Below are positions 1 to 64,000 of a DNA stretch of 64,000 bases, in pieces. Position 1 is the first letter of the stretch, and the number at the start of each line of letters is the position of its first letter. The notes below the pieces were generated by a model. That model was not told the DNA's origin and searched no databases. It saw nothing but the letters and a program-made list of their open reading frames with translations. The stretch spans positions 806,001 through 870,000 of the forward strand of contig NZ_FNKI01000001.1 in the NCBI RefSeq assembly GCF_900102925.1, written 5' to 3'. The translations under genes were made by a program, and so were the position numbers. The DNA is from Flagellimonas zhangzhouensis. GTDB lineage: Bacteria; Bacteroidota; Bacteroidia; Flavobacteriales; Flavobacteriaceae.

Positions 1-439
1 TTATGGTTATTTTTTTACTGTGTGATTCTGAATTGAAGTTAAGCAAAATTTTTTCAAGTCGTTCTACAGTAAGGCTTTTAGCGTTGTATTTTTTTATTTT
101 GGCGATGGTTACTTCAAGGTCGTCGGTGTCGATTGGTTTTAACAGATAATCGATAGCTTCGTTTTTTAAAGCTTGTAAGGCATATTGGTTATAGGCCGTT
201 GTGATTACTACAGGAAAATTTTTGTTTTTTAGGTTTTTGATGAATTGAAAGCCATCCATCGCAGGCATTTCAATATCAAGAAACAAACAATCAGGAGTAT
301 TGTGCTCCAAATATTCCAAGGCTTCACGTGCATCTGTAAAGGAAGCAATAATATCTACTTCATCACTTAAATTGGTCAATTCCCAACTTAAACTCTGTAG
401 TGCTTTGATTTCGTCGTCAACTATTACTGCTTCTAACAT
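1..439 (-). CDS. Response regulator receiver domain, probably LytTR type (partial, 3' end outside window)
   Basis: Only the first 146 residues are inside the window. They form a complete CheY-like receiver: acidic pair Asp8-Asp9, phospho-acceptor Asp55 in FLDIEMP, Thr80-Thr81 and Lys101 in LLKPI. The residues after position 110 (a charged linker) look like the start of the linker to a LytTR DNA-binding domain, the usual partner of this receiver subtype in Bacteroidota; that domain lies beyond the left edge, so the output type is inferred. It would take phosphate from a membrane histidine kinase not seen here. The start at 439 has a TAAATTTG -7 element 22 bases upstream. Confidence 0.85.
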   Translation of the reverse strand, partial: MLEAVIVDDEIKALQSLSWELTNLSDEVDIIASFTDAREALEYLEHNTPDCLFLDIEMPAMDGFQFIKNLKNKNFPVVITTAYNQYALQALKNEAIDYLLKPIDTDDLEVTIAKIKKYNAKSLTVERLEKILLNFNSESHSKKITI

Positions 440-460
440 AGAATGGGGTATCTGTTAAAT

Positions 461-468
461 CAAATTTA
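461..468 (-). promoter_or_regulatory. -7 promoter element TAAATTTG of the response regulator gene
   Basis: On the minus strand this matches the Bacteroidota consensus TAnnTTTG. A TTG that could serve as the -33 element lies 23 bases upstream (494..492). The predicted start codon is at 439. Confidence 0.45.
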
Positions 469-738
469 GAATTAATCTTATTATAACACTACAATTATGT
501 GTTAATGGATATTTAACACGTATAACTGGTAAAAAATTCAAAATCAAGTGTTTTTCAGGTGTGACGCTGCATTTTATCCCATTGATTTAGGGGGGAAAGC
601 AAACTTTATGCAAAAATCAAAGACCAACTATACATAAAAAAGTACAGTTTATACATACCTCAAAAACCACCTTCCTTTTCTTGTCTATATTCGAGTTGTC
701 AAAAAATTAAGGTTTGTTCCTTATTTAAATAACCGACC
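469..738. other. Intergenic region, no gene recognised
   Basis: This AT-rich stretch separates the leftward response regulator from the small rightward ORF at 739. Apart from the possible -33 site at 492-494 and a TATATTCG sequence at 686-693 (one mismatch to TAnnTTTG, suitably placed for the ORF at 739), I see no coding or repeat structure. Confidence 0.4.
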
Positions 739-858
739 ATGAGAAAATGCGTTTTGCTTTTTTTGATTTTAGTTGTAGCGTTGGTTATTGCTGCCGTATC
801 CCAGACCAAAAGCGACAAGTTTGAAGCTGGTATGGAAAGGGTCTTGGTGAAAAAATGA
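739..858 (+). CDS. Small ORF, 39 aa, hydrophobic N-terminus, function unknown
   Basis: The ORF starts with ATG and encodes Met-Arg-Lys-Cys followed by about 17 strongly hydrophobic residues, then a short charged tail ending Lys-Lys. This could be a signal peptide or a single membrane helix. I do not recognise the family. It may be a tiny membrane peptide, the remnant of a longer gene that decayed, or chance. It lies directly upstream of the structured element at 886-1067 with no terminator between them, so the two could share a transcript. Confidence 0.3.
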   Translation: MRKCVLLFLILVVALVIAAVSQTKSDKFEAGMERVLVKK

Positions 859-885
859 GGAATTCGGCATTTGTTCTTGAAAATA

Positions 886-1067
886 TTGTATTACCAAATA
901 AACTGTACGGCCACAGCAACCAATCATCTGATTGTTAAACCGCTTGCAAAATAAAATCTTCGAGACAGTTATGATCTGGATTCGATATTAGGTTTCGGGG
1001 GAACTACCTAAGTTGAAGAAAGATTTGGATTAACTTAACGGGGAGGCCGTACGCTTTGGTAATACAA
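886..1067 (+). ncRNA. Candidate structured RNA closed by a long nested inverted repeat
   Basis: Bases 886-898 are perfectly complementary to 1055-1067 (13 bp). Just inside, 905-912 are perfectly complementary to 1045-1052 (8 bp). Within the 132-base interior two more hairpins are visible, 921-934 (CAATC/GATTG) and 988-1011 (TTAGGT/ACCTAA). No reading frame explains the segment, and a terminator-like hairpin with a T tract follows at 1092-1127, which favours the plus strand. It does not show the landmarks of tmRNA, RNase P RNA or SRP RNA. It could instead be a short palindromic mobile element, but I see no target-site duplication. The identity is unknown. Confidence 0.4.
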
Positions 1068-1091
1068 CTTTGTATTTCGTCATACATTATA

Positions 1092-1127
1092 GGCCATGGA
1101 ATAATTACTATTGCATGGCTTTTTTAT
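1092..1127 (+). terminator. Rho-independent terminator candidate downstream of the structured element
   Basis: GGCCATG (1092-1098) pairs with CATGGCT (1114-1120) across a 15-base loop and is followed directly by a run of T. The loop is longer than usual, so the call is tentative. On the plus strand it would end a transcript covering 886-1067. Confidence 0.45.
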
Positions 1128-1356
1128 TTCTAATAAATCGACCAAAAACCCAACTGCGTTTTTGTGTACGCCTAGATGTCAACACCTTATGTTAAAAACT
1201 TTGGGCGGTTTTTAGTGTTAATTTTTTCATCATTTATTTCCATTTTTAAATCTTTGCCAAATCCGTTTCCAAAACACCAATATGTTATGAAATGGAACTC
1301 TTTTGTAGTTTGTGTTGAACTATATCAGCACGCGTGATAGTGTTTATTGATTTATG
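1128..1356. other. Non-coding stretch, no gene recognised
   Basis: I found no credible ORF on either strand. The only notable sequence is an 8-bp palindrome CACGCGTG at 1329-1336. The stretch is followed by a second plus-strand terminator-like hairpin, so a short untranslated transcript may arise here, but no promoter with a full TAnnTTTG match is visible. Confidence 0.35.
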
Positions 1357-1401
1357 CCTCGGAAACGTTCACCCCACACAAGAACCTTCCGAGGTATTTT
1401 T
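1357..1401 (+). terminator. Rho-independent terminator candidate with no gene upstream
   Basis: CCTCGGAA (1357-1364) is perfectly complementary to TTCCGAGG (1387-1394), and TATTTTTTT follows. The 22-base loop is long. No plus-strand gene ends nearby, so it may terminate a small RNA. Confidence 0.45.
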
Positions 1402-1434
1402 TTAAAATAAAAAACCCTCCAACTTGGAGGGTTT
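1394..1434 (-). terminator. Terminator of the GMC dehydrogenase / small-subunit operon
   Basis: AAACCCTCCAA (1412-1422) and TTGGAGGGTTT (1424-1434) form a perfect 11-bp stem; on the minus strand a T-rich tract follows. It lies 26 bases after the stop of the small-subunit gene that ends at 1460. Confidence 0.85.
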
Positions 1435-1459
1435 CTTGTAATTATCATAGGAGTCTTGG

Positions 1460-2113
1460 TTATATAGACCAAGCCTTTCCGCCTGTCAATGTCTGAAGGT
1501 CTCCACAACCGATGTACTCACCAGGTACAGGTAGATAGGCCAGAACCTCTTCACCAATATATTCCGATGATTTATAGGCCCAAGTGGCCAGATCTCTCAA
1601 TTCGGTCGCAAAGGAAAAACGGGAGATTTCCTCATCAAGGGTAGCAGCTCCACCTTCTTTGATGGCCTCCATGTAATTCATAATGGCCTCAAAGTGCAGT
1701 TTCTCTTCCTCATCGGAACGCTTTTTAAGATATGTCTGCAGAGCAGGCTCAATATCCGCAGCTTCGATGTCCATGAGTGAGGTCTTTCCAGAATCGGCAA
1801 GTACCTTGTCATAGAAGGCATCCATTTTCATCATTACAAATTCCCTTTGCTCCAACGGCATTACCTCGTCCAGATAGGCATCTATAAAGGTATGCACGTT
1901 CATTTCTGTTGCAGAAGGTGTATCGGTCTTTGGAAGGATCACGTCCACGGTCTGCGCCAGGGCATATCCTTTTTCCTTATCAAGGAAACTAGGGGTCCAT
2001 TCTGCAAAGGCAGGTTTGTCCTTACAGCTGTTGAGCAGTGACAATAGTGTTGGAGTGGCCACGGCGTACCCGAAGGCCATCCCCATATTTTTGAGTGCTG
2101 ATCTTCTTTCCAT
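1460..2113 (-). CDS. Gluconate 2-dehydrogenase subunit 3 family protein (small subunit of a GMC sugar dehydrogenase)
   Basis: This 217-aa protein is the expected partner of the GMC flavoprotein encoded just upstream (1-nt overlap, 2113). In characterised relatives (the small subunit of Burkholderia FAD-glucose dehydrogenase; LacC-type subunits) this family carries the Tat signal that exports the folded complex and stabilises the flavosubunit. Here the N-terminus has a twin-arginine pair (Arg3-Arg4), a hydrophobic stretch and Cys30 in LLNSC, so it could also be lipidated, although Asn at -2 is unusual in a lipobox. The rest is soluble and mostly helical. Substrate cannot be read from this subunit. 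Confidence 0.8.
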   Translation of the reverse strand: MERRSALKNMGMAFGYAVATPTLLSLLNSCKDKPAFAEWTPSFLDKEKGYALAQTVDVILPKTDTPSATEMNVHTFIDAYLDEVMPLEQREFVMMKMDAFYDKVLADSGKTSLMDIEAADIEPALQTYLKKRSDEEEKLHFEAIMNYMEAIKEGGAATLDEEISRFSFATELRDLATWAYKSSEYIGEEVLAYLPVPGEYIGCGDLQTLTGGKAWSI

Positions 2114-3831
2114 TATATGTTTCCTTTTTTAAGTTCTTGAACGGCGTGATTAGCTGCTCTTGCGGTAAACGCCATATAGGTCAACGAAGGGTTCACACAA
2201 CTTGCTGAGGTCATAAAGGCCCCATCGGTCACGTAAACGTTCTTGCAAGCGTGCACCTGGTTGTTACCATTAACCACGGAGGTTTTAGGATCACGACCCA
2301 TACGGGCAGTTCCCATTTCGTGTATGCCCAATCCAAGAGCGTAAGGTCTGTTAAATGCAACCACATCCTTAGCACCAGCTTTTTCCAACATTTGAACGGC
2401 TTGATCTTGCATATCCTTTCTCATGTTGTGTTCATTCTCTCCGATTTCGGCATCAAAAGTAACGGTAGGTAATCCCCACTTATCCTTTTTGTCGTAATCC
2501 AAGGTCATTTTATTATCGTGGTAAGGAAGTGTTTCTCCAAAAGCATTGATACTCATGTTCCAACCACCTGGGGTCAATACAGCATCTTTATAGTTTTTAC
2601 CATAAGCAGCTTCCGCAACCATTTCTTCGTAGTTACCTCTATTGGCACCACCTTGGTAACCATAACCACGAACAAAATCTTTCATATTGGAATCGCCACC
2701 CAAGTTTCTAAATCTTGGAATATAAACTCCATTTGGTTTTCTACCCTTGTAATATTTGTCTTCGAAACCGTCAAATTTACCAGATGCACCTACCAAGAAG
2801 TGGTGGTCCATTACGTTATGGCCCAACTCTCCAGAATCGTTACCCAATCCGTTTTCGAATCTGTCGGATTTCGATTGCATCAAAATAGAAGTAGAAGCAA
2901 TGGCTGAAGCACAAAGGAAAATTACTTTGGCCTTGAATACGAATTCTTCTTTGGTTTCTCTATCGATTACCTTAACACCTGTAGCCAATTTGGTATCTGG
3001 GTCATAAATTACTTCGTGAACAATGGAATCTGGTCTCAAAGTCATGTTGCCCGTAGCTTCGGCAGCAGGCAAGGTAGAAGAAACACTGCTAAAGTAAGCT
3101 CCGAAAGGACACCCTCTAATACATCTATTTCTAAATTGGCAACGCACACGGCCATCACCTTCAAACTTTTTATCACTGTTAATGTGGGCAACCCTACCAG
3201 CCGTTACAACACGACCACCAAAATTCTCGGCTACCTTTTCACGTACCAAACCTTCCACACAGTTCAACTCCATCATAGGCTCGAACTGTCCATCGGGCAA
3301 TTGTGGCAAACCAAGTAGTTCTCCAGAAACTCCGATGTAACTTTCTACTTTATCGTACCAAGGAGCTATATCTTTGTAACGAACAGGCCAGTCAACGGCA
3401 ATACCTTCATTCTTGTTGGCAGCAAAGTCAATATCGCTCCAGCGGTAGCTGTGACGCCCCCACATAATGGAACGACCACCTACATGGTATCCGCGCATCC
3501 AGTCGAAACGCTTGGTTTCATTGTAAGGATGATCTAAATCGTTTACAAACCAGTGTTTGGAGGCAGCACCTGTAGTATACCCTGTTCTGGATTGTTTTTC
3601 CTGTTGTTTCACATCTTCTCGGGTAGCTCTTCCTGCATGTGGAAAATCCCAATCGTCCATATTGGCCGTTGGGTAATCCTCACGGTGTTTTACCATCGGA
3701 CCACGCTCCAAGACCAAAGTCTTAAGACCGTTTTCACACAGTTCCTTAGCAGCCCAACCGCCACTAATGCCCGTTCCTACCACTATGGCATCATAGGATT
3801 CCTGTTCCTGGTTGTAATAAAATTTACTCAT
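2113..3831 (-). CDS. GMC family FAD-dependent oxidoreductase, probable glycoside/sugar 3-dehydrogenase catalytic subunit
   Basis: This 572-aa flavoprotein starts with a Rossmann FAD-binding motif (VVGTGISGG, residues 17-25) and ends with the GMC C-terminal domain, with the likely catalytic pair His504 (GIHEMG) and Asn547 (CVNPSL). A cysteine cluster Cys231-x5-Cys237-x3-Cys241 sits where FAD-glucose dehydrogenases of the gamma-alpha type bind a 3Fe-4S cluster, which suggests electron exit through iron-sulfur. It has no export signal of its own and would ride with the small subunit encoded next. In this locus, beside DUF1080 proteins and a Gfo/Idh/MocA enzyme, oxidation of a sugar to its 3-keto form is the best inference. 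No cytochrome c subunit is encoded nearby, so the electron acceptor is unknown. Confidence 0.85.
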   Translation of the reverse strand: MSKFYYNQEQESYDAIVVGTGISGGWAAKELCENGLKTLVLERGPMVKHREDYPTANMDDWDFPHAGRATREDVKQQEKQSRTGYTTGAASKHWFVNDLDHPYNETKRFDWMRGYHVGGRSIMWGRHSYRWSDIDFAANKNEGIAVDWPVRYKDIAPWYDKVESYIGVSGELLGLPQLPDGQFEPMMELNCVEGLVREKVAENFGGRVVTAGRVAHINSDKKFEGDGRVRCQFRNRCIRGCPFGAYFSSVSSTLPAAEATGNMTLRPDSIVHEVIYDPDTKLATGVKVIDRETKEEFVFKAKVIFLCASAIASTSILMQSKSDRFENGLGNDSGELGHNVMDHHFLVGASGKFDGFEDKYYKGRKPNGVYIPRFRNLGGDSNMKDFVRGYGYQGGANRGNYEEMVAEAAYGKNYKDAVLTPGGWNMSINAFGETLPYHDNKMTLDYDKKDKWGLPTVTFDAEIGENEHNMRKDMQDQAVQMLEKAGAKDVVAFNRPYALGLGIHEMGTARMGRDPKTSVVNGNNQVHACKNVYVTDGAFMTSASCVNPSLTYMAFTARAANHAVQELKKGNI

Positions 3832-3916
3832 TTATTCGGATTGTTTATTTGCTAAATGTATTAATTATTAAATTAATTTTCTACATTTAAACCCTATGTT
3901 TATTGAGAATTCAGCA

Positions 3917-3930
3917 CTATAACGTTATAG
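3917..3930. promoter_or_regulatory. Perfect 14-bp palindrome, candidate LacI-type operator
   Basis: CTATAACGTTATAG is a perfect palindrome centred on CG, the form typical of LacI/GalR-family operators. It lies between the divergent GMC dehydrogenase gene and the isomerase lipoprotein gene, and its right half touches TAGTTTTTG, a near match to TAnnTTTG for the rightward gene. No LacI-family gene is in the window. Confidence 0.5.
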
Positions 3931-3966
3931 TTTTTGAGTTCCACATGAAATTAACTAACTAAAGAT

Positions 3967-4965
3967 ATGAACAAAAGAAGTTTAGCGCAAAACAGCATTT
4001 TAAGCTTGATTGCGATCGCATTATTGGGAATCTATTCCTGTAAGCAAAATCCAAAGACAGAAAATACAGAGGAAACCACTGCCGAAGTTGTTGCTGTTGA
4101 AGAGACCAAACCAGACATTAAAATATCCCTGGCACAATGGTCCATGCACAAAATGATTTTTGAAGAAGGCGTTGATCCTTACACCTTTGCCGAAAAAGCA
4201 AACAAATGGGGATTTGACGGATTGGAATACGTTAGTGCCCTTTATTACAAAGAATTACAGGCAGCCAATTTTTCTGAAGAGGCCATGAACAATTGGGTGG
4301 CAAAAAGTAAAGCTGAAAGCGATAAATACGGAATGACCAATTTATTGATCATGGTAGATGGTCAAGGAGATATCGCGGTTGAAGATGCTGCCAAAAGAAA
4401 AGAAGCCGTTGAAAACCACTATAAGTGGGTTGATGCTGCAGCTGCTTTGGGATGTCACTCCATTCGAGTGAACCTGAATGGAAGTATGGATCCAGAAGTT
4501 TGGACGCCTTCCTCTGTTGATGGGCTTACCCAATTGGCAACCTATGCAAAGGACAAAAACATCAATATTATCGTAGAGAACCATGGCGGACCATCATCCA
4601 ATGCGAAAATGTTGGCAGAGGTTATGGATAAAGTTGGGATGGACAATGTTGGAACCCTTCCCGATTTTGGTAATTTCTGCATCAAAAGAGAAGCTGGAGA
4701 TTACTACTCCTCTAAATGTGTGGAAGAATATGACAAGTATAAAGGTGTAGAGGAATTAATGCCATATGCTAAGGGAGTTAGCTGTAAATCCTTTGATTTT
4801 GATGCTGAAGGAAATGAAACTACCATCGATTTTGAAAGAATGCTGAAAATTGTGGAAGATGCTGGATTTTCTGGATATGTTGATGTAGAATACGAAGGTT
4901 CCGAATTGAGTGAAGAAGAAGGTATCTTGGCAACAAAAAAACTGCTTGAAAGGATATTGGAATAA
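3967..4965 (+). CDS. Exported sugar phosphate isomerase/epimerase family lipoprotein (xylose isomerase-like TIM barrel)
   Basis: This 332-aa protein has a lipoprotein signal peptide with lipobox Cys25 (IYSC), then a linker rich in Glu and Thr, then a TIM-barrel domain of the AP-endonuclease-2 / xylose isomerase-like family. Motifs of the barrel include VENHGG, PDFGNF and VDVEYEG, which carry the metal-binding acidic residues. Such exported members often sit in 3-keto-sugar loci, where they are thought to act on keto-glycosides or ketoglucose in the periplasm; the reaction is inferred. It is divergent from the GMC dehydrogenase and heads a run of rightward genes (DinB, two transporters, oxidoreductase). 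Confidence 0.8.
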   Translation: MNKRSLAQNSILSLIAIALLGIYSCKQNPKTENTEETTAEVVAVEETKPDIKISLAQWSMHKMIFEEGVDPYTFAEKANKWGFDGLEYVSALYYKELQAANFSEEAMNNWVAKSKAESDKYGMTNLLIMVDGQGDIAVEDAAKRKEAVENHYKWVDAAAALGCHSIRVNLNGSMDPEVWTPSSVDGLTQLATYAKDKNINIIVENHGGPSSNAKMLAEVMDKVGMDNVGTLPDFGNFCIKREAGDYYSSKCVEEYDKYKGVEELMPYAKGVSCKSFDFDAEGNETTIDFERMLKIVEDAGFSGYVDVEYEGSELSEEEGILATKKLLERILE

Positions 4966-4987
4966 AAGAATCAACCACTAAAGGTCC

Positions 4988-5431
4988 ATGAAGGGATTTT
5001 TTCATGAACTGTTCGATTACAATTTTTATTGTAACAAAAAAATAATTCAGCAGTGTGGTGCTTTGGATAAGTTGCCTAACAACTGCGAACGACTTTTTAG
5101 TCACATTTTAAATGCCCATCATATCTGGAATCACAGAATGATGGGCATTCCGAGTGTGTTAGGGGTATGGGATTTACATTCTTTTGTTAAATGGGAAGAA
5201 ATCCACTACGAAAACCAACGCACTTCCTTTGAAATTGTCAGCAATACGGATAATTTTGAAAAAAGACTGGAGTACGAAAACAGCGAAGGGAGAGCCTTTA
5301 CCAATCAAATAAAGGATATTCTTTTTCATATAATCAACCACTCCACGCACCATAGGGGACAAATTATGATGGAAATGCGAAACGCAGGTTTTGTCCCAGA
5401 TCCATTGGATTATGTGCATTACAAACGATGA
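4988..5431 (+). CDS. DinB family protein (putative metal-dependent thiol-S-transferase fold)
   Basis: A 147-aa single-domain protein of the DinB/YfiT four-helix-bundle superfamily. The metal-binding histidines are visible as HHIWNH near residues 40-45 and HSTHHRGQ near 115-122, a pattern typical of DinB. Members are small cytoplasmic metalloproteins, some linked to bacillithiol or mycothiol chemistry; the actual reaction here is unknown. The gene starts 22 bases after the exported isomerase and ends 18 bases before the NHS transporter, so it is probably cotranscribed with the sugar genes, though no role in sugar metabolism is evident. Confidence 0.8.
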   Translation: MKGFFHELFDYNFYCNKKIIQQCGALDKLPNNCERLFSHILNAHHIWNHRMMGIPSVLGVWDLHSFVKWEEIHYENQRTSFEIVSNTDNFEKRLEYENSEGRAFTNQIKDILFHIINHSTHHRGQIMMEMRNAGFVPDPLDYVHYKR

Positions 5432-5449
5432 AAACTAACTCAATTAAAC

Positions 5450-6679
5450 ATGAATATTAAAACCAAATTCCAACTGTCTTTTATGATGTTCCTAGAATTT
5501 TTTATCTGGGGCGGTTGGTTCGTGACCTTGGGGACTTTCCTTGGGAACAATCTTGAAGCTACGGCTGGACAATCTTCAATGGCATTTTCAACCCAATCCT
5601 GGGGAGCGATCATAGCACCTTTTATTATTGGATTGATTGCCGACAGATATTTTAATGCCGAAAAGATTTTAGGTGTGCTTCATTTAATCGGTGCATTTTT
5701 AATGTATCAAATGTATAGCTCAACAGACTTTACCTCTTTTTATCCCTATGTTTTAGGGTATATGATTTTGTATATGCCAACATTGGCTTTGGTAAATTCC
5801 ATTTCATTCAACCAAATGAAAGATCCCGCAAAGGAATTTTCGAACATTCGTGTGTTTGGAACCATCGGTTGGATCTTGGCAGGATTGGTGATCAGCTACG
5901 TTTTTGTTTGGGATTCACCAGAGGCTTTAGGAGCAGGAATGTTGAAGAACACCTTTTTAATGGCAGGAATCGCTTCTGCTATTTTGGGAGTTTTCAGCTT
6001 TACATTGCCAAAAACACCACCAACAGTTGATAAAAGTGAAAAGGTGACCATTTCGGATATGTTGGGCTTGGATGCCTTAAAATTGTTGAAGGATAAAAAC
6101 TTCTTGGTTTTCTTCATTTCATCCGTTTTAATCTGTATTCCATTGGCTTTTTACTATCAGAATGCAAACCCTTTCTTAGCGGAAATCGGATTGGCAAATC
6201 CAACAGGTAAAATGGCCATTGGTCAAATTTCAGAAGCCTTGTTCATTCTTGCTTTACCATTTTTCTTTACCAAATTCGGATTTAAGAAAACCATATTGGT
6301 AGGAATGTTGGCTTGGACAGTTCGTTACTTGTTGTTTGCCTATGGTAATGCAGGCGAACTTTCCTTTATGTTGATCATGGGAATTGCATTGCACGGAATC
6401 TGTTATGATTTCTTCTTTGTATCTGGACAGATCTATACCGATACCAAAGCGGGTGAAAAATATAAAAGTGCTGCCCAAGGTTTGATCACATTGGCCACGT
6501 ATGGAGTGGGAATGTTGATTGGATTCTGGATTGCGGGAAAAATCACAGATTCACTTACTTTGGAGGATGGAACTCACGCTTGGGAAAGCATTTGGATTTA
6601 TCCATCCGCATTTGCAGCAGTAGTATTTATATTGTTTGCATTGATCTTTAAAAATGAAAAAGTAGAATACAAATCATAA
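5450..6679 (+). CDS. MFS transporter of the nucleoside:H+ symporter-like family
   Basis: This 409-aa protein consists of about twelve hydrophobic segments and starts with FMMFLEFFIWGGWFV, characteristic of the NupG/XapB-like nucleoside:proton symporter family. In Bacteroidota many members of this family sit beside carbohydrate genes, and the substrate is not necessarily a nucleoside. Given the neighbours, uptake of a sugar or keto-sugar across the inner membrane is plausible but only inferred. It precedes a second carrier gene by 50 bases. Confidence 0.8.
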   Translation: MNIKTKFQLSFMMFLEFFIWGGWFVTLGTFLGNNLEATAGQSSMAFSTQSWGAIIAPFIIGLIADRYFNAEKILGVLHLIGAFLMYQMYSSTDFTSFYPYVLGYMILYMPTLALVNSISFNQMKDPAKEFSNIRVFGTIGWILAGLVISYVFVWDSPEALGAGMLKNTFLMAGIASAILGVFSFTLPKTPPTVDKSEKVTISDMLGLDALKLLKDKNFLVFFISSVLICIPLAFYYQNANPFLAEIGLANPTGKMAIGQISEALFILALPFFFTKFGFKKTILVGMLAWTVRYLLFAYGNAGELSFMLIMGIALHGICYDFFFVSGQIYTDTKAGEKYKSAAQGLITLATYGVGMLIGFWIAGKITDSLTLEDGTHAWESIWIYPSAFAAVVFILFALIFKNEKVEYKS

Positions 6680-6729
6680 AACACATAATGCCATAAAATA
6701 ACAACAACCAAAAATTAACTGATACAAAC

Positions 6730-7959
6730 ATGAAAAACGTAAACAAAAAACAGCTTTTTTTAGCTGCCTGTATTTCGCTGGTCGTAACATCCATGACCTT
6801 TGCCATTAGGGCAGGTATTCTAACCCAATTGGGTGAGGAATTTGGAATTTCCAACCAGCAATTGGGGTGGATCAACAGTATGGCCTTTTTGGGATTCCCT
6901 TTGGCCATGATATTCGGAGGTTTGCTCTACAATAAAATTGGTGCCCGAAAACTAATGGTTACGGCGTTCGTTTGCCACCTTTTGGGATTGGTGCTTACCA
7001 TTGTAGCTGGAGGTTTCTGGACCTTGATCATTTCCACGTTCTTTATTGGATTTGCAAATGGTTCTGTGGAAGCAGCCTGTAACCCCATGATTGCAGACAT
7101 GTTTACTAAAAACCGTACAGCTATGCTGAACAGGTTTCATGTTTGGTTCCCTGGAGGTATCGTGATCGGTTCCTTGATCTCAAAATTTATGACAGATTTT
7201 GGAATGGGATGGCAATTACAGATTGGCGTAATGTTGATTCCGACCTTGATCTATGGATACATGTTCTTCAAACAAGAATTTCCAGAGAGCGAGCATATCG
7301 AAACAGATACTGCCAAAAACATCAAGTCGCTGGCCGATCCATTGTTTATTTTCATCATGATCTGTATGACCTTGACTGCCATATCCGAGTTTGGCCCACA
7401 GCAATGGGTAGAGCGAATCCTTGGAAATTCAGGAGCCAGTCCAATGTTGGTTTTGGCCATGGTTACAGGGATTATGGCCATAGGACGATTTTTTGCAGGT
7501 CCGATTGTCCATAGAATCAACCCAATTGGTGTACTCTTAATGTCTGCTGTTATTACAACTGTAGCGGTGTACGGTATGAGTATAGCTGAAGGATCCATGA
7601 TTTACTTGGCAGCAGTTATTTTTGCATTGGGAGTTTGTTATTTTTGGCCTACTATGATCGGCTTTACATCCGAGTACCTTCCTAAAACAGGAGCTTTGGG
7701 GATGTCGTTGGTAGGTGGGGCAGGAATGTTCGCCACATCCATTTGGCAACCCGTGATCGGTGGCTGGTTGGATAGTGCCAAAGAAGCAGCGGTTTCATCT
7801 GGATTATCAGATCAAGTAGCGGAGCTTTCAGCAGGAAAGGCAACTCTTGGAAAAATGATGTTTTTCCCATTGGCAGTAGCCATTTTGTTTGCCATTTTGT
7901 TCTTGTTCCGTAAAAAATTGGAAGAAAGAAGAGTACCACAAGAGCACACATCAGAATAG
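6730..7959 (+). CDS. MFS transporter, probable sugar carrier
   Basis: A 409-aa protein with about twelve membrane segments. The first loop carries GGLLYNKIGARK, the MFS loop 2-3 signature between helices 2 and 3, followed by the AACNPMIADMF segment in helix 4. It is not closely similar to the preceding transporter, so the two are not a recent duplication. It lies between that carrier and the Gfo/Idh/MocA oxidoreductase (32-base gap), which suggests it brings in the substrate or an intermediate of the same pathway. The exact substrate cannot be read from sequence. Confidence 0.8.
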   Translation: MKNVNKKQLFLAACISLVVTSMTFAIRAGILTQLGEEFGISNQQLGWINSMAFLGFPLAMIFGGLLYNKIGARKLMVTAFVCHLLGLVLTIVAGGFWTLIISTFFIGFANGSVEAACNPMIADMFTKNRTAMLNRFHVWFPGGIVIGSLISKFMTDFGMGWQLQIGVMLIPTLIYGYMFFKQEFPESEHIETDTAKNIKSLADPLFIFIMICMTLTAISEFGPQQWVERILGNSGASPMLVLAMVTGIMAIGRFFAGPIVHRINPIGVLLMSAVITTVAVYGMSIAEGSMIYLAAVIFALGVCYFWPTMIGFTSEYLPKTGALGMSLVGGAGMFATSIWQPVIGGWLDSAKEAAVSSGLSDQVAELSAGKATLGKMMFFPLAVAILFAILFLFRKKLEERRVPQEHTSE

Positions 7960-7991
7960 ATTTTATAACCCAAAATTAATAGTAAAAGAAA

Positions 7992-9128
7992 ATGCCAAAA
8001 AAAATAAGACTAGGAATACTTGGTGGTGGTGGAGATTCCCTAATTGGGGTTTTGCACCGAGTAGCATCCTTTATCAATGATAATTATGAAATTGTTGGGG
8101 CGGTTTTTAACCCTAACTATGACGACAACCTTGCTTTTGCAGAAGAGATAGATGTTCCAACGAACCGAATCTATAAAGATTTTGATACGTTGATCGAAGA
8201 GGAAATGAAATTGCCTGAAGATGAGCGTATTCAGGTATGTTCCATTCTAACCCCTAACTTTTTGCACTTTCCAATGGCCAAAAAACTATTGGAAAACGGG
8301 TTCAATGTGATTTGTGAAAAGCCAATGACCACTACTTATGAAGAGGCATTGATTTTACAAGAAACCTTGGAAAAAGCAGGAACTGTATTTGCAGTTACCC
8401 ACACTTACACAGGATACCCAATGGTGCGCCAAATGCGCGAAATGATCAAAGAGGGTGTGATTGGCAAGGTACACAAAGTAGATGCACAATATTATCAAGG
8501 TTGGATGAATCCAATCATTCACGATAAAGAAAAACGTGGAACCGTTTGGAGATTAGATCCTAAAAAAGCAGGAATCAGCTCTTGTATGGGGGATATTGGA
8601 GTGCATGCCTTCAACATGGTGGAATTTACAACAGGATTGCAAGTTCAGTCCTTACTTTGTGATTTCAACTATATGTACGATGACAATGTGATGGATATGG
8701 ACGGTACTGCCTTAATCCGAATGGATAGAAACGTGAAAGGTGTTATCAGAGCCAGTCAAGTTGCAACAGGAGAAGAAAATAATTTGACCATTGCCATTTA
8801 TGGTGAAAAAGGAGGATTAAAATGGGAGCAAGAAAACCCAAATTATCTATACAAATTAAACGATCCAGAACCGTTGCAGGTATATAAACCAGGTCACGCT
8901 TATAATTCCAAATTGTCTTTGGATGGAACAAAATTACCTCCAGGACACCCAGAGGGAATTTTCGATGCGATGGCGAATATCTATTTAGGAGCTGCTAAAG
9001 CTATCCGTGGAGAAGAATACAATAGCGGTGAATTCCCAACCATGATGGATGGGGTTCGTGGTCTTAAATTTATTGAGAATACCGTAGCTTCCCACAAACA
9101 GGGAAATATTTGGGTAGATATGGATTAA
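7992..9128 (+). CDS. Gfo/Idh/MocA family NAD(P)-dependent oxidoreductase
   Basis: This 378-aa cytosolic enzyme has an N-terminal Rossmann fold with glycine motif ILGGGGD (residues 9-15), the family hallmark Glu109-Lys110-Pro111, and the C-terminal catalytic segment with Asp201 and His205 (GDIGVHAF). Members oxidise or reduce cyclic sugars and inositols. In 3-keto-sugar pathways such enzymes reduce 3-keto-hexose back to the normal sugar, which is the role I infer here. It is the last gene of the rightward run that begins at 3967. A palindromic repeat element follows its stop. Confidence 0.85.
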   Translation: MPKKIRLGILGGGGDSLIGVLHRVASFINDNYEIVGAVFNPNYDDNLAFAEEIDVPTNRIYKDFDTLIEEEMKLPEDERIQVCSILTPNFLHFPMAKKLLENGFNVICEKPMTTTYEEALILQETLEKAGTVFAVTHTYTGYPMVRQMREMIKEGVIGKVHKVDAQYYQGWMNPIIHDKEKRGTVWRLDPKKAGISSCMGDIGVHAFNMVEFTTGLQVQSLLCDFNYMYDDNVMDMDGTALIRMDRNVKGVIRASQVATGEENNLTIAIYGEKGGLKWEQENPNYLYKLNDPEPLQVYKPGHAYNSKLSLDGTKLPPGHPEGIFDAMANIYLGAAKAIRGEEYNSGEFPTMMDGVRGLKFIENTVASHKQGNIWVDMD

Positions 9129-9163
9129 GGCCTTTCTAGAAAATGGCTGCTTGAAAAGAAGAA

Positions 9164-9240
9164 GTCAACCTGAACTGGTTTCAGGTTCTCATCAAAATTT
9201 GTCTTTAGACAATGAGATTCTGAAATAAATTCAGAATGAC
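9164..9240. repeat. REP-like palindromic element between convergent genes
   Basis: The 77-bp segment begins GTCA and ends TGAC. It contains three hairpins: ACCTGAA/TTCAGGT (9168-9186), TTGTCT-TT-AGACAA in the middle (about 9199-9212), and ATTCTGAA/TTCAGAAT (9217-9237). An outer CTCAT/ATGAG pair encloses the middle one. Sequences of this type (paired CTGAA/TTCAG hairpins) are, to my knowledge, scattered in intergenic regions of Flavobacteriaceae. It sits between the 3' ends of two convergent genes and may act as a bidirectional terminator or mRNA end stabiliser. Confidence 0.65.
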
Positions 9241-9264
9241 GGCATCAAACTTTTTAAGCAGTCA

Positions 9265-9729
9265 TTATTTTTTGTAGAGCATTTCAAACTCTTCGAAAAC
9301 CACGATCATACTTTCTTTTGGAGAAGCTCCTAAACCGCCCAATTCTCTGGTGTAATAATCCCAATGGGATTTCTTCCAATAATCAAGGCTTTTATCGCCT
9401 TCACCTTCCAATCGTGCATGATCTTCTTTGATACTAAAATAAGGAAGCAGTTTTACCCCTGTGGTTCTAATAACACACTTGGCATTTCCACTCCAATCCG
9501 TGACTACATAAAAATCCCCGATTTTAGGTAAATTTTCATTGCGTAATTGTAGCCCTTTTAACGAATGAGAAGTGGCTCTTTTGGTTTCCTTACAGACCAA
9601 TTCCGCGCACGTATTGGCATCCGTTTCATTATCACAAAAATGAATCACCTTTGGAGCATCTTCCGAAGCAAATTCCAAATGTGCGTCTAAAAAATCGCCC
9701 CAAAGATTACGGGCAGAAGCATTTTCCAT
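9265..9729 (-). CDS. ASCH domain-containing protein
   Basis: A 154-aa cytosolic protein with the ASCH fold, related to PUA domains and thought to bind RNA or modified nucleosides. Typical features are the N-terminal helix with LWGDFLDAH, the central VTDWSGNAKCVIRTT strand pair and the C-terminal segment SHWDYYTRELG. Some ASCH proteins hydrolyse acetylated nucleosides; no function can be assigned here. It is encoded alone on the opposite strand within the sugar locus and does not appear to belong to the pathway. Between it and the next gene is a 161-base spacer with no clear promoter match. Confidence 0.8.
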   Translation of the reverse strand: MENASARNLWGDFLDAHLEFASEDAPKVIHFCDNETDANTCAELVCKETKRATSHSLKGLQLRNENLPKIGDFYVVTDWSGNAKCVIRTTGVKLLPYFSIKEDHARLEGEGDKSLDYWKKSHWDYYTRELGGLGASPKESMIVVFEEFEMLYKK

Positions 9730-9890
9730 AAATGGTATTTAAAAAAATCGCTAAGTATTATTAATTGTTAACGAATCGCTATATTTATATCTTACTACAT
9801 GCGACATAAAATTAACATACTTTTTTTCTTAAATATAGAAGATAAATCCCAATTATATGCGGATTTATAAATTCCTAAAAATCAATATCA

Positions 9891-10943
9891 ATGAAGACAA
9901 TTAAAGGGCCAGCCGTATTCTTGGCACAATTTGTAGATAGTCAACCCCCTTTCAATTCGTTGGATGGTCTATGCAAATGGGCATCCGATTTGGGGTACAA
10001 AGGTATTCAGATTCCTACTTGGGAATCGTTTCTGATAGATTTGGACAAAGCTGCCGAAAGTCAAGATTATTGTGATGAACTTAAAGGCAAAATCAACTCA
10101 TACGGTTTGGAAATCACCGAACTTTCTACACACTTGCAAGGTCAATTGGTAGCCGTACATCCTGCATACGATCTAATGTTCGACAATTTTGCTCCCAAAG
10201 AATTGCACGGTAAACCCAAAGAACGCACAAAATGGGCTGTGGAAACCGTAAAAAAAGCAGCAACTGCCAGCCGTAGATTGGGGTTGAATGCCCATGCTAC
10301 ATTTTCTGGATCCTTACTTTGGCACACCGCACACCCTTGGCCACAACGCCCTGCTGGTTTGGTAGAAATGGGGTTTGAAGAATTGGCCAATCGTTGGATG
10401 CCTATTCTAAACCATTTTGATGAAGAAGGTGTTGATGTGTGTTATGAAATTCACCCAGGAGAAGATCTTCACGATGGGGATACTTTTGAGCGCTTTTTAG
10501 CAGCAACTGGCAATCATAAAAGGGTGAATATTCTTTATGATCCAAGCCATTTTGTATTGCAGCAATTGGATTACATCGAGTACATCGATTTTTACCACGA
10601 ATTCATCAAATCCTTCCACGTAAAAGATTCCGAGTTCAATCCAACAGGAAAAAAAGGAGCTTTCGGAGGCTATAACGATTGGGGAGATAGAGCAGGTAGA
10701 TACCGCTCCTTGGGAGATGGTCAAATCGACTTTAAGACCATTTTCTCCAAATTGACCCAATACGGATGTGATGTTTGGGCCGTAATGGAGTGGGAATGCT
10801 GTATTAAAAGTCCAGAGCAAGGTGCAAGGGAAGGAGCTAAATTTATCCAAGACCACATTATTGAAGCCACAACCAAGACCTTTGATGATTTTGCAGGTGC
10901 TGAAATAGATAAAGAACAACTAAAACGAATACTAGGATTATGA
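9891..10943 (+). CDS. Cytosolic sugar phosphate isomerase/epimerase (TIM barrel)
   Basis: This 350-aa protein has no signal peptide. It is a xylose-isomerase-like TIM barrel with a full set of candidate metal ligands: Glu186 (CYEIHPGE), Asp217 (LYDPSH), His243 (SFHVKD) and Glu300 (VMEWE), the arrangement of the epimerase/2-keto-myo-inositol dehydratase group. Its stop overlaps the start of the first DUF1080 gene by 4 bases (ATGA), so the two are translationally coupled. Relatives in keto-sugar loci epimerise or dehydrate keto-sugars; the reaction here is inferred from context. It differs from the exported isomerase at 3967 in compartment and sequence. Confidence 0.8.
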   Translation: MKTIKGPAVFLAQFVDSQPPFNSLDGLCKWASDLGYKGIQIPTWESFLIDLDKAAESQDYCDELKGKINSYGLEITELSTHLQGQLVAVHPAYDLMFDNFAPKELHGKPKERTKWAVETVKKAATASRRLGLNAHATFSGSLLWHTAHPWPQRPAGLVEMGFEELANRWMPILNHFDEEGVDVCYEIHPGEDLHDGDTFERFLAATGNHKRVNILYDPSHFVLQQLDYIEYIDFYHEFIKSFHVKDSEFNPTGKKGAFGGYNDWGDRAGRYRSLGDGQIDFKTIFSKLTQYGCDVWAVMEWECCIKSPEQGAREGAKFIQDHIIEATTKTFDDFAGAEIDKEQLKRILGL

Positions 10944-11680
10944 GAAAACCACTTTTATTAGCCGTCCTGGCTGTAACCTTTGCATGCAAGGAAAAACCAA
11001 AAGAAAAGGTTGAAGAAGTAACCGAAGAAGTTATTGAAGTAGTAGAGGAACCCGAATGGAGCGTATTGTTCGATGGTACTTCATTTGACGGATGGCATTT
11101 TTACAACGGAGGGGAAGTGACCGAACCTTGGGTATTGGAAGATGGTGCTATGGTACTGTACACGCCAGACCCAAGACCAGAAGGAGCCAACTACAACTTG
11201 GTAACAGATACCGAATACACAGATTTTGTTCTGACCTTGGAATGGAACATTGCCGAAGGAGGAAACAGTGGTTTCTTTTGGGGTGTAAAGGAGGATGAAA
11301 AATTCGGACAGCCTTATATCACTGGACCAGAAATTCAAGTATTGGACAATGAGCGCCACCCAGATGCCAAAAATGGCGAAGATCGTTTGGCAGGTTCTTT
11401 GTATGATATAGTTCCACCATCGGAGAATTCGGTGAACCCTGCTGGAGAATGGAATTCTGTTGAGTTGATGATCAATCACAAAACCAATGAAGGCCATGTG
11501 ATTCAAAATGGAGTAAAAATTGTAGAGTTTCCAGTGAACAGCCCTGAATGGGATGAATTGGTGGCCAAATCAAAATTTGCTGATTGGGAAGATTTTGCCA
11601 AGTTTACAACTGGAAAAATTGGGGTACAAGATCATGGTGATAAAGTCGCTTTCAGAAACATAAAAATTAAAGAACTATAA
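10940..11680 (+). CDS. DUF1080 (3-keto-disaccharide hydrolase-like) lipoprotein
   Basis: A 246-aa lipoprotein: short signal peptide with Cys16, a Glu/Val-rich linker (residues 20-38), then one DUF1080 domain opening with LFDGTSFDGW and ending VAFRNIKIKEL. DUF1080 is a concanavalin-like beta-sandwich; members of the family have been shown to cleave 3-keto-glycosides. The protein would act in the periplasm or on the outer membrane on the product of the GMC dehydrogenase. The next gene, 3 bases downstream, encodes a second, divergent DUF1080 protein, and the preceding gene overlaps by 4 bases. Confidence 0.85.
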   Translation: MRKPLLLAVLAVTFACKEKPKEKVEEVTEEVIEVVEEPEWSVLFDGTSFDGWHFYNGGEVTEPWVLEDGAMVLYTPDPRPEGANYNLVTDTEYTDFVLTLEWNIAEGGNSGFFWGVKEDEKFGQPYITGPEIQVLDNERHPDAKNGEDRLAGSLYDIVPPSENSVNPAGEWNSVELMINHKTNEGHVIQNGVKIVEFPVNSPEWDELVAKSKFADWEDFAKFTTGKIGVQDHGDKVAFRNIKIKEL

Positions 11681-11682
11681 GC

Positions 11683-12435
11683 ATGTTAAAATTAACAAAC
11701 GGACTATTGGCACTATCGCTACTTGCTGCTGGATTTGTTTCCGCCCAAGAGGTAGAGCCCACAACACCAGAAGAAACCGAATTTTACGAACCAAAACCAC
11801 CCAAAGTTACCCCAGGAACCAATGGTTCTGCTCCCAGTGATGCCATTGTACTTTTTGATGGTACTTCATTGGACAATTGGATAAGTGTTGCCGACAGCAC
11901 TGCTGCAAAATGGATCTTGAACAAAGATGGTAGCATGACGGTAAACAACAGAACTGGCGATATCCAGACCAAACAGAACTTTGGAAGCATCCAATTGCAT
12001 ATCGAATGGAAATCCCCAGCCGATGTGCAATTAGAGGGTCAACACCGTGCAAATAGTGGTATATTTTTAAATGGACTTTATGAGGTGCAGGTTTTGGACA
12101 ACAATAATAATGACACCTACGTGAATGGTCAAGTAGGTTCTATTTACAAGCAGCATGTGCCTTTGGCCATGGCTTCTGTTCCAACAGGAGAATGGAACAC
12201 CTACGACATTATTTACCATGCTCCAGAATTTGAGAAAGGTCAAAAAGTAAAATCAGGGTCATTAACTGTGATTCATAATGGTGTATTGATTCAGGATCAT
12301 GTAGAGATCAAGGGCACAACACCCTATATCGGTTGGCCCAAAAATCCAGTGCATGGAAAAGGACCACTTAAATTACAGGATCACGGAGATAACAGCCGTG
12401 TGAGCTATCGCAATATTTGGGTAAGGGAACTTTAA
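11683..12435 (+). CDS. Second exported DUF1080 (3-keto-disaccharide hydrolase-like) protein
   Basis: This 250-aa protein has an ordinary signal peptide (cleavage likely near residue 21, VSAQ) and a proline-rich linker before a single DUF1080 domain that opens LFDGTSLDNW and closes SYRNIWVREL. Unlike the preceding lipoprotein it would be soluble in the periplasm or secreted. Its sequence is clearly different from its neighbour (it contains EGQHRANSGIF), so the pair probably handles different linkages or acts in series. It ends the rightward keto-sugar operon; the next gene, yicC, follows after a 78-base gap. Confidence 0.85.
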   Translation: MLKLTNGLLALSLLAAGFVSAQEVEPTTPEETEFYEPKPPKVTPGTNGSAPSDAIVLFDGTSLDNWISVADSTAAKWILNKDGSMTVNNRTGDIQTKQNFGSIQLHIEWKSPADVQLEGQHRANSGIFLNGLYEVQVLDNNNNDTYVNGQVGSIYKQHVPLAMASVPTGEWNTYDIIYHAPEFEKGQKVKSGSLTVIHNGVLIQDHVEIKGTTPYIGWPKNPVHGKGPLKLQDHGDNSRVSYRNIWVREL

Positions 12436-12513
12436 TTCCCACTCTTTTACAACAGTTTAATTGCCAAGGGTACAAAAGCTATTTTGGTTACCTTTGGCAA
12501 AATTCTTTTGCTT

Positions 12514-13371
12514 ATGATTCAATCCATGACAGGCTTTGGGAAGCACGTAATTCAACTTCCCTCCAAAAAAATTACCATTGAGTTGAAATCGCTCAATAGT
12601 AAAAGTTTGGACATCAATGCCAGAATTCCACAAGCGTATCGTGAAAAGGAGCTGGAGCTTCGTAAAATGATAGCGGACAATCTGGTTAGAGGTAAAGTCG
12701 ATTTTGGATTGTATGTGGAGATAACTGGTGAAGAAACCACTGCCGAAGTAAATCAAGGCGTGGTGAAAAACTACATGAGCCAGTTGGCAAAAATTGCAGA
12801 GGGCGACGATATTAAATTATTGGAATTGGCGCTTCGCATGCCAGACACCCTGAAAACAGACAAAAACGATATTGACGAGGAGGAATATAAATCTATTGTT
12901 TCGGCCATGAAAGAGGCGCTGAGCAATATCGTTGAATTCAGAAATGAGGAAGGTGAAGTACTAGAAAAGGATTTTGTGGAAAGGATTCAAAACCTAAACC
13001 GTTTGCTGGAAGAAGTGAAAACAATGGATCCTGAACGATTGGGATCGGTTCGTGAACGTTTGGAACGTGCTGTTGCTGACCTTAAGGTAGAACTCGATGC
13101 CAATAGATTTGAGCAAGAGCTGATTTACTATCTAGAGAAGTATGACATCACCGAAGAAAAAGTGAGATTGGCCAACCACTTAAAATATTTTGAAACCACC
13201 TTGAATTCCAAAGAAAGCAATGGAAAAAAATTGGGGTTTATCTCCCAAGAAATTGGAAGGGAAATCAATACCATTGGTTCCAAGGCGAACTATGCTCCCA
13301 TGCAACAATTGGTGGTGCAGATGAAGGACGAATTGGAAAAAATCAAGGAACAAATGCTTAATGTTTTATGA
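12514..13371 (+). CDS. yicC: YicC/YloC family endoribonuclease
   Basis: A 285-aa protein beginning MIQSMTGFG, the invariant start of the YicC family, which is why I use the ATG at 12514 rather than the upstream in-frame ATG at 12484. It has the N-terminal YicC-like domain and the C-terminal DUF1732 domain ending in VVQMKDELEKIKEQ. Family members are cytosolic endoribonucleases involved in small RNA and mRNA turnover. The stop overlaps the start of gmk by 4 bases (ATGA); the yicC-gmk pairing is widespread in bacteria. Confidence 0.9.
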   Translation: MIQSMTGFGKHVIQLPSKKITIELKSLNSKSLDINARIPQAYREKELELRKMIADNLVRGKVDFGLYVEITGEETTAEVNQGVVKNYMSQLAKIAEGDDIKLLELALRMPDTLKTDKNDIDEEEYKSIVSAMKEALSNIVEFRNEEGEVLEKDFVERIQNLNRLLEEVKTMDPERLGSVRERLERAVADLKVELDANRFEQELIYYLEKYDITEEKVRLANHLKYFETTLNSKESNGKKLGFISQEIGREINTIGSKANYAPMQQLVVQMKDELEKIKEQMLNVL

Positions 13372-13967
13372 CAGAAGGAGGCAAGCTTATCATATTTTCA
13401 GCACCATCTGGCAGTGGTAAAACTACCATTGTAAAGTATTTGTTGGACCAGCCAGAACTCAATCTGGCATTTTCCGTTTCTGCTACTTCGCGACCTAGAC
13501 GTGGAAAAGAAAAGAATGGGATAAATTATTATTTCATGTCGGTTTCCGAGTTTAAGCGACACATCAAAAACGAGGATTTTTTGGAATGGGAAGAGGTGTA
13601 TCGAGATAATTTTTACGGTACTCTCAAAAGCGAAGTTGAACGTCTTTGGGCTGAAGGCAAGAATGTAATTTTTGACATTGACGTAGTTGGAGGATTGCGT
13701 ATCAAAAAGAAATTCCCAGATAAAACCTTGGCCGTTTTTGTGAAACCACCAAGTGTGGATGAGCTTAAAATTAGGCTTAAGAAAAGAAGTACTGAAAGCG
13801 AGGATAAAATCAATATGAGGGTCGCCAAAGCCTCTGTTGAGTTGGCAACTGCTCCTCAGTTCGATACCATCATTAAAAACTACGAGTTGGATGTGGCCTT
13901 AAAAGAAGCCCATAAATTGGTGGCCGATTATGTAGGTGCCAAAATTCCAGATTCCAAAGAAGATTAG
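13368..13967 (+). CDS. gmk: Guanylate kinase
   Basis: This 199-aa enzyme phosphorylates GMP to GDP with ATP in purine nucleotide synthesis. The P-loop SAPSGSGKTT lies at residues 11-20, and the GMP-binding segment SATSRPRRGKEKNGINYYF follows at about 38-56; both are diagnostic. The length is normal for the family. It overlaps yicC by 4 bases and is followed 3 bases later by nadD, so the three are one operon. Confidence 0.95.
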   Translation: MTEGGKLIIFSAPSGSGKTTIVKYLLDQPELNLAFSVSATSRPRRGKEKNGINYYFMSVSEFKRHIKNEDFLEWEEVYRDNFYGTLKSEVERLWAEGKNVIFDIDVVGGLRIKKKFPDKTLAVFVKPPSVDELKIRLKKRSTESEDKINMRVAKASVELATAPQFDTIIKNYELDVALKEAHKLVADYVGAKIPDSKED

Positions 13968-13970
13968 ACC

Positions 13971-14555
13971 ATGAAAAAGGTAGGGCTCTTTTTTGGGACC
14001 TTTAATCCTATTCATATAGGTCATTTGGCCATTGCAAACCATTTGGTGGAGTTTTCCGATCTCGATGAGGTTTGGTTTGTAATCACTCCCCAAAGTCCAT
14101 TTAAGACCAAGCAATCGCTTTTGGATGATAATCATCGGTATCAGATGGTTTATGAAGCTGTCAAAGACTACCCCAAGTTACAACCCAGTAAAATTGAATT
14201 TGATCTTCCGCAGCCCAATTATACCATCAATACTTTGGTGCATTTGGATGAAAAGTACGGAGGGAATCATCAATTTGCGCTGATCATGGGTGAGGATAAC
14301 CTCAAGAGTTTCCATAAATGGAAAAACTATGAGACCATTTTAGACCTGTATTCCATTTATGTGTATCCAAGGATTTCAAACGGGGAAATTGAGCATCAGT
14401 TTAAAGGACATCCCAAAATCACTAAAGTGGATGCGCCCATTATGGAAATATCATCCACCTTTATCCGCAAAGCGCATAATGCAGGTAAAAATATCCGTCC
14501 TTTATTACCTTATTCGGTTTGGAAATATATGGATGAGATGAATTTTTACAGGTAG
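13971..14555 (+). CDS. nadD: Nicotinate-nucleotide adenylyltransferase
   Basis: A 194-aa enzyme that transfers AMP to nicotinate mononucleotide in NAD synthesis. It shows the nucleotidyltransferase motif GTFNPIHIGH (residues 9-18, the HxGH signature) and the C-terminal ISSTFIR motif. The length is typical. It is the last gene of the yicC-gmk-nadD operon and converges with the GH130 gene, which ends only 3 bases away on the other strand with no terminator hairpin visible between them. Confidence 0.93.
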   Translation: MKKVGLFFGTFNPIHIGHLAIANHLVEFSDLDEVWFVITPQSPFKTKQSLLDDNHRYQMVYEAVKDYPKLQPSKIEFDLPQPNYTINTLVHLDEKYGGNHQFALIMGEDNLKSFHKWKNYETILDLYSIYVYPRISNGEIEHQFKGHPKITKVDAPIMEISSTFIRKAHNAGKNIRPLLPYSVWKYMDEMNFYR

Positions 14556-14557
14556 TC

Positions 14558-15664
14558 TTAAGGTTTAAATGTGACCAGACCTACCATGCTGTCCGCCGTT
14601 CCATAATACAAATACCATACATTTTTGAAAAACACCAATCCCTCCAAAAAGGTAGTTCCGTCTTTATATTGACCCGATTTTTCAAAAGGCAATTCTGGTT
14701 GAATGAATGGTTGAGTAGTTCTGTCCAATAGTTTCCACGGTTCTTTGGCATCAAAAAGCGCTTGTCCACCCGTATAAATTCTATTGCCCAATTCTTTTAC
14801 TCCAATGTTTTGGGAATTTCCTGCATTGTACATTACAACAATGCCTTTATCGGTGAGCAGGGGTGGTGGGCCAGCTTCCACCAACCACGAATCAAAATAA
14901 CCTGGTCTTGGGCTTAATACAGGGGCAAGTTTACCTTCGTAGGTTTCCACAGGGGTCCAATCGGTTAAATTGGTTGAAGAAGCCAACCAAACGTGTGGTA
15001 CTCCATAATACATCCAATATTTGCCATTGATCTTGGCAGCAACCAACTTTCCATCTTTAAGTTCGGTAACTATTGCTCCTGATTTGGTTTCATTTTCATG
15101 GTACAGCCCATCCTTATAATTTCTAAAAACGGGGCCATACTTTTCCCAATGCACCAAATCTTTGGATGTAGCAACAGCCAACTTAGGCACTTTTCGGTTC
15201 CATTGTGTATAGGTTAGTACATAAAGACCATCTTCGGTCTCAACAATTCTTGGATCTTCAATACCCCCTGGCCATTCATTTTCTTTTTGATTGTCATTGT
15301 CCGAATAAAAAACAGGATTAGCCCATTTCTTATAAGTGGTGCCATTAGAAGTTGTTGCCATTCCTATTCGGGAACGGTGACCACCGATTTCCTTTTCACC
15401 TAATTTTTCTTCGGCACGGTACAAGACGTAAATGGAATCTTCCTTAACAATGGCTGCTGGATTAAAAGTGGCCATGGATTCCCAATGAACCACCTTTTCA
15501 GTTATTGGATCTTTAAAGGTAGATTCACCATCTTTTTGTAAAATGGGTTGCGCATTTTCTGCTCGAACAAAAGGACCCAACATCCATTCCTTTTCTTTAG
15601 TTTGAGCAAAAACAGCAGTACAAAAAAGTAAAAGAATCAGTGTATGAACGGTTTCTTTTCCCAT
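14558..15664 (-). CDS. Secreted GH130-type glycosidase (beta-mannosidase or mannoside phosphorylase family)
   Basis: This 368-aa protein has a signal peptide (cleaved near residue 20, VFAQ) and a five-bladed beta-propeller of the GH130/GH43-like clan. Supporting motifs are FNPAA (67-71), YRAEEK (82-87) and GIEDPRI (134-140), where Asp137 corresponds to the general acid of GH130, and LYYGTADSMVG near the C-terminus. GH130 members act on mannosides either by phosphorolysis or by hydrolysis; export makes a hydrolase more likely than a phosphorylase, but I cannot decide from sequence. It lies 5 bases after the DUF6503 gene, probably in one transcript. Confidence 0.8.
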   Translation of the reverse strand: MGKETVHTLILLLFCTAVFAQTKEKEWMLGPFVRAENAQPILQKDGESTFKDPITEKVVHWESMATFNPAAIVKEDSIYVLYRAEEKLGEKEIGGHRSRIGMATTSNGTTYKKWANPVFYSDNDNQKENEWPGGIEDPRIVETEDGLYVLTYTQWNRKVPKLAVATSKDLVHWEKYGPVFRNYKDGLYHENETKSGAIVTELKDGKLVAAKINGKYWMYYGVPHVWLASSTNLTDWTPVETYEGKLAPVLSPRPGYFDSWLVEAGPPPLLTDKGIVVMYNAGNSQNIGVKELGNRIYTGGQALFDAKEPWKLLDRTTQPFIQPELPFEKSGQYKDGTTFLEGLVFFKNVWYLYYGTADSMVGLVTFKP

Positions 15665-15669
15665 CTGGC

Positions 15670-16386
15670 TTAAATTTTGTCCAAGGTGTCTGTGCCCAAA
15701 TATTTATTGTCTTTGTTCACATACCAAGCACGTGTTTTCGGCATTTTAATTCCATTAATTTCCTCTATGCCTTCAAGCAGGATGTATTCACCATCATTCT
15801 TGCTTTCATCGTGGTAAAATTGGTAGACTTCCATGGCGTAGGTACTTGGATCAAAATAAAAATACCATTCATCAGTACCTACTTCAGCATCGTACGTGAC
15901 ATTCAAAACCAAATATTCTTTCCCTTTAAAAGTTTTCTTTTGCACTTTAGGATTCAATTGGGTGCCAGGGTCATTTAATTTCATCGGTAACCCATATAGA
16001 TAAGTGTAATAATCCTTCATAAAGTTACCCCGCTCACAGGTCAATCGCATTTTCTCTTTATCCTCTTCCGAAAATTCAGCACTACCATTTAAGGTAATAT
16101 CGCACCCATCATTGGTAATTTTAAAATGCGAAGTGTTTTCGGCTTGTTTTACAGTTAGATTAAAAACTTGCTTCGGAAAATCAACCTGAATGGTGCTCAC
16201 TCGTTCGGGTCGTTCTGGAGTGGTCATGGTCACCTTAAAAGTGGTTTTAAGTCCTCCCCAGTTACCATTAGGGTCATGATAAGCAATTGCTTTTTCCAGA
16301 ACCTGTTGGGCGGTTTCTTGTTGTGCCTGTAAACTTTGGAATTGAATAAAAACCAAGAAAAGTAAAAATGGAATCTGTTTTTTCAT
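15670..16386 (-). CDS. DUF6503 family secreted protein
   Basis: A 238-aa protein with a signal peptide ending near residue 22 (LQAQ). The mature part starts with a segment reading AIAYHDPNGNWGG, typical of a Flavobacteriia family that I believe is DUF6503, and contains a large beta-rich domain with YFDPSTYAMEVYQFYHDES. Two cysteines are present in the middle (DGCDI and LTCERG) and may form a disulfide. Function is unknown; the fold may resemble the outer-membrane lipoprotein sorting type. It is followed by the GH130 gene after 5 bases. Confidence 0.65.
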   Translation of the reverse strand: MKKQIPFLLFLVFIQFQSLQAQQETAQQVLEKAIAYHDPNGNWGGLKTTFKVTMTTPERPERVSTIQVDFPKQVFNLTVKQAENTSHFKITNDGCDITLNGSAEFSEEDKEKMRLTCERGNFMKDYYTYLYGLPMKLNDPGTQLNPKVQKKTFKGKEYLVLNVTYDAEVGTDEWYFYFDPSTYAMEVYQFYHDESKNDGEYILLEGIEEINGIKMPKTRAWYVNKDNKYLGTDTLDKI

Positions 16387-16421
16387 ATCGGATGATTTAC
16401 CGAAATGAAAGATACCATTTT

Positions 16422-18695
16422 TTATTTCTTTTCAATTTTAGCTGGTGTAACAGAGCTATCGTATTCTGCGAAGTATTGCTCCAAAAGATTCATCATGGCA
16501 TTGATCAAATCCCTACTTTCCAACAACAAAGAGAAGTACAACGTAGTGTTCTTTGGACTTGATTCTTCGGTTCTGGTTCGGGAAATCTGGTGATCAATCT
16601 TTTGGGAAACCATATCATTCAGTTCCTGTTTTGAATTCAGAATGGTTCCTATTTTTTCAAAAGAACGTTTTTCAAAAGCCTGTTGGGTGGTATTGAATAT
16701 TTCTTCCAGCTTTTGATCAATTTCTTTTAACTCTTTGATCTGGTTGTATTTGAGTTTTTTATGGTTGTTGTGAACATGATTGTAGCTCACTTTTCCAATA
16801 TACTCAAGCGACTGGGACATATCTGTTAAGTGTCCCATAATATTAATGTAGAAATTACTGGCACCCACATGGGCTTCATCCAAATTCTTAATGAAGTAAA
16901 AAGTATCGTTACGCAGTCCATCAATCTCTGTGGAAAGTTTGGCACCTTGCTTTTTGTTTTTCTTCAAAAAGTCAAGATCATGCTTGGCAAGACCGTTAAT
17001 AGAGTTGGTGTAGATTCGGTTGCTACGCTTTATTACATTGGCAATGTTGGTCGCACTTTCTTCAATCACTCCTTGGATGGAACTGCTTTCAGCTTTACGA
17101 AGACTATCTTCAGCCTTGATCTCTTTGGTCTTCCTATTGTGAGATAAGTAGTTTCTCAACAAGATGGCAGCTGCGGCAACCAACATAATGGTCAAAGCCA
17201 CAAACTTTCCAATAAACAATAAATAGGCAATAATGGCTGCAGCAACAAATGCACTTAGTGCTGTAAAGAACCAACCTCCAATTACGTTGAGCACCCCAGC
17301 AACCCTGTACACAGCACTTTCAGCACCCCAAGCCCTATCGGCCAAAGAAGTACCCATGGCTACCATAAAGGTTACGTAGGTAGTGGATAAAGGTAATTTC
17401 ATTGAGGTTGCGATAGAAATCAACACACTGGCCACCATTAAGTTTACCGAAGCACGAACCAAATCAAAAGCAGGTTGTTCTTGTACTTTACTTTTTGGAA
17501 CATAAGTGTAAGGAATTACGAACCTCTTATCTATTTTCTTTTGAAGAGAGGGTGGGATTGTTTTTCCTAAGCTTTCTGCAGCGGCAATACTGAATTTTAC
17601 AATTTGACGCGATAAATAGTTGGGTTGAAAACGCTCATCTCCTTCATCCTGTCTAGCTAAATCCACACTGGTTTTTACCACTCCTTTAGCTTTAGATGAA
17701 AACCAAAGTGTAATCACCATTACTGCACCAGAAAATAGTAGGAGCATGGTAGGAGTACGCACAGCAGCAGCCAGACCTTGCATATTAAAATCACCTGGTG
17801 CAATACCAGATGCTTGCCAATCTTGGTAGGATTGCAATGCAGCAATAGGAACTCCGATGAAGTTTACTAAATCGTTACCTGCAAAAGCCATGGCCAAGGC
17901 AAAAGTTCCAAAGCCGATTACCAACTTATAAATATTTACTCTACCTAAAGTGGCCATTAGGTAGGATATTAAAGTCCAAATAACCATGTTGGCCAACAGG
18001 AACAATTCGGGTTGAGCAGCGACAAAATCAGAAATGGCACCATCAAAAATGGCGGCACTTTTAAGTCCTTTTACCAAGATGAAATATACAATGGCTGTGA
18101 TGGCCAATCCGCCAAAAATAGATTCTACCCACTTGGATTTGGATTTGAAATCGAATGAAATCAATATCCGTGATATGAATTGTACCAGTGCACCAATAGA
18201 AAATGCAATGACGACTGAAAGGAGTATTCCGAATATAATTTCAGCTGCTTTATCGGTATTGATATAAGTGGCTAAATCTGAGAAACCACCATTTAAGTCT
18301 GCAATCTTGATCAAAGAAATGGCTACAGAAGCTCCCAAAAGTTCAAATACAATGGATACCGTTGTTGATGTGGGCATTCCCAGTGTATTGAAAAAATCGA
18401 GCAGGAGTATGTCGGTGATCATTACCGCCATAAATATGAACATGATCTCTTCAAAAACGAATTCACCAGGATTAAAGATTCCTTTTCGAGCAACCTCCAT
18501 CATTCCACTGGATGAAACTGCACCAAAGGCAATTCCAACACTGGCAACAATCATAATGGTTTTAAAGGATATGGCTTTAGACCCAATGGCCGAATTCAAA
18601 AAGTTGACTGCATCGTTACTTACCCCAACCACCAAATCGGTAATGGCCAAAATACCGAGGGCAGCAACCATGAAAATGTAGATATTATCACCCAT
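16422..18695 (-). CDS. Inorganic phosphate transporter, PiT family, with C-terminal PhoU-like domain
   Basis: This 757-aa inner-membrane protein begins with the PiT signature VVGVSNDAVNFLNSAIGSKAI, and a second copy of the repeat lies around residues 400-450 (MKLPLSTTYVTFMVAMGTSLADRAWG). These inverted repeats form the sodium- or proton-phosphate symport core. After the last membrane segments (about residues 480-520) comes a soluble, helical tail of some 220 residues resembling PhoU, which in other bacteria is often a separate protein paired with PiT. The tail may gate the carrier according to phosphate status. The start region carries no clear Pho-box. Confidence 0.88.
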   Translation of the reverse strand: MGDNIYIFMVAALGILAITDLVVGVSNDAVNFLNSAIGSKAISFKTIMIVASVGIAFGAVSSSGMMEVARKGIFNPGEFVFEEIMFIFMAVMITDILLLDFFNTLGMPTSTTVSIVFELLGASVAISLIKIADLNGGFSDLATYINTDKAAEIIFGILLSVVIAFSIGALVQFISRILISFDFKSKSKWVESIFGGLAITAIVYFILVKGLKSAAIFDGAISDFVAAQPELFLLANMVIWTLISYLMATLGRVNIYKLVIGFGTFALAMAFAGNDLVNFIGVPIAALQSYQDWQASGIAPGDFNMQGLAAAVRTPTMLLLFSGAVMVITLWFSSKAKGVVKTSVDLARQDEGDERFQPNYLSRQIVKFSIAAAESLGKTIPPSLQKKIDKRFVIPYTYVPKSKVQEQPAFDLVRASVNLMVASVLISIATSMKLPLSTTYVTFMVAMGTSLADRAWGAESAVYRVAGVLNVIGGWFFTALSAFVAAAIIAYLLFIGKFVALTIMLVAAAAILLRNYLSHNRKTKEIKAEDSLRKAESSSIQGVIEESATNIANVIKRSNRIYTNSINGLAKHDLDFLKKNKKQGAKLSTEIDGLRNDTFYFIKNLDEAHVGASNFYINIMGHLTDMSQSLEYIGKVSYNHVHNNHKKLKYNQIKELKEIDQKLEEIFNTTQQAFEKRSFEKIGTILNSKQELNDMVSQKIDHQISRTRTEESSPKNTTLYFSLLLESRDLINAMMNLLEQYFAEYDSSVTPAKIEKK

Positions 18696-18842
18696 TCTTT
18701 AATAAATATGGCAAAAATGCCACTATAAATTCGCAATGAGGTTAACATAATGTTACCAAATACGGTGCTAAAAATACCAATAAATGTGGCACAAATACCA
18801 AAGGTTTATCTTTTGATATATCTTCGCCACAAATCAATTCCA

Positions 18843-20201
18843 ATGAACTGGGAACAATTACTTTCTTTAAGACGACAGGGAGATACCTCGAAGCGATTGC
18901 GAAAAGAGCAAAATGAGACCCGACTTGGGTTTGAGGTGGATTATGATCGCATCATCTTTTCCTCTGCCTTTAGAAGTTTGCAAGATAAGACCCAGGTGTT
19001 TCCAATGCCCATTAGTGTTGGCTCCCAAAAGAATTTTGTACACACACGATTAACGCATAGTTTGGAAGTATCTGTGGTTGGGCGAAGCCTTGGACGAAGT
19101 GCAGGACAACAAATTATTGCTAAATACCCTTTTTTAAGTGAAGTTCACGGCTATCATTTTAATGATTTCGGAGCCATCGTCGCTGCCGCTGCATTGGCAC
19201 ACGATATTGGAAACCCACCCTTTGGACACAGTGGTGAAAAAGCCATCGGCAACTATTTTAAACAGGGGAGCGGTTTTAAATACAAGGAGCAACTTACAGC
19301 AGAAGAGTTTCAAGATTTGATTGATTTTGAAGGAAACGCAAATGGTTTTAAACTTTTAACGGAATCTAGGGCAGGTGTTCCTGGCGGATTGCGATTAAGT
19401 TATGCCACTTTGGGCGCTTTTATGAAATATCCTAAAGGATCCTTGCCCAAAAAACCATCCAAAAACATTGCCGATAAGAAGTTTGGTTTTTTTCAATCGG
19501 AGAAGGAGTTCTTTTTGGAAGTTGCCAATGAAATAGGGCTGTTGCCCAATCCAAGTCACCCTAAAACAGGATTTTTACGGCATCCACTTACCTATTTGGT
19601 GGAAGCGGCTGATGATATCTGCTACACCATCATTGATTTTGAAGATGGTATCAATTTGGGATTAATCCCCGAGGAATATGCGTTGGAATACTTGATCAAT
19701 TTGGTAAAAGAAAACATCAATACTAAAAAGTATAATGCCATGACGAACTCCTCTGACCGATTGAGTTATTTGAGGGCATTGGCAATCAGTACCCTGATCA
19801 AAGATGCAGTTGAGGTTTTTGTGAAGAACGAAGAAAAAATCATGAACGGCACTTTTGATGCAGCCCTTTTGGACAAAGGAAAATATCAGGCTCAAGTAGA
19901 GGACATCATCAAACTAAGTGTCGAAAAAATTTACCAATCCCAAGATGTAGTTGACAAAGAATTGGCGGGTTACCGTATTATTTCGGATCTATTGGATATG
20001 TTTACTTCCTCTTTGGTCAACGCCAAAAACGGAAACGATACCAATTATGACCGTTTGTTGATTAAAAGTTTACCTGAAAACTATCGAAATTTTGACACCT
20101 CTGTATACCAAATATTGCTAGACACCAGTTGTTTTGTTGCTAGTTTATCGGATAGTGCCGCAGTACACATTCATGATAAATTAACTGGCAGAATGATTTA
20201 A
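18843..20201 (+). CDS. dgt: Deoxyguanosinetriphosphate triphosphohydrolase
   Basis: A 452-aa HD-domain enzyme that hydrolyses dGTP to deoxyguanosine and triphosphate. The HD metal site is visible as HTRLTHSLEVS and LAHDIGNPPFGHSGE. I take the ATG at 18843 (MNWEQLLSLRRQGD), which matches the usual start of the family; the in-frame ATG 93 bases upstream adds a non-homologous stretch and overlaps the promoter area. A TATCTTCG sequence at 18819-18826 is one mismatch from TAnnTTTG. The gene converges with the DUF3078 gene, overlapping it by 4 bases. Confidence 0.92.
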   Translation: MNWEQLLSLRRQGDTSKRLRKEQNETRLGFEVDYDRIIFSSAFRSLQDKTQVFPMPISVGSQKNFVHTRLTHSLEVSVVGRSLGRSAGQQIIAKYPFLSEVHGYHFNDFGAIVAAAALAHDIGNPPFGHSGEKAIGNYFKQGSGFKYKEQLTAEEFQDLIDFEGNANGFKLLTESRAGVPGGLRLSYATLGAFMKYPKGSLPKKPSKNIADKKFGFFQSEKEFFLEVANEIGLLPNPSHPKTGFLRHPLTYLVEAADDICYTIIDFEDGINLGLIPEEYALEYLINLVKENINTKKYNAMTNSSDRLSYLRALAISTLIKDAVEVFVKNEEKIMNGTFDAALLDKGKYQAQVEDIIKLSVEKIYQSQDVVDKELAGYRIISDLLDMFTSSLVNAKNGNDTNYDRLLIKSLPENYRNFDTSVYQILLDTSCFVASLSDSAAVHIHDKLTGRMI

Positions 20202-21253
20202 AAGGAGTAGAGGAGACCAACTCCCAAAAGCTGTTTAAACTGGATGCGAGGTTCACCAGGATCAACAATCAAACCATCGTCATCTACTACTTCGTCAAAT
20301 TTTATATCATCATCATAAATAAGATGGGTGCCAATATTGGCTGTGAGAAACTTGTTCACTTTCAAGTTGAAATTCATTTGCCAATCCACATCTATATTGC
20401 CAAAACTGCGCACGTAGTCGGTATAAAGACTTATTCGATGGTCTAAGATTACATTGGTGAGAATTTCATGTTCCCAAGTGTTGGTGATCAAAAAACCAAG
20501 TTCTACAAAGGTATTTTTCCCTCGATCGACCCCAAATGCACCTTGGTTAGACAATCTTTCATCGAAAACAAAAGTAGATTTTAAGGTAGCAGGCGATATG
20601 TACAAATTAAACTTATCGTTTGGAATATACGAGGTACCCATACCCAGAAAGAGATAACCAGGCGACATGAATTTGGAAATCGGGTTTTCACGGTCGGGAT
20701 ATTTATAACCGTTGGAAAACTGGGTATTGAAGTTCATTTTAACGGAATAGTACCATTTGGTAATGGTATCGTTCCTGAAACTTAAAGTAGTCGATAATCG
20801 CAATTGATCATCCGTTTTTCGAAGTTTTCTCCCTTCCTGTGCGTTTAATCCATATCGCATTTGTACTTCGTTGTCCCAACTCAGATATCGAAACTTATAG
20901 TTTCGCACAAATTTGAAGCTAGCTAACGCTGAAACGGAATTATCACCCCCTGCATTCCAGTTTACAAAAGCAACTTCATTGATGTTCAACCCAAACTCAT
21001 TCACTTTTTTCCAAAACGATGTTGGCTTAAATCGTCGGTACCATCTGCTAACAGGTTTAACTCGATTAAGAACCGTGCGTGGATCGGTAAGCTTTGCACT
21101 TCGAACGGGATATTTAAGTTTAACCTCTTTTATGCGCACCACTTTAAATCCAGAATCGGTACTATCGGGTTCAAAAACTTTTAGACGGGTAATCTGCGCA
21201 TTGACGGAAAAGGAAAGCGTAAGGAATAGGAATAGAAAAAAACTTATTCGCAT
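20198..21253 (-). CDS. DUF3078 domain-containing protein, probable outer-membrane beta-barrel
   Basis: This 351-aa protein has a signal peptide (cleavage near residue 20, VNAQ) and a body of amphipathic beta-strands of the DUF3078 family, which is frequent in Flavobacteriia and often follows dxs. Strands with alternating aromatic residues such as KFVRNYKFRYLSWDNEVQM and the terminal aromatic residue (LLYSF) are consistent with an outer-membrane barrel. Function is not known. Its start overlaps the end of dxs by 10 bases, so it is cotranscribed with dxs. Confidence 0.8.
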   Translation of the reverse strand: MRISFFLFLFLTLSFSVNAQITRLKVFEPDSTDSGFKVVRIKEVKLKYPVRSAKLTDPRTVLNRVKPVSRWYRRFKPTSFWKKVNEFGLNINEVAFVNWNAGGDNSVSALASFKFVRNYKFRYLSWDNEVQMRYGLNAQEGRKLRKTDDQLRLSTTLSFRNDTITKWYYSVKMNFNTQFSNGYKYPDRENPISKFMSPGYLFLGMGTSYIPNDKFNLYISPATLKSTFVFDERLSNQGAFGVDRGKNTFVELGFLITNTWEHEILTNVILDHRISLYTDYVRSFGNIDVDWQMNFNLKVNKFLTANIGTHLIYDDDIKFDEVVDDDGLIVDPGEPRIQFKQLLGVGLLYSF

Positions 21254-23037
21254 TGGTCTGTGGTTGATTGTATAAAAGTTTTTAGGGTATCAAAATCTAT
21301 ACCAGCTATTTTATGTGTCTCATCTATGGTGCCTTGAGCAATAAACTCATCAGGAATACCAAAAATTTTAATTGGTTTGGTAAACCCTTCCTCATTGGCA
21401 AATTCCAGCACTGCCGAACCAAATCCACCCATCTTGCATCCATCTTCAATGGTTATGATTTGCTCGTACTGTCCAAAAATAGTTCGAAGCATATTTTTAT
21501 CCAATGGTTTTACAAATCGCATATCGTAATGTCCGATGGATTCGTTTTGGTCCAAGGATGCGATAATTTCTCCAACTTCATTTCCAATATGCCCTACAGT
21601 CAAAACTGCGGTTGTAGATCCCTCTTTTAGGCAGATTCCCGTCCCAATTTCAATGGGTTGAAAATCTTGACGCCAGTTTAAATTGACACCACGACCACGA
21701 GGGTATCGGATCGCAATGGGATTATCCAGTCCAAGTTGGGCAGTGTGCATGATATTGCGCAATTCCATTTCGTTTATTGGGGCAAAAACAATCATGTTGG
21801 GGATACATCTCAAATAGGCCAGATCAAAAACGCCATGGTGTGTTGGTCCATCTTGACCCACTAGTCCCGCACGGTCTAAACAAAAGATCACGGGCAGGTT
21901 TTGTAAAGCCACATCATGAATTACCTGATCATAGGCACGCTGTAAAAAAGTGGAGTAGATATTACAAAATGGAATCAATCCCAGAGTGGCCATTCCAGCA
22001 GCAAGGGTAACGGCATGTTGTTCCGCAATGCCCACATCAAAAGCCCTGTCTGGTATTTGATCCATCATTAATTTAAGTGAACTCCCTGTTGGCATGGCTG
22101 GGGTAATGCCCACAATTTTTTCATTTTTTTGAGCCAATTCCACAAGGGTGTACCCAAAAACTTCTTGGTATTTTGGAGGTTCGTTGGTACTCGACTTTTT
22201 AAGACGTTCGCCAGTTTTTTTATCAAATTTTCCTGGTGCATGGTACACCACTTGGTCTTCTTCGGCTTTTTTTAAACCCTTACCTTTTTTGGTGATTACA
22301 TGGAGTAATTTAGGACCTTGTATATGCTTCAAACGTTCTAATTCTGAAACCAAGACCATAACATCATGACCATCTATTGGGCCAGAATAATTTAGATTAA
22401 GGCATTCAAAGATATTTTCATCTTTGGCAGTGCCTTTTTTAACATTGGTGAGGTATTTTTTGAGTGCTCCCACGCTAGGATCGATTCCAATGGCATTATC
22501 GTTAAGGATAATAAGTGCATTTGCATCGGTGACTCCCAAATGGTTGAGACCTTCAAATGCCATTCCACCGGCTATAGAGGCATCACCCACTACGGCGATA
22601 TGCTGTCTATCTACATCTCCTTTCAATTTTGAGGCCATGGCCATTCCTAAAATCGCCGAAATGGCGGTTGAACTATGTCCTGTTCCAAAATCATCGTACT
22701 CGCTTTCACTTCTTTTGGGAAAACCACTTATGCCACCCAATTGCCTATTGGTTTCGAAAATGTCTTTTCTTCCAGTTAAAATTTTGTGTCCGTAAGCTTG
22801 ATGCCCCACATCCCAAATAAGTTTGTCGGTTGGGGTATTGAACACATAATGAAGGGCTATGGTAAGTTCCACAACACCTAAACTGGCGCCGAGGTGTCCT
22901 TCCTTGGTGGAGACAATATCAATTATAAAATCCCGTAGTTCTTGGGCAAGTTGTGGCAACTCAGCCAAGGTCAGTTTTTTGAGGTCTTTGGGGGAATCAA
23001 TATGTACCAGTAGATTTTCCAAGAAATAAAAAAACAA
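21244..23037 (-). CDS. dxs: 1-Deoxy-D-xylulose-5-phosphate synthase
   Basis: A protein of about 590 aa that condenses pyruvate and glyceraldehyde 3-phosphate, the first step of the MEP isoprenoid pathway. It shows the thiamine diphosphate motif GDASIAGGMAFEGLNHLG with NDN downstream, and DRAGLVGQDGPTHHG in the transketolase domain. No ATG precedes the conserved N-terminus. Two TTG codons are possible starts, at 23037 and at 23022 (giving LENLLVHIDSP, closer to the family start); I keep the longer form but favour neither strongly. Isoprenoid precursors would feed the GGPP synthase and lycopene cyclase encoded at 36.5-38.7 kb. Confidence 0.93.
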   Translation of the reverse strand: MFFYFLENLLVHIDSPKDLKKLTLAELPQLAQELRDFIIDIVSTKEGHLGASLGVVELTIALHYVFNTPTDKLIWDVGHQAYGHKILTGRKDIFETNRQLGGISGFPKRSESEYDDFGTGHSSTAISAILGMAMASKLKGDVDRQHIAVVGDASIAGGMAFEGLNHLGVTDANALIILNDNAIGIDPSVGALKKYLTNVKKGTAKDENIFECLNLNYSGPIDGHDVMVLVSELERLKHIQGPKLLHVITKKGKGLKKAEEDQVVYHAPGKFDKKTGERLKKSSTNEPPKYQEVFGYTLVELAQKNEKIVGITPAMPTGSSLKLMMDQIPDRAFDVGIAEQHAVTLAAGMATLGLIPFCNIYSTFLQRAYDQVIHDVALQNLPVIFCLDRAGLVGQDGPTHHGVFDLAYLRCIPNMIVFAPINEMELRNIMHTAQLGLDNPIAIRYPRGRGVNLNWRQDFQPIEIGTGICLKEGSTTAVLTVGHIGNEVGEIIASLDQNESIGHYDMRFVKPLDKNMLRTIFGQYEQIITIEDGCKMGGFGSAVLEFANEEGFTKPIKIFGIPDEFIAQGTIDETHKIAGIDFDTLKTFIQSTTDQCE

Positions 23038-23101
23038 AAGTATCGATTATCCCCATAATTATTTATGCTTAGCTTAGCGAATACATGAATTTTGAATTGA
23101 A

Positions 23102-23554
23102 ATGGTAGAGAATCCTTTTGATGACACATATTTTATGAAGAAGGCCCTACAAGAGGCCGAGATTGCTTTTGAAAATGGTGAGGTGCCCGTTGGTGCCGTT
23201 ATTGTAGCGAACAATAGAATTATTGGGAAGGCGCACAACCTTACAGAACGACTTCATGATGTTACTGCCCATGCCGAAATGCAGGCCATTACTGCAGCAT
23301 CCAATTTTTTGGGTGGAAAGTATTTGCGGGGTTGTACTTTATATGTGACTTTGGAACCTTGCCAAATGTGTGCAGGGGCTTTGTATTGGAGCCAAATATC
23401 GAAGGTGGTGTATGGAGCTGCTGATTTGGAAAGGGGATTTAATGTAATGGGAGGTCACTTGCATCCGAAGACTGAAGTTGTGAATGGGATTTTGGAAAAT
23501 GAATCTGCCGAAATGCTAAAGCGATTTTTTATCCAACGTAGAAATTTGAACTAA
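23102..23554 (+). CDS. tadA: Nucleoside deaminase, probable tRNA-specific adenosine deaminase
   Basis: This 150-aa zinc enzyme has the deaminase motif His57-Ala-Glu59 (AHAEMQA) and Pro86-Cys87-x2-Cys90 (EPCQMCAGAL), the three zinc ligands and the proton-shuttling Glu. TadA converts adenosine to inosine at the wobble position of tRNA-Arg(ACG). Guanine deaminases share the fold, but the ECL of ALYWSQISKVVYGA and the total length favour TadA. It is divergent from dxs. Confidence 0.85.
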   Translation: MVENPFDDTYFMKKALQEAEIAFENGEVPVGAVIVANNRIIGKAHNLTERLHDVTAHAEMQAITAASNFLGGKYLRGCTLYVTLEPCQMCAGALYWSQISKVVYGAADLERGFNVMGGHLHPKTEVVNGILENESAEMLKRFFIQRRNLN

Positions 23555-23556
23555 AA

Positions 23557-23582
23557 AAACCCCGGCTACTAGCCGAGGTTTA
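23557..23582 (-). terminator. Terminator between tadA and the cold-shock gene
   Basis: AAACCCCGGCT pairs with AGCCGAGGTTT with one mismatch and a 3-base loop. On the minus strand it is followed by a run of seven T, so it ends the cold-shock transcript. On the plus strand it lies just after the tadA stop and may act there too, but without a T tract. Confidence 0.8.
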
Positions 23583-23608
23583 GATCAAATCAAAATAAAA
23601 TATTTTTA

Positions 23609-23800
23609 TCAGATTACCTGCACTTTGGCAGCAACCACTCCTTTTCTTCCGTCTTCTTCTACGTATTCTACTTTGTCGCCTTCGTTCAATTCCACTCCGT
23701 TCAATGCCGTAACATGAACAAAGATGTCTTTTCCTGTGTCGTCGTTAGTAATGAACCCGTAACCTTTGGATTCATTGAAAAATTTTACTGTACCAGTCAT
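23609..23800 (-). CDS. Cold-shock protein of the CspA family
   Basis: A 63-aa single cold-shock domain that binds single-stranded RNA or DNA. RNP1-like KGYGFI and RNP2-like DIFVHVTAL motifs are present. The protein acts as an RNA chaperone. Its leader on the minus strand (23801-23883) is AT-rich with no exact TAnnTTTG match. It is a stand-alone gene with its own terminator. Confidence 0.92.
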   Translation of the reverse strand: MTGTVKFFNESKGYGFITNDDTGKDIFVHVTALNGVELNEGDKVEYVEEDGRKGVVAAKVQVI

Positions 23801-23883
23801 TAAAATAATATAAATATGTTAAAACACTAAAGTATACTATTTTATTGGCGGTCGTATAAAATGTGGATTAAATCTTTTGAAAA

Positions 23884-24144
23884 TTATTGATTTTCAGGCT
23901 TTTTACGTTCATTTTCTTGCATTTTATCAATATTCTCTTTGGTTAACATGTAATCTTTCATGTTTTTACCCTTACTCTCTTTGTAAAGAAAGAGCGGCAT
24001 CGCAATTAAAAACAACCCAATAGTGCCTCCGCCTATAAATTTTGGTGCCAAAGGATGGGCTTCTTCCAACGTAAAACCATAAATAATGGAACCAAGGGAG
24101 GCCAGTGTAATGAGAACAACGATGTATTTAATTTTGATTTTCAT
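23884..24144 (-). CDS. Small two-helix membrane protein, function unknown
   Basis: An 86-aa protein with two hydrophobic segments (about residues 5-24 and 35-54) and a charged C-terminal tail rich in Lys, Glu and Asn. I do not recognise a named family. Its start overlaps the end of the CLC gene by 4 bases, so it is translated from the same mRNA and might be an accessory of that transporter; that is inference from position only. Confidence 0.7.
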   Translation of the reverse strand: MKIKIKYIVVLITLASLGSIIYGFTLEEAHPLAPKFIGGGTIGLFLIAMPLFLYKESKGKNMKDYMLTKENIDKMQENERKKPENQ

Positions 24145-25925
24145 TGTGAATAATTGATCAATTTTCTGCGATAGGCTGTGAGCATTTTAGATTTGGAAAT
24201 GAACCCTTCATATTTTCCGTTTCGGATTACGGGTAAGTTCCAAGCTCCACTATCCTGAAATTTTTTCATTACCGTTTTCATGTTGTCCGTTTCGTAAAAG
24301 ATAACTTCAGGCGGTGCGTGCATCAAATTTTTAACAAACACAGTATCGTAGATTTCAGTGTCGAACATCATAGATCGTATGTCATCAAGAACTATTATGC
24401 CAATCAATTTTTTGTCATCATCCAGCACGGGAAATAAATTTCTTTTTGATTTTGATACAGATTGGTGCAACATTTCGCCTAAAGACATTTTTGGATGAAC
24501 CACTCTAAAATTCTTTTCGATTACATCGTCCATTTCCATGAGGTTCAAGACCATTTGATCCTTATTGTGGGATAAAAGGGCTCCTATTTTGGCCAATTCT
24601 TTGGTGTAGATGGTATAATCCAAAGCGTTTTTGGTAATCAGATACGAAATGGCAGCGGTAATCATCAGGGGGACAAAAAGTTGATAACCTCCCGTGATTT
24701 CAGCAATAAGGAAGATGGCCGTTAATGGAGCGTGGATTACTCCAGCAATAAGGCCCGCCATTCCGATCAGTGTAAAATTACTTTCCGATACCGAAAACCC
24801 CAATCCTAAATGATTGATTACTTTGGCAACTACATTTCCCAAAGCACTACCCATAACCATAGTAGGGATAAATACTCCACCTGCCCCTCCAGCGCCAATG
24901 GTGGTGGTCATCGCAATGGCCTTAAAAATGGTTATGCCGAACAAAAGGGCTATGACCACCCAAATGTTATCGGTATAGTTATCGAAAGGGGTTGTGCCCA
25001 GTGCTTTTATATGATCACCATCCAAAAGGTTATTGATAAAGCCAAAACCTTCACCGTAGAGTGGGGGAATGGCATATAACATAATACCGATGGCTATACC
25101 GCCTACCAATAATTTGTATTTCGGACTTTTCAATTTTTTAAAAAGAGATAGAATTGAAAAATACATTTTGGTAAAGTAGATGGAAGCGAATCCTGTTCCT
25201 ACGCCCAACAAAATGTAAAATGCCGTATCCTTCAATTGAAAACCTTCGGAAAGGGAAAAACTGAACAAAGTTTCGTTCCCCAGAAAGAAATAGGAGGTCA
25301 ATACCCCAGCAATGGAAGCTAATAAAAGGGGCAACATAGACATCATGGTCAAATCCAAAGTGAACACTTCAACAGCAAAAATTATAGCGGCAATCGGGGA
25401 TTGAAAAATCGAGGCAATGGCTCCCGCCGATGCACAAGCGACCAACAAGGTTCGTGTTTTAGCATCAATATGAAACAGTCTGCTCAAGTTGGAACTTACT
25501 GCGGAACCAGATTTTACCGCTGGGCCCAACAATCCTACAGAACCACCAAAACCAACTGTTAACGGTGCAGTGATCAATGGGGTGTAAATATCCTTTAGCT
25601 TAAGTAATCCCCGTTTTTTGGAAAGCGAAAAAATAATGGAGGATACCGCATGCTGTAGGGGTTCTTTGTGCACAAATTTCACATAGAGGTATACCAACGT
25701 AAGCCCAATGGTAGGCAAAATAAAATAGAGTTGATTCTCTGAGAATACGATTCCCTTTTTTAAAAGGGATTCAATAAAATAGGTGCTGTTCTTAACGGTT
25801 ACGGCAACCAGTCCTGCCAAAAATCCCACTACCAGACTCATTACCTGAATAAAAGTCCTGTTGGAGATATTTCTATATCGCCATTTTAGAAAACGGGTTA
25901 GCAGTTTTTTTTGGTTTAAGGCCAT
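24141..25925 (-). CDS. CLC-family chloride channel/transporter with CBS domains, gating glutamate absent
   Basis: A 594-aa protein: about ten or more membrane segments to residue 440, then two CBS domains (roughly 460-525 and 525-590) that may bind adenine nucleotides. The family segments GFGGSVGLLGPAVKSG (125-140) and GAGGAGGVFIP are present. In proton-coupled CLC proteins the first reads GREGP or GLEGP; here the gating-glutamate position is Leu133 (codon TTG at 25529..25527). The GSGIP chloride-binding motif is also not recognisable and is replaced by HAVSSI near residues 92-97. The protein may therefore be an uncoupled channel. It overlaps the following small membrane gene by 4 bases. Confidence 0.85.
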   Translation of the reverse strand: MALNQKKLLTRFLKWRYRNISNRTFIQVMSLVVGFLAGLVAVTVKNSTYFIESLLKKGIVFSENQLYFILPTIGLTLVYLYVKFVHKEPLQHAVSSIIFSLSKKRGLLKLKDIYTPLITAPLTVGFGGSVGLLGPAVKSGSAVSSNLSRLFHIDAKTRTLLVACASAGAIASIFQSPIAAIIFAVEVFTLDLTMMSMLPLLLASIAGVLTSYFFLGNETLFSFSLSEGFQLKDTAFYILLGVGTGFASIYFTKMYFSILSLFKKLKSPKYKLLVGGIAIGIMLYAIPPLYGEGFGFINNLLDGDHIKALGTTPFDNYTDNIWVVIALLFGITIFKAIAMTTTIGAGGAGGVFIPTMVMGSALGNVVAKVINHLGLGFSVSESNFTLIGMAGLIAGVIHAPLTAIFLIAEITGGYQLFVPLMITAAISYLITKNALDYTIYTKELAKIGALLSHNKDQMVLNLMEMDDVIEKNFRVVHPKMSLGEMLHQSVSKSKRNLFPVLDDDKKLIGIIVLDDIRSMMFDTEIYDTVFVKNLMHAPPEVIFYETDNMKTVMKKFQDSGAWNLPVIRNGKYEGFISKSKMLTAYRRKLINYSQ

Positions 25926-25951
25926 CGGTGTCGCTGATGCACTTAAAAGTA

Positions 25952-25978
25952 TTAAAAAATCCCGCTCGAAGGCGGGAT
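25952..25978 (-). terminator. aspS terminator
   Basis: ATCCCGC (25959-25965) pairs with GCGGGAT (25972-25978); on the minus strand the stem is followed by TTTTTTAAT. It lies 9 bases after the aspS stop. Confidence 0.9.
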
Positions 25979-25986
25979 GTATATGT

Positions 25987-27735
25987 TTAGAGGTCCAATT
26001 TTAAATGTAGCTCTTTCAATTGCTCATTGTCAATGTTTGCTGGAGCATCGATCATTACGTCTCTTCCACTATTGTTTTTTGGGAAAGCAATGAAATCGCG
26101 AATGGTTTCCTGTCCTCCCAAAATAGAAACCAATCTATCCAAACCAAATGCAATTCCACCGTGAGGAGGCGCACCATATTGGAAGGCATCCATTAAAAAT
26201 CCAAACTGCGCTTTAGCTTCTTCTGGAGTAAAGCCCAAATGTTTGAACATTGTGGCTTGTGTTTCTTTATCATGGATACGGATAGAACCACCACCAATCT
26301 CATTACCATTCAATACCAAATCGTAGGCATTGGCCTTCACAGCACCTGGGTCAGAATCCAAAAGTTCCAATTGACCAGGTTTTGGTGAGGTAAATGGATG
26401 GTGCATGGCGTGGTAGTTGCCTGTTTCTTCATCCAATTCCAATAATGGGAAATCAATGACCCAAAGTGGGGCAAATTCATCTGATTTTCTAAGCCCTAAA
26501 CGCGTCGCCAATTCCATACGCAAAGCACTTAATTGTGCTCTTGTTTGATTGATGGGCCCCGAAAGCACACAAATAAGGTCGCCAGCTTCGGCACCTGTTA
26601 CTTCTGCCCATTTGGCCAAGTCATCTTGGTCGTAGAATTTGTCAACGGATGATTTAAAGGAACCATCTTCGTTACATTTTACATACACCATGCCTTTGGC
26701 ACCAACTTGAGGTCGTTTAACCCAATCAATCAAGGCATCAATTTCTTTACGGGTGTAGGATGCAGCTCCAGGAACAGCTATGCCAACTACCAATTCCGCA
26801 GTGTTGAACACATTAAAATCTTTGTGTTGAGCTACTTCGTTCAATTCACCAAACTGCATTCCAAAACGGATGTCTGGTTTGTCGTTTCCGTACAAACGCA
26901 TGGCATCATCAAAGGTCATTCTTGGGAATTCGTCCACTTCTACACCTTTAATTTCTTTTAAAAGATGCTTGGTCAACCCTTCAAAGGTGTTCAGGATATC
27001 CTCTTGTTCCACAAAGGCCATTTCGCAGTCAATCTGGGTAAACTCAGGTTGTCTGTCGGCTCTAAGGTCCTCATCCCTGAAACATTTCACAATCTGGAAA
27101 TACTTATCCATACCACCGACCATCAATAACTGCTTAAAAGTTTGTGGGGATTGTGGAAGCGCATAAAACTGTCCCTCGTTCATACGGCTAGGCACCAAAA
27201 AGTCCCTTGCACCCTCAGGAGTGGATTTGATCAAATATGGAGTCTCAACATCAATAAAACCTTGGTCGGAAAGGTACTTGCGCACTTCCATGGACACTTT
27301 GTGTCTGAAGATGAGGTTATTTTTTACAGGATTTCTTCTGATATCCAGATAGCGGTATTTCATTCGAATATCTTCACCACCATCAGTTTCATCTTCGATA
27401 GTGAAGGGGGGAAGCTTGGATTCGTTCAAAATATTCAGCTCCTTCACCAATACTTCAATATCACCTGTTGGAATGTTAGGATTCTTGGAAGCACGTTCTA
27501 TCACTTCTCCCTTAACTTGAATCACGGTTTCACGACCCAGCTCTCTTGCTTTTTCCATAAGCTCGTTGCTAGTACGTTCTTCGTCAAAAACCAATTGAAC
27601 AATACCATAACGGTCACGAAGATCTACCCAAGCAACAAAACCTTTGTCTCTGAGTTTGTGAACCCATCCACTTAAAATTACTTCCGAACCAATATCCGAT
27701 GCTCTTAGTGCACCACAAGTGTTACTTCTGTACAT
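25987..27735 (-). CDS. aspS: Aspartate--tRNA ligase
   Basis: A 582-aa class II aminoacyl-tRNA synthetase of the bacterial AspRS type. It has the N-terminal OB-fold anticodon-binding domain ([22 protein letters not shown]), the motif 2 region with [19 protein letters not shown], the bacterial insertion domain and the motif 3 segment GIAFGLDRL near the end. The length matches the family. It is a single-gene unit with a clear terminator downstream and a long upstream region of 376 bases shared with the divergent gene at 28112. Confidence 0.96.
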
Positions 27736-28060
27736 GATGTATTTAATGAGAGGGGCAAATTTAAGAGTAATCGGATTATTAATGGCCAGTAATTATCATT
27801 TTCTCTGCTTCATAATTATATACAACTAAAGATGGTCTTTTGAGAGTATAGTTTATGATGTTTAACTAACTTATAGTTAACCTAAAATTTACAAAAGGTG
27901 ATGATTTTGATTCGTTTTGTCGAATATCTGACCGATAAAATGAGTTTAAAAGTGTTAAAATGAAAAATATAAAACATTGAAAAACAAATAATAAAAGATT
28001 TAATGTTAATTCAATGTAAACTAAATGTTATCTAAATGTGTGAACAATGTAAAATTTAAG
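27736..28060. promoter_or_regulatory. Long AT-rich divergent regulatory region with five phased AATGT repeats
   Basis: No gene is visible between aspS and the gene at 28112. AATGT occurs at 28002, 28013, 28024, 28035 and 28046, always exactly 11 bases apart, on one face of the helix. The array ends 10 bases before the -7 element at 28061. No TTG -33 element is found at the right distance, which fits a promoter driven by an activator bound to the repeats. The left part (27736-28000) shows nothing else clear. Confidence 0.6.
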
Positions 28061-28068
28061 TATCTTTG
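28061..28068 (+). promoter_or_regulatory. -7 promoter element TATCTTTG
   Basis: This is an exact match to TAnnTTTG. It lies 43 bases upstream of the start codon at 28112 and directly downstream of the phased AATGT array. Confidence 0.65.
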
Positions 28069-28111
28069 TTACGTTATCAGATAAGTATTAATGAATTAAA
28101 TCCCAAATAAA

Positions 28112-28462
28112 ATGAAGAAAGCAGTATTTTTTGTGGCGTTGATGTTTACAGCTTTTATATCTGCACAAGATGTAAAACCGACATATGAGAAAGAGGGAAA
28201 AATGGTAAAAGCTACCTATTATCACGATAACGGTGAAATTGCCCAAGTTGGGACAATGTTGGATGGTAAATTACACGGAACTTGGTTCATGTTTAATGAC
28301 CAAGGTAAAAAAATTGCATCTGGACAGTATGAAAATGGTGCAAAAACAGGAAAATGGTTTTTCTGGAAAGAAGATGTATTGCGTGAAGTTGACTTTACCG
28401 ATAACCGTATCGCGAATGTAAAAGACTGGAACCAAGGCGAAGTTGTCTCGGTAAACCAGTAG
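28112..28462 (+). CDS. Secreted MORN-repeat (YwqK-like) protein
   Basis: A 116-aa protein with a signal peptide (cleavage near residue 19, ISAQ) and about three MORN-like repeats: KATYYHDNGEIAQVGTMLDGKLHGTWFMF and QYENGAKTGKWFFWKED. This pattern is often labelled YwqK-family antitoxin-like, but no toxin is nearby and it is exported, so a toxin-antitoxin role is unlikely. Such small secreted MORN proteins are common and often strongly expressed in Flavobacteriaceae; their function is unknown. It has a distinctive promoter region and a strong terminator, so it is a monocistronic unit. Confidence 0.8.
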   Translation: MKKAVFFVALMFTAFISAQDVKPTYEKEGKMVKATYYHDNGEIAQVGTMLDGKLHGTWFMFNDQGKKIASGQYENGAKTGKWFFWKEDVLREVDFTDNRIANVKDWNQGEVVSVNQ

Positions 28463-28481
28463 ATTAAAATCAGTGTTTAAG

Positions 28482-28516
28482 AAAAAAGCCCCGGCCGTTA
28501 GGTCGGGGCTTTTTTT
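28482..28516. terminator. Bidirectional terminator between convergent genes
   Basis: AAAAAAGCCCCG (28482-28493) pairs with CGGGGCTTTTTTT (28504 onward), with further pairing inside and a GTTA loop. A and T tracts on the two sides allow it to work in both directions, for the MORN gene and for the RND efflux operon. Confidence 0.93.
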
Positions 28517-28532
28517 ATACCGTCAACTGGAT

Positions 28533-31500
28533 TTACTCCGTTATTGCTTCGGGAGTTGAATCTGCAGATTTCCAGCTTCTAATTCTAATTTTAAGCCTGT
28601 AGGTAATGTTGAACAATACAGGTACGATGATCAAGGTCAAGAAGGTGGCCACGATCAGACCGAAGATTACGGTCCAAGCCAAGGGCCCCCAGAAAATCAC
28701 GTTATCACCTCCCATATAAATTTGGGCATCAAAATCTGAGAACAGGCCTACAAAGTTGATGTTCAAACCGATGGCCAATGGAATCAATCCTAAAACAGTT
28801 GTAATTGCTGTCAGCAATACAGGACGCAAACGAGCTTTACCCGCTTTAATGATTACATCGGTTACATCTTCATTGTTCAACAAGTCCTCATCAGAAATTC
28901 CGATTTCCACCTTTTTACGGTCAATCAAAATCTGGGCATAATCCAAAAGCACCACCCCATTGTTTACCACAATTCCCGCCAAGGAAATAATTCCCATCAT
29001 GGTCATCATGATCACGAACGGCCAACCTGTAACGATCAATCCACCAAATACCCCGATAAAACTCAAGAATATGGCAATCATGATAATCGTCGGTTTGGAA
29101 ATGCCCCCAAATTGGAAGATGAGTATCAACATGATCAAACCAAGACCTAAAAAGAATGCACTCATCAAGAACGCCATTTGTTTGTTTTGTTCCTCAATCT
29201 GACCTGTGTAGTCAATTTTCACACCTGGAGGAAGTCCTTTGAACTCCTGCATCTCATTCTGAATTTCAGTTACAATGGCTGCTGCATCGGTAAACCCAGG
29301 TTTTAAAGCTGAATAAACGGTCACCACACGCTTGGTATCTACGTGTTTAATCGCACTGAACGAAGAGGTGTTTCTTTGGCTGGCCACTGTAGAAACAGGA
29401 ATCTCTTTGATCTGTCCATTGGATGGATCTCTAAAAATGATGTTTTGATTGAAAAGGGCACTGGTGTTGTACCTCAAGTCTTGGTTAAAACGAACATTGA
29501 TGTCGTAATCCTCGCCATCCTTTTTGTAAATACCTGCCTTATCACCAAAAATAGATCTACGTAACTGTTGACCTACCTGACCCACAGATACACCAAGCTC
29601 ACCAGCTTTTGCTCTATCCACTTGCACTTGCATACCAGGTTTGCTCTTGTTCACATCCACTTTCAATTCTTCAATACCAGCAATATTTTTACTGTTTATG
29701 AAGTTGCGCATGCGCTCAGCGGTACTGATCAAGGTGTCATAGTTCTGCCCTTCAATTTCAATATTGATAGGATATCCTGCTGGTGGACCAACTGCATCTT
29801 TCTCCACAGAAATGGTAACCCCAGGATAAACACCAGTTAAGGTATCTTGAATTTGTTGACGAAGTTCTTCGGTATCCAAGCCATCCCTATACTTGTATTC
29901 ACGCATGGAAAGGGTGATTTTACCTCTATGTGGCATTTCTGCTGCAGAACCTCCTTCTGTAAATGGGTTTTCTGCTCCTTTTCCAACCTGGGAAACACTG
30001 GATTGTACTAAAAAATTATAGTCGCCCTTGTTGTACTTGCTTCTATCGGTTACACCATAAACCCGTTCCTCGATATTTTTGGTAATGGCATTGGTCTTTT
30101 CGATATCTGTTCCTTGAGGATACTCGATGTACACGTAAATCTCGTTCGGAGTGTTGTCTGGGAAGAACTCTACTTTGGTTCGTTGAGAATCTAAAGACCA
30201 TCCAAAGAATGCAAATGCCAAAAGCAACAATACAAAAGTGAGCCCTGAATATAAGTACACATTTTTACCACGAAGTGCACTCTTGAGTTGCTTTTCATAG
30301 AAGTTCTCCAAGCGTACCAAACTTTTGGTTTGAAATGCTCTTGCCCAAGGTTTTAAAAAGTATTTGTATATCCAGAACATAATTCCGATAACAATCATCA
30401 ATGTTCCAAGGCCTCGCATTTCACCTCCTACTATAAAGATGAATACACCCAGAACACCTAGGATTATGCTCAATCGGATCAATTGTTTTTTGGTCAATTC
30501 TTTGTCACCCACTTCCATAAATTGAGAAACCAACATGGAGTTCATAAAAATGGCCACGAACAAAGATGAACCAAGTACAACTGATAATGTGATTGGGAAT
30601 AAAATCATGAAATTACCCATAATTCCAGGCCATGCCCCGAGCGGAACAAATGCCGCAACTGTGGTTGCCGTGGAAATGATAATAGGAACTGCAATTTCTC
30701 CAATCCCTTTTTTGGCAGCCTCTTTACGGGACATACCTTCTTTCTCCATGAGTCGGTACACGTTTTCTACAACCACAACCCCGTTATCCACCAACATCCC
30801 CAATCCCATAATCAAACCAAAAAGGATCATAGTGTTCAAGGTATAGCCAAGTGCATTTAGGATCATGAATGACATAAACATCGACATCGGGATCGCGAAT
30901 CCAACGAACAAAGCATTTCTAAAGCCCAAGAAGAACATCAAAACGGTTACTACGAGAATAATACCAAAGATGATGTTGTTTACTAAGTCATCCACTTGGT
31001 TCAGTGTTCTACTCGAGGAGTCGTTCGCAATACTTACTTGAAGGTCTTTCGGAAAATAATTCTCTTTTGCTTCATCAACAATTCTGCGGATTTCATCTGC
31101 TGCTTCAATGGTGTTTTTTCCTGAGCGCTTTTTAATATCCAGCATCACAACAGGAGAACCATGCTCCCTTGCATAAGTGGTTTTGTCCTCTTCCTTAAAG
31201 GAAACAGTGGCAATATCTCTTAGATAGATGGCCCCGTTTTCAGATTTTACCACAAAATCTTGAAGTTCGGCAGGGTTTTCTATTTCACCCATAATACGGA
31301 TGGTCCTTCTTTGACCACTGGTCACCAAGTTCCCTGCAGACATGGTCATGTTTCCATTCCCAATAGCTTGGATAACATCGTCAAAATTCACTCGAGATGC
31401 CATCATTTTGTACACATCTACAGCAACTTCAACTTCGCGTTCCTGAGCTCCTCTAATATCAACCTCCTTAATTTGCGGAAGGTCCTCTATTTCATCCTCC

Positions 31501-32027
31501 AGATATTCGGCAAATTCCTTTAAACGTTCCACAGGGTAATCTCCTGTAAGGTTTACGTTCATGATTGGGAACGATTCCGCCAAATTCAGGTCAAAAACAT
31601 TGGGTTCTACCTTGGCACCATTAAAAACTGGCCAATCCTCACTGGCTTTTTCCGAATCTACTTCATCCTTTACCTTTTGTTTGGCATACTGTACGGAGAT
31701 GTCTTCATCGAACTCCACAACCAACATGGAATAATCCTCTTGGGAAGTAGAAGTGATCTCAACCACATTACTCACGTTTTTAAGTACATCTTCCAATTGG
31801 TCCGTGACCAAACGCTCCATATCCTCGGCAGTGTTCCCTGGATAAATGGTACTCACATAAATTTTGGTCTCTTCCACCTCAGGAAAATCTTCCCTCGGCA
31901 TAGCGAAATAGGCGGAAAGCCCTATGATCAAGAATATACCGATCATCACATAGATCACAGACGGATTGTCTATGGCCCAAGATGAAAGGCGGAATTCTTT
32001 ACTTGCGTTCTTTTTAGCTTTTTCCAT
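28533..32027 (-). CDS. RND efflux permease, hydrophobe/amphiphile type
   Basis: A 1164-aa inner-membrane proton antiporter of the AcrB/MexB-like family. The two halves each carry a transmembrane bundle and a large periplasmic domain (the first begins YAMPREDFPEVEETKIYVSTI). The proton-relay motif in helix 4 reads MLVDNGVVVVEN, so the second aspartate of the usual Asp-Asp pair is Asn, a common variant in this branch. It is longer than AcrB because of extra segments near residues 510-600. It forms a tripartite pump with the adaptor and TolC protein encoded upstream in the same operon; substrates could be drugs, lipids or bile-like compounds. Confidence 0.93.
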   Translation of the reverse strand: MEKAKKNASKEFRLSSWAIDNPSVIYVMIGIFLIIGLSAYFAMPREDFPEVEETKIYVSTIYPGNTAEDMERLVTDQLEDVLKNVSNVVEITSTSQEDYSMLVVEFDEDISVQYAKQKVKDEVDSEKASEDWPVFNGAKVEPNVFDLNLAESFPIMNVNLTGDYPVERLKEFAEYLEDEIEDLPQIKEVDIRGAQEREVEVAVDVYKMMASRVNFDDVIQAIGNGNMTMSAGNLVTSGQRRTIRIMGEIENPAELQDFVVKSENGAIYLRDIATVSFKEEDKTTYAREHGSPVVMLDIKKRSGKNTIEAADEIRRIVDEAKENYFPKDLQVSIANDSSSRTLNQVDDLVNNIIFGIILVVTVLMFFLGFRNALFVGFAIPMSMFMSFMILNALGYTLNTMILFGLIMGLGMLVDNGVVVVENVYRLMEKEGMSRKEAAKKGIGEIAVPIIISTATTVAAFVPLGAWPGIMGNFMILFPITLSVVLGSSLFVAIFMNSMLVSQFMEVGDKELTKKQLIRLSIILGVLGVFIFIVGGEMRGLGTLMIVIGIMFWIYKYFLKPWARAFQTKSLVRLENFYEKQLKSALRGKNVYLYSGLTFVLLLLAFAFFGWSLDSQRTKVEFFPDNTPNEIYVYIEYPQGTDIEKTNAITKNIEERVYGVTDRSKYNKGDYNFLVQSSVSQVGKGAENPFTEGGSAAEMPHRGKITLSMREYKYRDGLDTEELRQQIQDTLTGVYPGVTISVEKDAVGPPAGYPINIEIEGQNYDTLISTAERMRNFINSKNIAGIEELKVDVNKSKPGMQVQVDRAKAGELGVSVGQVGQQLRRSIFGDKAGIYKKDGEDYDINVRFNQDLRYNTSALFNQNIIFRDPSNGQIKEIPVSTVASQRNTSSFSAIKHVDTKRVVTVYSALKPGFTDAAAIVTEIQNEMQEFKGLPPGVKIDYTGQIEEQNKQMAFLMSAFFLGLGLIMLILIFQFGGISKPTIIMIAIFLSFIGVFGGLIVTGWPFVIMMTMMGIISLAGIVVNNGVVLLDYAQILIDRKKVEIGISDEDLLNNEDVTDVIIKAGKARLRPVLLTAITTVLGLIPLAIGLNINFVGLFSDFDAQIYMGGDNVIFWGPLAWTVIFGLIVATFLTLIIVPVLFNITYRLKIRIRSWKSADSTPEAITE

Positions 32028-32036
32028 TTGGGTAGG

Positions 32037-33221
32037 TTAGTTTTTAGATGTTAAGGTTGAGTCCAAAATTTGAACAGCTTGTCCTTCTCTAATGCTACGG
32101 GCACCTTCAACAATTACTTTGCTCCCTGCAGAAATACCTTCAAGTACCTCTAGATAATCTCCTTGTGTGGTTCCAGGCTGGATAACCACTTTTTTGGCCA
32201 CCATACTTCCATCTTTATCATCAATTACATAAATGAATTGCTCACCTTCCGCATTTTCAGAAACCACACTTTGCGGAATTAGAATGGCTTTTTCATTGGT
32301 GTAATCGTTGATTTTCACCTTGGCCGTTAAATTCGGTTTGATATGTTCATTGTTGTTCGGAACTGGAATTTCAGCCTTAAAGGAACGGTTACTTGGATTG
32401 ATAAAGTTGCTGGTTTGACGCACTTTAGTAGTAATGGTCTCACCAAGAACAGGGAAATAGGCATTTACCAATTTACCAGGGGAAACCGTTGGCAAATGCG
32501 CCTCTGGCACCTCTACATCTATGTACATGTCGGACAGGTTCACAATTCTGAAAACCTCAGAACCTGGACCTGGGCTAACCACGGTACCTTGATCTTTGAT
32601 CACATCGTCAATAATACCCGAAAATGGAGCGCGAATGGATGATCTTCCTACTTGACTTTCCAATTGCTTTACGGCACTGGTTTGCGCCTCGTAATTGGTT
32701 TTCGCCTGTAGGTATTGGATTTCTGAACCGATGTTTTGCTCCCACAATCTTTTTTGACGTTCGAAAGTTGTTTTGCTCAATTCAGCTTGGGTGCGCATTT
32801 GCGCCAATTGGCTGGAAAGTCCACCATCATCAATGGAAGCCAACAATTGTCCTTTAGCTACTTTTTGCCCTTTTTCCACATAAATGCGATAAAGCGTTCC
32901 CGACATTTCAGGATAGACCAAAACGTTTTGGTCAGTTTTTACATCGCCCTGTAATTCTAAAAAGTGCTGGAATTCTTGTGGTTGAACGGTAAGTACGGAT
33001 ACCAATGGTAACTTTGCGCTATTATCCAATTCGGCAATGGCATCGTCCAATTGCTTTACTTGGTCTTCCAATGTTTTTAGTTCTGTATTGAGGTCATTTC
33101 GCTTGGCACGAATGGCTTCTACATCTTTGCTGGCCAATACTTTTTCGATGGATTTGCTTCCAGAGCCTCCACAAGAAGCTAGTACTGCAGCTATTAGGGT
33201 TATATATATTGCTTTTTTCAT
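32037..33221 (-). CDS. RND efflux periplasmic adaptor lipoprotein
   Basis: A 394-aa membrane-fusion protein. The signal peptide ends in a lipobox with Cys17 (LASC). It has an N-terminal coiled coil (residues about 30-70), a biotinyl-lipoyl-like domain (YVEKGQKVAKGQLLASIDDGGLS), an alpha-hairpin and a C-terminal beta-barrel (SKVIVEGARSIREGQAVQI). It links the permease to the outer-membrane channel. It lies 9 bases before the permease gene in the same operon. Confidence 0.92.
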   Translation of the reverse strand: MKKAIYITLIAAVLASCGGSGSKSIEKVLASKDVEAIRAKRNDLNTELKTLEDQVKQLDDAIAELDNSAKLPLVSVLTVQPQEFQHFLELQGDVKTDQNVLVYPEMSGTLYRIYVEKGQKVAKGQLLASIDDGGLSSQLAQMRTQAELSKTTFERQKRLWEQNIGSEIQYLQAKTNYEAQTSAVKQLESQVGRSSIRAPFSGIIDDVIKDQGTVVSPGPGSEVFRIVNLSDMYIDVEVPEAHLPTVSPGKLVNAYFPVLGETITTKVRQTSNFINPSNRSFKAEIPVPNNNEHIKPNLTAKVKINDYTNEKAILIPQSVVSENAEGEQFIYVIDDKDGSMVAKKVVIQPGTTQGDYLEVLEGISAGSKVIVEGARSIREGQAVQILDSTLTSKN

Positions 33222-33243
33222 GACGTAATGGTTTCTTCTTTGT

Positions 33244-34575
33244 TTATTGATTTAATATGTTTTCCAGTTCGGTTTTCTTTAGGATCACATCGACCATGGA
33301 TTGTAAATATTCTTGTTGATTGGTATATAATTGGGTCTGTGCCTGTCTTAATTCAAAACTGGTGGCCAAACCTTCGGTATACTTTATTTCGTTTTTCTTT
33401 TCGATACGCTCGGCCAGTTCCAAATTTTCTTTGGATGTTCCGTATTGTTCTATGGCAAGGATGTAATCACTTTTTGCAGTCTCTAGCTGTAAACGAATCT
33501 GCGCCTGGGCTTCGGTAAATTGGGTTTTGGCTTTGTCCAAAGCAATTTTAGCGCGCTGGGTGGTAGCGCTTCTTCTTAAAGAACTAAAAATTGGAATGTT
33601 GAGGTCGACTCCTAAAATGGAGGAACCAAACCATTGCTGACCACTACTGAAAAAGTTGAATTCGTTGCTAAATGAATTTCCACCGTAGTTGACAAAAGCA
33701 TTGAGCGTTGGCAAGGCGTAGCTCTTGGCCAATTTTAACTCTAACGCTCTTTGTTCGTTAAGGTTAACTGCCATTTTGTAATCCACGTTGTTCTCTATAT
33801 TGAATTCGGAATCCAATAGTTGAAAATCAATTTGACTTTGAGTAAGGTCATCCAAATTTTCGGTCAATTCTGTGGGAGCGTCAATAGGTAAACCTAGAAC
33901 CAAGTTCAACATCTGGAGCGTGATTTTCTCCATACGTTGCGCATTTTTTAGGTAATTCTGCATACTGGATAGCGTAATCTGCAATTGATCTACGCTTTCT
34001 TCATCTCCAAGTCCATTTTCATAAACTCGCTTGGTCTCATAAAGATTTTGCTCCAAGGTGTTCACGTTTCTTTCCGAAATACGAACACTTTCTTGGGCCA
34101 AAAGCACATTTCCATAAGCTTCCACTACCGATCTGCGAACGTCGAGTTCGGTTTTTTCCTTGCTGTTCGCACTGTAGGCCAAAAACGTTTTGGTGGCTTG
34201 TACCCCAACAATGTAAGATCCGTCAAATATTTGCTGGCGTAAAGTTGCGCTGGCAGACATGGATTGGGATTGCCCAAAGATCACTTCTTGGTATGTGCCT
34301 GGCTCACCACCAAAAAATTCAGCAGGAATTTGTGAAACGGGTTGTTTCAATTGGTTCTGATAGCTTACCGCCCCATTGATCTGTGGTAAACCCGATGCAA
34401 TAGTCTCCCATTTTTGTTTTTGGGCGTCATCTAGGTCCCTTTCGGCATTTATCGCACTGTAATTATGCTCCAATGCATATGTAATGGCCTGATCCAAGCT
34501 AAAACTTGGAATGGTGTCCTGTGCCGAGACCAGAACAGGTAAAAGTAAGAGCAGGCTGATTAGTGTTTTTCGCAT
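33244..34575 (-). CDS. TolC-family outer-membrane efflux channel
   Basis: A 443-aa protein with a signal peptide (cleavage near residue 19, VSAQ) followed by two OEP repeats of long helices and short beta-strands, each starting with heptad-rich segments such as LDQAITYALEHNYSAINAERDLDDAQKQKW. It is the outer-membrane exit duct of the tripartite pump. Its stop and the adaptor's start are 22 bases apart, and it begins immediately after the TetR gene with no gap. Confidence 0.92.
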   Translation of the reverse strand: MRKTLISLLLLLPVLVSAQDTIPSFSLDQAITYALEHNYSAINAERDLDDAQKQKWETIASGLPQINGAVSYQNQLKQPVSQIPAEFFGGEPGTYQEVIFGQSQSMSASATLRQQIFDGSYIVGVQATKTFLAYSANSKEKTELDVRRSVVEAYGNVLLAQESVRISERNVNTLEQNLYETKRVYENGLGDEESVDQLQITLSSMQNYLKNAQRMEKITLQMLNLVLGLPIDAPTELTENLDDLTQSQIDFQLLDSEFNIENNVDYKMAVNLNEQRALELKLAKSYALPTLNAFVNYGGNSFSNEFNFFSSGQQWFGSSILGVDLNIPIFSSLRRSATTQRAKIALDKAKTQFTEAQAQIRLQLETAKSDYILAIEQYGTSKENLELAERIEKKNEIKYTEGLATSFELRQAQTQLYTNQQEYLQSMVDVILKKTELENILNQ

Positions 34576-35181
34576 TTAATCTTGATTTGAATTGATGATT
34601 GAGTTAAGAATTTTTCTTCCTTTCGGAGTAACAATACCCCTGAGGTGATATTCTAAATAGTTGTCCATTAATTGGTGCTGGCTAAATTTTTCAGTAGGAA
34701 ACAATTGGGTGTTCTTGATTGTCATTACCCCCGAAAAATAAATTCTGGAAACGAATTCAGGATTTAAATTGGCCCTATAAATTTCCATTTCCATCCCTCT
34801 TCTCACATTTTCTGAAACACATTTGTTGGTGCATTCAAATTGAATGGCCATTAGTGATTTGAAGATCTTGGGATAATATTTTTGCAATTGGTACAATGGG
34901 GATGATTTCTCGTCCTTCATATGCAGCATTACAAATTTCTTGATCTCGTATAACTCCTCAATAGGGTTTTTTTCCTCTGTGATGATATCACCAATACCAC
35001 AGGTGATAAACTCTGACATGGTCATAGTGGTTTGTTCCACCAATTCCGTCTTGTTCTTAAAATGGGAGTAAATCGTTTTTTTTGAAATTCCCATTTCATT
35101 GGCCAGATCATCCATGGTAACGCTCTTAAAACCTAGGTTTAAGAACATTTCACTCGCTTTCTCTATTATTTTATCCTTCAT
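34576..35181 (-). CDS. TetR/AcrR family repressor of the efflux operon
   Basis: A 201-aa regulator. The N-terminal TetR DNA-binding domain contains the helix-turn-helix MDDLANEMGISKKTIYSHFKNKTELV; the C-terminal part is the ligand-binding domain. As the first gene of the TetR-TolC-adaptor-permease operon it very probably represses its own transcription. A perfect 9-bp inverted repeat across the -33 element of its promoter (35205-35232) is the likely operator. The inducer is unknown. Confidence 0.92.
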   Translation of the reverse strand: MKDKIIEKASEMFLNLGFKSVTMDDLANEMGISKKTIYSHFKNKTELVEQTTMTMSEFITCGIGDIITEEKNPIEELYEIKKFVMLHMKDEKSSPLYQLQKYYPKIFKSLMAIQFECTNKCVSENVRRGMEMEIYRANLNPEFVSRIYFSGVMTIKNTQLFPTEKFSQHQLMDNYLEYHLRGIVTPKGRKILNSIINSNQD

Positions 35182-35191
35182 AATGAAGGCG

Positions 35192-35199
35192 CAAATGTA
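35192..35199 (-). promoter_or_regulatory. -7 element TACATTTG of the TetR-led efflux operon
   Basis: An exact TAnnTTTG match on the minus strand. A TTTG -33 element (35222..35219) lies exactly 19 bases upstream, giving a complete Bacteroidota promoter. The start codon is at 35181, so the leader is very short. Confidence 0.8.
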
Positions 35200-35204
35200 G
35201 ATGA

Positions 35205-35232
35205 GGAAACTTTAAAAACAAAAAAAGTTTCC
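35205..35232. promoter_or_regulatory. Candidate TetR operator, 9-bp perfect inverted repeat
   Basis: GGAAACTTT (35205-35213) and AAAGTTTCC (35224-35232) are perfectly complementary around a 10-base spacer. The centre coincides with the -33 element, so a bound dimer would block RNA polymerase. The size suits one or two TetR dimers. Confidence 0.75.
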
Positions 35233-35399
35233 ATGGTTTTACAGTTTTTTAACAAAGCCGTAATTATTTATTTCAATTTTTGTTCCTGAACGGTAAGTTG
35301 CTGATTGGATTCTCTTGGGTTTTCACAGGAACAGCTACTGGGCCTAAATTCCAATAAAAGGGTCTTTTAAAGCGAATTAAGCGCTCTTTCAATGAAGTT
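35233..35399. other. Intergenic region upstream of the TetR gene
   Basis: This stretch lies between the operon promoter and the 3' end of the membrane protein gene at 35400. An 8-bp inverted repeat, TGTTCCTG (35281-35288) and CAGGAACA (35326-35333), with a 37-base spacer is the only structure I see; it has no T tract and no clear role. Confidence 0.35.
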
Positions 35400-35828
35400 T
35401 TACTGTTCTTTATCATGATTTTCGTTTTTGATGTTATCTACAAAATTTTTAAAAGCTTGTTCGCCTTCTTCTTGCCAAAATTGATCGTAATGCTTCCACT
35501 CATCAAAATCCCTTCGCCAAGGCGTACACTTTTTATTGTGTTGAATGCGTTTTTTGTGGTCGGATTTCCCTTTGCTTTTACCACTACCGCCACCAAAGCC
35601 AAATAAGAGTTTGGCCAAGACAAAGATGCCCAGGGCTTGCCAGTAGGTAACTGTTCCCAGACCAAAAACTTCAGGCATTATCCAGTTCCATAATCGCATT
35701 AATAGGTAATTAGCCAATAGGAAAACAATTATTCCTAAAATAACAAAGGCGATTATTTTAACCACCTTTTTAACGGTGTGCTCCACTTTTTTTTCCACAA
35801 CTCTTTCGAATTCTTGTTTATGCTCCAT
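35400..35828 (-). CDS. Two-helix membrane protein linked to an ECF sigma factor
   Basis: A 142-aa protein with a charged N-terminus, two membrane segments (about residues 22-45 and 60-85), a Gly-rich/Lys-rich stretch (GFGGGSGKSKGKSDHKK) and a hydrophilic tail rich in Trp and acidic residues. I do not recognise a family. It overlaps the sigma factor gene by 11 bases, so it may modulate that sigma factor, but it has no classical zinc-finger anti-sigma motif. Confidence 0.75.
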   Translation of the reverse strand: MEHKQEFERVVEKKVEHTVKKVVKIIAFVILGIIVFLLANYLLMRLWNWIMPEVFGLGTVTYWQALGIFVLAKLLFGFGGGSGKSKGKSDHKKRIQHNKKCTPWRRDFDEWKHYDQFWQEEGEQAFKNFVDNIKNENHDKEQ

Positions 35829-36366
35829 AATTCAGTGCTTTTATATTTTCTAATTTTTTAGAGAGTTCCGACATGGCACGGTGTCGATGCGACATTAAAG
35901 TGCCAGCGGGAATTCCAGTTCGTTCCGATATTTGTTTATAGGTATACCCTTCAAAATCTATGGCGATAATAATATCACGATAGGAAGGTTTAAGGTTTTC
36001 CACAGCAGTTTTGAGTTCCGCTTCCATTTCTGGGGAATAGGCATTATCCGCATCACCGTAAAAGAACTCTGCAAACTCCTGCCACTGTTCGTCTATGTTT
36101 TCACTTGGGAGATTTTGTTCTTTTTTGCCCCGCATAATGTCTATGATGCGATTGCGAATGGCACTGTAAACATACCCACCTATATTAGTAATGGGAATGG
36201 CATCATCAGATCTAGAAAACATTCTCAAAGCAACATCCTGCACAATATCTTCGGCATCCCTTTCCGACGTATCCCGAATGCGCGACTGCACATAGTTTCG
36301 CAACGAGCCATATTCCTCGTTGAAAAATTGGGATAGGTTATTTCGGTTTTCCGTTTTGGCCGACAT
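35818..36366 (-). CDS. ECF-type RNA polymerase sigma factor
   Basis: A 182-aa sigma-70 family protein with region 2 (SERDAEDIVQDVALRMFSR) that melts and binds the -10 element and region 4 (YKQISERTGIPAGTLMSHRHRAMSELSK), a helix-turn-helix for the -35 element. The length is typical for an extracytoplasmic-function sigma factor. It is divergent from the GGPP synthase gene. Its regulon is unknown; the membrane protein encoded downstream with overlap is a candidate partner. Confidence 0.88.
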   Translation of the reverse strand: MSAKTENRNNLSQFFNEEYGSLRNYVQSRIRDTSERDAEDIVQDVALRMFSRSDDAIPITNIGGYVYSAIRNRIIDIMRGKKEQNLPSENIDEQWQEFAEFFYGDADNAYSPEMEAELKTAVENLKPSYRDIIIAIDFEGYTYKQISERTGIPAGTLMSHRHRAMSELSKKLENIKALNYGA

Positions 36367-36531
36367 TTTTCTGGTGACTGGTTGTTGTCTTTATTAATAG
36401 AGACGAACGAATTGCAATCCATTGCACTTTTTTCGAAACTTTTTTCAAAATTTTTGGAAAAGGCTTCAATTTCCACCCTTAAAATTTGAAGTATTACCTC
36501 CGTCTGCTATTTCATTTCGATTTTTTGCATG

Positions 36532-36539
36532 TATTTTTG
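36532..36539 (+). promoter_or_regulatory. -7 element TATTTTTG of the polyprenyl synthase gene
   Basis: An exact TAnnTTTG match ending 5 bases before the chosen ATG at 36545, so the transcript would be leaderless or nearly so. No -33 TTG is present at the normal distance, which keeps confidence moderate. Confidence 0.35.
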
Positions 36540-36544
36540 ACTCC

Positions 36545-37528
36545 ATGGCAGAATTCGATTTTATTAGTCAGTATAGGGACACATTTGTTACTTATTTAAA
36601 GGACAAAGTGCAATGGCAAGAGCCTGAAAATCTGTATGAACCTATTCGCTATATCTTGGATTTGGGTGGCAAGCGCATGCGCCCTGTTCTAACATTGATG
36701 ACTGCCGATATGTACGGTGCTAAAGTGGAAGATGCATTGGATGCAGCTTTAGCTGTTGAAATGTTCCATAATTTTTCATTGGTCCACGATGATATTATGG
36801 ATGATGCCCCATTACGTCGCGGAAAAATCACGGTGCATGAAAAATGGGATATAAACACAGGGATTCTTTCTGGGGATGCCATGTTGATTCTATCCTACCA
36901 ATTTTTTGAAGAGTACCCCGCCGAATTGTATTTGGAACTCACCAAGTTGTTCAGTAAAACTGCTTTGGAAGTTTGCGAAGGGCAACAATACGATGTCGAT
37001 TTTGAGACCCGTGACGATGTGACCATTCCCGAATACATTAAAATGATTGAGTATAAGACTTCGGTTTTGGTGGCCGCTGCTATGAAAATGGGTGCCTTGG
37101 TGGCTAACGCTCCACAAAAGGATGCCGATGCGATTTATGAGTTTGGTCGCAACTTGGGCATTGCATTTCAATTGCAAGACGATTATTTGGATGCTTTTGG
37201 AGATCCAAAAACGTTCGGAAAGCAAGTTGGGGGAGATATTATGGAAAACAAGAAAACTTACCTGTACCTAAAAGCTTTAGAAAAAGCAACGAAAGATGAC
37301 CAAGATGGGTTGTTGCATTTGTATTCCATTAAACCAGCCGATGCAGATGCAAAAGTTGAAGCGGTAAAAACCATTTTCAAGGAAAGTGGTGCCGTCGACG
37401 AAACCAAACAAGCCATCGAGAATTATACCCAAAAGGCATTTGATGTTTTGGATACTTTGGATTTGCCAGCTCCCAAAAAGCAACTTTTACAGGCTTTTGG
37501 TGAAGCTTTGATGAATCGTACTGTTTAG
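36545..37528 (+). CDS. Polyprenyl diphosphate synthase, probably geranylgeranyl diphosphate synthase
   Basis: A 327-aa all-helical prenyltransferase. Both aspartate-rich motifs are present: HDDIMDD (Asp82, Asp83, Asp86) and QDDYLDAFGD (Asp212, Asp213, Asp216). Phe77 occupies the fifth position before the first motif, as in C20-producing archaeal enzymes, which favours GGPP as product. I use the ATG at 36545 (MAEFDFISQYRD) because the longer in-frame start at 36422 adds a non-conserved, Phe-rich extension and crosses a -7 element. Pairing with lycopene cyclase, encoded convergently with 4-base overlap, supports a carotenoid role. Confidence 0.88.
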   Translation: MAEFDFISQYRDTFVTYLKDKVQWQEPENLYEPIRYILDLGGKRMRPVLTLMTADMYGAKVEDALDAALAVEMFHNFSLVHDDIMDDAPLRRGKITVHEKWDINTGILSGDAMLILSYQFFEEYPAELYLELTKLFSKTALEVCEGQQYDVDFETRDDVTIPEYIKMIEYKTSVLVAAAMKMGALVANAPQKDADAIYEFGRNLGIAFQLQDDYLDAFGDPKTFGKQVGGDIMENKKTYLYLKALEKATKDDQDGLLHLYSIKPADADAKVEAVKTIFKESGAVDETKQAIENYTQKAFDVLDTLDLPAPKKQLLQAFGEALMNRTV

Positions 37529-38667
37529 AAGATTCGTTTAATAAGTGCTTTGATAAAGGGCAAGGGTTTCGGAGCTGTTACAATTTTGAATTCTTCCCAT
37601 AAATTGGTCTCGTTCTCCAAGAATTTTAAAATCAATGAAGCTTTTCTTCGCTTGAACATCGACTCGAAAATTTCGTGCCCCAAATGATTGTTCTCGTATA
37701 AAATATCGAGTAAAAGCATGTCGTAAAATGTAAACCTACTTTTTTGATAGAATTGAGAAAGTGGCTTCCCAGTTTTTAAATACTCCACCAATTTAGGCAC
37801 TTGCTGACTCGTATTGTAAAATGTATATCCTGTACTTGGCTTAGCCCATCCACCTGCTATACCAATGTGAAAAACTCGGTCCGTATTGTGTTGGTGAAAC
37901 GGATAACAGGTCATGGGAATACTACCGAATTCTTTTTCTTCAATGGTGTATTTGGTATCTCCATAGTTCTCGGAAATGTATGTTTTAATCGCTTCCTCGT
38001 ATTCGCTTTTTTCCAAAAGGTATTCAGAAAACAAAGTGTATTCCACCAAAGCTTCGTTTTCGGAAAATGGCAGTACATACATAAAGCGCGTATTGCCATT
38101 TTGAGGCACCGAGAAGTCCATGAAAGTGGCTTCTTTGGAATTAAATACCGATTGTTCGGTTTTAATAACCCATCCCACAAAGTGTTGTTGTAAAACAGGA
38201 AAATCCTTTTGTTTTAAAGGGATAGAGGCATCATATAAGCTGGAAAATACCGTTTGTCCAGTGAATTTTTGTGTAGAGGTGGTCACTAAAACCTCATTCT
38301 CTTGTTCATCAATGGTCAAAACTTCTTCTTGAACCCAAGTAATTTTCGGATATGCTTTTACCTTCGGTAAGTAATGTTTGTAGAAGTCAATACCACGAAG
38401 CATTTTGTAAGTATACGGGGCTATCGAAGTGGATTTTTGCAACTGCTCACCACCCACATAAATATGGCTCCAGGTTTTATGGACCAAATCATCAAACTGA
38501 CCCTTGCCGTGTTCCCAAAAACACCAAGTACGATCATTCTTGGATTTGTCATCTTTGTCCAACACCAAAATAGATTTGGAAGCAAAGTAGTCATCCTTGC
38601 CCAAGGCATCGGCCAATAAAAGACCAGCAGCGCCAGCTCCTAAAATGATGTAATCGTACTTGGGCAT
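37525..38667 (-). CDS. crtY: Lycopene beta-cyclase
   Basis: A 380-aa flavoprotein of the CrtY type. It starts with an FAD motif GAGAAGL (residues 10-16), then NDRTWCFWEHG, a segment diagnostic of lycopene cyclases, and carries GIAGGWAKPSTGYTF in the centre. The enzyme closes beta rings on lycopene to give beta-carotene, a step towards zeaxanthin, the main pigment of many marine Flavobacteriaceae. The other carotenoid genes (crtB, crtI, crtZ) are not in the window. TACTTTTTG just upstream of the start is one inserted base away from the -7 consensus. Confidence 0.9.
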   Translation of the reverse strand: MPKYDYIILGAGAAGLLLADALGKDDYFASKSILVLDKDDKSKNDRTWCFWEHGKGQFDDLVHKTWSHIYVGGEQLQKSTSIAPYTYKMLRGIDFYKHYLPKVKAYPKITWVQEEVLTIDEQENEVLVTTSTQKFTGQTVFSSLYDASIPLKQKDFPVLQQHFVGWVIKTEQSVFNSKEATFMDFSVPQNGNTRFMYVLPFSENEALVEYTLFSEYLLEKSEYEEAIKTYISENYGDTKYTIEEKEFGSIPMTCYPFHQHNTDRVFHIGIAGGWAKPSTGYTFYNTSQQVPKLVEYLKTGKPLSQFYQKSRFTFYDMLLLDILYENNHLGHEIFESMFKRRKASLILKFLENETNLWEEFKIVTAPKPLPFIKALIKRIF

Positions 38668-38710
38668 ATTTCAAAAAGTAAGAAGAGGATGGTTTCCTTA
38701 AAGAATGATT

Positions 38711-39217
38711 TTATTTTTTATTAAAATCCTTAATGCGTAAATCATCTTTCATTTCTTTTATCAACCGATTTTCTATTTCTTCAAATGGTTTGTTAGTTCT
38801 CAATTTATTTCCTGCATTAAAAAAATTAGTGAGGTCTTTAGGGTCTTTATTTGAAATATGTAAATAAAAATTATCAAATATATCTTGGAATTCCGCCCTT
38901 AAAACCTTTAAATCAGATAACATTGAATCTGAGAGAAAAGGTTGGTTAATACTATAGAACTGTATATAATCATTTATGTTTTGCATAATCTCAGCACCCT
39001 CTTCTTTCGTTCCAACATACCTAAATCGATTGAGCTCTTTTTTTATTGAATATGTTTTTCTGAGAAGCTCTCGGTAGATGTCTATTTTTTCTTTAAAAAT
39101 ACCACTGTATGCAGTTTTTTGTTTTTCTATTGACTTGTCTACCCTTCCTTTAATCCATAAATAAAAAATTAAATTACCAACTATCGTTAAAATTGCTGGT
39201 AGAATTATTTTTAGCAT
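38711..39217 (-). CDS. Orphan membrane-anchored coiled-coil protein, function unknown
   Basis: A 168-aa protein with one N-terminal membrane helix (residues 3-22) followed by a long charged, helical domain rich in Lys, Glu, Asn and Phe. I recognise no family. The gene is clearly more AT-rich than its neighbours in all codon positions (many AAA, AAT, TTT codons), which could mean recent acquisition. It sits alone between lycopene cyclase and the TonB receptor, 74 bases after the end of the latter on the same strand. Confidence 0.65.
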   Translation of the reverse strand: MLKIILPAILTIVGNLIFYLWIKGRVDKSIEKQKTAYSGIFKEKIDIYRELLRKTYSIKKELNRFRYVGTKEEGAEIMQNINDYIQFYSINQPFLSDSMLSDLKVLRAEFQDIFDNFYLHISNKDPKDLTNFFNAGNKLRTNKPFEEIENRLIKEMKDDLRIKDFNKK

Positions 39218-39291
39218 AAGAATTAGTCTTTTATTTTTAATAGAAAAGAGAAAGGTTTGTCAACAACTAAGATAACCAATCTTTGATCACC

Positions 39292-41562
39292 TTAAAAAAC
39301 AGTATACCGTAACCCAAAGAATCCACGAATACCTTGGTTGGGTCCGTACACATAGCCAGGGTCAAAAGTAAGGGCATAAGGGTTGTTTGGCGTAGCAACG
39401 GCATTACCATTGCTGTCAAATGTAACTTCTTTGTCAAAGGGGTCATTGGCTCGTGCTATGATAAATGGATTTCCTCGATTTGGAGTCCAATCCAATAGGT
39501 TTTTTATTCCACCGTAGATTTCAATATTATTGAGCCCTTTATAGGTAAACTGGATGTTTTGAATGCTCCAAGTAGGCGAATATTCCTGTCTTGGGTCAAG
39601 CTCACCCAAAAGCGGTAAGCGCATGGGGCCGTACAAATTTCCTGTATAATCTGCAGTTAGGTTAAGGGAACGAAAGGTGTATGATAAATTCCACGTAGCA
39701 GTGATACTTTCGGTTAGAATTTGCTGTTGGGTCACTCCATTTTCTGTAGTGCTCACATCCTGCCAAGTAGCTCCAACCATAATCTTAAAGCTGCTTGGAA
39801 AAGCTACGTCCAAATTCGCACTAACCCCTTGCGAAATAGATCTTCCATCCAAATTATCATAAATGATTTGGTTAGGATTTGTGTCGTAATCGGGTAGAAT
39901 CACGTTCGAAAATCGGGTATAAAACGCAGAAGCATCAATCCCAATAAAGGTGCCATTGGTGCTATAAATCTTCTTTAAATAATTGATGTTGACATTGACA
40001 GACCGTTCTGGCTTTAATTCTTCAGCAATAATCACTTCTCTAGATCCCGTAAGCGCGGCATGATCTTCGGTAAATAGATTCACTACTCTAAAACCAGTTC
40101 CTGCGTTCACTCGAAAAATGTCGTTGTCCGAGATTTTCCATTTGTAGGCTGCTCTAGGGGTAAGAATATTTCCGTGCCTTTGGTCGTAATCATATCGTAA
40201 ACCAGCTAAAAAAGAATGTTTAGCAGCAAAAGTATATTCATCTTGGGCAAATAAACTTGGAATCCAAATATTATCGGCTTCTATGGTCGCAGGCGTATTG
40301 TCGTCGTAAAAATTATATCTAACCGCACTTCCGAAGAGCAAATCATGATTGCCAGCAGCCTTGTCCCAGGTCAGTTGAGCAAAACCGATACGTTGGTCTG
40401 CCAAATATTCCGTATCGCCATATACCGAATTCTGATTGTGATCATTATATGAAAATGATAACAAGAATTTTTCCTCAAACGGCAATTGATATTTTCCCAG
40501 TACCTCCCATCTTCGGGTATAAATGCTTTCACCATAGACTTCATCTCCACCTCTATATTCAGGGGTCCATTGCATTTCTCCACCCCAACGATCTTCGTAA
40601 AAAAAGCGTCCTGCTAAAGAGAGTACCCGATTTTCATTACGTTCAAAATCCCATTTTTGGAAAATGGAAATGCGATCTTGGAGTGTCAGATCCGTAAAAT
40701 TATCACCATTATTGTCGATGGGATTGTCGTAATTAAAGTAGTTGACGCCTAATAATAGATCTGTTTTATTCCCAATTGAAATTTTACTGCCCACATCCAA
40801 GTTGTACTCGCCCCAGCCTGTGGCAAAGCCATCGGCAAAAAATTCAGGAGCACTCAAGGCATTTTTGGTGATGATGTTAATGAGTCCTCCTACAGCTTCA
40901 CTCCCATAAAGTGAGGAAGCAGGACCTTTTACGATCTCAATTTGTTCAATTAATGAGTTTGGGATACCTGTCAATCCATAAACAGTGCCTAAACCACTCA
41001 CAATTGGCATACCATCAATTAAAACAAGGGTGTAGGGGCCCTCTAATCCATTAATATGGATGTCGCCCGTATTGCACACATTGCAATTGATCTGCGGACG
41101 CACGCCATTTACGTTCTGAAGCGCATCAAAAACACTGGCGGTAGGGTTCTTCTTTAAAAAAGTGGGAGAGTAGACCTCCACGGGTACTGGACTTTCCAAT
41201 CGACTCACTGGTTTTAAGGTGCCCGTAACCACCGTTTCATCCAAACTTTGAGCTGAGGGTTCTAATTGAATGTTGATGCTCTTTTCTTCCGAAGCTTCAA
41301 AATTGATTTTAGTTTGGTAGGGAAGATAGCCGAGAGAAGTCACTAGCAATACATAATCTCCTGCTTCAATGTTTTCCAATCGAAATAATCCATCAATATC
41401 TGTAGCTGCTCCGACTTCTGTTCCTTTCAGCAATACGTTTGCCAAGGGTAAAGGCGATCCATTGTCGGTAACCTTTCCACTTAAGGATGCCATTTGGCCA
41501 AAACAACAACTGCTAACCAAAGCTATCCACAAGAGAGCGAGATGTCTACAAATTGATTTCAA
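39292..41562 (-). CDS. TonB-dependent outer-membrane receptor, probably metal or metal-chelate uptake
   Basis: A 756-aa protein: signal peptide (residues 1-22), a carboxypeptidase-regulatory-like domain (25-105), a TonB-box-like segment DETVVTG (108-114), the plug domain with PINGLEGPY-type motif and YGSEAVGGLINIIT, then a 22-strand barrel ending in aromatic VF. The plug carries Cys160-x2-Cys163 (CNVC), a possible metal-binding or disulfide pair. The only start codon available is TTG at 41562. It is divergent from a DtxR/MntR-type regulator, and its promoter is overlapped by a candidate operator, so regulation by metal is likely. Confidence 0.88.
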   Translation of the reverse strand: MKSICRHLALLWIALVSSCCFGQMASLSGKVTDNGSPLPLANVLLKGTEVGAATDIDGLFRLENIEAGDYVLLVTSLGYLPYQTKINFEASEEKSINIQLEPSAQSLDETVVTGTLKPVSRLESPVPVEVYSPTFLKKNPTASVFDALQNVNGVRPQINCNVCNTGDIHINGLEGPYTLVLIDGMPIVSGLGTVYGLTGIPNSLIEQIEIVKGPASSLYGSEAVGGLINIITKNALSAPEFFADGFATGWGEYNLDVGSKISIGNKTDLLLGVNYFNYDNPIDNNGDNFTDLTLQDRISIFQKWDFERNENRVLSLAGRFFYEDRWGGEMQWTPEYRGGDEVYGESIYTRRWEVLGKYQLPFEEKFLLSFSYNDHNQNSVYGDTEYLADQRIGFAQLTWDKAAGNHDLLFGSAVRYNFYDDNTPATIEADNIWIPSLFAQDEYTFAAKHSFLAGLRYDYDQRHGNILTPRAAYKWKISDNDIFRVNAGTGFRVVNLFTEDHAALTGSREVIIAEELKPERSVNVNINYLKKIYSTNGTFIGIDASAFYTRFSNVILPDYDTNPNQIIYDNLDGRSISQGVSANLDVAFPSSFKIMVGATWQDVSTTENGVTQQQILTESITATWNLSYTFRSLNLTADYTGNLYGPMRLPLLGELDPRQEYSPTWSIQNIQFTYKGLNNIEIYGGIKNLLDWTPNRGNPFIIARANDPFDKEVTFDSNGNAVATPNNPYALTFDPGYVYGPNQGIRGFFGLRYTVF

Positions 41563-41578
41563 TTGGTATAAAATTAAA

Positions 41579-41594
41579 TTTAGACAAAACTAAA
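41579..41594. promoter_or_regulatory. Candidate DtxR/MntR-family operator overlapping the receptor promoter
   Basis: TTTAG-ACAAAA-CTAAA is a 5-bp inverted repeat with a 6-base spacer, resembling the TTAG...CTAA half-sites of DtxR-family boxes. The -7 element TAGTTTTG of the receptor gene (41592..41585) lies entirely inside it. The regulator gene begins 48 bases away. Confidence 0.55.
41585..41592 (-). promoter_or_regulatory. -7 element TAGTTTTG of the TonB receptor gene
   Basis: An exact TAnnTTTG match on the minus strand, 23 bases before the TTG start at 41562, and inside the candidate operator. No TTG -33 element is seen at 17-23 bases. Confidence 0.5.
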
Positions 41595-41618
41595 AATAGA
41601 TTTTGTTAAATAAAAATG

Positions 41619-41626
41619 TATTTTTG
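41619..41626 (+). promoter_or_regulatory. -7 element TATTTTTG of the regulator-ZIP operon
   Basis: An exact TAnnTTTG match 15 bases upstream of the ATG at 41642. The divergent -7 elements of this region are only 26 bases apart, so one bound repressor could affect both. Confidence 0.45.
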
Positions 41627-41641
41627 AAAAAATATTTTTTG

Positions 41642-42298
41642 ATGACCCGATCAGAGGAGAATTATTTAAAGACCATTTTTCATTTAGGGGGAGGTGATTC
41701 CAAGTCCATCACCACCAATGCCATTGCCGAGCAGATGGAAACCAAACCATCTTCGGTGACCGATATGGCGAAGAAATTAGCGGAAAAAGGACTCGTGAAT
41801 TATGTGAAGTACCAAGGAGTGTCCCTAACCAATTCTGGAGTAAAGACTGCTTTGTCCATAATTCGAAAGCATCGTTTGTGGGAAGTTTTTTTGGTAGAAA
41901 AATTGGATTTTTCTTGGGATGAGGTGCATGAAGTGGCCGAACAATTGGAGCATATTAAAAGTGAAAAGCTCATTGACAAGATTGATGAACTCCTCAATTT
42001 TCCCAAATACGATCCCCACGGTGACCCTATTCCGACCAAAGATGGAAAGTTTCAGGAGCGAGACAAGAAATTGCTCAGTGAAATGGCGATTAATGCTACT
42101 GGAGTTTGTGTTGGGGTCAAAGATTCTTCGGTACCCTTTCTTAAGTTTTTGGACAAAAACAAGATTGCACTCGGGAACAGTATCAAAGTATTGGATAAAG
42201 AAGATTTTGACAACTCTCTACGTATTCAGCTGGAGGGGAAAGAAATACGAATATCACATCAAATAGCGTCTAACCTTTATGTAAAAAAGAACGACTGA
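41642..42298 (+). CDS. Metal-dependent transcriptional regulator of the DtxR/MntR family
   Basis: A 218-aa protein beginning MTRSEENYLKTIFHL, the normal start of the family; the in-frame ATG at 41603 adds an AT-rich stretch with no resemblance. It has the winged helix (ITTNAIAEQMETKPSSVTDMAKKLAEKGLV), the metal-binding and dimerisation domain (LIRKHRLWEVFLVEKLDFSWDEVHEVAEQLEH) and a C-terminal FeoA/SH3-like domain. The family senses Mn(II), Fe(II) or Zn(II). The stop overlaps the start of the ZIP gene by 1 base. Confidence 0.9.
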   Translation: MTRSEENYLKTIFHLGGGDSKSITTNAIAEQMETKPSSVTDMAKKLAEKGLVNYVKYQGVSLTNSGVKTALSIIRKHRLWEVFLVEKLDFSWDEVHEVAEQLEHIKSEKLIDKIDELLNFPKYDPHGDPIPTKDGKFQERDKKLLSEMAINATGVCVGVKDSSVPFLKFLDKNKIALGNSIKVLDKEDFDNSLRIQLEGKEIRISHQIASNLYVKKND

Positions 42299-43119
42299 TG
42301 GAACAAGTAATACATTATTTTCAAGAGATTGACCCTGTTTTGGCTGCATTGTATGCCACACTTTTCACTTGGGGGTTAACCGCGGCAGGAGCTGCATTGG
42401 TTTTCTTTTTCAAGGGGATGAACCGTGCCCTTTTGGATGGCATGCTCGGATTCACTGGCGGTGTTATGGTCGCGGCAAGTTTTTGGAGCTTGTTGTCTCC
42501 AGGTATTGAAATGAGTCCAGGCGAGGGTTTCGTAAAAGTGATTCCAGCTGCCGTAGGATTTTTGCTGGGTGCAGCCTTTATTTTTGGATTGGATAAGATC
42601 CTACCTCACTTGCATATCAATTTTAAAATGAGTGAGGCTGAGGGGGTAAAAACGCCTTGGCATAGAACTACTTTGCTCACTTTGGCCATTACCTTGCACA
42701 ACATACCTGAGGGGTTGGCTGTCGGGGTGCTTTTTGGTGGGGTGGCAGCTGGTTTTGAGGGAGCTTCCATCGGAGGAGCAGTTGCTTTGGCCTTGGGAAT
42801 TGGGCTTCAGAATTTCCCAGAGGGATTTGCTGTGGCCATGCCATTGCGAAGACAAGGGTTGAGTAGAACCAAAAGTTTTATGTATGGTCAGGCTTCGGCA
42901 TTGGTAGAACCTATTGCAGGGGTATTAGGTGCTTGGGCCGTTCTTACCTTTGAGCCTATTTTGCCTTACGCACTTTCTTTTGCCGCAGGTGCCATGATCT
43001 TTGTAGTGGTGGAAGAAGTAATTCCAGAAACGCAACAAGACAAATACACCGATATCGCCACAATGGGTTTTATCGGTGGATTTATCATTATGATGACCTT
43101 GGATGTAGGTTTGGGTTAG
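42298..43119 (+). CDS. ZIP family divalent metal transporter
   Basis: A 273-aa inner-membrane protein with eight predicted helices. The two metal-binding helices carry HNIPEG (about residue 139) and QNFPEG (about residue 173), the ZIP signature. It resembles the ZupT/GufA branch, which moves Zn and other divalent cations into the cytosol. Translational overlap with the DtxR-type regulator suggests that both answer to the same metal. It converges with the CzcB adaptor gene, whose stop lies 5 bases away. Confidence 0.9.
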   Translation: MEQVIHYFQEIDPVLAALYATLFTWGLTAAGAALVFFFKGMNRALLDGMLGFTGGVMVAASFWSLLSPGIEMSPGEGFVKVIPAAVGFLLGAAFIFGLDKILPHLHINFKMSEAEGVKTPWHRTTLLTLAITLHNIPEGLAVGVLFGGVAAGFEGASIGGAVALALGIGLQNFPEGFAVAMPLRRQGLSRTKSFMYGQASALVEPIAGVLGAWAVLTFEPILPYALSFAAGAMIFVVVEEVIPETQQDKYTDIATMGFIGGFIIMMTLDVGLG

Positions 43120-43124
43120 CAGAA

Positions 43125-44258
43125 CTATCCCCCAATCAAATCAAAGACACCCTTGGTTAAAAATTTGTCGCTCTCGGTGAGTTCAGATGAATTTATTTCA
43201 GTGAATCCACCATAAGTGCTTCCTTGTTTTACGGCTACTCGTTCAAAAGTGTAACCACCATCTTTTTGGTCAATTAATTTGAGCACATAATAACCGCCCT
43301 CAGATTCAATTACCGCTTCTTCGGGCAGGGACAATGTTTTGATCGTATCCGTCATGATCATGGCATCAACAAACATGCCTGGAAGAAAATTACTGGCTTT
43401 TTCATCTTCGTGCTCCAAATGTCCATGAACTTTTATGGTGCGTTGCGAATTGTCGATTGAAGTGCCCACTAAGTGAACCTCGGCATTAAATGTTTCCTCG
43501 GAAGCCTCGGGAATTTTGAATTCGATTTTTTGTCCTTTTTTCACTTTTAAAATGTCCTTTTCAAAAACAGTCAATTCCAAATGCACATGCTCATTATCCA
43601 CTATTTCCAATATTTCGGTGGCAGGTGAAACGTAGCTTCCTTTGGCTACATTCATTTTGGTGATGCTTCCTGCAATCGGAGCATAAATGGCCGCTTGTGA
43701 CGAAATGTTGCCTTGTTCAACTTTGCTGGGTGAAATATTGAGCATTTGTAATTGCTCTTTCAACCCTTGGTAACGTGCCTTAGCGGTTTCATAATTGCTT
43801 TTGGCCTGAAGAAAATTCTTTTGCGACGCGATTTTTTCATCAAAAAGGGTCTGGTTTCTTTCAAACTCAGCTTTTAAATAATCCAGCTGGTTGAACACCT
43901 CCAAATAGTCCTGTTGCATTTGCACAAATTCTTGGTTTTCCAAAATCACCAATAGTTGTCCCTTTTTTACTTGATCCCCAATCAATAATGATGTTTGCTT
44001 AACAAAACCACCCATAAAAGCGGTTACACTGGCGCGGTTTTCTGGCGGAACATCAATCATTCCAGAGGTTTCCACCATTTTTGGAAAAGTTCTTCGTTCC
44101 ATGGCACCGATCATAAGATCATTGGTGTCGAATTGATCTTGGGATACCACGATTCCTGTTGCCTCAGCTTGTTCTTCGGATGCAGATTCTTCGGTGTTTT
44201 TATTGCCACAGCCCATTATGAATAGGAATACAGCGGCGATGTGAAATATATTTTTCAT
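43125..44258 (-). CDS. Heavy-metal RND efflux periplasmic adaptor (CzcB/CusB-like)
   Basis: A 377-aa lipoprotein with lipobox Cys17 (IMGC) and a Glu/Ala-rich linker. It has a lipoyl-like domain (QVKKGQLLVILENQEF), a long alpha-hairpin (about residues 115-170) and a beta-barrel with a C-terminal domain. It connects the inner-membrane pump with the outer-membrane duct. The gene follows the pump gene after 3 bases. Because the pump itself carries a TolC-like part, this adaptor and one fused protein would make a whole tripartite system. Confidence 0.9.
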   Translation of the reverse strand: MKNIFHIAAVFLFIMGCGNKNTEESASEEQAEATGIVVSQDQFDTNDLMIGAMERRTFPKMVETSGMIDVPPENRASVTAFMGGFVKQTSLLIGDQVKKGQLLVILENQEFVQMQQDYLEVFNQLDYLKAEFERNQTLFDEKIASQKNFLQAKSNYETAKARYQGLKEQLQMLNISPSKVEQGNISSQAAIYAPIAGSITKMNVAKGSYVSPATEILEIVDNEHVHLELTVFEKDILKVKKGQKIEFKIPEASEETFNAEVHLVGTSIDNSQRTIKVHGHLEHEDEKASNFLPGMFVDAMIMTDTIKTLSLPEEAVIESEGGYYVLKLIDQKDGGYTFERVAVKQGSTYGGFTEINSSELTESDKFLTKGVFDLIGG

Positions 44259-44261
44259 TTT

Positions 44262-47200
44262 TTAAAATGTTATTGTCAAGTAATTAATGGCGATTACAGT
44301 TTGATTGTATTGGTTGAGGATATCCAGATAATTGACTTGGATATCGTAGGCGTTTTCCAAACTTTGGATGTATTGGAAAAAGTCAATTTCTCCGTTTTGA
44401 AAGTTGCCCGTGGCTGCTTTCAAAATTTGGTCGGAAAGTTGTCCACCCTCGTCTTCGTAATAAGAAAGTTCCTTGGTTTGTTGCTCCAGCTGACCCAACA
44501 AAGTTTTGTAGCGTTGGTTCACGGCCACCGTGATTTCGGTGTTCTGCATCTCTGTAATTTGAGTCTGAATCTTTGAAGATTTCACCTTGCTGCTATGTCC
44601 AAAGAACAAGATGGGAATGCGAACCCCTAATTGAATCCCGTACAAAGAAGTGCCCAATCCGCTGTTGGTGCCCTGAAAGTACTGCAAGTTAAGGTCGGGC
44701 AACAATCTGTTTTCTTCCAAGCTTTTTTGCGCATTGCTTAACTCTTGGCGATTGTCCAAAAATGAAGTCTCGGTTTCCAACATCCCTTGGGCATTTAAAA
44801 CCATCAACTTTTCAGGTTTTTCATCTGCAATGAGCAACGAATCTTCACTTTGCACCAAACTCACAATTTGACCGTAGGTGGTTAACATCTGCTGTTGAAT
44901 CTTGGAATAGGTGTTTGCAATCTGCCGTTGTTTGGCAGTGGCGGTCACTTTTTCCAAATAATTGGTCTCACCCAACTCAAAACGCCGTTGGGCGGCATGG
45001 GCAAAGGTGCTATAAATACTATCCAACGTTTTATAGAGCTTTGCTTTTTGATTCAACGTTTGGTACTCGTAATACGCATTGCTCAACGATTGGTACAATT
45101 GTTTCTTTCGAATCTCAAACGAGGATTTTTGCAGCTCATAATTTGATTTTTGAAGTCTGCTCTTTGCTCCATAAACTGTAGGAAACTCAAATTGTTGTTG
45201 AGCGCCAAACACCTTAAGGGGTTCCCCGTTCAATGCCAGGTTATTTTCATCGTATTGGTAATAAATGTCCGTTTTATCGAATTCAAAAGCAGTTCCTTTT
45301 AAGGTTTCCGCTTGGTCTACCAATAAAGATTCGGCTTGAATCCCTTTGTTGTTTTCCAAGGATAACGCCATTAGATCTTCAAGGTTCAATTGGGATTGTG
45401 AAAATCCTGAAGCTGAAATTAAAAGTATTATGATGGTCAGCGCATTCTTTTTCATTTTACGCTCTCTTCGTCTTTTTCTCATACCACGGAATTTAATGTT
45501 GTGGGAGTAAGCATATAATACGGGCAGTACCACCAAGGTAAGCATGGTTGCCGTTACCAATCCACCAATTACAACGGTGGCCAAAGGTCTTTGCACTTCC
45601 GCTCCTGCGTTGGTCGAAACTGCCATGGGCAAGAACCCTAATGCTGCTGCAGATGCGGTCAACAATACGGCTCGAAGCCTGTCTTTGGTTCCTTGTTTGA
45701 TGAGGTCTTCCATGGAATCAAAATCTTTTCCTTTGAGTTCCTTAAAGTGTTCAATCAATACAATTCCGTTCAACACCGCAATCCCAAATAGTGCAATGAA
45801 TCCAACTCCTGCTGAAATACTAAAAGGCATATCGCGTAACCAAAGTAAAAGCACACCTCCCACTGCCGATAATGGAATCGCGGAGAAAATAAGCAAAGCT
45901 TCTTTCACAGATCCAAATGCAAAATACAACATGATGAAAATGAGCAATAACGCAATGGGCACCGCAATCATCAAACGGGCCTTGGCATTTTGCAAGTTTT
46001 CAAACTGACCACCATAGGTGATGGTGTATCCAGGTGGCAAGGTGATGTTTTTGTCAATCAATAATTGAACATCATCCACTACGGATTGTAAATCGCGGTT
46101 CCTCACATTGATTCCCACCACAATTCTACGCTTGGTATCGTCCCTTGAGATTTTGGCAGCTCCTTTTTGATAAGTGATCTCGGCCAATTCGCTCATTGGG
46201 ATTTTACCACCATTGGGAATATCCACATACAGATTTCTAAGGTTGGAAATATCTTGACGATTTGCTGCATCCAATCGCACCGCCATATCAAATTGTCGCT
46301 CTCCCTCAAAAACACTACCGACAATTTTACCAGCAAAGCCCATTGCGATCATTTCGTTCAGGTCAGCAATGTTGAGTCCATGACGCGCAATTTTAGCTCG
46401 GTTGAATGACACATTCATTTGCGGAAGTCCCTCAACTTTTTCTACAATAATATCGGATGCTCCCTCAACATTTTGAATCAGGCTTTTGATTTCATTCGCC
46501 TTTTTATTCAGGGTCTCGAGATTTTCTCCGAATATTTTGATGGCGATATCAGCACGTACCCCAGTGATCAACTCATTGAAACGCATTTCAATCGGCTGGG
46601 TAAATTCAACTTCAACCCCTGGAAGTACAGAAATGGCTTCTTTAAATTTATCGGCAAGCTCATCCTTGGTTTCTGCTGATACCCATTCGTCTTTAGGTTT
46701 TAAGGCAATGATCACATCGCTTTCCTCCATCGACATCGGGTCGGTAGGTACTTCGGCAGCACCAATACGGCTCACCACTTGTTTCACTTCTGGAAACTGA
46801 TCCAATAAAATTTGTTCAATTTTGGTGGTGGTTTCTACCGTTTTGGCCAAAGAGGTTCCTGTTTTTAACACAGGTTGAATCACAAAATCTCCTTCATCCA
46901 GCGTAGGCACGAATTCACCTCCCATAGATGCGAACAGTAAAATGGCACCCACCAACATTGCTCCTGCGAGCGAAAGCACTAATTTTTTGCTTCTCATGGC
47001 CCATTCGATAACAGGCTCGTATTGTTTGTTGATCCAGTTGACCAAACGGGTCGAAATACTTTTTTCTGACTCTTTGGACGGCTTTAAAAACAAAGCCGAT
47101 GCAACGGGCACATATGTAAAACAAAGTAAAATGGCTCCCAACAAGGCAAAACTGAATGTCAGTGCCATGGGTTTGAACATTTTACCCTCAACACCACTTA

Positions 47201-48608
47201 ATGACAGAATTGGGATGAACACAATCAAGATAATCAACTGCCCGAAAACGGCAGAGTTCATCATTTTGGTTGCTCCCTTTAAAGTAATGTCATCCTTGAT
47301 GGATTGTACCTCATTTTTACCCAAATTGGCAATTTCTGCTTTCTTTTGGGTGATTTGAAATGCGATATATTCCACAATAATTACCGCTCCGTCGATAATG
47401 ATACCAAAATCGATGGCACCAAGACTCAACAAGTTGGCGTCTACCCCAAATATGTTCATTAGGGTCAATGCGAACAACAAGCAGAGTGGAATTACCGAGG
47501 CAACAACAAGTCCAGATCGCCAGTTGCCCAATAAAAGAACCACAACGAAGATTACGATCAAACAACCCAAAACTAAGTTTTCGGTTACGGTAAATGTTGT
47601 TCTTCCAATCAACTCACTTCGGTCCAAAAAGGGATTGATGTAAACACCTTCGGGTAAAGATTTTGAAATGGAGGCTACCCTTTCCTTAACGGCTTCAATT
47701 ACGCGTTTGGAATCCGCGTCTTTGAGCATCATAATTTGACCGAGTACTTTTTCACCTTCACCATTCCCAGTGATAGCACCAAATCTAGGGGCGCTTCCAA
47801 ATCCGACCTTTGCCACATCCTTTATATAAATAGGAATACTGTTACGAGTGGTGACTACAATGTCTTCAATGTCCTTAAGACTGCCGACCAAACCTTCTCC
47901 TCGGATAAAATAAGCTTGGTTTACTTTTTCAATATATCCACCACCTGAAATGCTGTTGTTCATTTCCAAAGCCGTAAAAACTTCTTTGGCGGTGATGTTA
48001 AAAGCATTCAATTTTTGGGTTTGAATGGCAACCTCATATTGTTTTAGGTGACCTCCCCAGGTATTTACTTCGACCACTCCTGGGATACCCGAAAGTTGAC
48101 GCTTTACGATCCAATCCTGAATGGTTCGTAACTCAGTCGAGGAGTATTGGTCTTTATATTCGGGTTCTACATCCAAAATGTATTGGTAGATTTCACCCAA
48201 TCCCGTAGTAATCGGGCCCATTTCAGGTGTCCCGAAACCTTCTGGAATTCGGCTGGATGCAGATTTAATTTTTTCGGCAATCAATTGTCTGGGCAGATAC
48301 GTGCCCATATCGTCTTCGAAAACGATGGTGACCACAGACAAACCGAACTTTGAAACCGAACGGATTTCTTTTACGCCAGGCAAATTGGCCATTTCCAGCT
48401 CCACGGGATAGGTAACAAATTGTTCCATATCTTGAGTGGACAGGCTATTGGAAGTGGTCAGCACCTGAACTTGGTTATTGGTTACATCGGGAACGGCCCC
48501 GATAGGAATTTGTGATAGGGAATACAGCCCAACAAAGGCTATAAACGCTGTGAAAAGAAGAACAATAAACTTGTTCTTAATACTAAAGTTTATAATTTTT
48601 GAAAACAT
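44262..48608 (-). CDS. CzcA/CusA-type heavy-metal RND pump fused to a TolC-like outer-membrane channel
   Basis: A 1448-aa fusion. Residues 1 to about 1045 are a complete heavy-metal RND permease, with QIPIGAVPDVTNNQVQV at the N-terminus and the helix 4 proton-relay motif AIDFGIIIDGAVIIVE. A basic stretch (RKRRRERK) follows, then Met1052 begins a perfect signal-peptide-like segment (MKKNALTIIILLISASGFSQ) and a TolC family protein of 397 aa. The reading frame is continuous. The internal segment could act as a thirteenth membrane helix or be cleaved by signal peptidase to release the TolC part. Fusions of this type are known in Flavobacteriaceae. Likely cargo is Zn, Co, Cd or Cu. Confidence 0.92.
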   Translation of the reverse strand: MFSKIINFSIKNKFIVLLFTAFIAFVGLYSLSQIPIGAVPDVTNNQVQVLTTSNSLSTQDMEQFVTYPVELEMANLPGVKEIRSVSKFGLSVVTIVFEDDMGTYLPRQLIAEKIKSASSRIPEGFGTPEMGPITTGLGEIYQYILDVEPEYKDQYSSTELRTIQDWIVKRQLSGIPGVVEVNTWGGHLKQYEVAIQTQKLNAFNITAKEVFTALEMNNSISGGGYIEKVNQAYFIRGEGLVGSLKDIEDIVVTTRNSIPIYIKDVAKVGFGSAPRFGAITGNGEGEKVLGQIMMLKDADSKRVIEAVKERVASISKSLPEGVYINPFLDRSELIGRTTFTVTENLVLGCLIVIFVVVLLLGNWRSGLVVASVIPLCLLFALTLMNIFGVDANLLSLGAIDFGIIIDGAVIIVEYIAFQITQKKAEIANLGKNEVQSIKDDITLKGATKMMNSAVFGQLIILIVFIPILSLSGVEGKMFKPMALTFSFALLGAILLCFTYVPVASALFLKPSKESEKSISTRLVNWINKQYEPVIEWAMRSKKLVLSLAGAMLVGAILLFASMGGEFVPTLDEGDFVIQPVLKTGTSLAKTVETTTKIEQILLDQFPEVKQVVSRIGAAEVPTDPMSMEESDVIIALKPKDEWVSAETKDELADKFKEAISVLPGVEVEFTQPIEMRFNELITGVRADIAIKIFGENLETLNKKANEIKSLIQNVEGASDIIVEKVEGLPQMNVSFNRAKIARHGLNIADLNEMIAMGFAGKIVGSVFEGERQFDMAVRLDAANRQDISNLRNLYVDIPNGGKIPMSELAEITYQKGAAKISRDDTKRRIVVGINVRNRDLQSVVDDVQLLIDKNITLPPGYTITYGGQFENLQNAKARLMIAVPIALLLIFIMLYFAFGSVKEALLIFSAIPLSAVGGVLLLWLRDMPFSISAGVGFIALFGIAVLNGIVLIEHFKELKGKDFDSMEDLIKQGTKDRLRAVLLTASAAALGFLPMAVSTNAGAEVQRPLATVVIGGLVTATMLTLVVLPVLYAYSHNIKFRGMRKRRRERKMKKNALTIIILLISASGFSQSQLNLEDLMALSLENNKGIQAESLLVDQAETLKGTAFEFDKTDIYYQYDENNLALNGEPLKVFGAQQQFEFPTVYGAKSRLQKSNYELQKSSFEIRKKQLYQSLSNAYYEYQTLNQKAKLYKTLDSIYSTFAHAAQRRFELGETNYLEKVTATAKQRQIANTYSKIQQQMLTTYGQIVSLVQSEDSLLIADEKPEKLMVLNAQGMLETETSFLDNRQELSNAQKSLEENRLLPDLNLQYFQGTNSGLGTSLYGIQLGVRIPILFFGHSSKVKSSKIQTQITEMQNTEITVAVNQRYKTLLGQLEQQTKELSYYEDEGGQLSDQILKAATGNFQNGEIDFFQYIQSLENAYDIQVNYLDILNQYNQTVIAINYLTITF

Positions 48609-48686
48609 GATTCATAGAGAATGATAGCATTATTAAATAGAATAAGGCTTGCGAAAAAGTGTCCAGCGATGCTGAAATACTATGAA

Positions 48687-49085
48687 TTATGCGTGTTTGG
48701 GTGGCTGAAAAGGGTCGTCTCCCCAGATGTGGGAGTAGGACATTTGATAATGAAAGTTTCCTTTGACCACCAAAGGTGTATCGGAACGTGTTTCAATAAA
48801 ATTATCGGAGTCTAAAACGAACACTAGTGGTTGTGCACATGGAGATTGATGCTGAAAGGGCAATTTTTCATGCTCTTTTTGTTCCTCTTGGTGTTTTTCG
48901 CTGTGCGAAGCTTTGAGTTCACCGTAGTGTTTGGAAACAAAAACCATAAGATTATCCCCATATTCCTCACTGTGGAACTGGTAATGCTCAACAAACTGTC
49001 CAATTTCAACCAAATCCTTTAAATGAATGCTGGTCCCTTGGAGCAAAATGAGCAGGGATATCCCTATGATAACTATTTTATTCAT
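48687..49085 (-). CDS. His-rich exported small protein upstream of the metal pump
   Basis: A 132-aa protein with an N-terminal hydrophobic signal (residues 4-17). The mature region holds 11 histidines in total, with a run of His/Glu/Lys (SHSEKHQEEQKEHEK) and several HxH-like spacings, plus one Cys. It looks like a periplasmic metal-binding or metal-sensing protein for the CzcA-type pump, encoded 78 bases downstream on the same strand. I do not recognise a named family; the function is inferred from composition and position. Confidence 0.7.
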   Translation of the reverse strand: MNKIVIIGISLLILLQGTSIHLKDLVEIGQFVEHYQFHSEEYGDNLMVFVSKHYGELKASHSEKHQEEQKEHEKLPFQHQSPCAQPLVFVLDSDNFIETRSDTPLVVKGNFHYQMSYSHIWGDDPFQPPKHA

Positions 49086-49169
49086 CCTGACTTCGTAAAA
49101 TTAAGAATAATGTGTTGTAGGATAAACAGTTGACCTTAATTTAGAATTATTCTCATTTCTTTCAGCACA

Positions 49170-50912
49170 TTAGTCAATATTTAAAATGACGGCTTGATAG
49201 GGCATCAATTTTATGGATTTGTCAATATAATCCAAGCCAGAATAATTATTGATCAGTACGGTATGGTTGCCCCATTTTTTATCAAGAGTGATTTCAGATT
49301 TTTCTTCAGAAAAGTTTAACAATACCAGCACCAATTTGCCATCTAAATTTCTGGTGTAGGCATAAATTGTTGGATGTTCTGGTTCCACAAGTTCATAGGA
49401 CCCATAGATCAAAATGGGATTTTGCTTGCGAAGCTCTGCCATCTTTTTGAAATGGTTGAGGACTGATTTGGGATTGGAATTTTCTTCATCCACATTAATA
49501 TCTATATAATTTTCGTTCACAGGTAGCCAAGGAGTGCCTGATGTGAACCCCGCATTTTCTGTTTCGTTCCATTGCATAGGAGTTCGACCGTTGTCCCGCG
49601 AAGAAAAATTAAGTTTCTCCATAAAGAGTTCCATGTCCTCACCTTCCGAAAGTGCTTTTTGGTATCCATTAATGGCTGCTATATCTTGATATTGGGATAT
49701 GGAATCAAAATCAATATTGGTCATCCCCAATTCATCCCCATAATAACAATAAGGTGTACCTCGCATACTCAGCATAAAAGTGTTCAAAAGTTTAGTAGAT
49801 GCGCTTCTGAATTTTGGATCATCGTTGCCCCATCTGCTCACCATTCTGGCTTGATCATGATTGGCTAAAAAGATAGAAAGCCAACCCTCTTTAGCAAACT
49901 CTTGATCCCATTTCGTAAAAATTTCTTTCATGGTTGATAAATCATATCCCTCATATTTGGGAATATCGACCCCTTCAAAGGCATAGGCCATGTTCAGTTC
50001 CTTTCGGTCGGCATCCACTAAATTGTGGGCATCCTCAAAATTGCGTCCCGCTCCCTCGGCAACACTCATCACATCGTATTTGCTAAAAACCTCTTCATTC
50101 ATTTCTTTTAAATAGGAGTGGAGCCCATCTTGCATGGCGTAATATTGAATAAAATCTTTTTCGAAACCATCTGGAAATTTAGGATAGGTGGTGTCTTTAG
50201 CAGCAAACTGAAAGGCATCCAAACGGAATCCATCCACACCCTTTTCGGCCCAAAATTTCATGATGTCGTACACTTCCTGTCGCACTTTTGGGTTGGACCA
50301 GTTCAAATCGGGTTGTTGCTTGGCGAAGTAATGCAAATAGAAAGCGTCAGTGATTGAATCATATTGCCAGGCATCTCCTTTGGCATCAAAAAGACTGTAA
50401 CGGTAAGGAGGTTTGCCTTTTTCCGCAGGCCACCAATGATAATAATTGCGATAAGGATTGTCCCGAGAACTTCTAGATTGTTTAAACCATTCGTGTTCGT
50501 CGCTACTGTGGTTCACCACAATATCCATCACCAATTTAATATCCCTTTGATGCATACCCTCGAGCATGTTGTCAAAATCCTCCATGGTTCCGAATTCTGC
50601 CATGATGTCTCTGTAGTCACTCACATCATAACCATTGTCGGCATTCGGGGAGGTGTAAATTGGATTCAACCAAACAGCAGTAACCCCTAAACTTTTAATG
50701 TAATCCAACTTTTCAATGATGCCCTTTAGGTCACCAATACCATCCCCATCGGAATCTTTAAAACTTCGAGGATAGATTTGGTACACAATAGCTTCTTTCC
50801 ACCAAGTGGCATTTTCAATTAAAGTATTGGCGGTTTGAGGTTGATTTTGTTTACACGAAGTGCCAACAAAAAAGGAAAGGCAAATAGCCAACCTTATCGT
50901 GGAACGTTTCAT
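49170..50912 (-). CDS. GH13 alpha-glucosidase / oligo-1,6-glucosidase lipoprotein
   Basis: A 580-aa lipoprotein with lipobox Cys20 (GTSC). The catalytic TIM barrel of family GH13 is complete: WLNPIYTSP, DIVVNHSSDEH, nucleophile Asp232 (GFRLDAF), acid Glu286 (SVAEGAG) and Asp353 (ANHDQ). The C-terminal beta-domain follows from about residue 490. The pattern fits the oligo-1,6-glucosidase/sucrose isomerase group rather than large amylases. It would act at the cell surface or in the periplasm on short alpha-glucans. It is a single-gene unit with no starch-utilisation (SusCD) genes beside it. Confidence 0.88.
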   Translation of the reverse strand: MKRSTIRLAICLSFFVGTSCKQNQPQTANTLIENATWWKEAIVYQIYPRSFKDSDGDGIGDLKGIIEKLDYIKSLGVTAVWLNPIYTSPNADNGYDVSDYRDIMAEFGTMEDFDNMLEGMHQRDIKLVMDIVVNHSSDEHEWFKQSRSSRDNPYRNYYHWWPAEKGKPPYRYSLFDAKGDAWQYDSITDAFYLHYFAKQQPDLNWSNPKVRQEVYDIMKFWAEKGVDGFRLDAFQFAAKDTTYPKFPDGFEKDFIQYYAMQDGLHSYLKEMNEEVFSKYDVMSVAEGAGRNFEDAHNLVDADRKELNMAYAFEGVDIPKYEGYDLSTMKEIFTKWDQEFAKEGWLSIFLANHDQARMVSRWGNDDPKFRSASTKLLNTFMLSMRGTPYCYYGDELGMTNIDFDSISQYQDIAAINGYQKALSEGEDMELFMEKLNFSSRDNGRTPMQWNETENAGFTSGTPWLPVNENYIDINVDEENSNPKSVLNHFKKMAELRKQNPILIYGSYELVEPEHPTIYAYTRNLDGKLVLVLLNFSEEKSEITLDKKWGNHTVLINNYSGLDYIDKSIKLMPYQAVILNID

Positions 50913-50984
50913 AATTTTTAATTTATGCGCTGATTCCCTTAAAGTTAACGATTTGCCTTTATATTTTTAGGCTTTGGACTATTT

Positions 50985-53900
50985 CTACTCCAAACTTATG
51001 GCAGAAACACCATTGTCTTCCAACAAAGCATTCACTTTAGGAAGCTCCTTGCTCAAAGTAGCTTCAAGTTTACCCATGTGAACATCCAATTCTTTGGTAA
51101 GCTCATCATAAACCACATAAGCAGCATCCGTTGGTTTGGCATCCCCATTTTCAATGCTTCGTTGCAAAGCATTCAATCTATTGTTTAATTTGATAGGGAA
51201 GTTCAATGGATCTTGCCCAGATTGGTTCTTGGTTTGATATAGATCATTCTCGATAACAGTCAAATTTGTCATGAATTCCTCAGAAAGTTTTTTGAATTTT
51301 CTGCTGGATACACCCTTGCCCAAACTATCCAATTGCTTGCGAATACTTCTAATTTGAATAACGGCTTCGTTGGCAATGGTTGCCTTGGCTGTGATTTTGG
51401 AAGCCAATTCAAATTGCTCTTGCAAATCTTCCGCTTTGATGCCTTTTAAGTTGGGATCCATTTCAATTTTGAAAGGATAACTCTTAATCACTTCTTCACC
51501 CACTTTCATTTGAACCGTATAGGTGCCAAGCGGTGCTTTAGGCCCAGAAGTAGCAGAAGCGCCCCAAATAATGATGCCATCAAAAGTCGTTGGACCAGGA
51601 TATCTCAAATTCCAACTAAAGGTGTTGATGCCTTTGGCGGTGGTTGGTTTGGTGCTGCTGAAACGGCTATACCAAGATGAACCTCCAGTTGACTCATACT
51701 TTGGTTTGTTTCCACCAAAAGTATCAATCAACTTGTTGTTCGCATCGAAAATGGAAAAGGTTACCGTATCTACTTCTTCTTCCAAATAGTACTGGAAGTT
51801 GGCATTATAAATCCCTCTAATGGCATTGGTAGGCTTAAAGAGTACATTTTTATAGCTCAATAATTCCTCAGAGTATTCTCTTATCGGTTGAATGTCGTCC
51901 AAAATCCAAAAACCTCTACCGTGTGATCCCAAAACCACATCGTTGTCCTTGATCACCAAATCACGGATTGGAGTATCTGGTAAGTTCAATTGTAGAGATT
52001 GCCATTCTTCACCATCATTTATAGAAAAATAAACGCCGTGCTCCGTGGCCAAGAACAATAGCCCCTCTCTTTGGTGGTCTTCACGAATAGCTCTGGCGAA
52101 ATGCCCTTTTTCAATTCCTGTGATGATTTTGGTCCAGGTTTTTCCGTAATCGTGTGTTTTGAAAACATAAGGCTCACGGTCGTCCACTTGGTATCGGTTG
52201 GCAGCCACATACAAAGTGCCTGGGTTGTGAATAGACTCTTCAATGATGCTTACTCTGGAGTATTTTGGTAAATCTTCTGGAGTGATGTCTTCCCAGTTAG
52301 CACCACCATCTCTTGTAATATGGATTTTTCCATCATCGGAACCTGCCCAAATCGTGTTTACATCATGGTTTGATGGCGCCAAAGCAAATACGGTTGCGTA
52401 AATCTCAGGTCCGTTCATATCCATGGTGATCACTCCACCCGTTTTACCCAACGTTTCTGGATCGGCATAGCTAAGGTCTGGACTAATTTTTTCCCAAGTT
52501 TGACCATCATTGGTCGTTTTCCAAACGTGCTGGGAACAAGTATACATGATGCTAGGGTCTTTTGGAGCAAACATGATGGGGAACGTCCATTGCCAACGCT
52601 CTGGCAAAGCACTTGCAGGTTCCCCTGAAAAGAATCTTGGGTATACTTGAATATCCCTTGTTTGTCCATTGCTACGGTCGTAACGGGTCAATAAGGCGCC
52701 TTGACTTCCTGCATAAAAAATATCGGGATTGGTTGGGCTTTGTGTGATCCATCCACTTTCTCCACCACCAACGGCATAATACCAACCGTGGTTTGGTCCT
52801 CTAGCTTGTTTAAAATCCCATCCATCACTTGGCATGGCCAAGGTAGAGTTGTCCTGTTGTGCACCAGCTACATGGTAAGGAACATCGCTGGTTGCCATTA
52901 CGTGGTACACCTGTGTTGTGGTATAATCTTGTTCGGTCCAAGTTTCACCTCCGTTTAAACTAACCACACCGCCTCCATCATTGGAGCTGATCATTCTATC
53001 TGGATTGTTGGGGTCTATCCATAAATCGTGGTTGTCACCGTGTGGTGGGTTAATGGTCACATCAAAAGTTTTACCACCATCTGTTGATTTATAGAAGCCT
53101 ACGTTAAGACCATATACTACATCTTTATCTTTTGGGTCTGCGACCAAACGGGAATAGTAAAATGCACGTTGTCTCAATTTACGTTCGTTGTTGGTCATTT
53201 CCCAAGTTTTTCCACCATCATCGGAACGGAAAACACCACCTTCATTGGCTTCTACAATGGCCCATACTCTGTTAGAATCTGCAGGAGAAACGGTTACACC
53301 AATTTTTCCTATGGGTCCTTCTGGCATTCCTGGATTTTCAGTAAGGTCGGTCCAAGTTTCACCACCATCGGTGGATTTCCATAATTTACTGTCAGGTCCG
53401 CCACCCCACATTTTCCAAGCTTTTCGGTAAACTTGCCAAGTGCTGGCATAAAGGACATTAGGGTTATTACGGTCTATAATCAAGTCGGCAGCACCAGCTT
53501 TATCGCTTACATAAAGCACTTTTTTCCATGTTTCGCCTCCATCTACGGATTTAAAAACACCTCGTTCCTCATTGTCGCCATATGGGTGACCAAGGGCCGC
53601 TACGTATACAATATTTTCATTGGTTGGGTCTACACGAACTCTTGCAATGGCTTGGGTTTCTTCCAAGCCCAAGTGTGTCCATGTTTTACCACCATCCGTG
53701 GTTTTGTATACCCCATCTCCTTGGGTAATACTTCCACGCAATTGGGTTTCTCCCATCCCGATATACACTACATCAGGGTTGGTTTCGGCTACGGCTACGG
53801 CACCTACAGAAGAACTGGTTACCTGGCCATCGGTAACAGGATTCCAAGTATTTCCACCATCAATGGTTTTCCAAAGACCACCGCCTGTGGCACCAAAATA

Positions 53901-54101
53901 ATATTCGTTGGGTCTGGATGGACTTCCAGAACTTCCCAAAGAGCGGCCTCCACGTTCGGGACCGATATTTCTCCATTTGAAACCGCTGTAAAAACTGGTG
54001 TCAATGGTTGTGGGGGATGCATTTTGTGAATAGGTAAATAGTGTAAAAAGAAATAGGCAGAGTAGCGCCCAAGTCTTTGTTGAGGTAATTGGCATTCTCA
54101 T
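50985..54101 (-). CDS. Large secreted Asp-box (BNR/VPS10-like) beta-propeller protein
   Basis: A 1038-aa protein with a signal peptide (residues 1-25) and about eleven Asp-box (S/T-x-D-x-G-x-T-W) repeats between residues 50 and 680, for example DGGNTW, DGGKTW, DGGETW and DGQTWEK. These form one or two beta-propellers of the sortilin/VPS10 or sialidase type. The C-terminal 300 residues contain a beta-sandwich and a helical region rich in Lys and Glu. No sialidase catalytic arginine triad is evident, so it is probably a binding or scaffold protein. Homologues of about 1000 aa are common in Flavobacteriia and often sit near peptidases or glycosidases. Confidence 0.8.
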   Translation of the reverse strand: MRMPITSTKTWALLCLFLFTLFTYSQNASPTTIDTSFYSGFKWRNIGPERGGRSLGSSGSPSRPNEYYFGATGGGLWKTIDGGNTWNPVTDGQVTSSSVGAVAVAETNPDVVYIGMGETQLRGSITQGDGVYKTTDGGKTWTHLGLEETQAIARVRVDPTNENIVYVAALGHPYGDNEERGVFKSVDGGETWKKVLYVSDKAGAADLIIDRNNPNVLYASTWQVYRKAWKMWGGGPDSKLWKSTDGGETWTDLTENPGMPEGPIGKIGVTVSPADSNRVWAIVEANEGGVFRSDDGGKTWEMTNNERKLRQRAFYYSRLVADPKDKDVVYGLNVGFYKSTDGGKTFDVTINPPHGDNHDLWIDPNNPDRMISSNDGGGVVSLNGGETWTEQDYTTTQVYHVMATSDVPYHVAGAQQDNSTLAMPSDGWDFKQARGPNHGWYYAVGGGESGWITQSPTNPDIFYAGSQGALLTRYDRSNGQTRDIQVYPRFFSGEPASALPERWQWTFPIMFAPKDPSIMYTCSQHVWKTTNDGQTWEKISPDLSYADPETLGKTGGVITMDMNGPEIYATVFALAPSNHDVNTIWAGSDDGKIHITRDGGANWEDITPEDLPKYSRVSIIEESIHNPGTLYVAANRYQVDDREPYVFKTHDYGKTWTKIITGIEKGHFARAIREDHQREGLLFLATEHGVYFSINDGEEWQSLQLNLPDTPIRDLVIKDNDVVLGSHGRGFWILDDIQPIREYSEELLSYKNVLFKPTNAIRGIYNANFQYYLEEEVDTVTFSIFDANNKLIDTFGGNKPKYESTGGSSWYSRFSSTKPTTAKGINTFSWNLRYPGPTTFDGIIIWGASATSGPKAPLGTYTVQMKVGEEVIKSYPFKIEMDPNLKGIKAEDLQEQFELASKITAKATIANEAVIQIRSIRKQLDSLGKGVSSRKFKKLSEEFMTNLTVIENDLYQTKNQSGQDPLNFPIKLNNRLNALQRSIENGDAKPTDAAYVVYDELTKELDVHMGKLEATLSKELPKVNALLEDNGVSAISLE

Positions 54102-54239
54102 GATGTCAAGGTTGGTTGAGTTAAGTTAGAATAATCCCCTAATTTACTCAATATTGATGAGAAAATTTAGCCAAAAAGTGTAAACCCTTGCATATTTTGA
54201 AGCGTTCTAAAGAATAGGTTGCGGTTTATTGAGAAAAAT

Positions 54240-54716
54240 TCAAAGGGTAAGTTCTTCGAGAATCACTCCGTAATCGTGTTGAAGATCTTCGTGAAGCAAT
54301 GGGATTTTCTTGCCAATGTATTCCAATTGCCTATTGTACAAATTTTTTAGGGTAATGTTTCTGTTGATGGATGGCTTGAAAGATTTCAACTTTTCACAGA
54401 AATAGAGGAGTAGTTCCACTTCGGTCGCTTTGTCTCCCGAATAACGAATGTACTTTTTGATGGTGCGCAGGATCTTGCGAACACTTTTTTTAATGTAGAA
54501 GTAACTGTTCACATTGATTTCGGAAAACATTTCATCCATCTCCTCTTTGACGGTCTCAATGTAGCCTTCCTCACTTTCCGATTCAAACAGCAAATAGGTG
54601 AGAAGTTCCTTGTTCTCTTTTTTGAAGCGCGCCAAACGAAGACACAGCTGCATCACTTCATCTTGCGATTTAAACTGAAGTTCTTTCTTGAGTTGTGCAA
54701 CGGTGGCTGCTTTCAT
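54240..54716 (-). CDS. Conserved hypothetical helical protein
   Basis: A 158-aa cytosolic protein, all-helical by composition, with many Lys, Glu and Leu, including YFYIKKSVRKILRTIKKYIRYSGDKATEVELLLYFC. I believe it is a family confined to Bacteroidota, but I do not know its function. It is encoded 6 bases after the SDR gene on the same strand, so the two are likely cotranscribed. Confidence 0.7.
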   Translation of the reverse strand: MKAATVAQLKKELQFKSQDEVMQLCLRLARFKKENKELLTYLLFESESEEGYIETVKEEMDEMFSEINVNSYFYIKKSVRKILRTIKKYIRYSGDKATEVELLLYFCEKLKSFKPSINRNITLKNLYNRQLEYIGKKIPLLHEDLQHDYGVILEELTL

Positions 54717-54722
54717 ACTTTT

Positions 54723-55478
54723 TTATCTTAAATAAGATGCTCCATTTACATCGATTATGGTACCTGAAGAATAGGCTGCTTCGGCAGAAGCCAAAAACAA
54801 GATGGCGTGGGCCACTTCTTCGGGTTGGGCCATTCTTTTAAAGGGTGATTCTCGGAGCAAATTTTCTCGTTCGGCAGGGGTAAGGGTTACTTTGGCCATT
54901 TCGGTTTCGGTAAATCCTGGTGCAACAACCCCAACATAAATGTTATGTGGCGCCAATTTTTTGGCCAAGGATTGACTCATGGAATTCAAAGCAGCTTTGC
55001 TGGCGCCATAAGCGGGTTTTGTAGGTTCACCTCTAAAAGCGCCACGGGAGGATACACTTACGATATGTCCGCCACCCGTTTTCATCATGGCTTTTGCGCC
55101 CCAATAACACAAATTGGCTACGGCAAACAGATTGGTTTCAAAGGTTTTTTCCCAAGCGTGGGACCAATGGTCAAAATCAACTTGGTCTATTTCGTGAAAA
55201 ATGGAAATCCCTGCATTGTTCACCAATACATCCAAACGTCCAAATTCGGCAACAAAATCGTTGATTAAAGCTTCTGTTTCTGACTTTTGGGAAATGTCCC
55301 TTTTAAAAAGTTGATGCCCGTTCCCAGGTAATTCTGCCAAGGTCTTTTGGGCAACTTCATCATTGTTTCGATAATTGAGGCCCACTTTCGCACCTTTTTT
55401 GGCAAAGGCCATCGCAGTTGCTTTTCCAATGCCTCGTGAAGCACCTGTTACGAGTACATATTTGTTGGTGAAATCCAT
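54723..55478 (-). CDS. Short-chain dehydrogenase/reductase (SDR family)
   Basis: A 251-aa classical SDR. The NAD(P)-binding motif TGASRGIG (residues 11-18), the NNAG motif (87-90) and the catalytic Ser143, Tyr157 and Lys161 (AYGASK) are all present, with GVVAPGFTETEMAK in the substrate loop. It resembles 3-oxoacyl-ACP reductase-like enzymes, but the substrate is unknown. It precedes the small helical protein gene by 6 bases. Confidence 0.9.
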   Translation of the reverse strand: MDFTNKYVLVTGASRGIGKATAMAFAKKGAKVGLNYRNNDEVAQKTLAELPGNGHQLFKRDISQKSETEALINDFVAEFGRLDVLVNNAGISIFHEIDQVDFDHWSHAWEKTFETNLFAVANLCYWGAKAMMKTGGGHIVSVSSRGAFRGEPTKPAYGASKAALNSMSQSLAKKLAPHNIYVGVVAPGFTETEMAKVTLTPAERENLLRESPFKRMAQPEEVAHAILFLASAEAAYSSGTIIDVNGASYLR

Positions 55479-55690
55479 TAGTGTTGGTTTTGTACAAAGG
55501 TCAACCTTAATTCACAATTCTAAAAATTAATCAAGGTGGGATTGATTTCTGAATAAGGTTGGCATGGTTGGTGGTTTGTTTAAAGATAACAACTTAATGC
55601 ACAATATTATATGGAATATGGGGTTGTTGTATTAATTAGCTTCCTTTGTATTTAGATTTTTTGAGTGCAACTGGATATTCGAGAATTACT
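55479..55690. other. Divergent intergenic region
   Basis: A 212-base spacer between the SDR gene and the gene at 55691. A TTTGTATTTAGATTTTTTG-like stretch at about 55645-55665 resembles a promoter but does not match TAnnTTTG exactly. I see no repeats or operators. Confidence 0.3.
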
Positions 55691-56134
55691 ATGGGAATTA
55701 AAAAAAGACATGTTTTGTGGAACATTTTGATTGTTCTCACTGTTTTGGTTTGTGTTTTTGCCTTTGTGGAACACTATAAAAACTGGCACAAAATTGAAGA
55801 GGGAAACTTCAAGGTGTTTTCTGGTCTTTATTATCAAAAAATCCCATTAGCTGAATTGGATAGCGTGCTTTTGGTGGAAAAATTACCCGAAATGGAACGT
55901 TCGAGTGGTTTTTCATGGATGGAACGTGAAAAAGGCGTTTTTTTTGATTCCATTACGCAATCCAAAGTGTATGTGTTCGTGGACAATTTGTATCAACATA
56001 AGATAAAATTGGTCCACCACGATTCGTTACAATTGTACATCAACCTTCAAGATAGCATTCAGACCCAAGAATTATTTTCAGTTTTGCAGGCCGATTTGCT
56101 CCAGCGTGCAGAGCAGGCAAAAGTTGCCCAATAG
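55691..56134 (+). CDS. Membrane-anchored protein of unknown function
   Basis: A 147-aa protein with an N-terminal membrane helix (residues 10-27) and a beta-rich domain of about 100 residues that contains LVEKLPEMERSSGFSWMEREKGVFF. I do not recognise a family; the fold may be PH-like. I use the ATG at 55691 because it directly precedes the basic segment and helix; the in-frame ATG at 55646 is weaker. It is followed 1 base later by the DUF2141 gene. Confidence 0.65.
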   Translation: MGIKKRHVLWNILIVLTVLVCVFAFVEHYKNWHKIEEGNFKVFSGLYYQKIPLAELDSVLLVEKLPEMERSSGFSWMEREKGVFFDSITQSKVYVFVDNLYQHKIKLVHHDSLQLYINLQDSIQTQELFSVLQADLLQRAEQAKVAQ

Positions 56135-56135
56135 T

Positions 56136-56546
56136 ATGAAAAGATTAGTAGTTATCTGTTTGATGGTGTTTTCTACCAGTGTCTTTGCACAGCATACCTT
56201 ATCCGTTAAGGTAAATAATGTGACATCTAACGAGGGAAAGGTAAATGTGGCGGTGTACAATTCTCACGAGGCATTTTTGTCATTTGATAAGGTAATGAAG
56301 ACCCACGGTGTATCGGCACATAAAGGAACTGTTGACCTTACCATTACTGATTTGCCAGATGGCGAATATGCTTTGGCTGTTTTTCATGATGAAAATGATA
56401 ATGGCAAACTGGATACCAATTGGTTGGGCATTCCCAAGGAAAAAGTAGCTTTCAGCAATGCCAAAATGAAGACTTTTGGCCCTCCCAAATACAAAGAATG
56501 TGCTTTTACCGTAAATTCGGACTACGAAATTCACATTGATTTTTAA
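56136..56546 (+). CDS. DUF2141 family secreted protein
   Basis: A 136-aa protein with a signal peptide (cleavage near residue 19, VFAQ) and one DUF2141 beta-sandwich domain: KVNVAVYNSHEAFLS, DLPDGEYALAVFHDENDNGKLDTNWLGIPKEKVAFS and the C-terminal KYKECAFTV. The DENDNGKLD loop is a probable calcium site. Function is unknown; DUF2141 is often found near outer-membrane or carotenoid genes in Bacteroidota. The ATG at 56136 gives a normal signal peptide; the ATG at 56106 lies inside the preceding gene. Confidence 0.85.
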   Translation: MKRLVVICLMVFSTSVFAQHTLSVKVNNVTSNEGKVNVAVYNSHEAFLSFDKVMKTHGVSAHKGTVDLTITDLPDGEYALAVFHDENDNGKLDTNWLGIPKEKVAFSNAKMKTFGPPKYKECAFTVNSDYEIHIDF

Positions 56547-56560
56547 ACTGGTCTTGCACT

Positions 56561-56953
56561 ATGGAAACAATATTTATGGCTCAATTTATGGGAGCTTTAT
56601 ATGGGCTTTTGTCGGTGATTTTTGGTGCTTTTGGTGCCCATGCCCTTAAAAAGAAATTGACCCCCGAACTGCTACAAAGTTTTGAGACAGGGGTCAAATA
56701 TCAAATGTATCACGCGATTGTATTATTGGTTTTGGGCTTTAATCTTAGTTTCGATAAACCCTTGGATTCTGCGATAGTCAACTGCTTTATTTTTGGAACG
56801 CTATTGTTTTCGTTCAGTATTTATGCACTGTGTTTAGGTGCTGCAAAAGGAAACAAACCCCGTTTTTTAGGACCAGTGACTCCGATGGGTGGTCTACTTT
56901 TGGTCGTAGGTTGGGGCTTGTTGCTCTATTCCTTTATTGCCAATTTGATTTAA
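56561..56953 (+). CDS. DUF423 family small membrane protein
   Basis: A 130-aa protein with four hydrophobic helices, beginning with SVIFGAFGAHALKKKLTPELLQSFETGVKYQMYHAIVLL, the DUF423 signature. Function is unknown; members are widespread small inner-membrane proteins. An internal Met at 56576 could also be the start. It converges with the DUF4097 gene, overlapping it by 4 bases. Confidence 0.88.
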   Translation: METIFMAQFMGALYGLLSVIFGAFGAHALKKKLTPELLQSFETGVKYQMYHAIVLLVLGFNLSFDKPLDSAIVNCFIFGTLLFSFSIYALCLGAAKGNKPRFLGPVTPMGGLLLVVGWGLLLYSFIANLI

Positions 56954-57660
56954 AGACGCAGATACAGATTCCCGTTGATGGTGTTCAGTTTTAACCTGTG
57001 TGCTGCACCGTCAAAGCTTCCCGTTACTTTTTGACCTACATAACGATCGGCTACCATGAGTTTCATGTTCTCATCAGCGTAAATGTTTCCATTCAAGGTT
57101 TCGGCTACCAAACTGGAATTTTTCATCACCAAATCAATTTCCCCATTGATGGTCTGTAGGTCCATATCGCCACTGTATTTGGCAATGTCAATATCCCCAT
57201 TGATCAATTCAGCGGTAAAATCCCCTTCAATGATGTCAGAAGTTAAGTCACCATTAATGCTGCTTACTTTAAAAGTTGCTCCTTTGGGTACATAGAGCAC
57301 ATAATTGAACTCGTATGTGTCGCTGGTAAAATAGTATCCTTTTTTATCGGTGTGCGTTTTATCCCATTCTTTCTTAAAGGCTTTAAAAACCTCCTCAACA
57401 TCCGAAGCAATACTCAATGAACTGCTGCTCTCATCAATATCCAACTCATATTTATCTAGATATTTCCCATCTTCAATGGTGATATCAGCTTTAAAATACA
57501 CGGTGGATTTATCCCAGGTTTTCACTTGGATATTCTTGGCAAATTTCACATCCAAGTCGATGGATTGTCCTGAGTAGTTAAAGTTTTTTTCAATGATTTT
57601 CTGTGCACTTAGGGATAGGGTCGCCAATCCCACAATTGCGGTAAGGATGAATTTTTTCAT
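56950..57660 (-). CDS. DUF4097-type adhesin-like beta-helix protein
   Basis: A 236-aa exported protein (signal peptide to about residue 19, LSAQ). The second half is a right-handed parallel beta-helix with short repeats of the form INGDI/INGEIDL, LNGNIYA, INGNLYL, the hallmark of the DUF4097/DUF2807 putative adhesin fold. It is the last gene of the sigma-anti-sigma-DUF4097-DUF4097 operon and is clearly a paralogue of the protein encoded upstream. Function is unknown; a role in envelope stress is inferred from operon context. Confidence 0.82.
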   Translation of the reverse strand: MKKFILTAIVGLATLSLSAQKIIEKNFNYSGQSIDLDVKFAKNIQVKTWDKSTVYFKADITIEDGKYLDKYELDIDESSSSLSIASDVEEVFKAFKKEWDKTHTDKKGYYFTSDTYEFNYVLYVPKGATFKVSSINGDLTSDIIEGDFTAELINGDIDIAKYSGDMDLQTINGEIDLVMKNSSLVAETLNGNIYADENMKLMVADRYVGQKVTGSFDGAAHRLKLNTINGNLYLRL

Positions 57661-57693
57661 GACTGTTCGTTTTTTGATTTTATATGATTGATA

Positions 57694-58446
57694 TTATTTT
57701 TTTCTGAGGTACATGTTCCCGTTAGTGGATTTCATGGAGATTTTAACACCACCTCCATTGATGGAAGCATTGATGTTTCTGCCCAAAACCGATTTCATAC
57801 CATCTTTTTCCTCAGCTTTAATGTCAAAATCAGTGTAGACATTGCCATTCCAAGTACTTAAGGTAATATTAGCAGGGGTACTGGATGGGAGGCTAACATC
57901 AACTGAGCCATTAGTAGAATATAGTGAGATGGGTAAATCTTGCTTTACATTTCCAAAAACAATGTTCAATCCACCATTTAAAGAATTTGCCGTAATTGGA
58001 CCATTTACATTGGTAATATTTATGCTGCCATTTAATTCGGAATTAGCTTCTATTTCTCCAGAAAAACCATCAATAGAAATGTCTCCGTTCCAAGTTGTTT
58101 TTACTGAAACGTTCTGATTTTTTGGTAGATAAATTTCGGCCTTATTGTTTTTATTTAAGTTGTGTACGATTAGATTGCTTCCATCTTGAACAACGGAAAA
58201 CCCAACATTGGTGTTGTCTGTGCCTCCTTCGCCAACCAACTTTAATCCTTTGGCTTTTTCGGGAGTTTCAATTTTTTGGGCAGATTTAATTAATAGTTCA
58301 TTTGAGCTATGTGATTTTACAACAATGTCTGAGGTTGAGTTGATTTTCACCCATTTGATACCATCCAAAGATTTGGTGTAATCGGATTGTGCTTGGGCAA
58401 TTGTGCCTATGAAAAGGGCCATTAAAATGAATGTGAATTTTCTCAT
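57694..58446 (-). CDS. DUF4097-type adhesin-like beta-helix protein
   Basis: A 250-aa exported protein with a signal peptide ending near residue 19 (AQAQ). Beta-helix repeats include WNGDISIDGFSGEIE, LNGSINI, LNGGLNI, TNGSVDV, WNGNVYTD and TNGNMYL at roughly regular spacing. It is paralogous to the next gene (57660-56950) and both probably face the periplasm or cell surface. It lies 18 bases downstream of the anti-sigma factor gene. Confidence 0.82.
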   Translation of the reverse strand: MRKFTFILMALFIGTIAQAQSDYTKSLDGIKWVKINSTSDIVVKSHSSNELLIKSAQKIETPEKAKGLKLVGEGGTDNTNVGFSVVQDGSNLIVHNLNKNNKAEIYLPKNQNVSVKTTWNGDISIDGFSGEIEANSELNGSINITNVNGPITANSLNGGLNIVFGNVKQDLPISLYSTNGSVDVSLPSSTPANITLSTWNGNVYTDFDIKAEEKDGMKSVLGRNINASINGGGVKISMKSTNGNMYLRKK

Positions 58447-58464
58447 GATTTTCGGTTTTTGATA

Positions 58465-59250
58465 TTAAGTTAAACTGGGCAATACGGCCTTGATTTGATC
58501 TTTGATAAAGGGTTGTGTATCCTCTTTATCCAACAATTTCTTCATAGGTTCGGCTGCTTTTTTCTCTTGAATTTGCACCAACGCTTGAATGACAGCGACC
58601 TGAATACTTGGGTTTTTCTCATTTTCCAGGGCTTCGATAAGGGTGTTTTTCACCGTTTCAGAAGAAGTGAATTTGGCCAATGCTTCAAAGGCGGTCATTC
58701 GAACATTGTCGTTTTCATCATACAGCAATCGGTTGGCCAATGCTTGAATGATGGCTTCATCAGGCCGTTCAAATTCTTCGATATAATTTACCCCTTGTAT
58801 ACGTTTACTAGCAGATTGATTTTCCATCAACGAGAGCATGGCAGTCTGTTTCATCTGATTGGTCTCATCTTGGAGTTGTGCAATGCTCGCATCCACTTTC
58901 CTTTGCTGAAAGAGACTTCCCATCTGGAATGAGGCAACCAATAAAGCAATGCTAGCTGCAATTTTCAATACATTTCCTGTCCAGTTGGATGATGATTTAG
59001 ATTTCAATTGAACCACTTTGCGTTGATGCTGTTTTTCTTGTTCTAAGGCTGCCTCAAAATTCGCTTTTAGTTTATCCGAGGGCGTATGAACTTCTTTATC
59101 CATGACATTCAAAAATGCCTGCATCTCTTCCAATTCCTTTTGGCAATCCGCACAGTTTTCTACGTGCTTTTCGAATACTGATGCTTCCGACTTGCTCAGA
59201 TTGCCATCCAGATAATCTGGTATTTGGTCAAAAACGTGTTGCTTTTCCAT
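58465..59250 (-). CDS. Transmembrane anti-sigma factor with zinc finger and HEAT repeats
   Basis: A 261-aa protein. The N-terminus holds a zf-HC2 finger with His29, Cys33 and Cys36 (HVENCADC), followed by a membrane helix (about 92-110), then a periplasmic helical domain with two to three HEAT-like repeats (DENDNVRMTAFEALAKF and NPSIQVAVIQALVQIQ). The start at 59250 puts the gene 2 bases after the sigma factor stop; the longer form at 59301 would overlap that gene. The finger is expected to bind and inhibit the sigma factor until an envelope signal reaches the HEAT domain; that is inferred. Confidence 0.85.
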   Translation of the reverse strand: MEKQHVFDQIPDYLDGNLSKSEASVFEKHVENCADCQKELEEMQAFLNVMDKEVHTPSDKLKANFEAALEQEKQHQRKVVQLKSKSSSNWTGNVLKIAASIALLVASFQMGSLFQQRKVDASIAQLQDETNQMKQTAMLSLMENQSASKRIQGVNYIEEFERPDEAIIQALANRLLYDENDNVRMTAFEALAKFTSSETVKNTLIEALENEKNPSIQVAVIQALVQIQEKKAAEPMKKLLDKEDTQPFIKDQIKAVLPSLT

Positions 59251-59252
59251 GG

Positions 59253-59777
59253 CTATATACTTTCTAAATAGATATTCTTTAATTTCTTTAAGATCCTGCA
59301 CACTCTGGTTTTTACAGCTCCTGGGGTGCTTCCAAAAATTTCCGCTAGTTCATCGTATTTTATTTCCTTGTAGCGGTTCAAGATTACTAGCTCCCTGTCT
59401 TCTGGATCAAGTTGGCTCAAAGCATATTGAAGATGTGCATTGTTTTCGCTCACATCATTTTCTTCCTCAACAGCTTTGTATGCCAGCACCTCAATATCGT
59501 CATGGGATTTGTGGTTTCTTGTGTAATGTGTTTTAAGGTTGTTCCGTGCTATGGTGAACAGCCATGACAAGAAAGATCCATTATTGTATGAGTTCCGATA
59601 CTTGATCAGCTTGTAAAAAACATCCTGTGTAAGATCTTCGGCCAACATTTGATCACCAGACATTTTGTATAAAAAATTATACACATGCTTGTGGTGTCGG
59701 TCAAAAAGTACCTTAAGCAAATCCAAGTTACCCTCGGATACTTTTTGCATGATCATTTCATCTGAAAGCGTTTCCAA
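59253..59777 (-). CDS. ECF RNA polymerase sigma factor
   Basis: A sigma-70 family protein of up to 174 aa. Region 2 reads MLAEDLTQDVFYKLIKYRNSYN and region 4 ELAEIFGSTPGAVKTRVCRILKKLK. The first codon of the longest form is TTG (59777); an in-frame ATG at 59756 is also possible (MIMQKVSEGNLDLL), but homologous sequences that I recall carry residues upstream of it, so I keep the longer form. It should direct the operon that includes its anti-sigma factor and two DUF4097 proteins. Confidence 0.88.
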   Translation of the reverse strand: METLSDEMIMQKVSEGNLDLLKVLFDRHHKHVYNFLYKMSGDQMLAEDLTQDVFYKLIKYRNSYNNGSFLSWLFTIARNNLKTHYTRNHKSHDDIEVLAYKAVEEENDVSENNAHLQYALSQLDPEDRELVILNRYKEIKYDELAEIFGSTPGAVKTRVCRILKKLKNIYLESI

Positions 59778-59999
59778 ATGCAGCTTTTTAGTTGGCGTTT
59801 AACTTATATAGTCAGGAAATTAAGAAAGGTTACAGAAAGGGGAAGAAAAAAATTATAGATAGATGGAAAATAGAGCGTCAGTTCGATTTTTTTCAAGGAA
59901 AAAGTATCGAGAACAGGAATTTACGTCATTATTTATCGATACAATCTTTCTTCGTTTTGTATTCAAAAAGAGCACTCAAATTGACGAAAAGATACTTAA
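59778..59999. other. Intergenic leader of the sigma factor operon
   Basis: AT- and purine-rich sequence between the sigma factor start and the palindromic repeat at 60000. No exact TAnnTTTG match is visible on the minus strand, which would fit an autoregulated ECF promoter of unknown sequence. I see no other gene; the plus-strand ORF spanning part of it looks like chance. Confidence 0.35.
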
Positions 60000-60069
60000 A
60001 TGTCACCTCGAGCGCAGTCGAGAGGTCGGTAAAACTGAATCAAGGTCTCGACTCCGCTCGGCCTGACAT
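60000..60069. repeat. REP-like element made of two inverted 26-base units
   Basis: It starts ATGTCA and ends TGACAT. The left unit reads CCTCGAGCGCAGTCGAGAGG after TGTCA; the right unit on the other strand reads GGCCGAGCGGAGTCGAGACC after TGTCA. Both contain the shared core CGAGCGnAGTCGAGA. Sequences of this kind are, to my knowledge, scattered in intergenic regions of Flavobacteriaceae. It lies between the Cys-rich peptide gene and the sigma factor operon. Like the element at 9164-9240 it is bounded by GTCA/TGAC. Confidence 0.75.
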
Positions 60070-60086
60070 GTTTTAATTAGATTGTT

Positions 60087-60230
60087 TTAACTACAGCCGC
60101 AGTTGTCACTTCCGCATGAATGGGAATTGCCTTTTCCTTTGCTGAAAAGAGATTTTGGAAGCAAGAATTTCCACACCAAATAGCCTGCTGCGAGCAATAA
60201 AGTTCCGTATGCCAAAAGTTGTTGAATCAT
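60087..60230 (-). CDS. FeoB-associated Cys-rich membrane protein
   Basis: A 47-aa peptide encoded 7 bases after feoB. It has one membrane helix (residues 4-24) followed by a Lys/Ser stretch and a Cys-rich tail CGSDNCGCS with Cys39, Cys44 and Cys46. This is the pattern of the small FeoB-associated Cys-rich membrane family, which in other bacteria is found next to feoB and may pass or bind Fe(II) at the cytosolic face. It is too short for most gene finders but its position and motifs are convincing. Confidence 0.85.
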   Translation of the reverse strand: MIQQLLAYGTLLLAAGYLVWKFLLPKSLFSKGKGNSHSCGSDNCGCS

Positions 60231-60237
60231 GCTGGAA

Positions 60238-62454
60238 TTAGATAAGGATTTGGTAGGCTATTAAAGCTATAATATACGCAAAAACGCTCATAAAGCCCAA
60301 TTGGATCATAGGCCATTTCCATGAGTTGGTCTCCCGTTTTACAATAGCTAGGGTACTCATACATTGCATGGCGAAAGCATAAAACAACATCAAAGAAATT
60401 CCAGAGGCCAAATTGAACAAGGGTTGACCGTTTTCATCCAATTCAGCAGCCATTCGATTTTTGATGGTTTCTTCTTCATCGCTACCCACACTATAAATAG
60501 TGGCTAACGTGCCCACGAACACTTCACGGGCGGCAAAAGAGGTCAATACCGCGATTCCAATTTTCCAATCGTACCCCAAAGGTTTTACAATGGGTTCAAA
60601 AGCTTTTCCAGCTTGCCCAATATAGGAGTGCTCCAATTTGTAGCTGGCAATTTCTTGTGCAACGGCTCTTTCAGAAAGTTCTTCAGACAGAACTTGAATA
60701 GAATCTTGAATTGCGGTCGGAGACATTCCTTCAGCCTGAGCTTCTGCTTGATATGCTGCGATATTATTCTGGATATAGTTTTTACTGTAAGTGCTCAATC
60801 CTTCATTTTCAATGCGTTCCGTTACGATTTGATCAGCATCCTTAAAATCATCGGAATACCCATTGGAACCCAAAAACCATAATACAATGGAAATGGCCAA
60901 GATGATTTTTCCTGCACCAAGTACAAAGCTTTTGGTTTTTTCAATTACAGTGTACCCAACATTTTTTAATAAAGGCAAACGATAGGTTGGCATTTCAATC
61001 ATGAATACCGATCTGCTTTTTATTTTCAAAATCTTGTTCAATACCATGGCCGACAATAAGGCCATTCCGAATCCAATGAGATAAAGCAGCATCAATGTTA
61101 AGGCCTGATAGCTAAGTCCTAGAAAATTACCTTCTGGAATAACGAGTGCAATCAATATCAAATAAACAGGCAATCTTGCCGAACAGGTTGTGAAAGGCGT
61201 CACCAAAATGGTGATGAGTCTTTCTTTCCAGTTTTCAATGGTACGGGTGGCCATAATAGCTGGAATGGCACAGGCGTTACCAGAAATTAAAGGGACTACA
61301 CTTTTACCGCTCAAACCGAAAGGACGCATTACGCGGTCCATTAAAAAGACCACACGGCTCATGTATCCTGATTCTTCCAACAGGGAGATAAAAAGGAACA
61401 AAAAGGCGATTTGGGGAATGAAAATCACGATTCCTCCAATACCTGCTACGATACCTTCAGCCAATAAATCGGTGAAAATGCCAGGAGGCAGGGTGTTTTT
61501 GATCCATTCAGCACCCAAAGCAAATTGCTCATCGATAAAATCCATGGGGTAACCACTCCAATCAAAAATAGCTTGGAAAATGGTAAGTAGAATTACAAAG
61601 AAAATGAGGTAACCAAAAACTTTGTGGGTCAGAATTTTGTCCATTGAGGCACGCAATCCTTTGGCGGCCATAAAATCGACCTTATAGGTCTCTTTTAGTA
61701 TATTATTGATGAGTTGGTACCGAAGAACGGTCTCTTTATGCTGTAATTTTTTAAGCTCGTCCTTGGATTTGGTGGCAAAGTCTGTCGCATCTTGAATCCG
61801 TTTCTTTTCGATGGGCATAAAATTCACGTCTTGCGTAATCACCAACCAAAGTTTGTAAAGATCGTTCTGTGGGAAGGTCTTTTGTAAACGCTCAAAATAT
61901 TCAGGGGAAATTCTGTTGGGATCCAAAATGGGTTTGGAGGAAATGCTCTTGTAATCGGCAATAAGTTCCTTGATACGATCGATCCCAGTATTTTTTCGGG
62001 TACTGACCAAGGCAATTTTGGTGTCCAACTTCTTTTCCATGGCTTCGATGTCCAAGGAAATACCTTTTCGGGACATTCTATCTGCCATATTGATGACCAA
62101 AATGGTCGGAATCTTAAGGTCTTTTATTTGGGTAAAGAGAAGCAGGTTCCTTTTTAGGTTTTCCACATCACTGATCACCACGGCAACATCTGGATAATCC
62201 TTGTCATTTTTGTTGAGCAACAATTCCACTACCAAACTTTCGTCCAAAGAGGTGGTGTTGAGGCTATAGGTTCCAGGTAGATCCAAAATATGGGCCTTTA
62301 CACCTCGGGGTAGCTTACAAATGCCCTCTTTTTTCTCTACGGTGATGCCAGGATAATTTCCAACTTTTTGTTTTAGTCCTGTGAGTTGGTTAAAAACGGA
62401 GGTTTTCCCTGTGTTGGGGTTGCCAATTAGGGCTACATTGATATTCTTGCTCAT
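60238..62454 (-). CDS. feoB: Ferrous iron transporter FeoB
   Basis: A 738-aa inner-membrane protein. The N-terminal G-domain has GNPNTGKTS (residues 11-19), a DLPGTYSL motif and a NMAD motif for guanine specificity, followed by the helical GDI-like domain and about eight membrane segments with the Gate motif around GNACAIPAIMATRTIENWKERLITILVTPF. It imports Fe(II) with GTP hydrolysis controlling the gate. The start overlaps the feoA stop by 4 bases (ATGA). Confidence 0.95.
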   Translation of the reverse strand: MSKNINVALIGNPNTGKTSVFNQLTGLKQKVGNYPGITVEKKEGICKLPRGVKAHILDLPGTYSLNTTSLDESLVVELLLNKNDKDYPDVAVVISDVENLKRNLLLFTQIKDLKIPTILVINMADRMSRKGISLDIEAMEKKLDTKIALVSTRKNTGIDRIKELIADYKSISSKPILDPNRISPEYFERLQKTFPQNDLYKLWLVITQDVNFMPIEKKRIQDATDFATKSKDELKKLQHKETVLRYQLINNILKETYKVDFMAAKGLRASMDKILTHKVFGYLIFFVILLTIFQAIFDWSGYPMDFIDEQFALGAEWIKNTLPPGIFTDLLAEGIVAGIGGIVIFIPQIAFLFLFISLLEESGYMSRVVFLMDRVMRPFGLSGKSVVPLISGNACAIPAIMATRTIENWKERLITILVTPFTTCSARLPVYLILIALVIPEGNFLGLSYQALTLMLLYLIGFGMALLSAMVLNKILKIKSRSVFMIEMPTYRLPLLKNVGYTVIEKTKSFVLGAGKIILAISIVLWFLGSNGYSDDFKDADQIVTERIENEGLSTYSKNYIQNNIAAYQAEAQAEGMSPTAIQDSIQVLSEELSERAVAQEIASYKLEHSYIGQAGKAFEPIVKPLGYDWKIGIAVLTSFAAREVFVGTLATIYSVGSDEEETIKNRMAAELDENGQPLFNLASGISLMLFYAFAMQCMSTLAIVKRETNSWKWPMIQLGFMSVFAYIIALIAYQILI

Positions 62455-62693
62455 TTGGACTTGGTTTCTTCTACTATATCCAGCTCGATGAGTTCGGCCA
62501 AAGACCTTCTTATTGCTAAATGGCTTCCACTAAGATTAATGTAGATAGGGTCGTTTAAAGGAGCTACTTGCACCAATTCAACACTGTTGCCTGGAAGGCA
62601 ACCGAGTTCCAATAATTTTATGGGGAGGGTGTTTTCGGTGAAATCCTTTATGATTCCCTTTTGTCCATGACGTAAATCTGCAACGGTAGCCAC
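62451..62693 (-). CDS. feoA: Ferrous iron transport protein FeoA
   Basis: An 80-aa SH3-like protein with LLELGCLPGNSVELVQVAPLNDPIYINLSGSHLAIRRSLA, typical of FeoA. It is needed for FeoB activity, probably by binding its cytosolic part. The start codon is GTG (62693..62691). An exact -7 element (TACATTTG) lies 31 bases upstream and a small palindrome lies between it and the start. Confidence 0.92.
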   Translation of the reverse strand: MATVADLRHGQKGIIKDFTENTLPIKLLELGCLPGNSVELVQVAPLNDPIYINLSGSHLAIRRSLAELIELDIVEETKSK

Positions 62694-62700
62694 TCTTCTT

Positions 62701-62713
62701 ATTTAGAATAAAT
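62701..62713. promoter_or_regulatory. Candidate metal-responsive operator upstream of feoA
   Basis: ATTTA-GAA-TAAAT is an inverted repeat with a 3-base centre, positioned just after the expected transcription start of the feo operon. It is AT-rich and short, so chance is possible. Its TTTAG half resembles the half-site of the candidate DtxR-family box at 41579-41594. Confidence 0.3.
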
Positions 62714-62723
62714 TTAATTAAGG

Positions 62724-62731
62724 CAAATGTA
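62724..62731 (-). promoter_or_regulatory. -7 element TACATTTG of the feo operon
   Basis: An exact TAnnTTTG match on the minus strand, 31 bases from the GTG start of feoA. No TTG -33 element is visible at the usual distance. Confidence 0.5.
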
Positions 62732-62780
62732 AGTAAAAATGGGAAACTAGACGATGATTTTGCATATAAAGCTAGAGCAA

Positions 62781-63455
62781 TTACTCATTGTAACTGGCTT
62801 CAAGTATTTTAATGTCGTCCAAAAGTTTGGCTATTTCTTCCCGATTGGTGCCATCATAAAAACCGCGAATCCTTTTTTCTTTGTCCACGAGAATAAAATT
62901 TTCGGTGTGGATCATGTCATAGGGGCCACCATCACCATCATTCTTCACGGCCAAATAGGACTTTCTGGCAAGTTCGTAAATCTGTTTTTTATCACCCGTA
63001 ACCAAGTTCCATTTGCTGTCTACTACCCCTTTTTCAATCGCATATCTTTTTAATTGTTCCACCGTGTCAATTACTGGGGTAACGGAATGGGAAAGCAACA
63101 TGATATCTGGGTCCTCCAAAACTTCATTTTGAATTTCGGCCATGTTCTTCGTCATTATCGGGCAAATAGTAGGGCATGTGGTGAAGAAAAAATCCGCCAC
63201 ATAAATTTTGTCCTTGTAATTGGCCTGGGTAACAGTATCACCATTCTGGTTCACTAGGGCAAAGTCTGAAATCTTATGGTATTTTTTGGTGTAGTGTAGG
63301 GTGCTATCCACCAAAGTCGGGTCAACCATGTTGGGCTGATACACAGGAAGCATTTTTTTGGGCTGTAATGCATCATAAAATAGGTACATGATCACCACTG
63401 ATAGGATGAGCATCACTATTCCGAACATTTTGTATTTGGCAAAAAACGAACGCAT
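62781..63455 (-). CDS. SCO1/SenC family protein (copper delivery to cytochrome oxidase)
   Basis: A 224-aa protein with an N-terminal membrane anchor (about residues 9-28) and a thioredoxin-like domain. The copper ligands are Cys94-x3-Cys98 (TTCPTICP) and His183 (DMIHTENF). It matures the CuA centre of cytochrome c oxidase or acts as a thiol oxidoreductase. I use the ATG at 63455 because a promoter (TTG, 20 bases, TAATTTTG) ends 5 bases upstream of it, so the earlier in-frame ATG at 63491 would lie outside the transcript. Confidence 0.85.
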   Translation of the reverse strand: MRSFFAKYKMFGIVMLILSVVIMYLFYDALQPKKMLPVYQPNMVDPTLVDSTLHYTKKYHKISDFALVNQNGDTVTQANYKDKIYVADFFFTTCPTICPIMTKNMAEIQNEVLEDPDIMLLSHSVTPVIDTVEQLKRYAIEKGVVDSKWNLVTGDKKQIYELARKSYLAVKNDGDGGPYDMIHTENFILVDKEKRIRGFYDGTNREEIAKLLDDIKILEASYNE

Positions 63456-63460
63456 GAATG

Positions 63461-63468
63461 CAAAATTA
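63461..63468 (-). promoter_or_regulatory. -7 element TAATTTTG, near-leaderless promoter of the SCO gene
   Basis: An exact TAnnTTTG match on the minus strand with a TTG -33 element (63491..63489) exactly 20 bases upstream. The start codon begins 5 bases downstream, so transcription probably starts at or within a few bases of the ATG. Confidence 0.6.
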
Positions 63469-63575
63469 CGGCCCATACGGCTAATCTTCAAGATCTAAGA
63501 CAGGTTTTGTTATTAAATCTTTCTTAAATGCGAAGGCTATCAAATTCAAGGTTTTTTTATCACTCCCTAAAAGTT

Positions 63576-63583
63576 TACTTTTG
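63576..63583 (+). promoter_or_regulatory. -7 element TACTTTTG of rseP
   Basis: An exact TAnnTTTG match 23 bases upstream of the rseP start codon at 63607. No TTG -33 element is present at 17-23 bases. Confidence 0.5.
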
Positions 63584-63606
63584 TGCGTTTTAACAAAAGA
63601 CTACGG

Positions 63607-64000
63607 ATGACTCCAATAGCAATAAAGGCCATACAATTCTTTCTAAGTTTATCCCTACTTATCGTGCTTCACGAGCTGGGACACTTTATTCCAGCCAAGA
63701 TTTTTAAGACGAGGGTGGAGAAGTTTTATTTATTCTTTGATGTTAAATTTTCTTTGTTCAAAAAGAAAATAGGGGAGACCGTTTACGGAATTGGTTGGTT
63801 GCCTTTAGGGGGGTATGTGAAGATTTCGGGAATGATTGATGAAAGCATGGACACCGAACAAATGAAGGAGGAGCCTAAACCTTGGGAGTTTCGTAGTAAG
63901 CCAGCTTGGCAGCGTTTGATCATAATGCTGGGTGGTGTTACCGTGAATTTTGTGTTGGCTGTTATCATTTATATTGGAATGGCTTACTCGTATGGTGATC
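63607..64000 (+). CDS. rseP: RIP zinc metalloprotease RseP (partial, continues past window)
   Basis: The first 131 residues are visible. Helix 1 carries the zinc motif His22-Glu23-x2-His26 (LHELGHF), and GWLPLGGYVKISG follows, with the start of a second membrane helix (MLGGVTVNFVLAVIIYIGMA) before the window ends. RseP is a site-2 intramembrane protease that cleaves anti-sigma factors and remnant signal peptides. Here it could process the transmembrane anti-sigma factor encoded at 58.5 kb, but that link is speculation. Confidence 0.9.
   Translation, partial: MTPIAIKAIQFFLSLSLLIVLHELGHFIPAKIFKTRVEKFYLFFDVKFSLFKKKIGETVYGIGWLPLGGYVKISGMIDESMDTEQMKEEPKPWEFRSKPAWQRLIIMLGGVTVNFVLAVIIYIGMAYSYGD

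Follow-up and report, generated by a model that had tools for sequence, protein, structure and literature searches.

In Flagellimonas zhangzhouensis, a structured RNA whose two long-range helices are supported by compensatory base changes among related genomes lies just downstream of a small ORF under purifying selection, in the neighborhood of a gene encoding a LytTR response regulator. We consider that this is probably a riboregulator locus under the control of a LytTR two-component system, and that its RNAIII-like transcript would supply both a small peptide and a trans-acting RNA. As for a LytTR-dependent transcript, a regulator with receiver and LytTR domains is adjacent and two direct half-sites lie upstream of the predicted promoter; as for RNAIII, a peptide ORF under selection stands beside a structured RNA. 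The window, namely the whole stretch of 64,000 nt that was analyzed (contig NZ_FNKI01000001.1, positions 806,001 to 870,000), had been the subject of a preliminary description, in which positions 886-1067 were picked out as a candidate new structured RNA. That reading is now supported by folding, by homologues with covariation and by the absence of an Rfam match, and what the description did not contain, namely the small ORF next to the RNA, the direct repeat with its 21-bp spacing and the link to the LytTR two-component system, seems to us the more interesting part. Positions of all the features are collected in Table 1.

Table 1. Features of the locus, in coordinates of the window
Feature	Position	Strand	Remarks
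LytTR response-regulator gene, N-terminal part	2-439	-	244 aa in full; extends past the window start
Two direct half-sites, CCAACTATACA (624-634) and CAGTTTATACA (645-655)	624-655	+	21 bp start to start
-7-like box TATATTCG	686-693	+	resembles Bacteroidetes TAnnTTTG
39-aa ORF	739-858	+	MRKC..., then a hydrophobic stretch
Structured RNA core	886-1067	+	fold energy, conservation, covariation
P1 outer helix, 5′ arm	889-898	+	pairs with 1055-1064; in the window reaches 886/1067
P1 outer helix, 3′ arm	1055-1064	+	covariation
P2, 5′ arm GTACGGCC	905-912	+	covariation
P2, 3′ arm GGCCGTAC	1045-1052	+	covariation
P3 hairpin (GCAA/TTGC, CAATC/GATTG)	916-947	+	genus-level sequence conservation
P4, 5′ side TCTTCG	957-962	+	pairs with 1039-1044; base of variable arm
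P5 hairpin TTAGGTTTCGGGGGAACTACCTAA	988-1011	+	GGGG loop, CU bulge
Intrinsic terminator hairpin and T tract	1091-1125	+	folding

Fold and covariation of the RNA

The inverted repeat itself is as it had been described: the 13-nt arms at 886-898 and 1055-1067 pair perfectly, the 8-bp arms of P2 are present with 132 nt between them, and both inner hairpins, here called P3 and P5, are found. Random sequence was claimed to give such a fold rarely, and indeed the + strand of 886-1067 folds at -53.8 kcal/mol while dinucleotide shuffles of the segment (n = 200) fold at -35.7 ± 3.6 kcal/mol (z = -5.04), none of them as well as the real one. The wider segment 870-1130, for which a comparison with shuffled controls had been advised, gave z = -4.52, again with 0 of 200 shuffles as good. 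It should be added that the reverse strand of 870-1130 folds almost equally well (z = -4.58), and therefore the energy leaves the strand undecided; the + strand follows from the T tract of the terminator and from the orientation of both the conserved ORF and the promoter-like box. The covariance model introduced below gives a higher score on the sense strand, which was set aside as evidence on this point because the model had been built from the sense strand. As for the earlier statement that no ORF explains the segment, none of 30 aa or more overlaps it on the + strand; on the - strand, its first 34-42 nt are shared with two ORFs of 44 and 52 aa. The terminator-like hairpin with a T tract noticed on its 3′ side is real: 1091-1121 folds at -14.2 kcal/mol (z = -4.44). 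This hairpin is absent from the list of a simple terminator scan. In genus loci, among the matches listed, the RNA is followed by a comparable hairpin and a T tract.

Compensatory changes, proposed earlier as a test of the fold, were found on both sides of the two long-range helices, P1 and P2. They were counted in two alignments, A3, which was fitted by the model, and A4, which was made by sequence only because the alignment of A3 leans on structure. A3 (41 loci) contains 139 two-sided cells against 41.2 ± 6.4 in shuffled controls and at most 43 with slid partners, and A4 (33 loci, 8 from the genus and 25 others) contains 86 against 30.0 ± 7.1 and at most 28, the ends of the loci from other genera being set by the model in both. 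In A4, two-sided changes occur in six of the nine pairs of P1 and in five of the eight pairs of P2, 99.2% of the P2 cells are paired, and the covariation of both helices includes G-U pairs. For P4, in the structure-fitted alignment, 80.7% of cells are paired and all five counted pairs are two-sided. Covariation in P5 is informative for the outer pairs only, because its inner stem and loop are nearly invariant, the invariance extending over a core of 19 nt (991-1009) in stem as well as loop. P3 is conserved in the genus, and the loci read in other genera have other hairpins instead; neither P3 nor much of the variable arm is conserved outside the genus. When the genus alignment alone was given to RNAalifold, 24 pairs were predicted, 3 of them two-sided, with P2 invariant and P1 unpredicted, so that other genera were needed.

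The alignments were composed as follows. A1 consisted of 41 of the 50 genus loci after near-identical ones had been removed by eye, and A2, which contained antisense matches, was excluded from the counts. For A3, 42 loci (17 from the genus, 25 from elsewhere) were put in and 41 returned, L084 being under the cut-off, and three of the 28 other-genus loci (L059, L066, L083) were left out of A3 and A4. An additional helix proposed by eye, AAACC (936-940) with GGTTT (991-995), was dropped, as it is nearly invariant and is broken in L039.

Could the inverted repeat be a product of chance, or an element acting at the DNA level such as a protein-binding cruciform, with no function as RNA? The good folding of both strands speaks for it. 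However, G-U pairs take part in the covariation of P1 and P2, and the segment belongs to a directional unit, with a promoter-like box and a terminator, which is conserved across genera. We regard this explanation as very improbable.

The RNA also stands apart from known families. The Rfam search that had been recommended gave no Rfam 15 family at gathering score in the window, in agreement with the earlier opinion that the RNA does not look like RNase P RNA, SRP RNA or a known riboswitch, and there was no match at that score in 10 loci of the genus and 20 of other genera. With a relaxed threshold only weak matches appeared, the best being trpB RF04312 (27.4 against 59 bits, at 1059-1130). tmRNA, which had likewise been discounted, was rejected since ARAGORN called no tRNA or tmRNA gene in the window. 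The flavobacterial 6S-Flavo RNA (RF01685) has long-range closing pairs, as has the window RNA, but the only match to it in the genome lies elsewhere (G000:C8:459976, 99.1 bits), and 6S RNA was rejected, too. RNAIII is 514 nt long and has an Rfam entry, while the RNA here is about 180 nt with no Rfam family at gathering score, and RNAIII is absent among the weak matches. In the open-access literature that was searched, no description of this RNA was found.

Occurrence in relatives and the neighboring genes

The RNA exists in a single copy in its own genome, and the search in related genomes, also suggested in the preliminary description, placed it in at least 69 of the 71 genus genomes, as well as in many related genera of Flavobacteriaceae. 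BLASTN detects it in 66 of the 71, with one RNA locus each; in G056 there is a second match of 51 nt, to the 3′ part of the query. Among the genomes missed by BLASTN, G005, G053 and G054 have the exact P5 motif with recognizable P2 arms on its flanks, G062 has a varied hairpin between its two 8-nt P2 arms, and in G057 (83% complete) the P5 motif was not found. A covariance model of 41 genus loci, built on the RNA only and free of information on neighbors, was run on 299 genomes of the family; at E ≤ 0.001 it matched 31, of which 29 belong to other genera. Twenty-eight of these 29 matches were examined, and all 28 are flanked by the same LytTR regulator gene. The exact P5 motif is found in 40 of the 299 family genomes, once in each (reversed control, 0), and in none of 135 genomes of the other families of the order; in an order-level set, it occurs in 4 of 158 genomes, all four belonging to its own family.

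A scan of GTDB yielded at least 119 stretches with the P5 motif, and in 96 of the 119 the regulator was found in the surrounding DNA, among the matches listed. As for the other 23, again among the matches listed, 22 extend for less than 1.5 kb on the upstream side of the motif, and distances from the regulator to the motif reach 1.53 kb. L134, from Pricia, covers 2.1 kb upstream and has no regulator within its 8 kb; nor has L151, also from Pricia, within its 8 kb. One stretch from a Chloroflexi MAG (L091), which has the motif only, scores 15.9 bits and covers less than 1.5 kb upstream, was taken as a chance match; the bit-score comparison including it comprised 36 of the 119 motif loci and 10 other loci. 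Viral contigs gave no match to a two-part pattern.

In which genomes do the RNA and the regulator part? Ten genomes of the clade have a regulator at least 74% identical and no hit of the model; seven of them have the exact motif, and the 21-bp pair lies near the regulator in nine of the ten stretches. The remaining three are a contig end, G150 and G205, the last of which has no motif. G205 possesses the 74%-identical regulator and the 21-bp pair, and its sole one-mismatch motif site is elsewhere, without the repeat and without the helices. In G150 (L265), the RNA is about 490 kb away from the regulator, and the 21-bp repeat, an MxKC ORF and the RNA with P1, P2 and P5 are found together behind a gene whose identity as HflX was confirmed by a test. 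The same arrangement is present in G358 (L266), of the same genus as G150, with no regulator among the large ORFs of 4.5 kb. Such grouping is what would be expected if the repeat, the ORF and the RNA form a functional unit on which the regulator acts in trans.

On the downstream side, nrdB, encoding the ribonucleotide reductase small chain, and nrdA follow the RNA in part of the genus (L033, L044 and L054 were compared with positions 1070-6000 of the window; the readings as NrdB and NrdA were confirmed by a test). As nrdB is about 500 nt downstream in that part of the genus and is also present in the surrounding DNA of 17 of the 28 other-genus loci, the RNA could be imagined as a cis-regulatory leader, a riboswitch-like attenuator acting on the gene that follows, which in many relatives is nrdB. 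But a terminator follows the RNA, the next genes of the window are different ones on the opposite strand, and the relocated unit has other neighbors; a leader of this kind appears scarcely credible, and an nrdB attenuator was rejected. In the window and some relatives, the downstream genes, on the opposite strand, are those for Gluconate_2-dh3 and oxidoreductase proteins, and the difference in downstream genes corresponds to a rearrangement whose edge lies after the RNA. Sequence similar to CTAGATGTCAACACCTTATGTTAAAAACTTTG, at about 1173-1205 of the window, recurs on the 3′ side of the RNA in several loci of the genus, among the matches listed.

The upstream repeat and the small ORF

Half-sites of LytTR regulators are typically about 21 bp apart, and the pair at 624-655 has this spacing. 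Within the window it is the only match to the repeat with up to two mismatches, where 0.02 are expected, and in the whole genome of the organism it is the only one with up to one mismatch. We thus regard it as a candidate LytTR box and, judged from the sequence, as the apparent sole genomic site of the regulator. A 21-bp-spaced pair in slightly relaxed form accompanies the RNA in all 50 genus loci, and 41 of them have the strict TATACA/TATACA. In a genus sample of 70 genomes, 65 have a match to the repeat, and when the positions were compared by hand with those of the RNA, 64 of the 65 had it at the RNA locus, the exception being G061; some genomes have one or two extra one-mismatch sites, and G043 has one extra exact site. 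The genomes without a match are G005, G022, G057, G066 and G067, among which G022 (L047), G066 (L041), G067 (L049) and also G005 have the relaxed pair at the locus. Downstream of the repeat, TATATTCG resembles the -7 box of Bacteroidetes, given as TAnnTTTG (PMC9723704), and in the ten genus loci inspected a comparable box occupies a comparable position. If it serves as a -7 box, transcription is predicted to start near 700, which would place the center of the repeat near -60. The promoter-proximal repeats bound by AgrA are described as centered at about -60 as well (PMC4227749).

The regulator in its full length contains Response_reg and LytTR domains above the Pfam cut-off, and the next gene encodes a sensor with TPR and His_kinase (PF06580) domains. 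The unit of repeat, box, ORF, RNA and terminator runs divergently from these regulator and histidine kinase genes.

An ORF that begins with M-R/K-K-C and continues into a hydrophobic stretch is found just upstream of the RNA in all 50 genus loci; it encodes 39 aa in 44 of them and 40-44 aa in the other six, and its stop codon is 28-59 nt from the P2 arm. It is under purifying selection, the median dN/dS being 0.198 in its own frame and 0.749 and 1.383 in the two alternative ones (of 1225 pairs, 694 were usable in the first case and 1185 and 1166 in the others, after exclusion of saturated pairs and those with dS ≤ 0.1). The product has no Pfam match and is predicted to be a small membrane or secreted peptide.

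Is the RNA then simply a 3′-UTR element of the peptide mRNA, which affects its stability, translation or localization and has no targets of its own? The ORF and the RNA do accompany each other, both in all 50 genus loci examined and in G150, where the unit is relocated. On the other hand, the short gap of the genus widens to about 160 to several hundred bases in other genera, and in L268 (G355) a 185-aa ORF is interposed between the small MKKC ORF and the RNA; for this reason the RNA could even have its own promoter, separate from the ORF. Moreover, in G062 (L316, G062:C21:4400-6400) the regulator, the repeat, the RNA and nrdB are present with no MxKC ORF in the 146 nt between the repeat and P2. 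This single weak case, in a fragmented assembly where the absence may be a true loss or an assembly fault, suggests that the RNA can persist without the peptide. The loci read in sister clades, described below, likewise show a compact RNA candidate with no small MxKC-type ORF. A mere 3′-UTR element is, in our opinion, quite unlikely.

Proposed mechanism and comparison with other riboregulators

How would a riboregulator under LytTR control work here? From the domains, the TPR-repeat sensor kinase is supposed to phosphorylate the LytTR response regulator, which, from the sequence and position of the direct repeat, would bind there and activate a weak promoter. A transcript of roughly 430 nt, if the ORF and the RNA are co-transcribed, would encode the membrane peptide and carry the structured RNA, in which the two long-range helices would close the molecule and present the nearly invariant G-rich P5 hairpin, and it would end at the predicted intrinsic terminator. 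Most likely, the RNA would be a trans-acting effector, either by pairing or by binding a protein via the G-rich hairpin, and such a mode would resemble that of RNAIII of Staphylococcus aureus acting for AgrA.

In the organism's own genome, extended complements of the P5 loop show no enrichment (16 sites, the locus included, against 21 for the reversed control), so that the function would fall to a short seed, to a protein partner or to some other region of the RNA. The second of these corresponds to an RNA that titrates or recruits a protein via P5, in the manner of 6S or CsrB, instead of pairing with mRNAs. Besides the lack of enrichment, the near-invariance of 19 nt of P5 in both stem and loop, beyond what pairing alone needs, points in this direction; against it, each RNA has a single copy of the hairpin, and no protein is known. 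Such exclusive protein binding seems unlikely to us, though not so far-fetched, and the trans-acting effector of a LytTR-controlled locus, with pairing among its possible modes, is the reading retained.

The likeness to P3 and RNAIII of S. aureus agr, as they are described in PMC4227749, lies in the LytTR regulator, in the two direct repeats near -60 of a divergent promoter, and in one transcript, here proposed from the arrangement, that combines a small peptide ORF with a regulatory RNA. The differences are as clear: no agrB- or agrD-like gene was recognized by eye among the adjoining ORFs, the kinase is of the TPR/His_kinase type, and the peptide consists of a single hydrophobic MRKC segment with no Pfam match. 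On the targets of LytTR regulators in Bacteroidota, the open-access literature that was searched offered little. A single predicted site ahead of a peptide gene and of an RNA outside Rfam would make a directly testable pathway, and this in cultivable marine genera, namely Maribacter, Zobellia, Robiginitalea, Flagellimonas and Arenibacter.

The regulator extends further than the RNA of the window. In genomes whose regulator is 60-70% identical, the 21-bp pair is found in 8 of 10, and most such loci read have a hairpin GTGATCGTGGGGATTCAC, a hairpin GATTAAATGCTATTAATC and then a terminator-like hairpin. This compact three-hairpin candidate RNA of sister genera lies behind a 21-bp repeat and beside the orthologous regulator in L244-L249 and L254-L264, and nine such loci gave no Rfam match at gathering score. 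Its exact core occurs in 11 of the 299 family genomes, none of which has the motif of the window type; the regulator is its neighbor in 10 of the 11 and the 21-bp pair in 9. A hairpin loop containing GGGGA is common to both types of RNA.

A described RNA of the family comes to mind here. Rfp18 is an sRNA of F. psychrophilum with a strong predicted structure and conservation in its genus, a likeness that it shares with the window RNA; in its deletion mutant, the mRNAs of two metalloproteases are reduced, and pairing with protease mRNAs is predicted for its third stem-loop (PMC9723704). A third stem-loop would suit the three-hairpin candidate of the sister clades better than the RNA of the window, and the sister RNA may be the Rfp18 of Flavobacterium. 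It is conceivable, although we hold it as a tentative and somewhat doubtful reading, that a dedicated LytTR system of Flavobacteriaceae has kept its sensor, regulator and box, with the RNA locus as its main or only direct output, that the RNA effector has been exchanged or rebuilt across clades, being a structured RNA with a peptide ORF in that of the window and an apparently unrelated compact RNA in the sister clades, and that a counterpart of agr/RNAIII has evolved independently in Bacteroidota. An operator conserved in this way, with a different type of RNA behind it, would offer a natural experiment on the evolution of riboregulators. In many of the sister loci, the compact RNA is followed by another conserved stretch, TTTTAGTTAGTTTAGTTAATTATTGGGG, which has a terminator-like hairpin.
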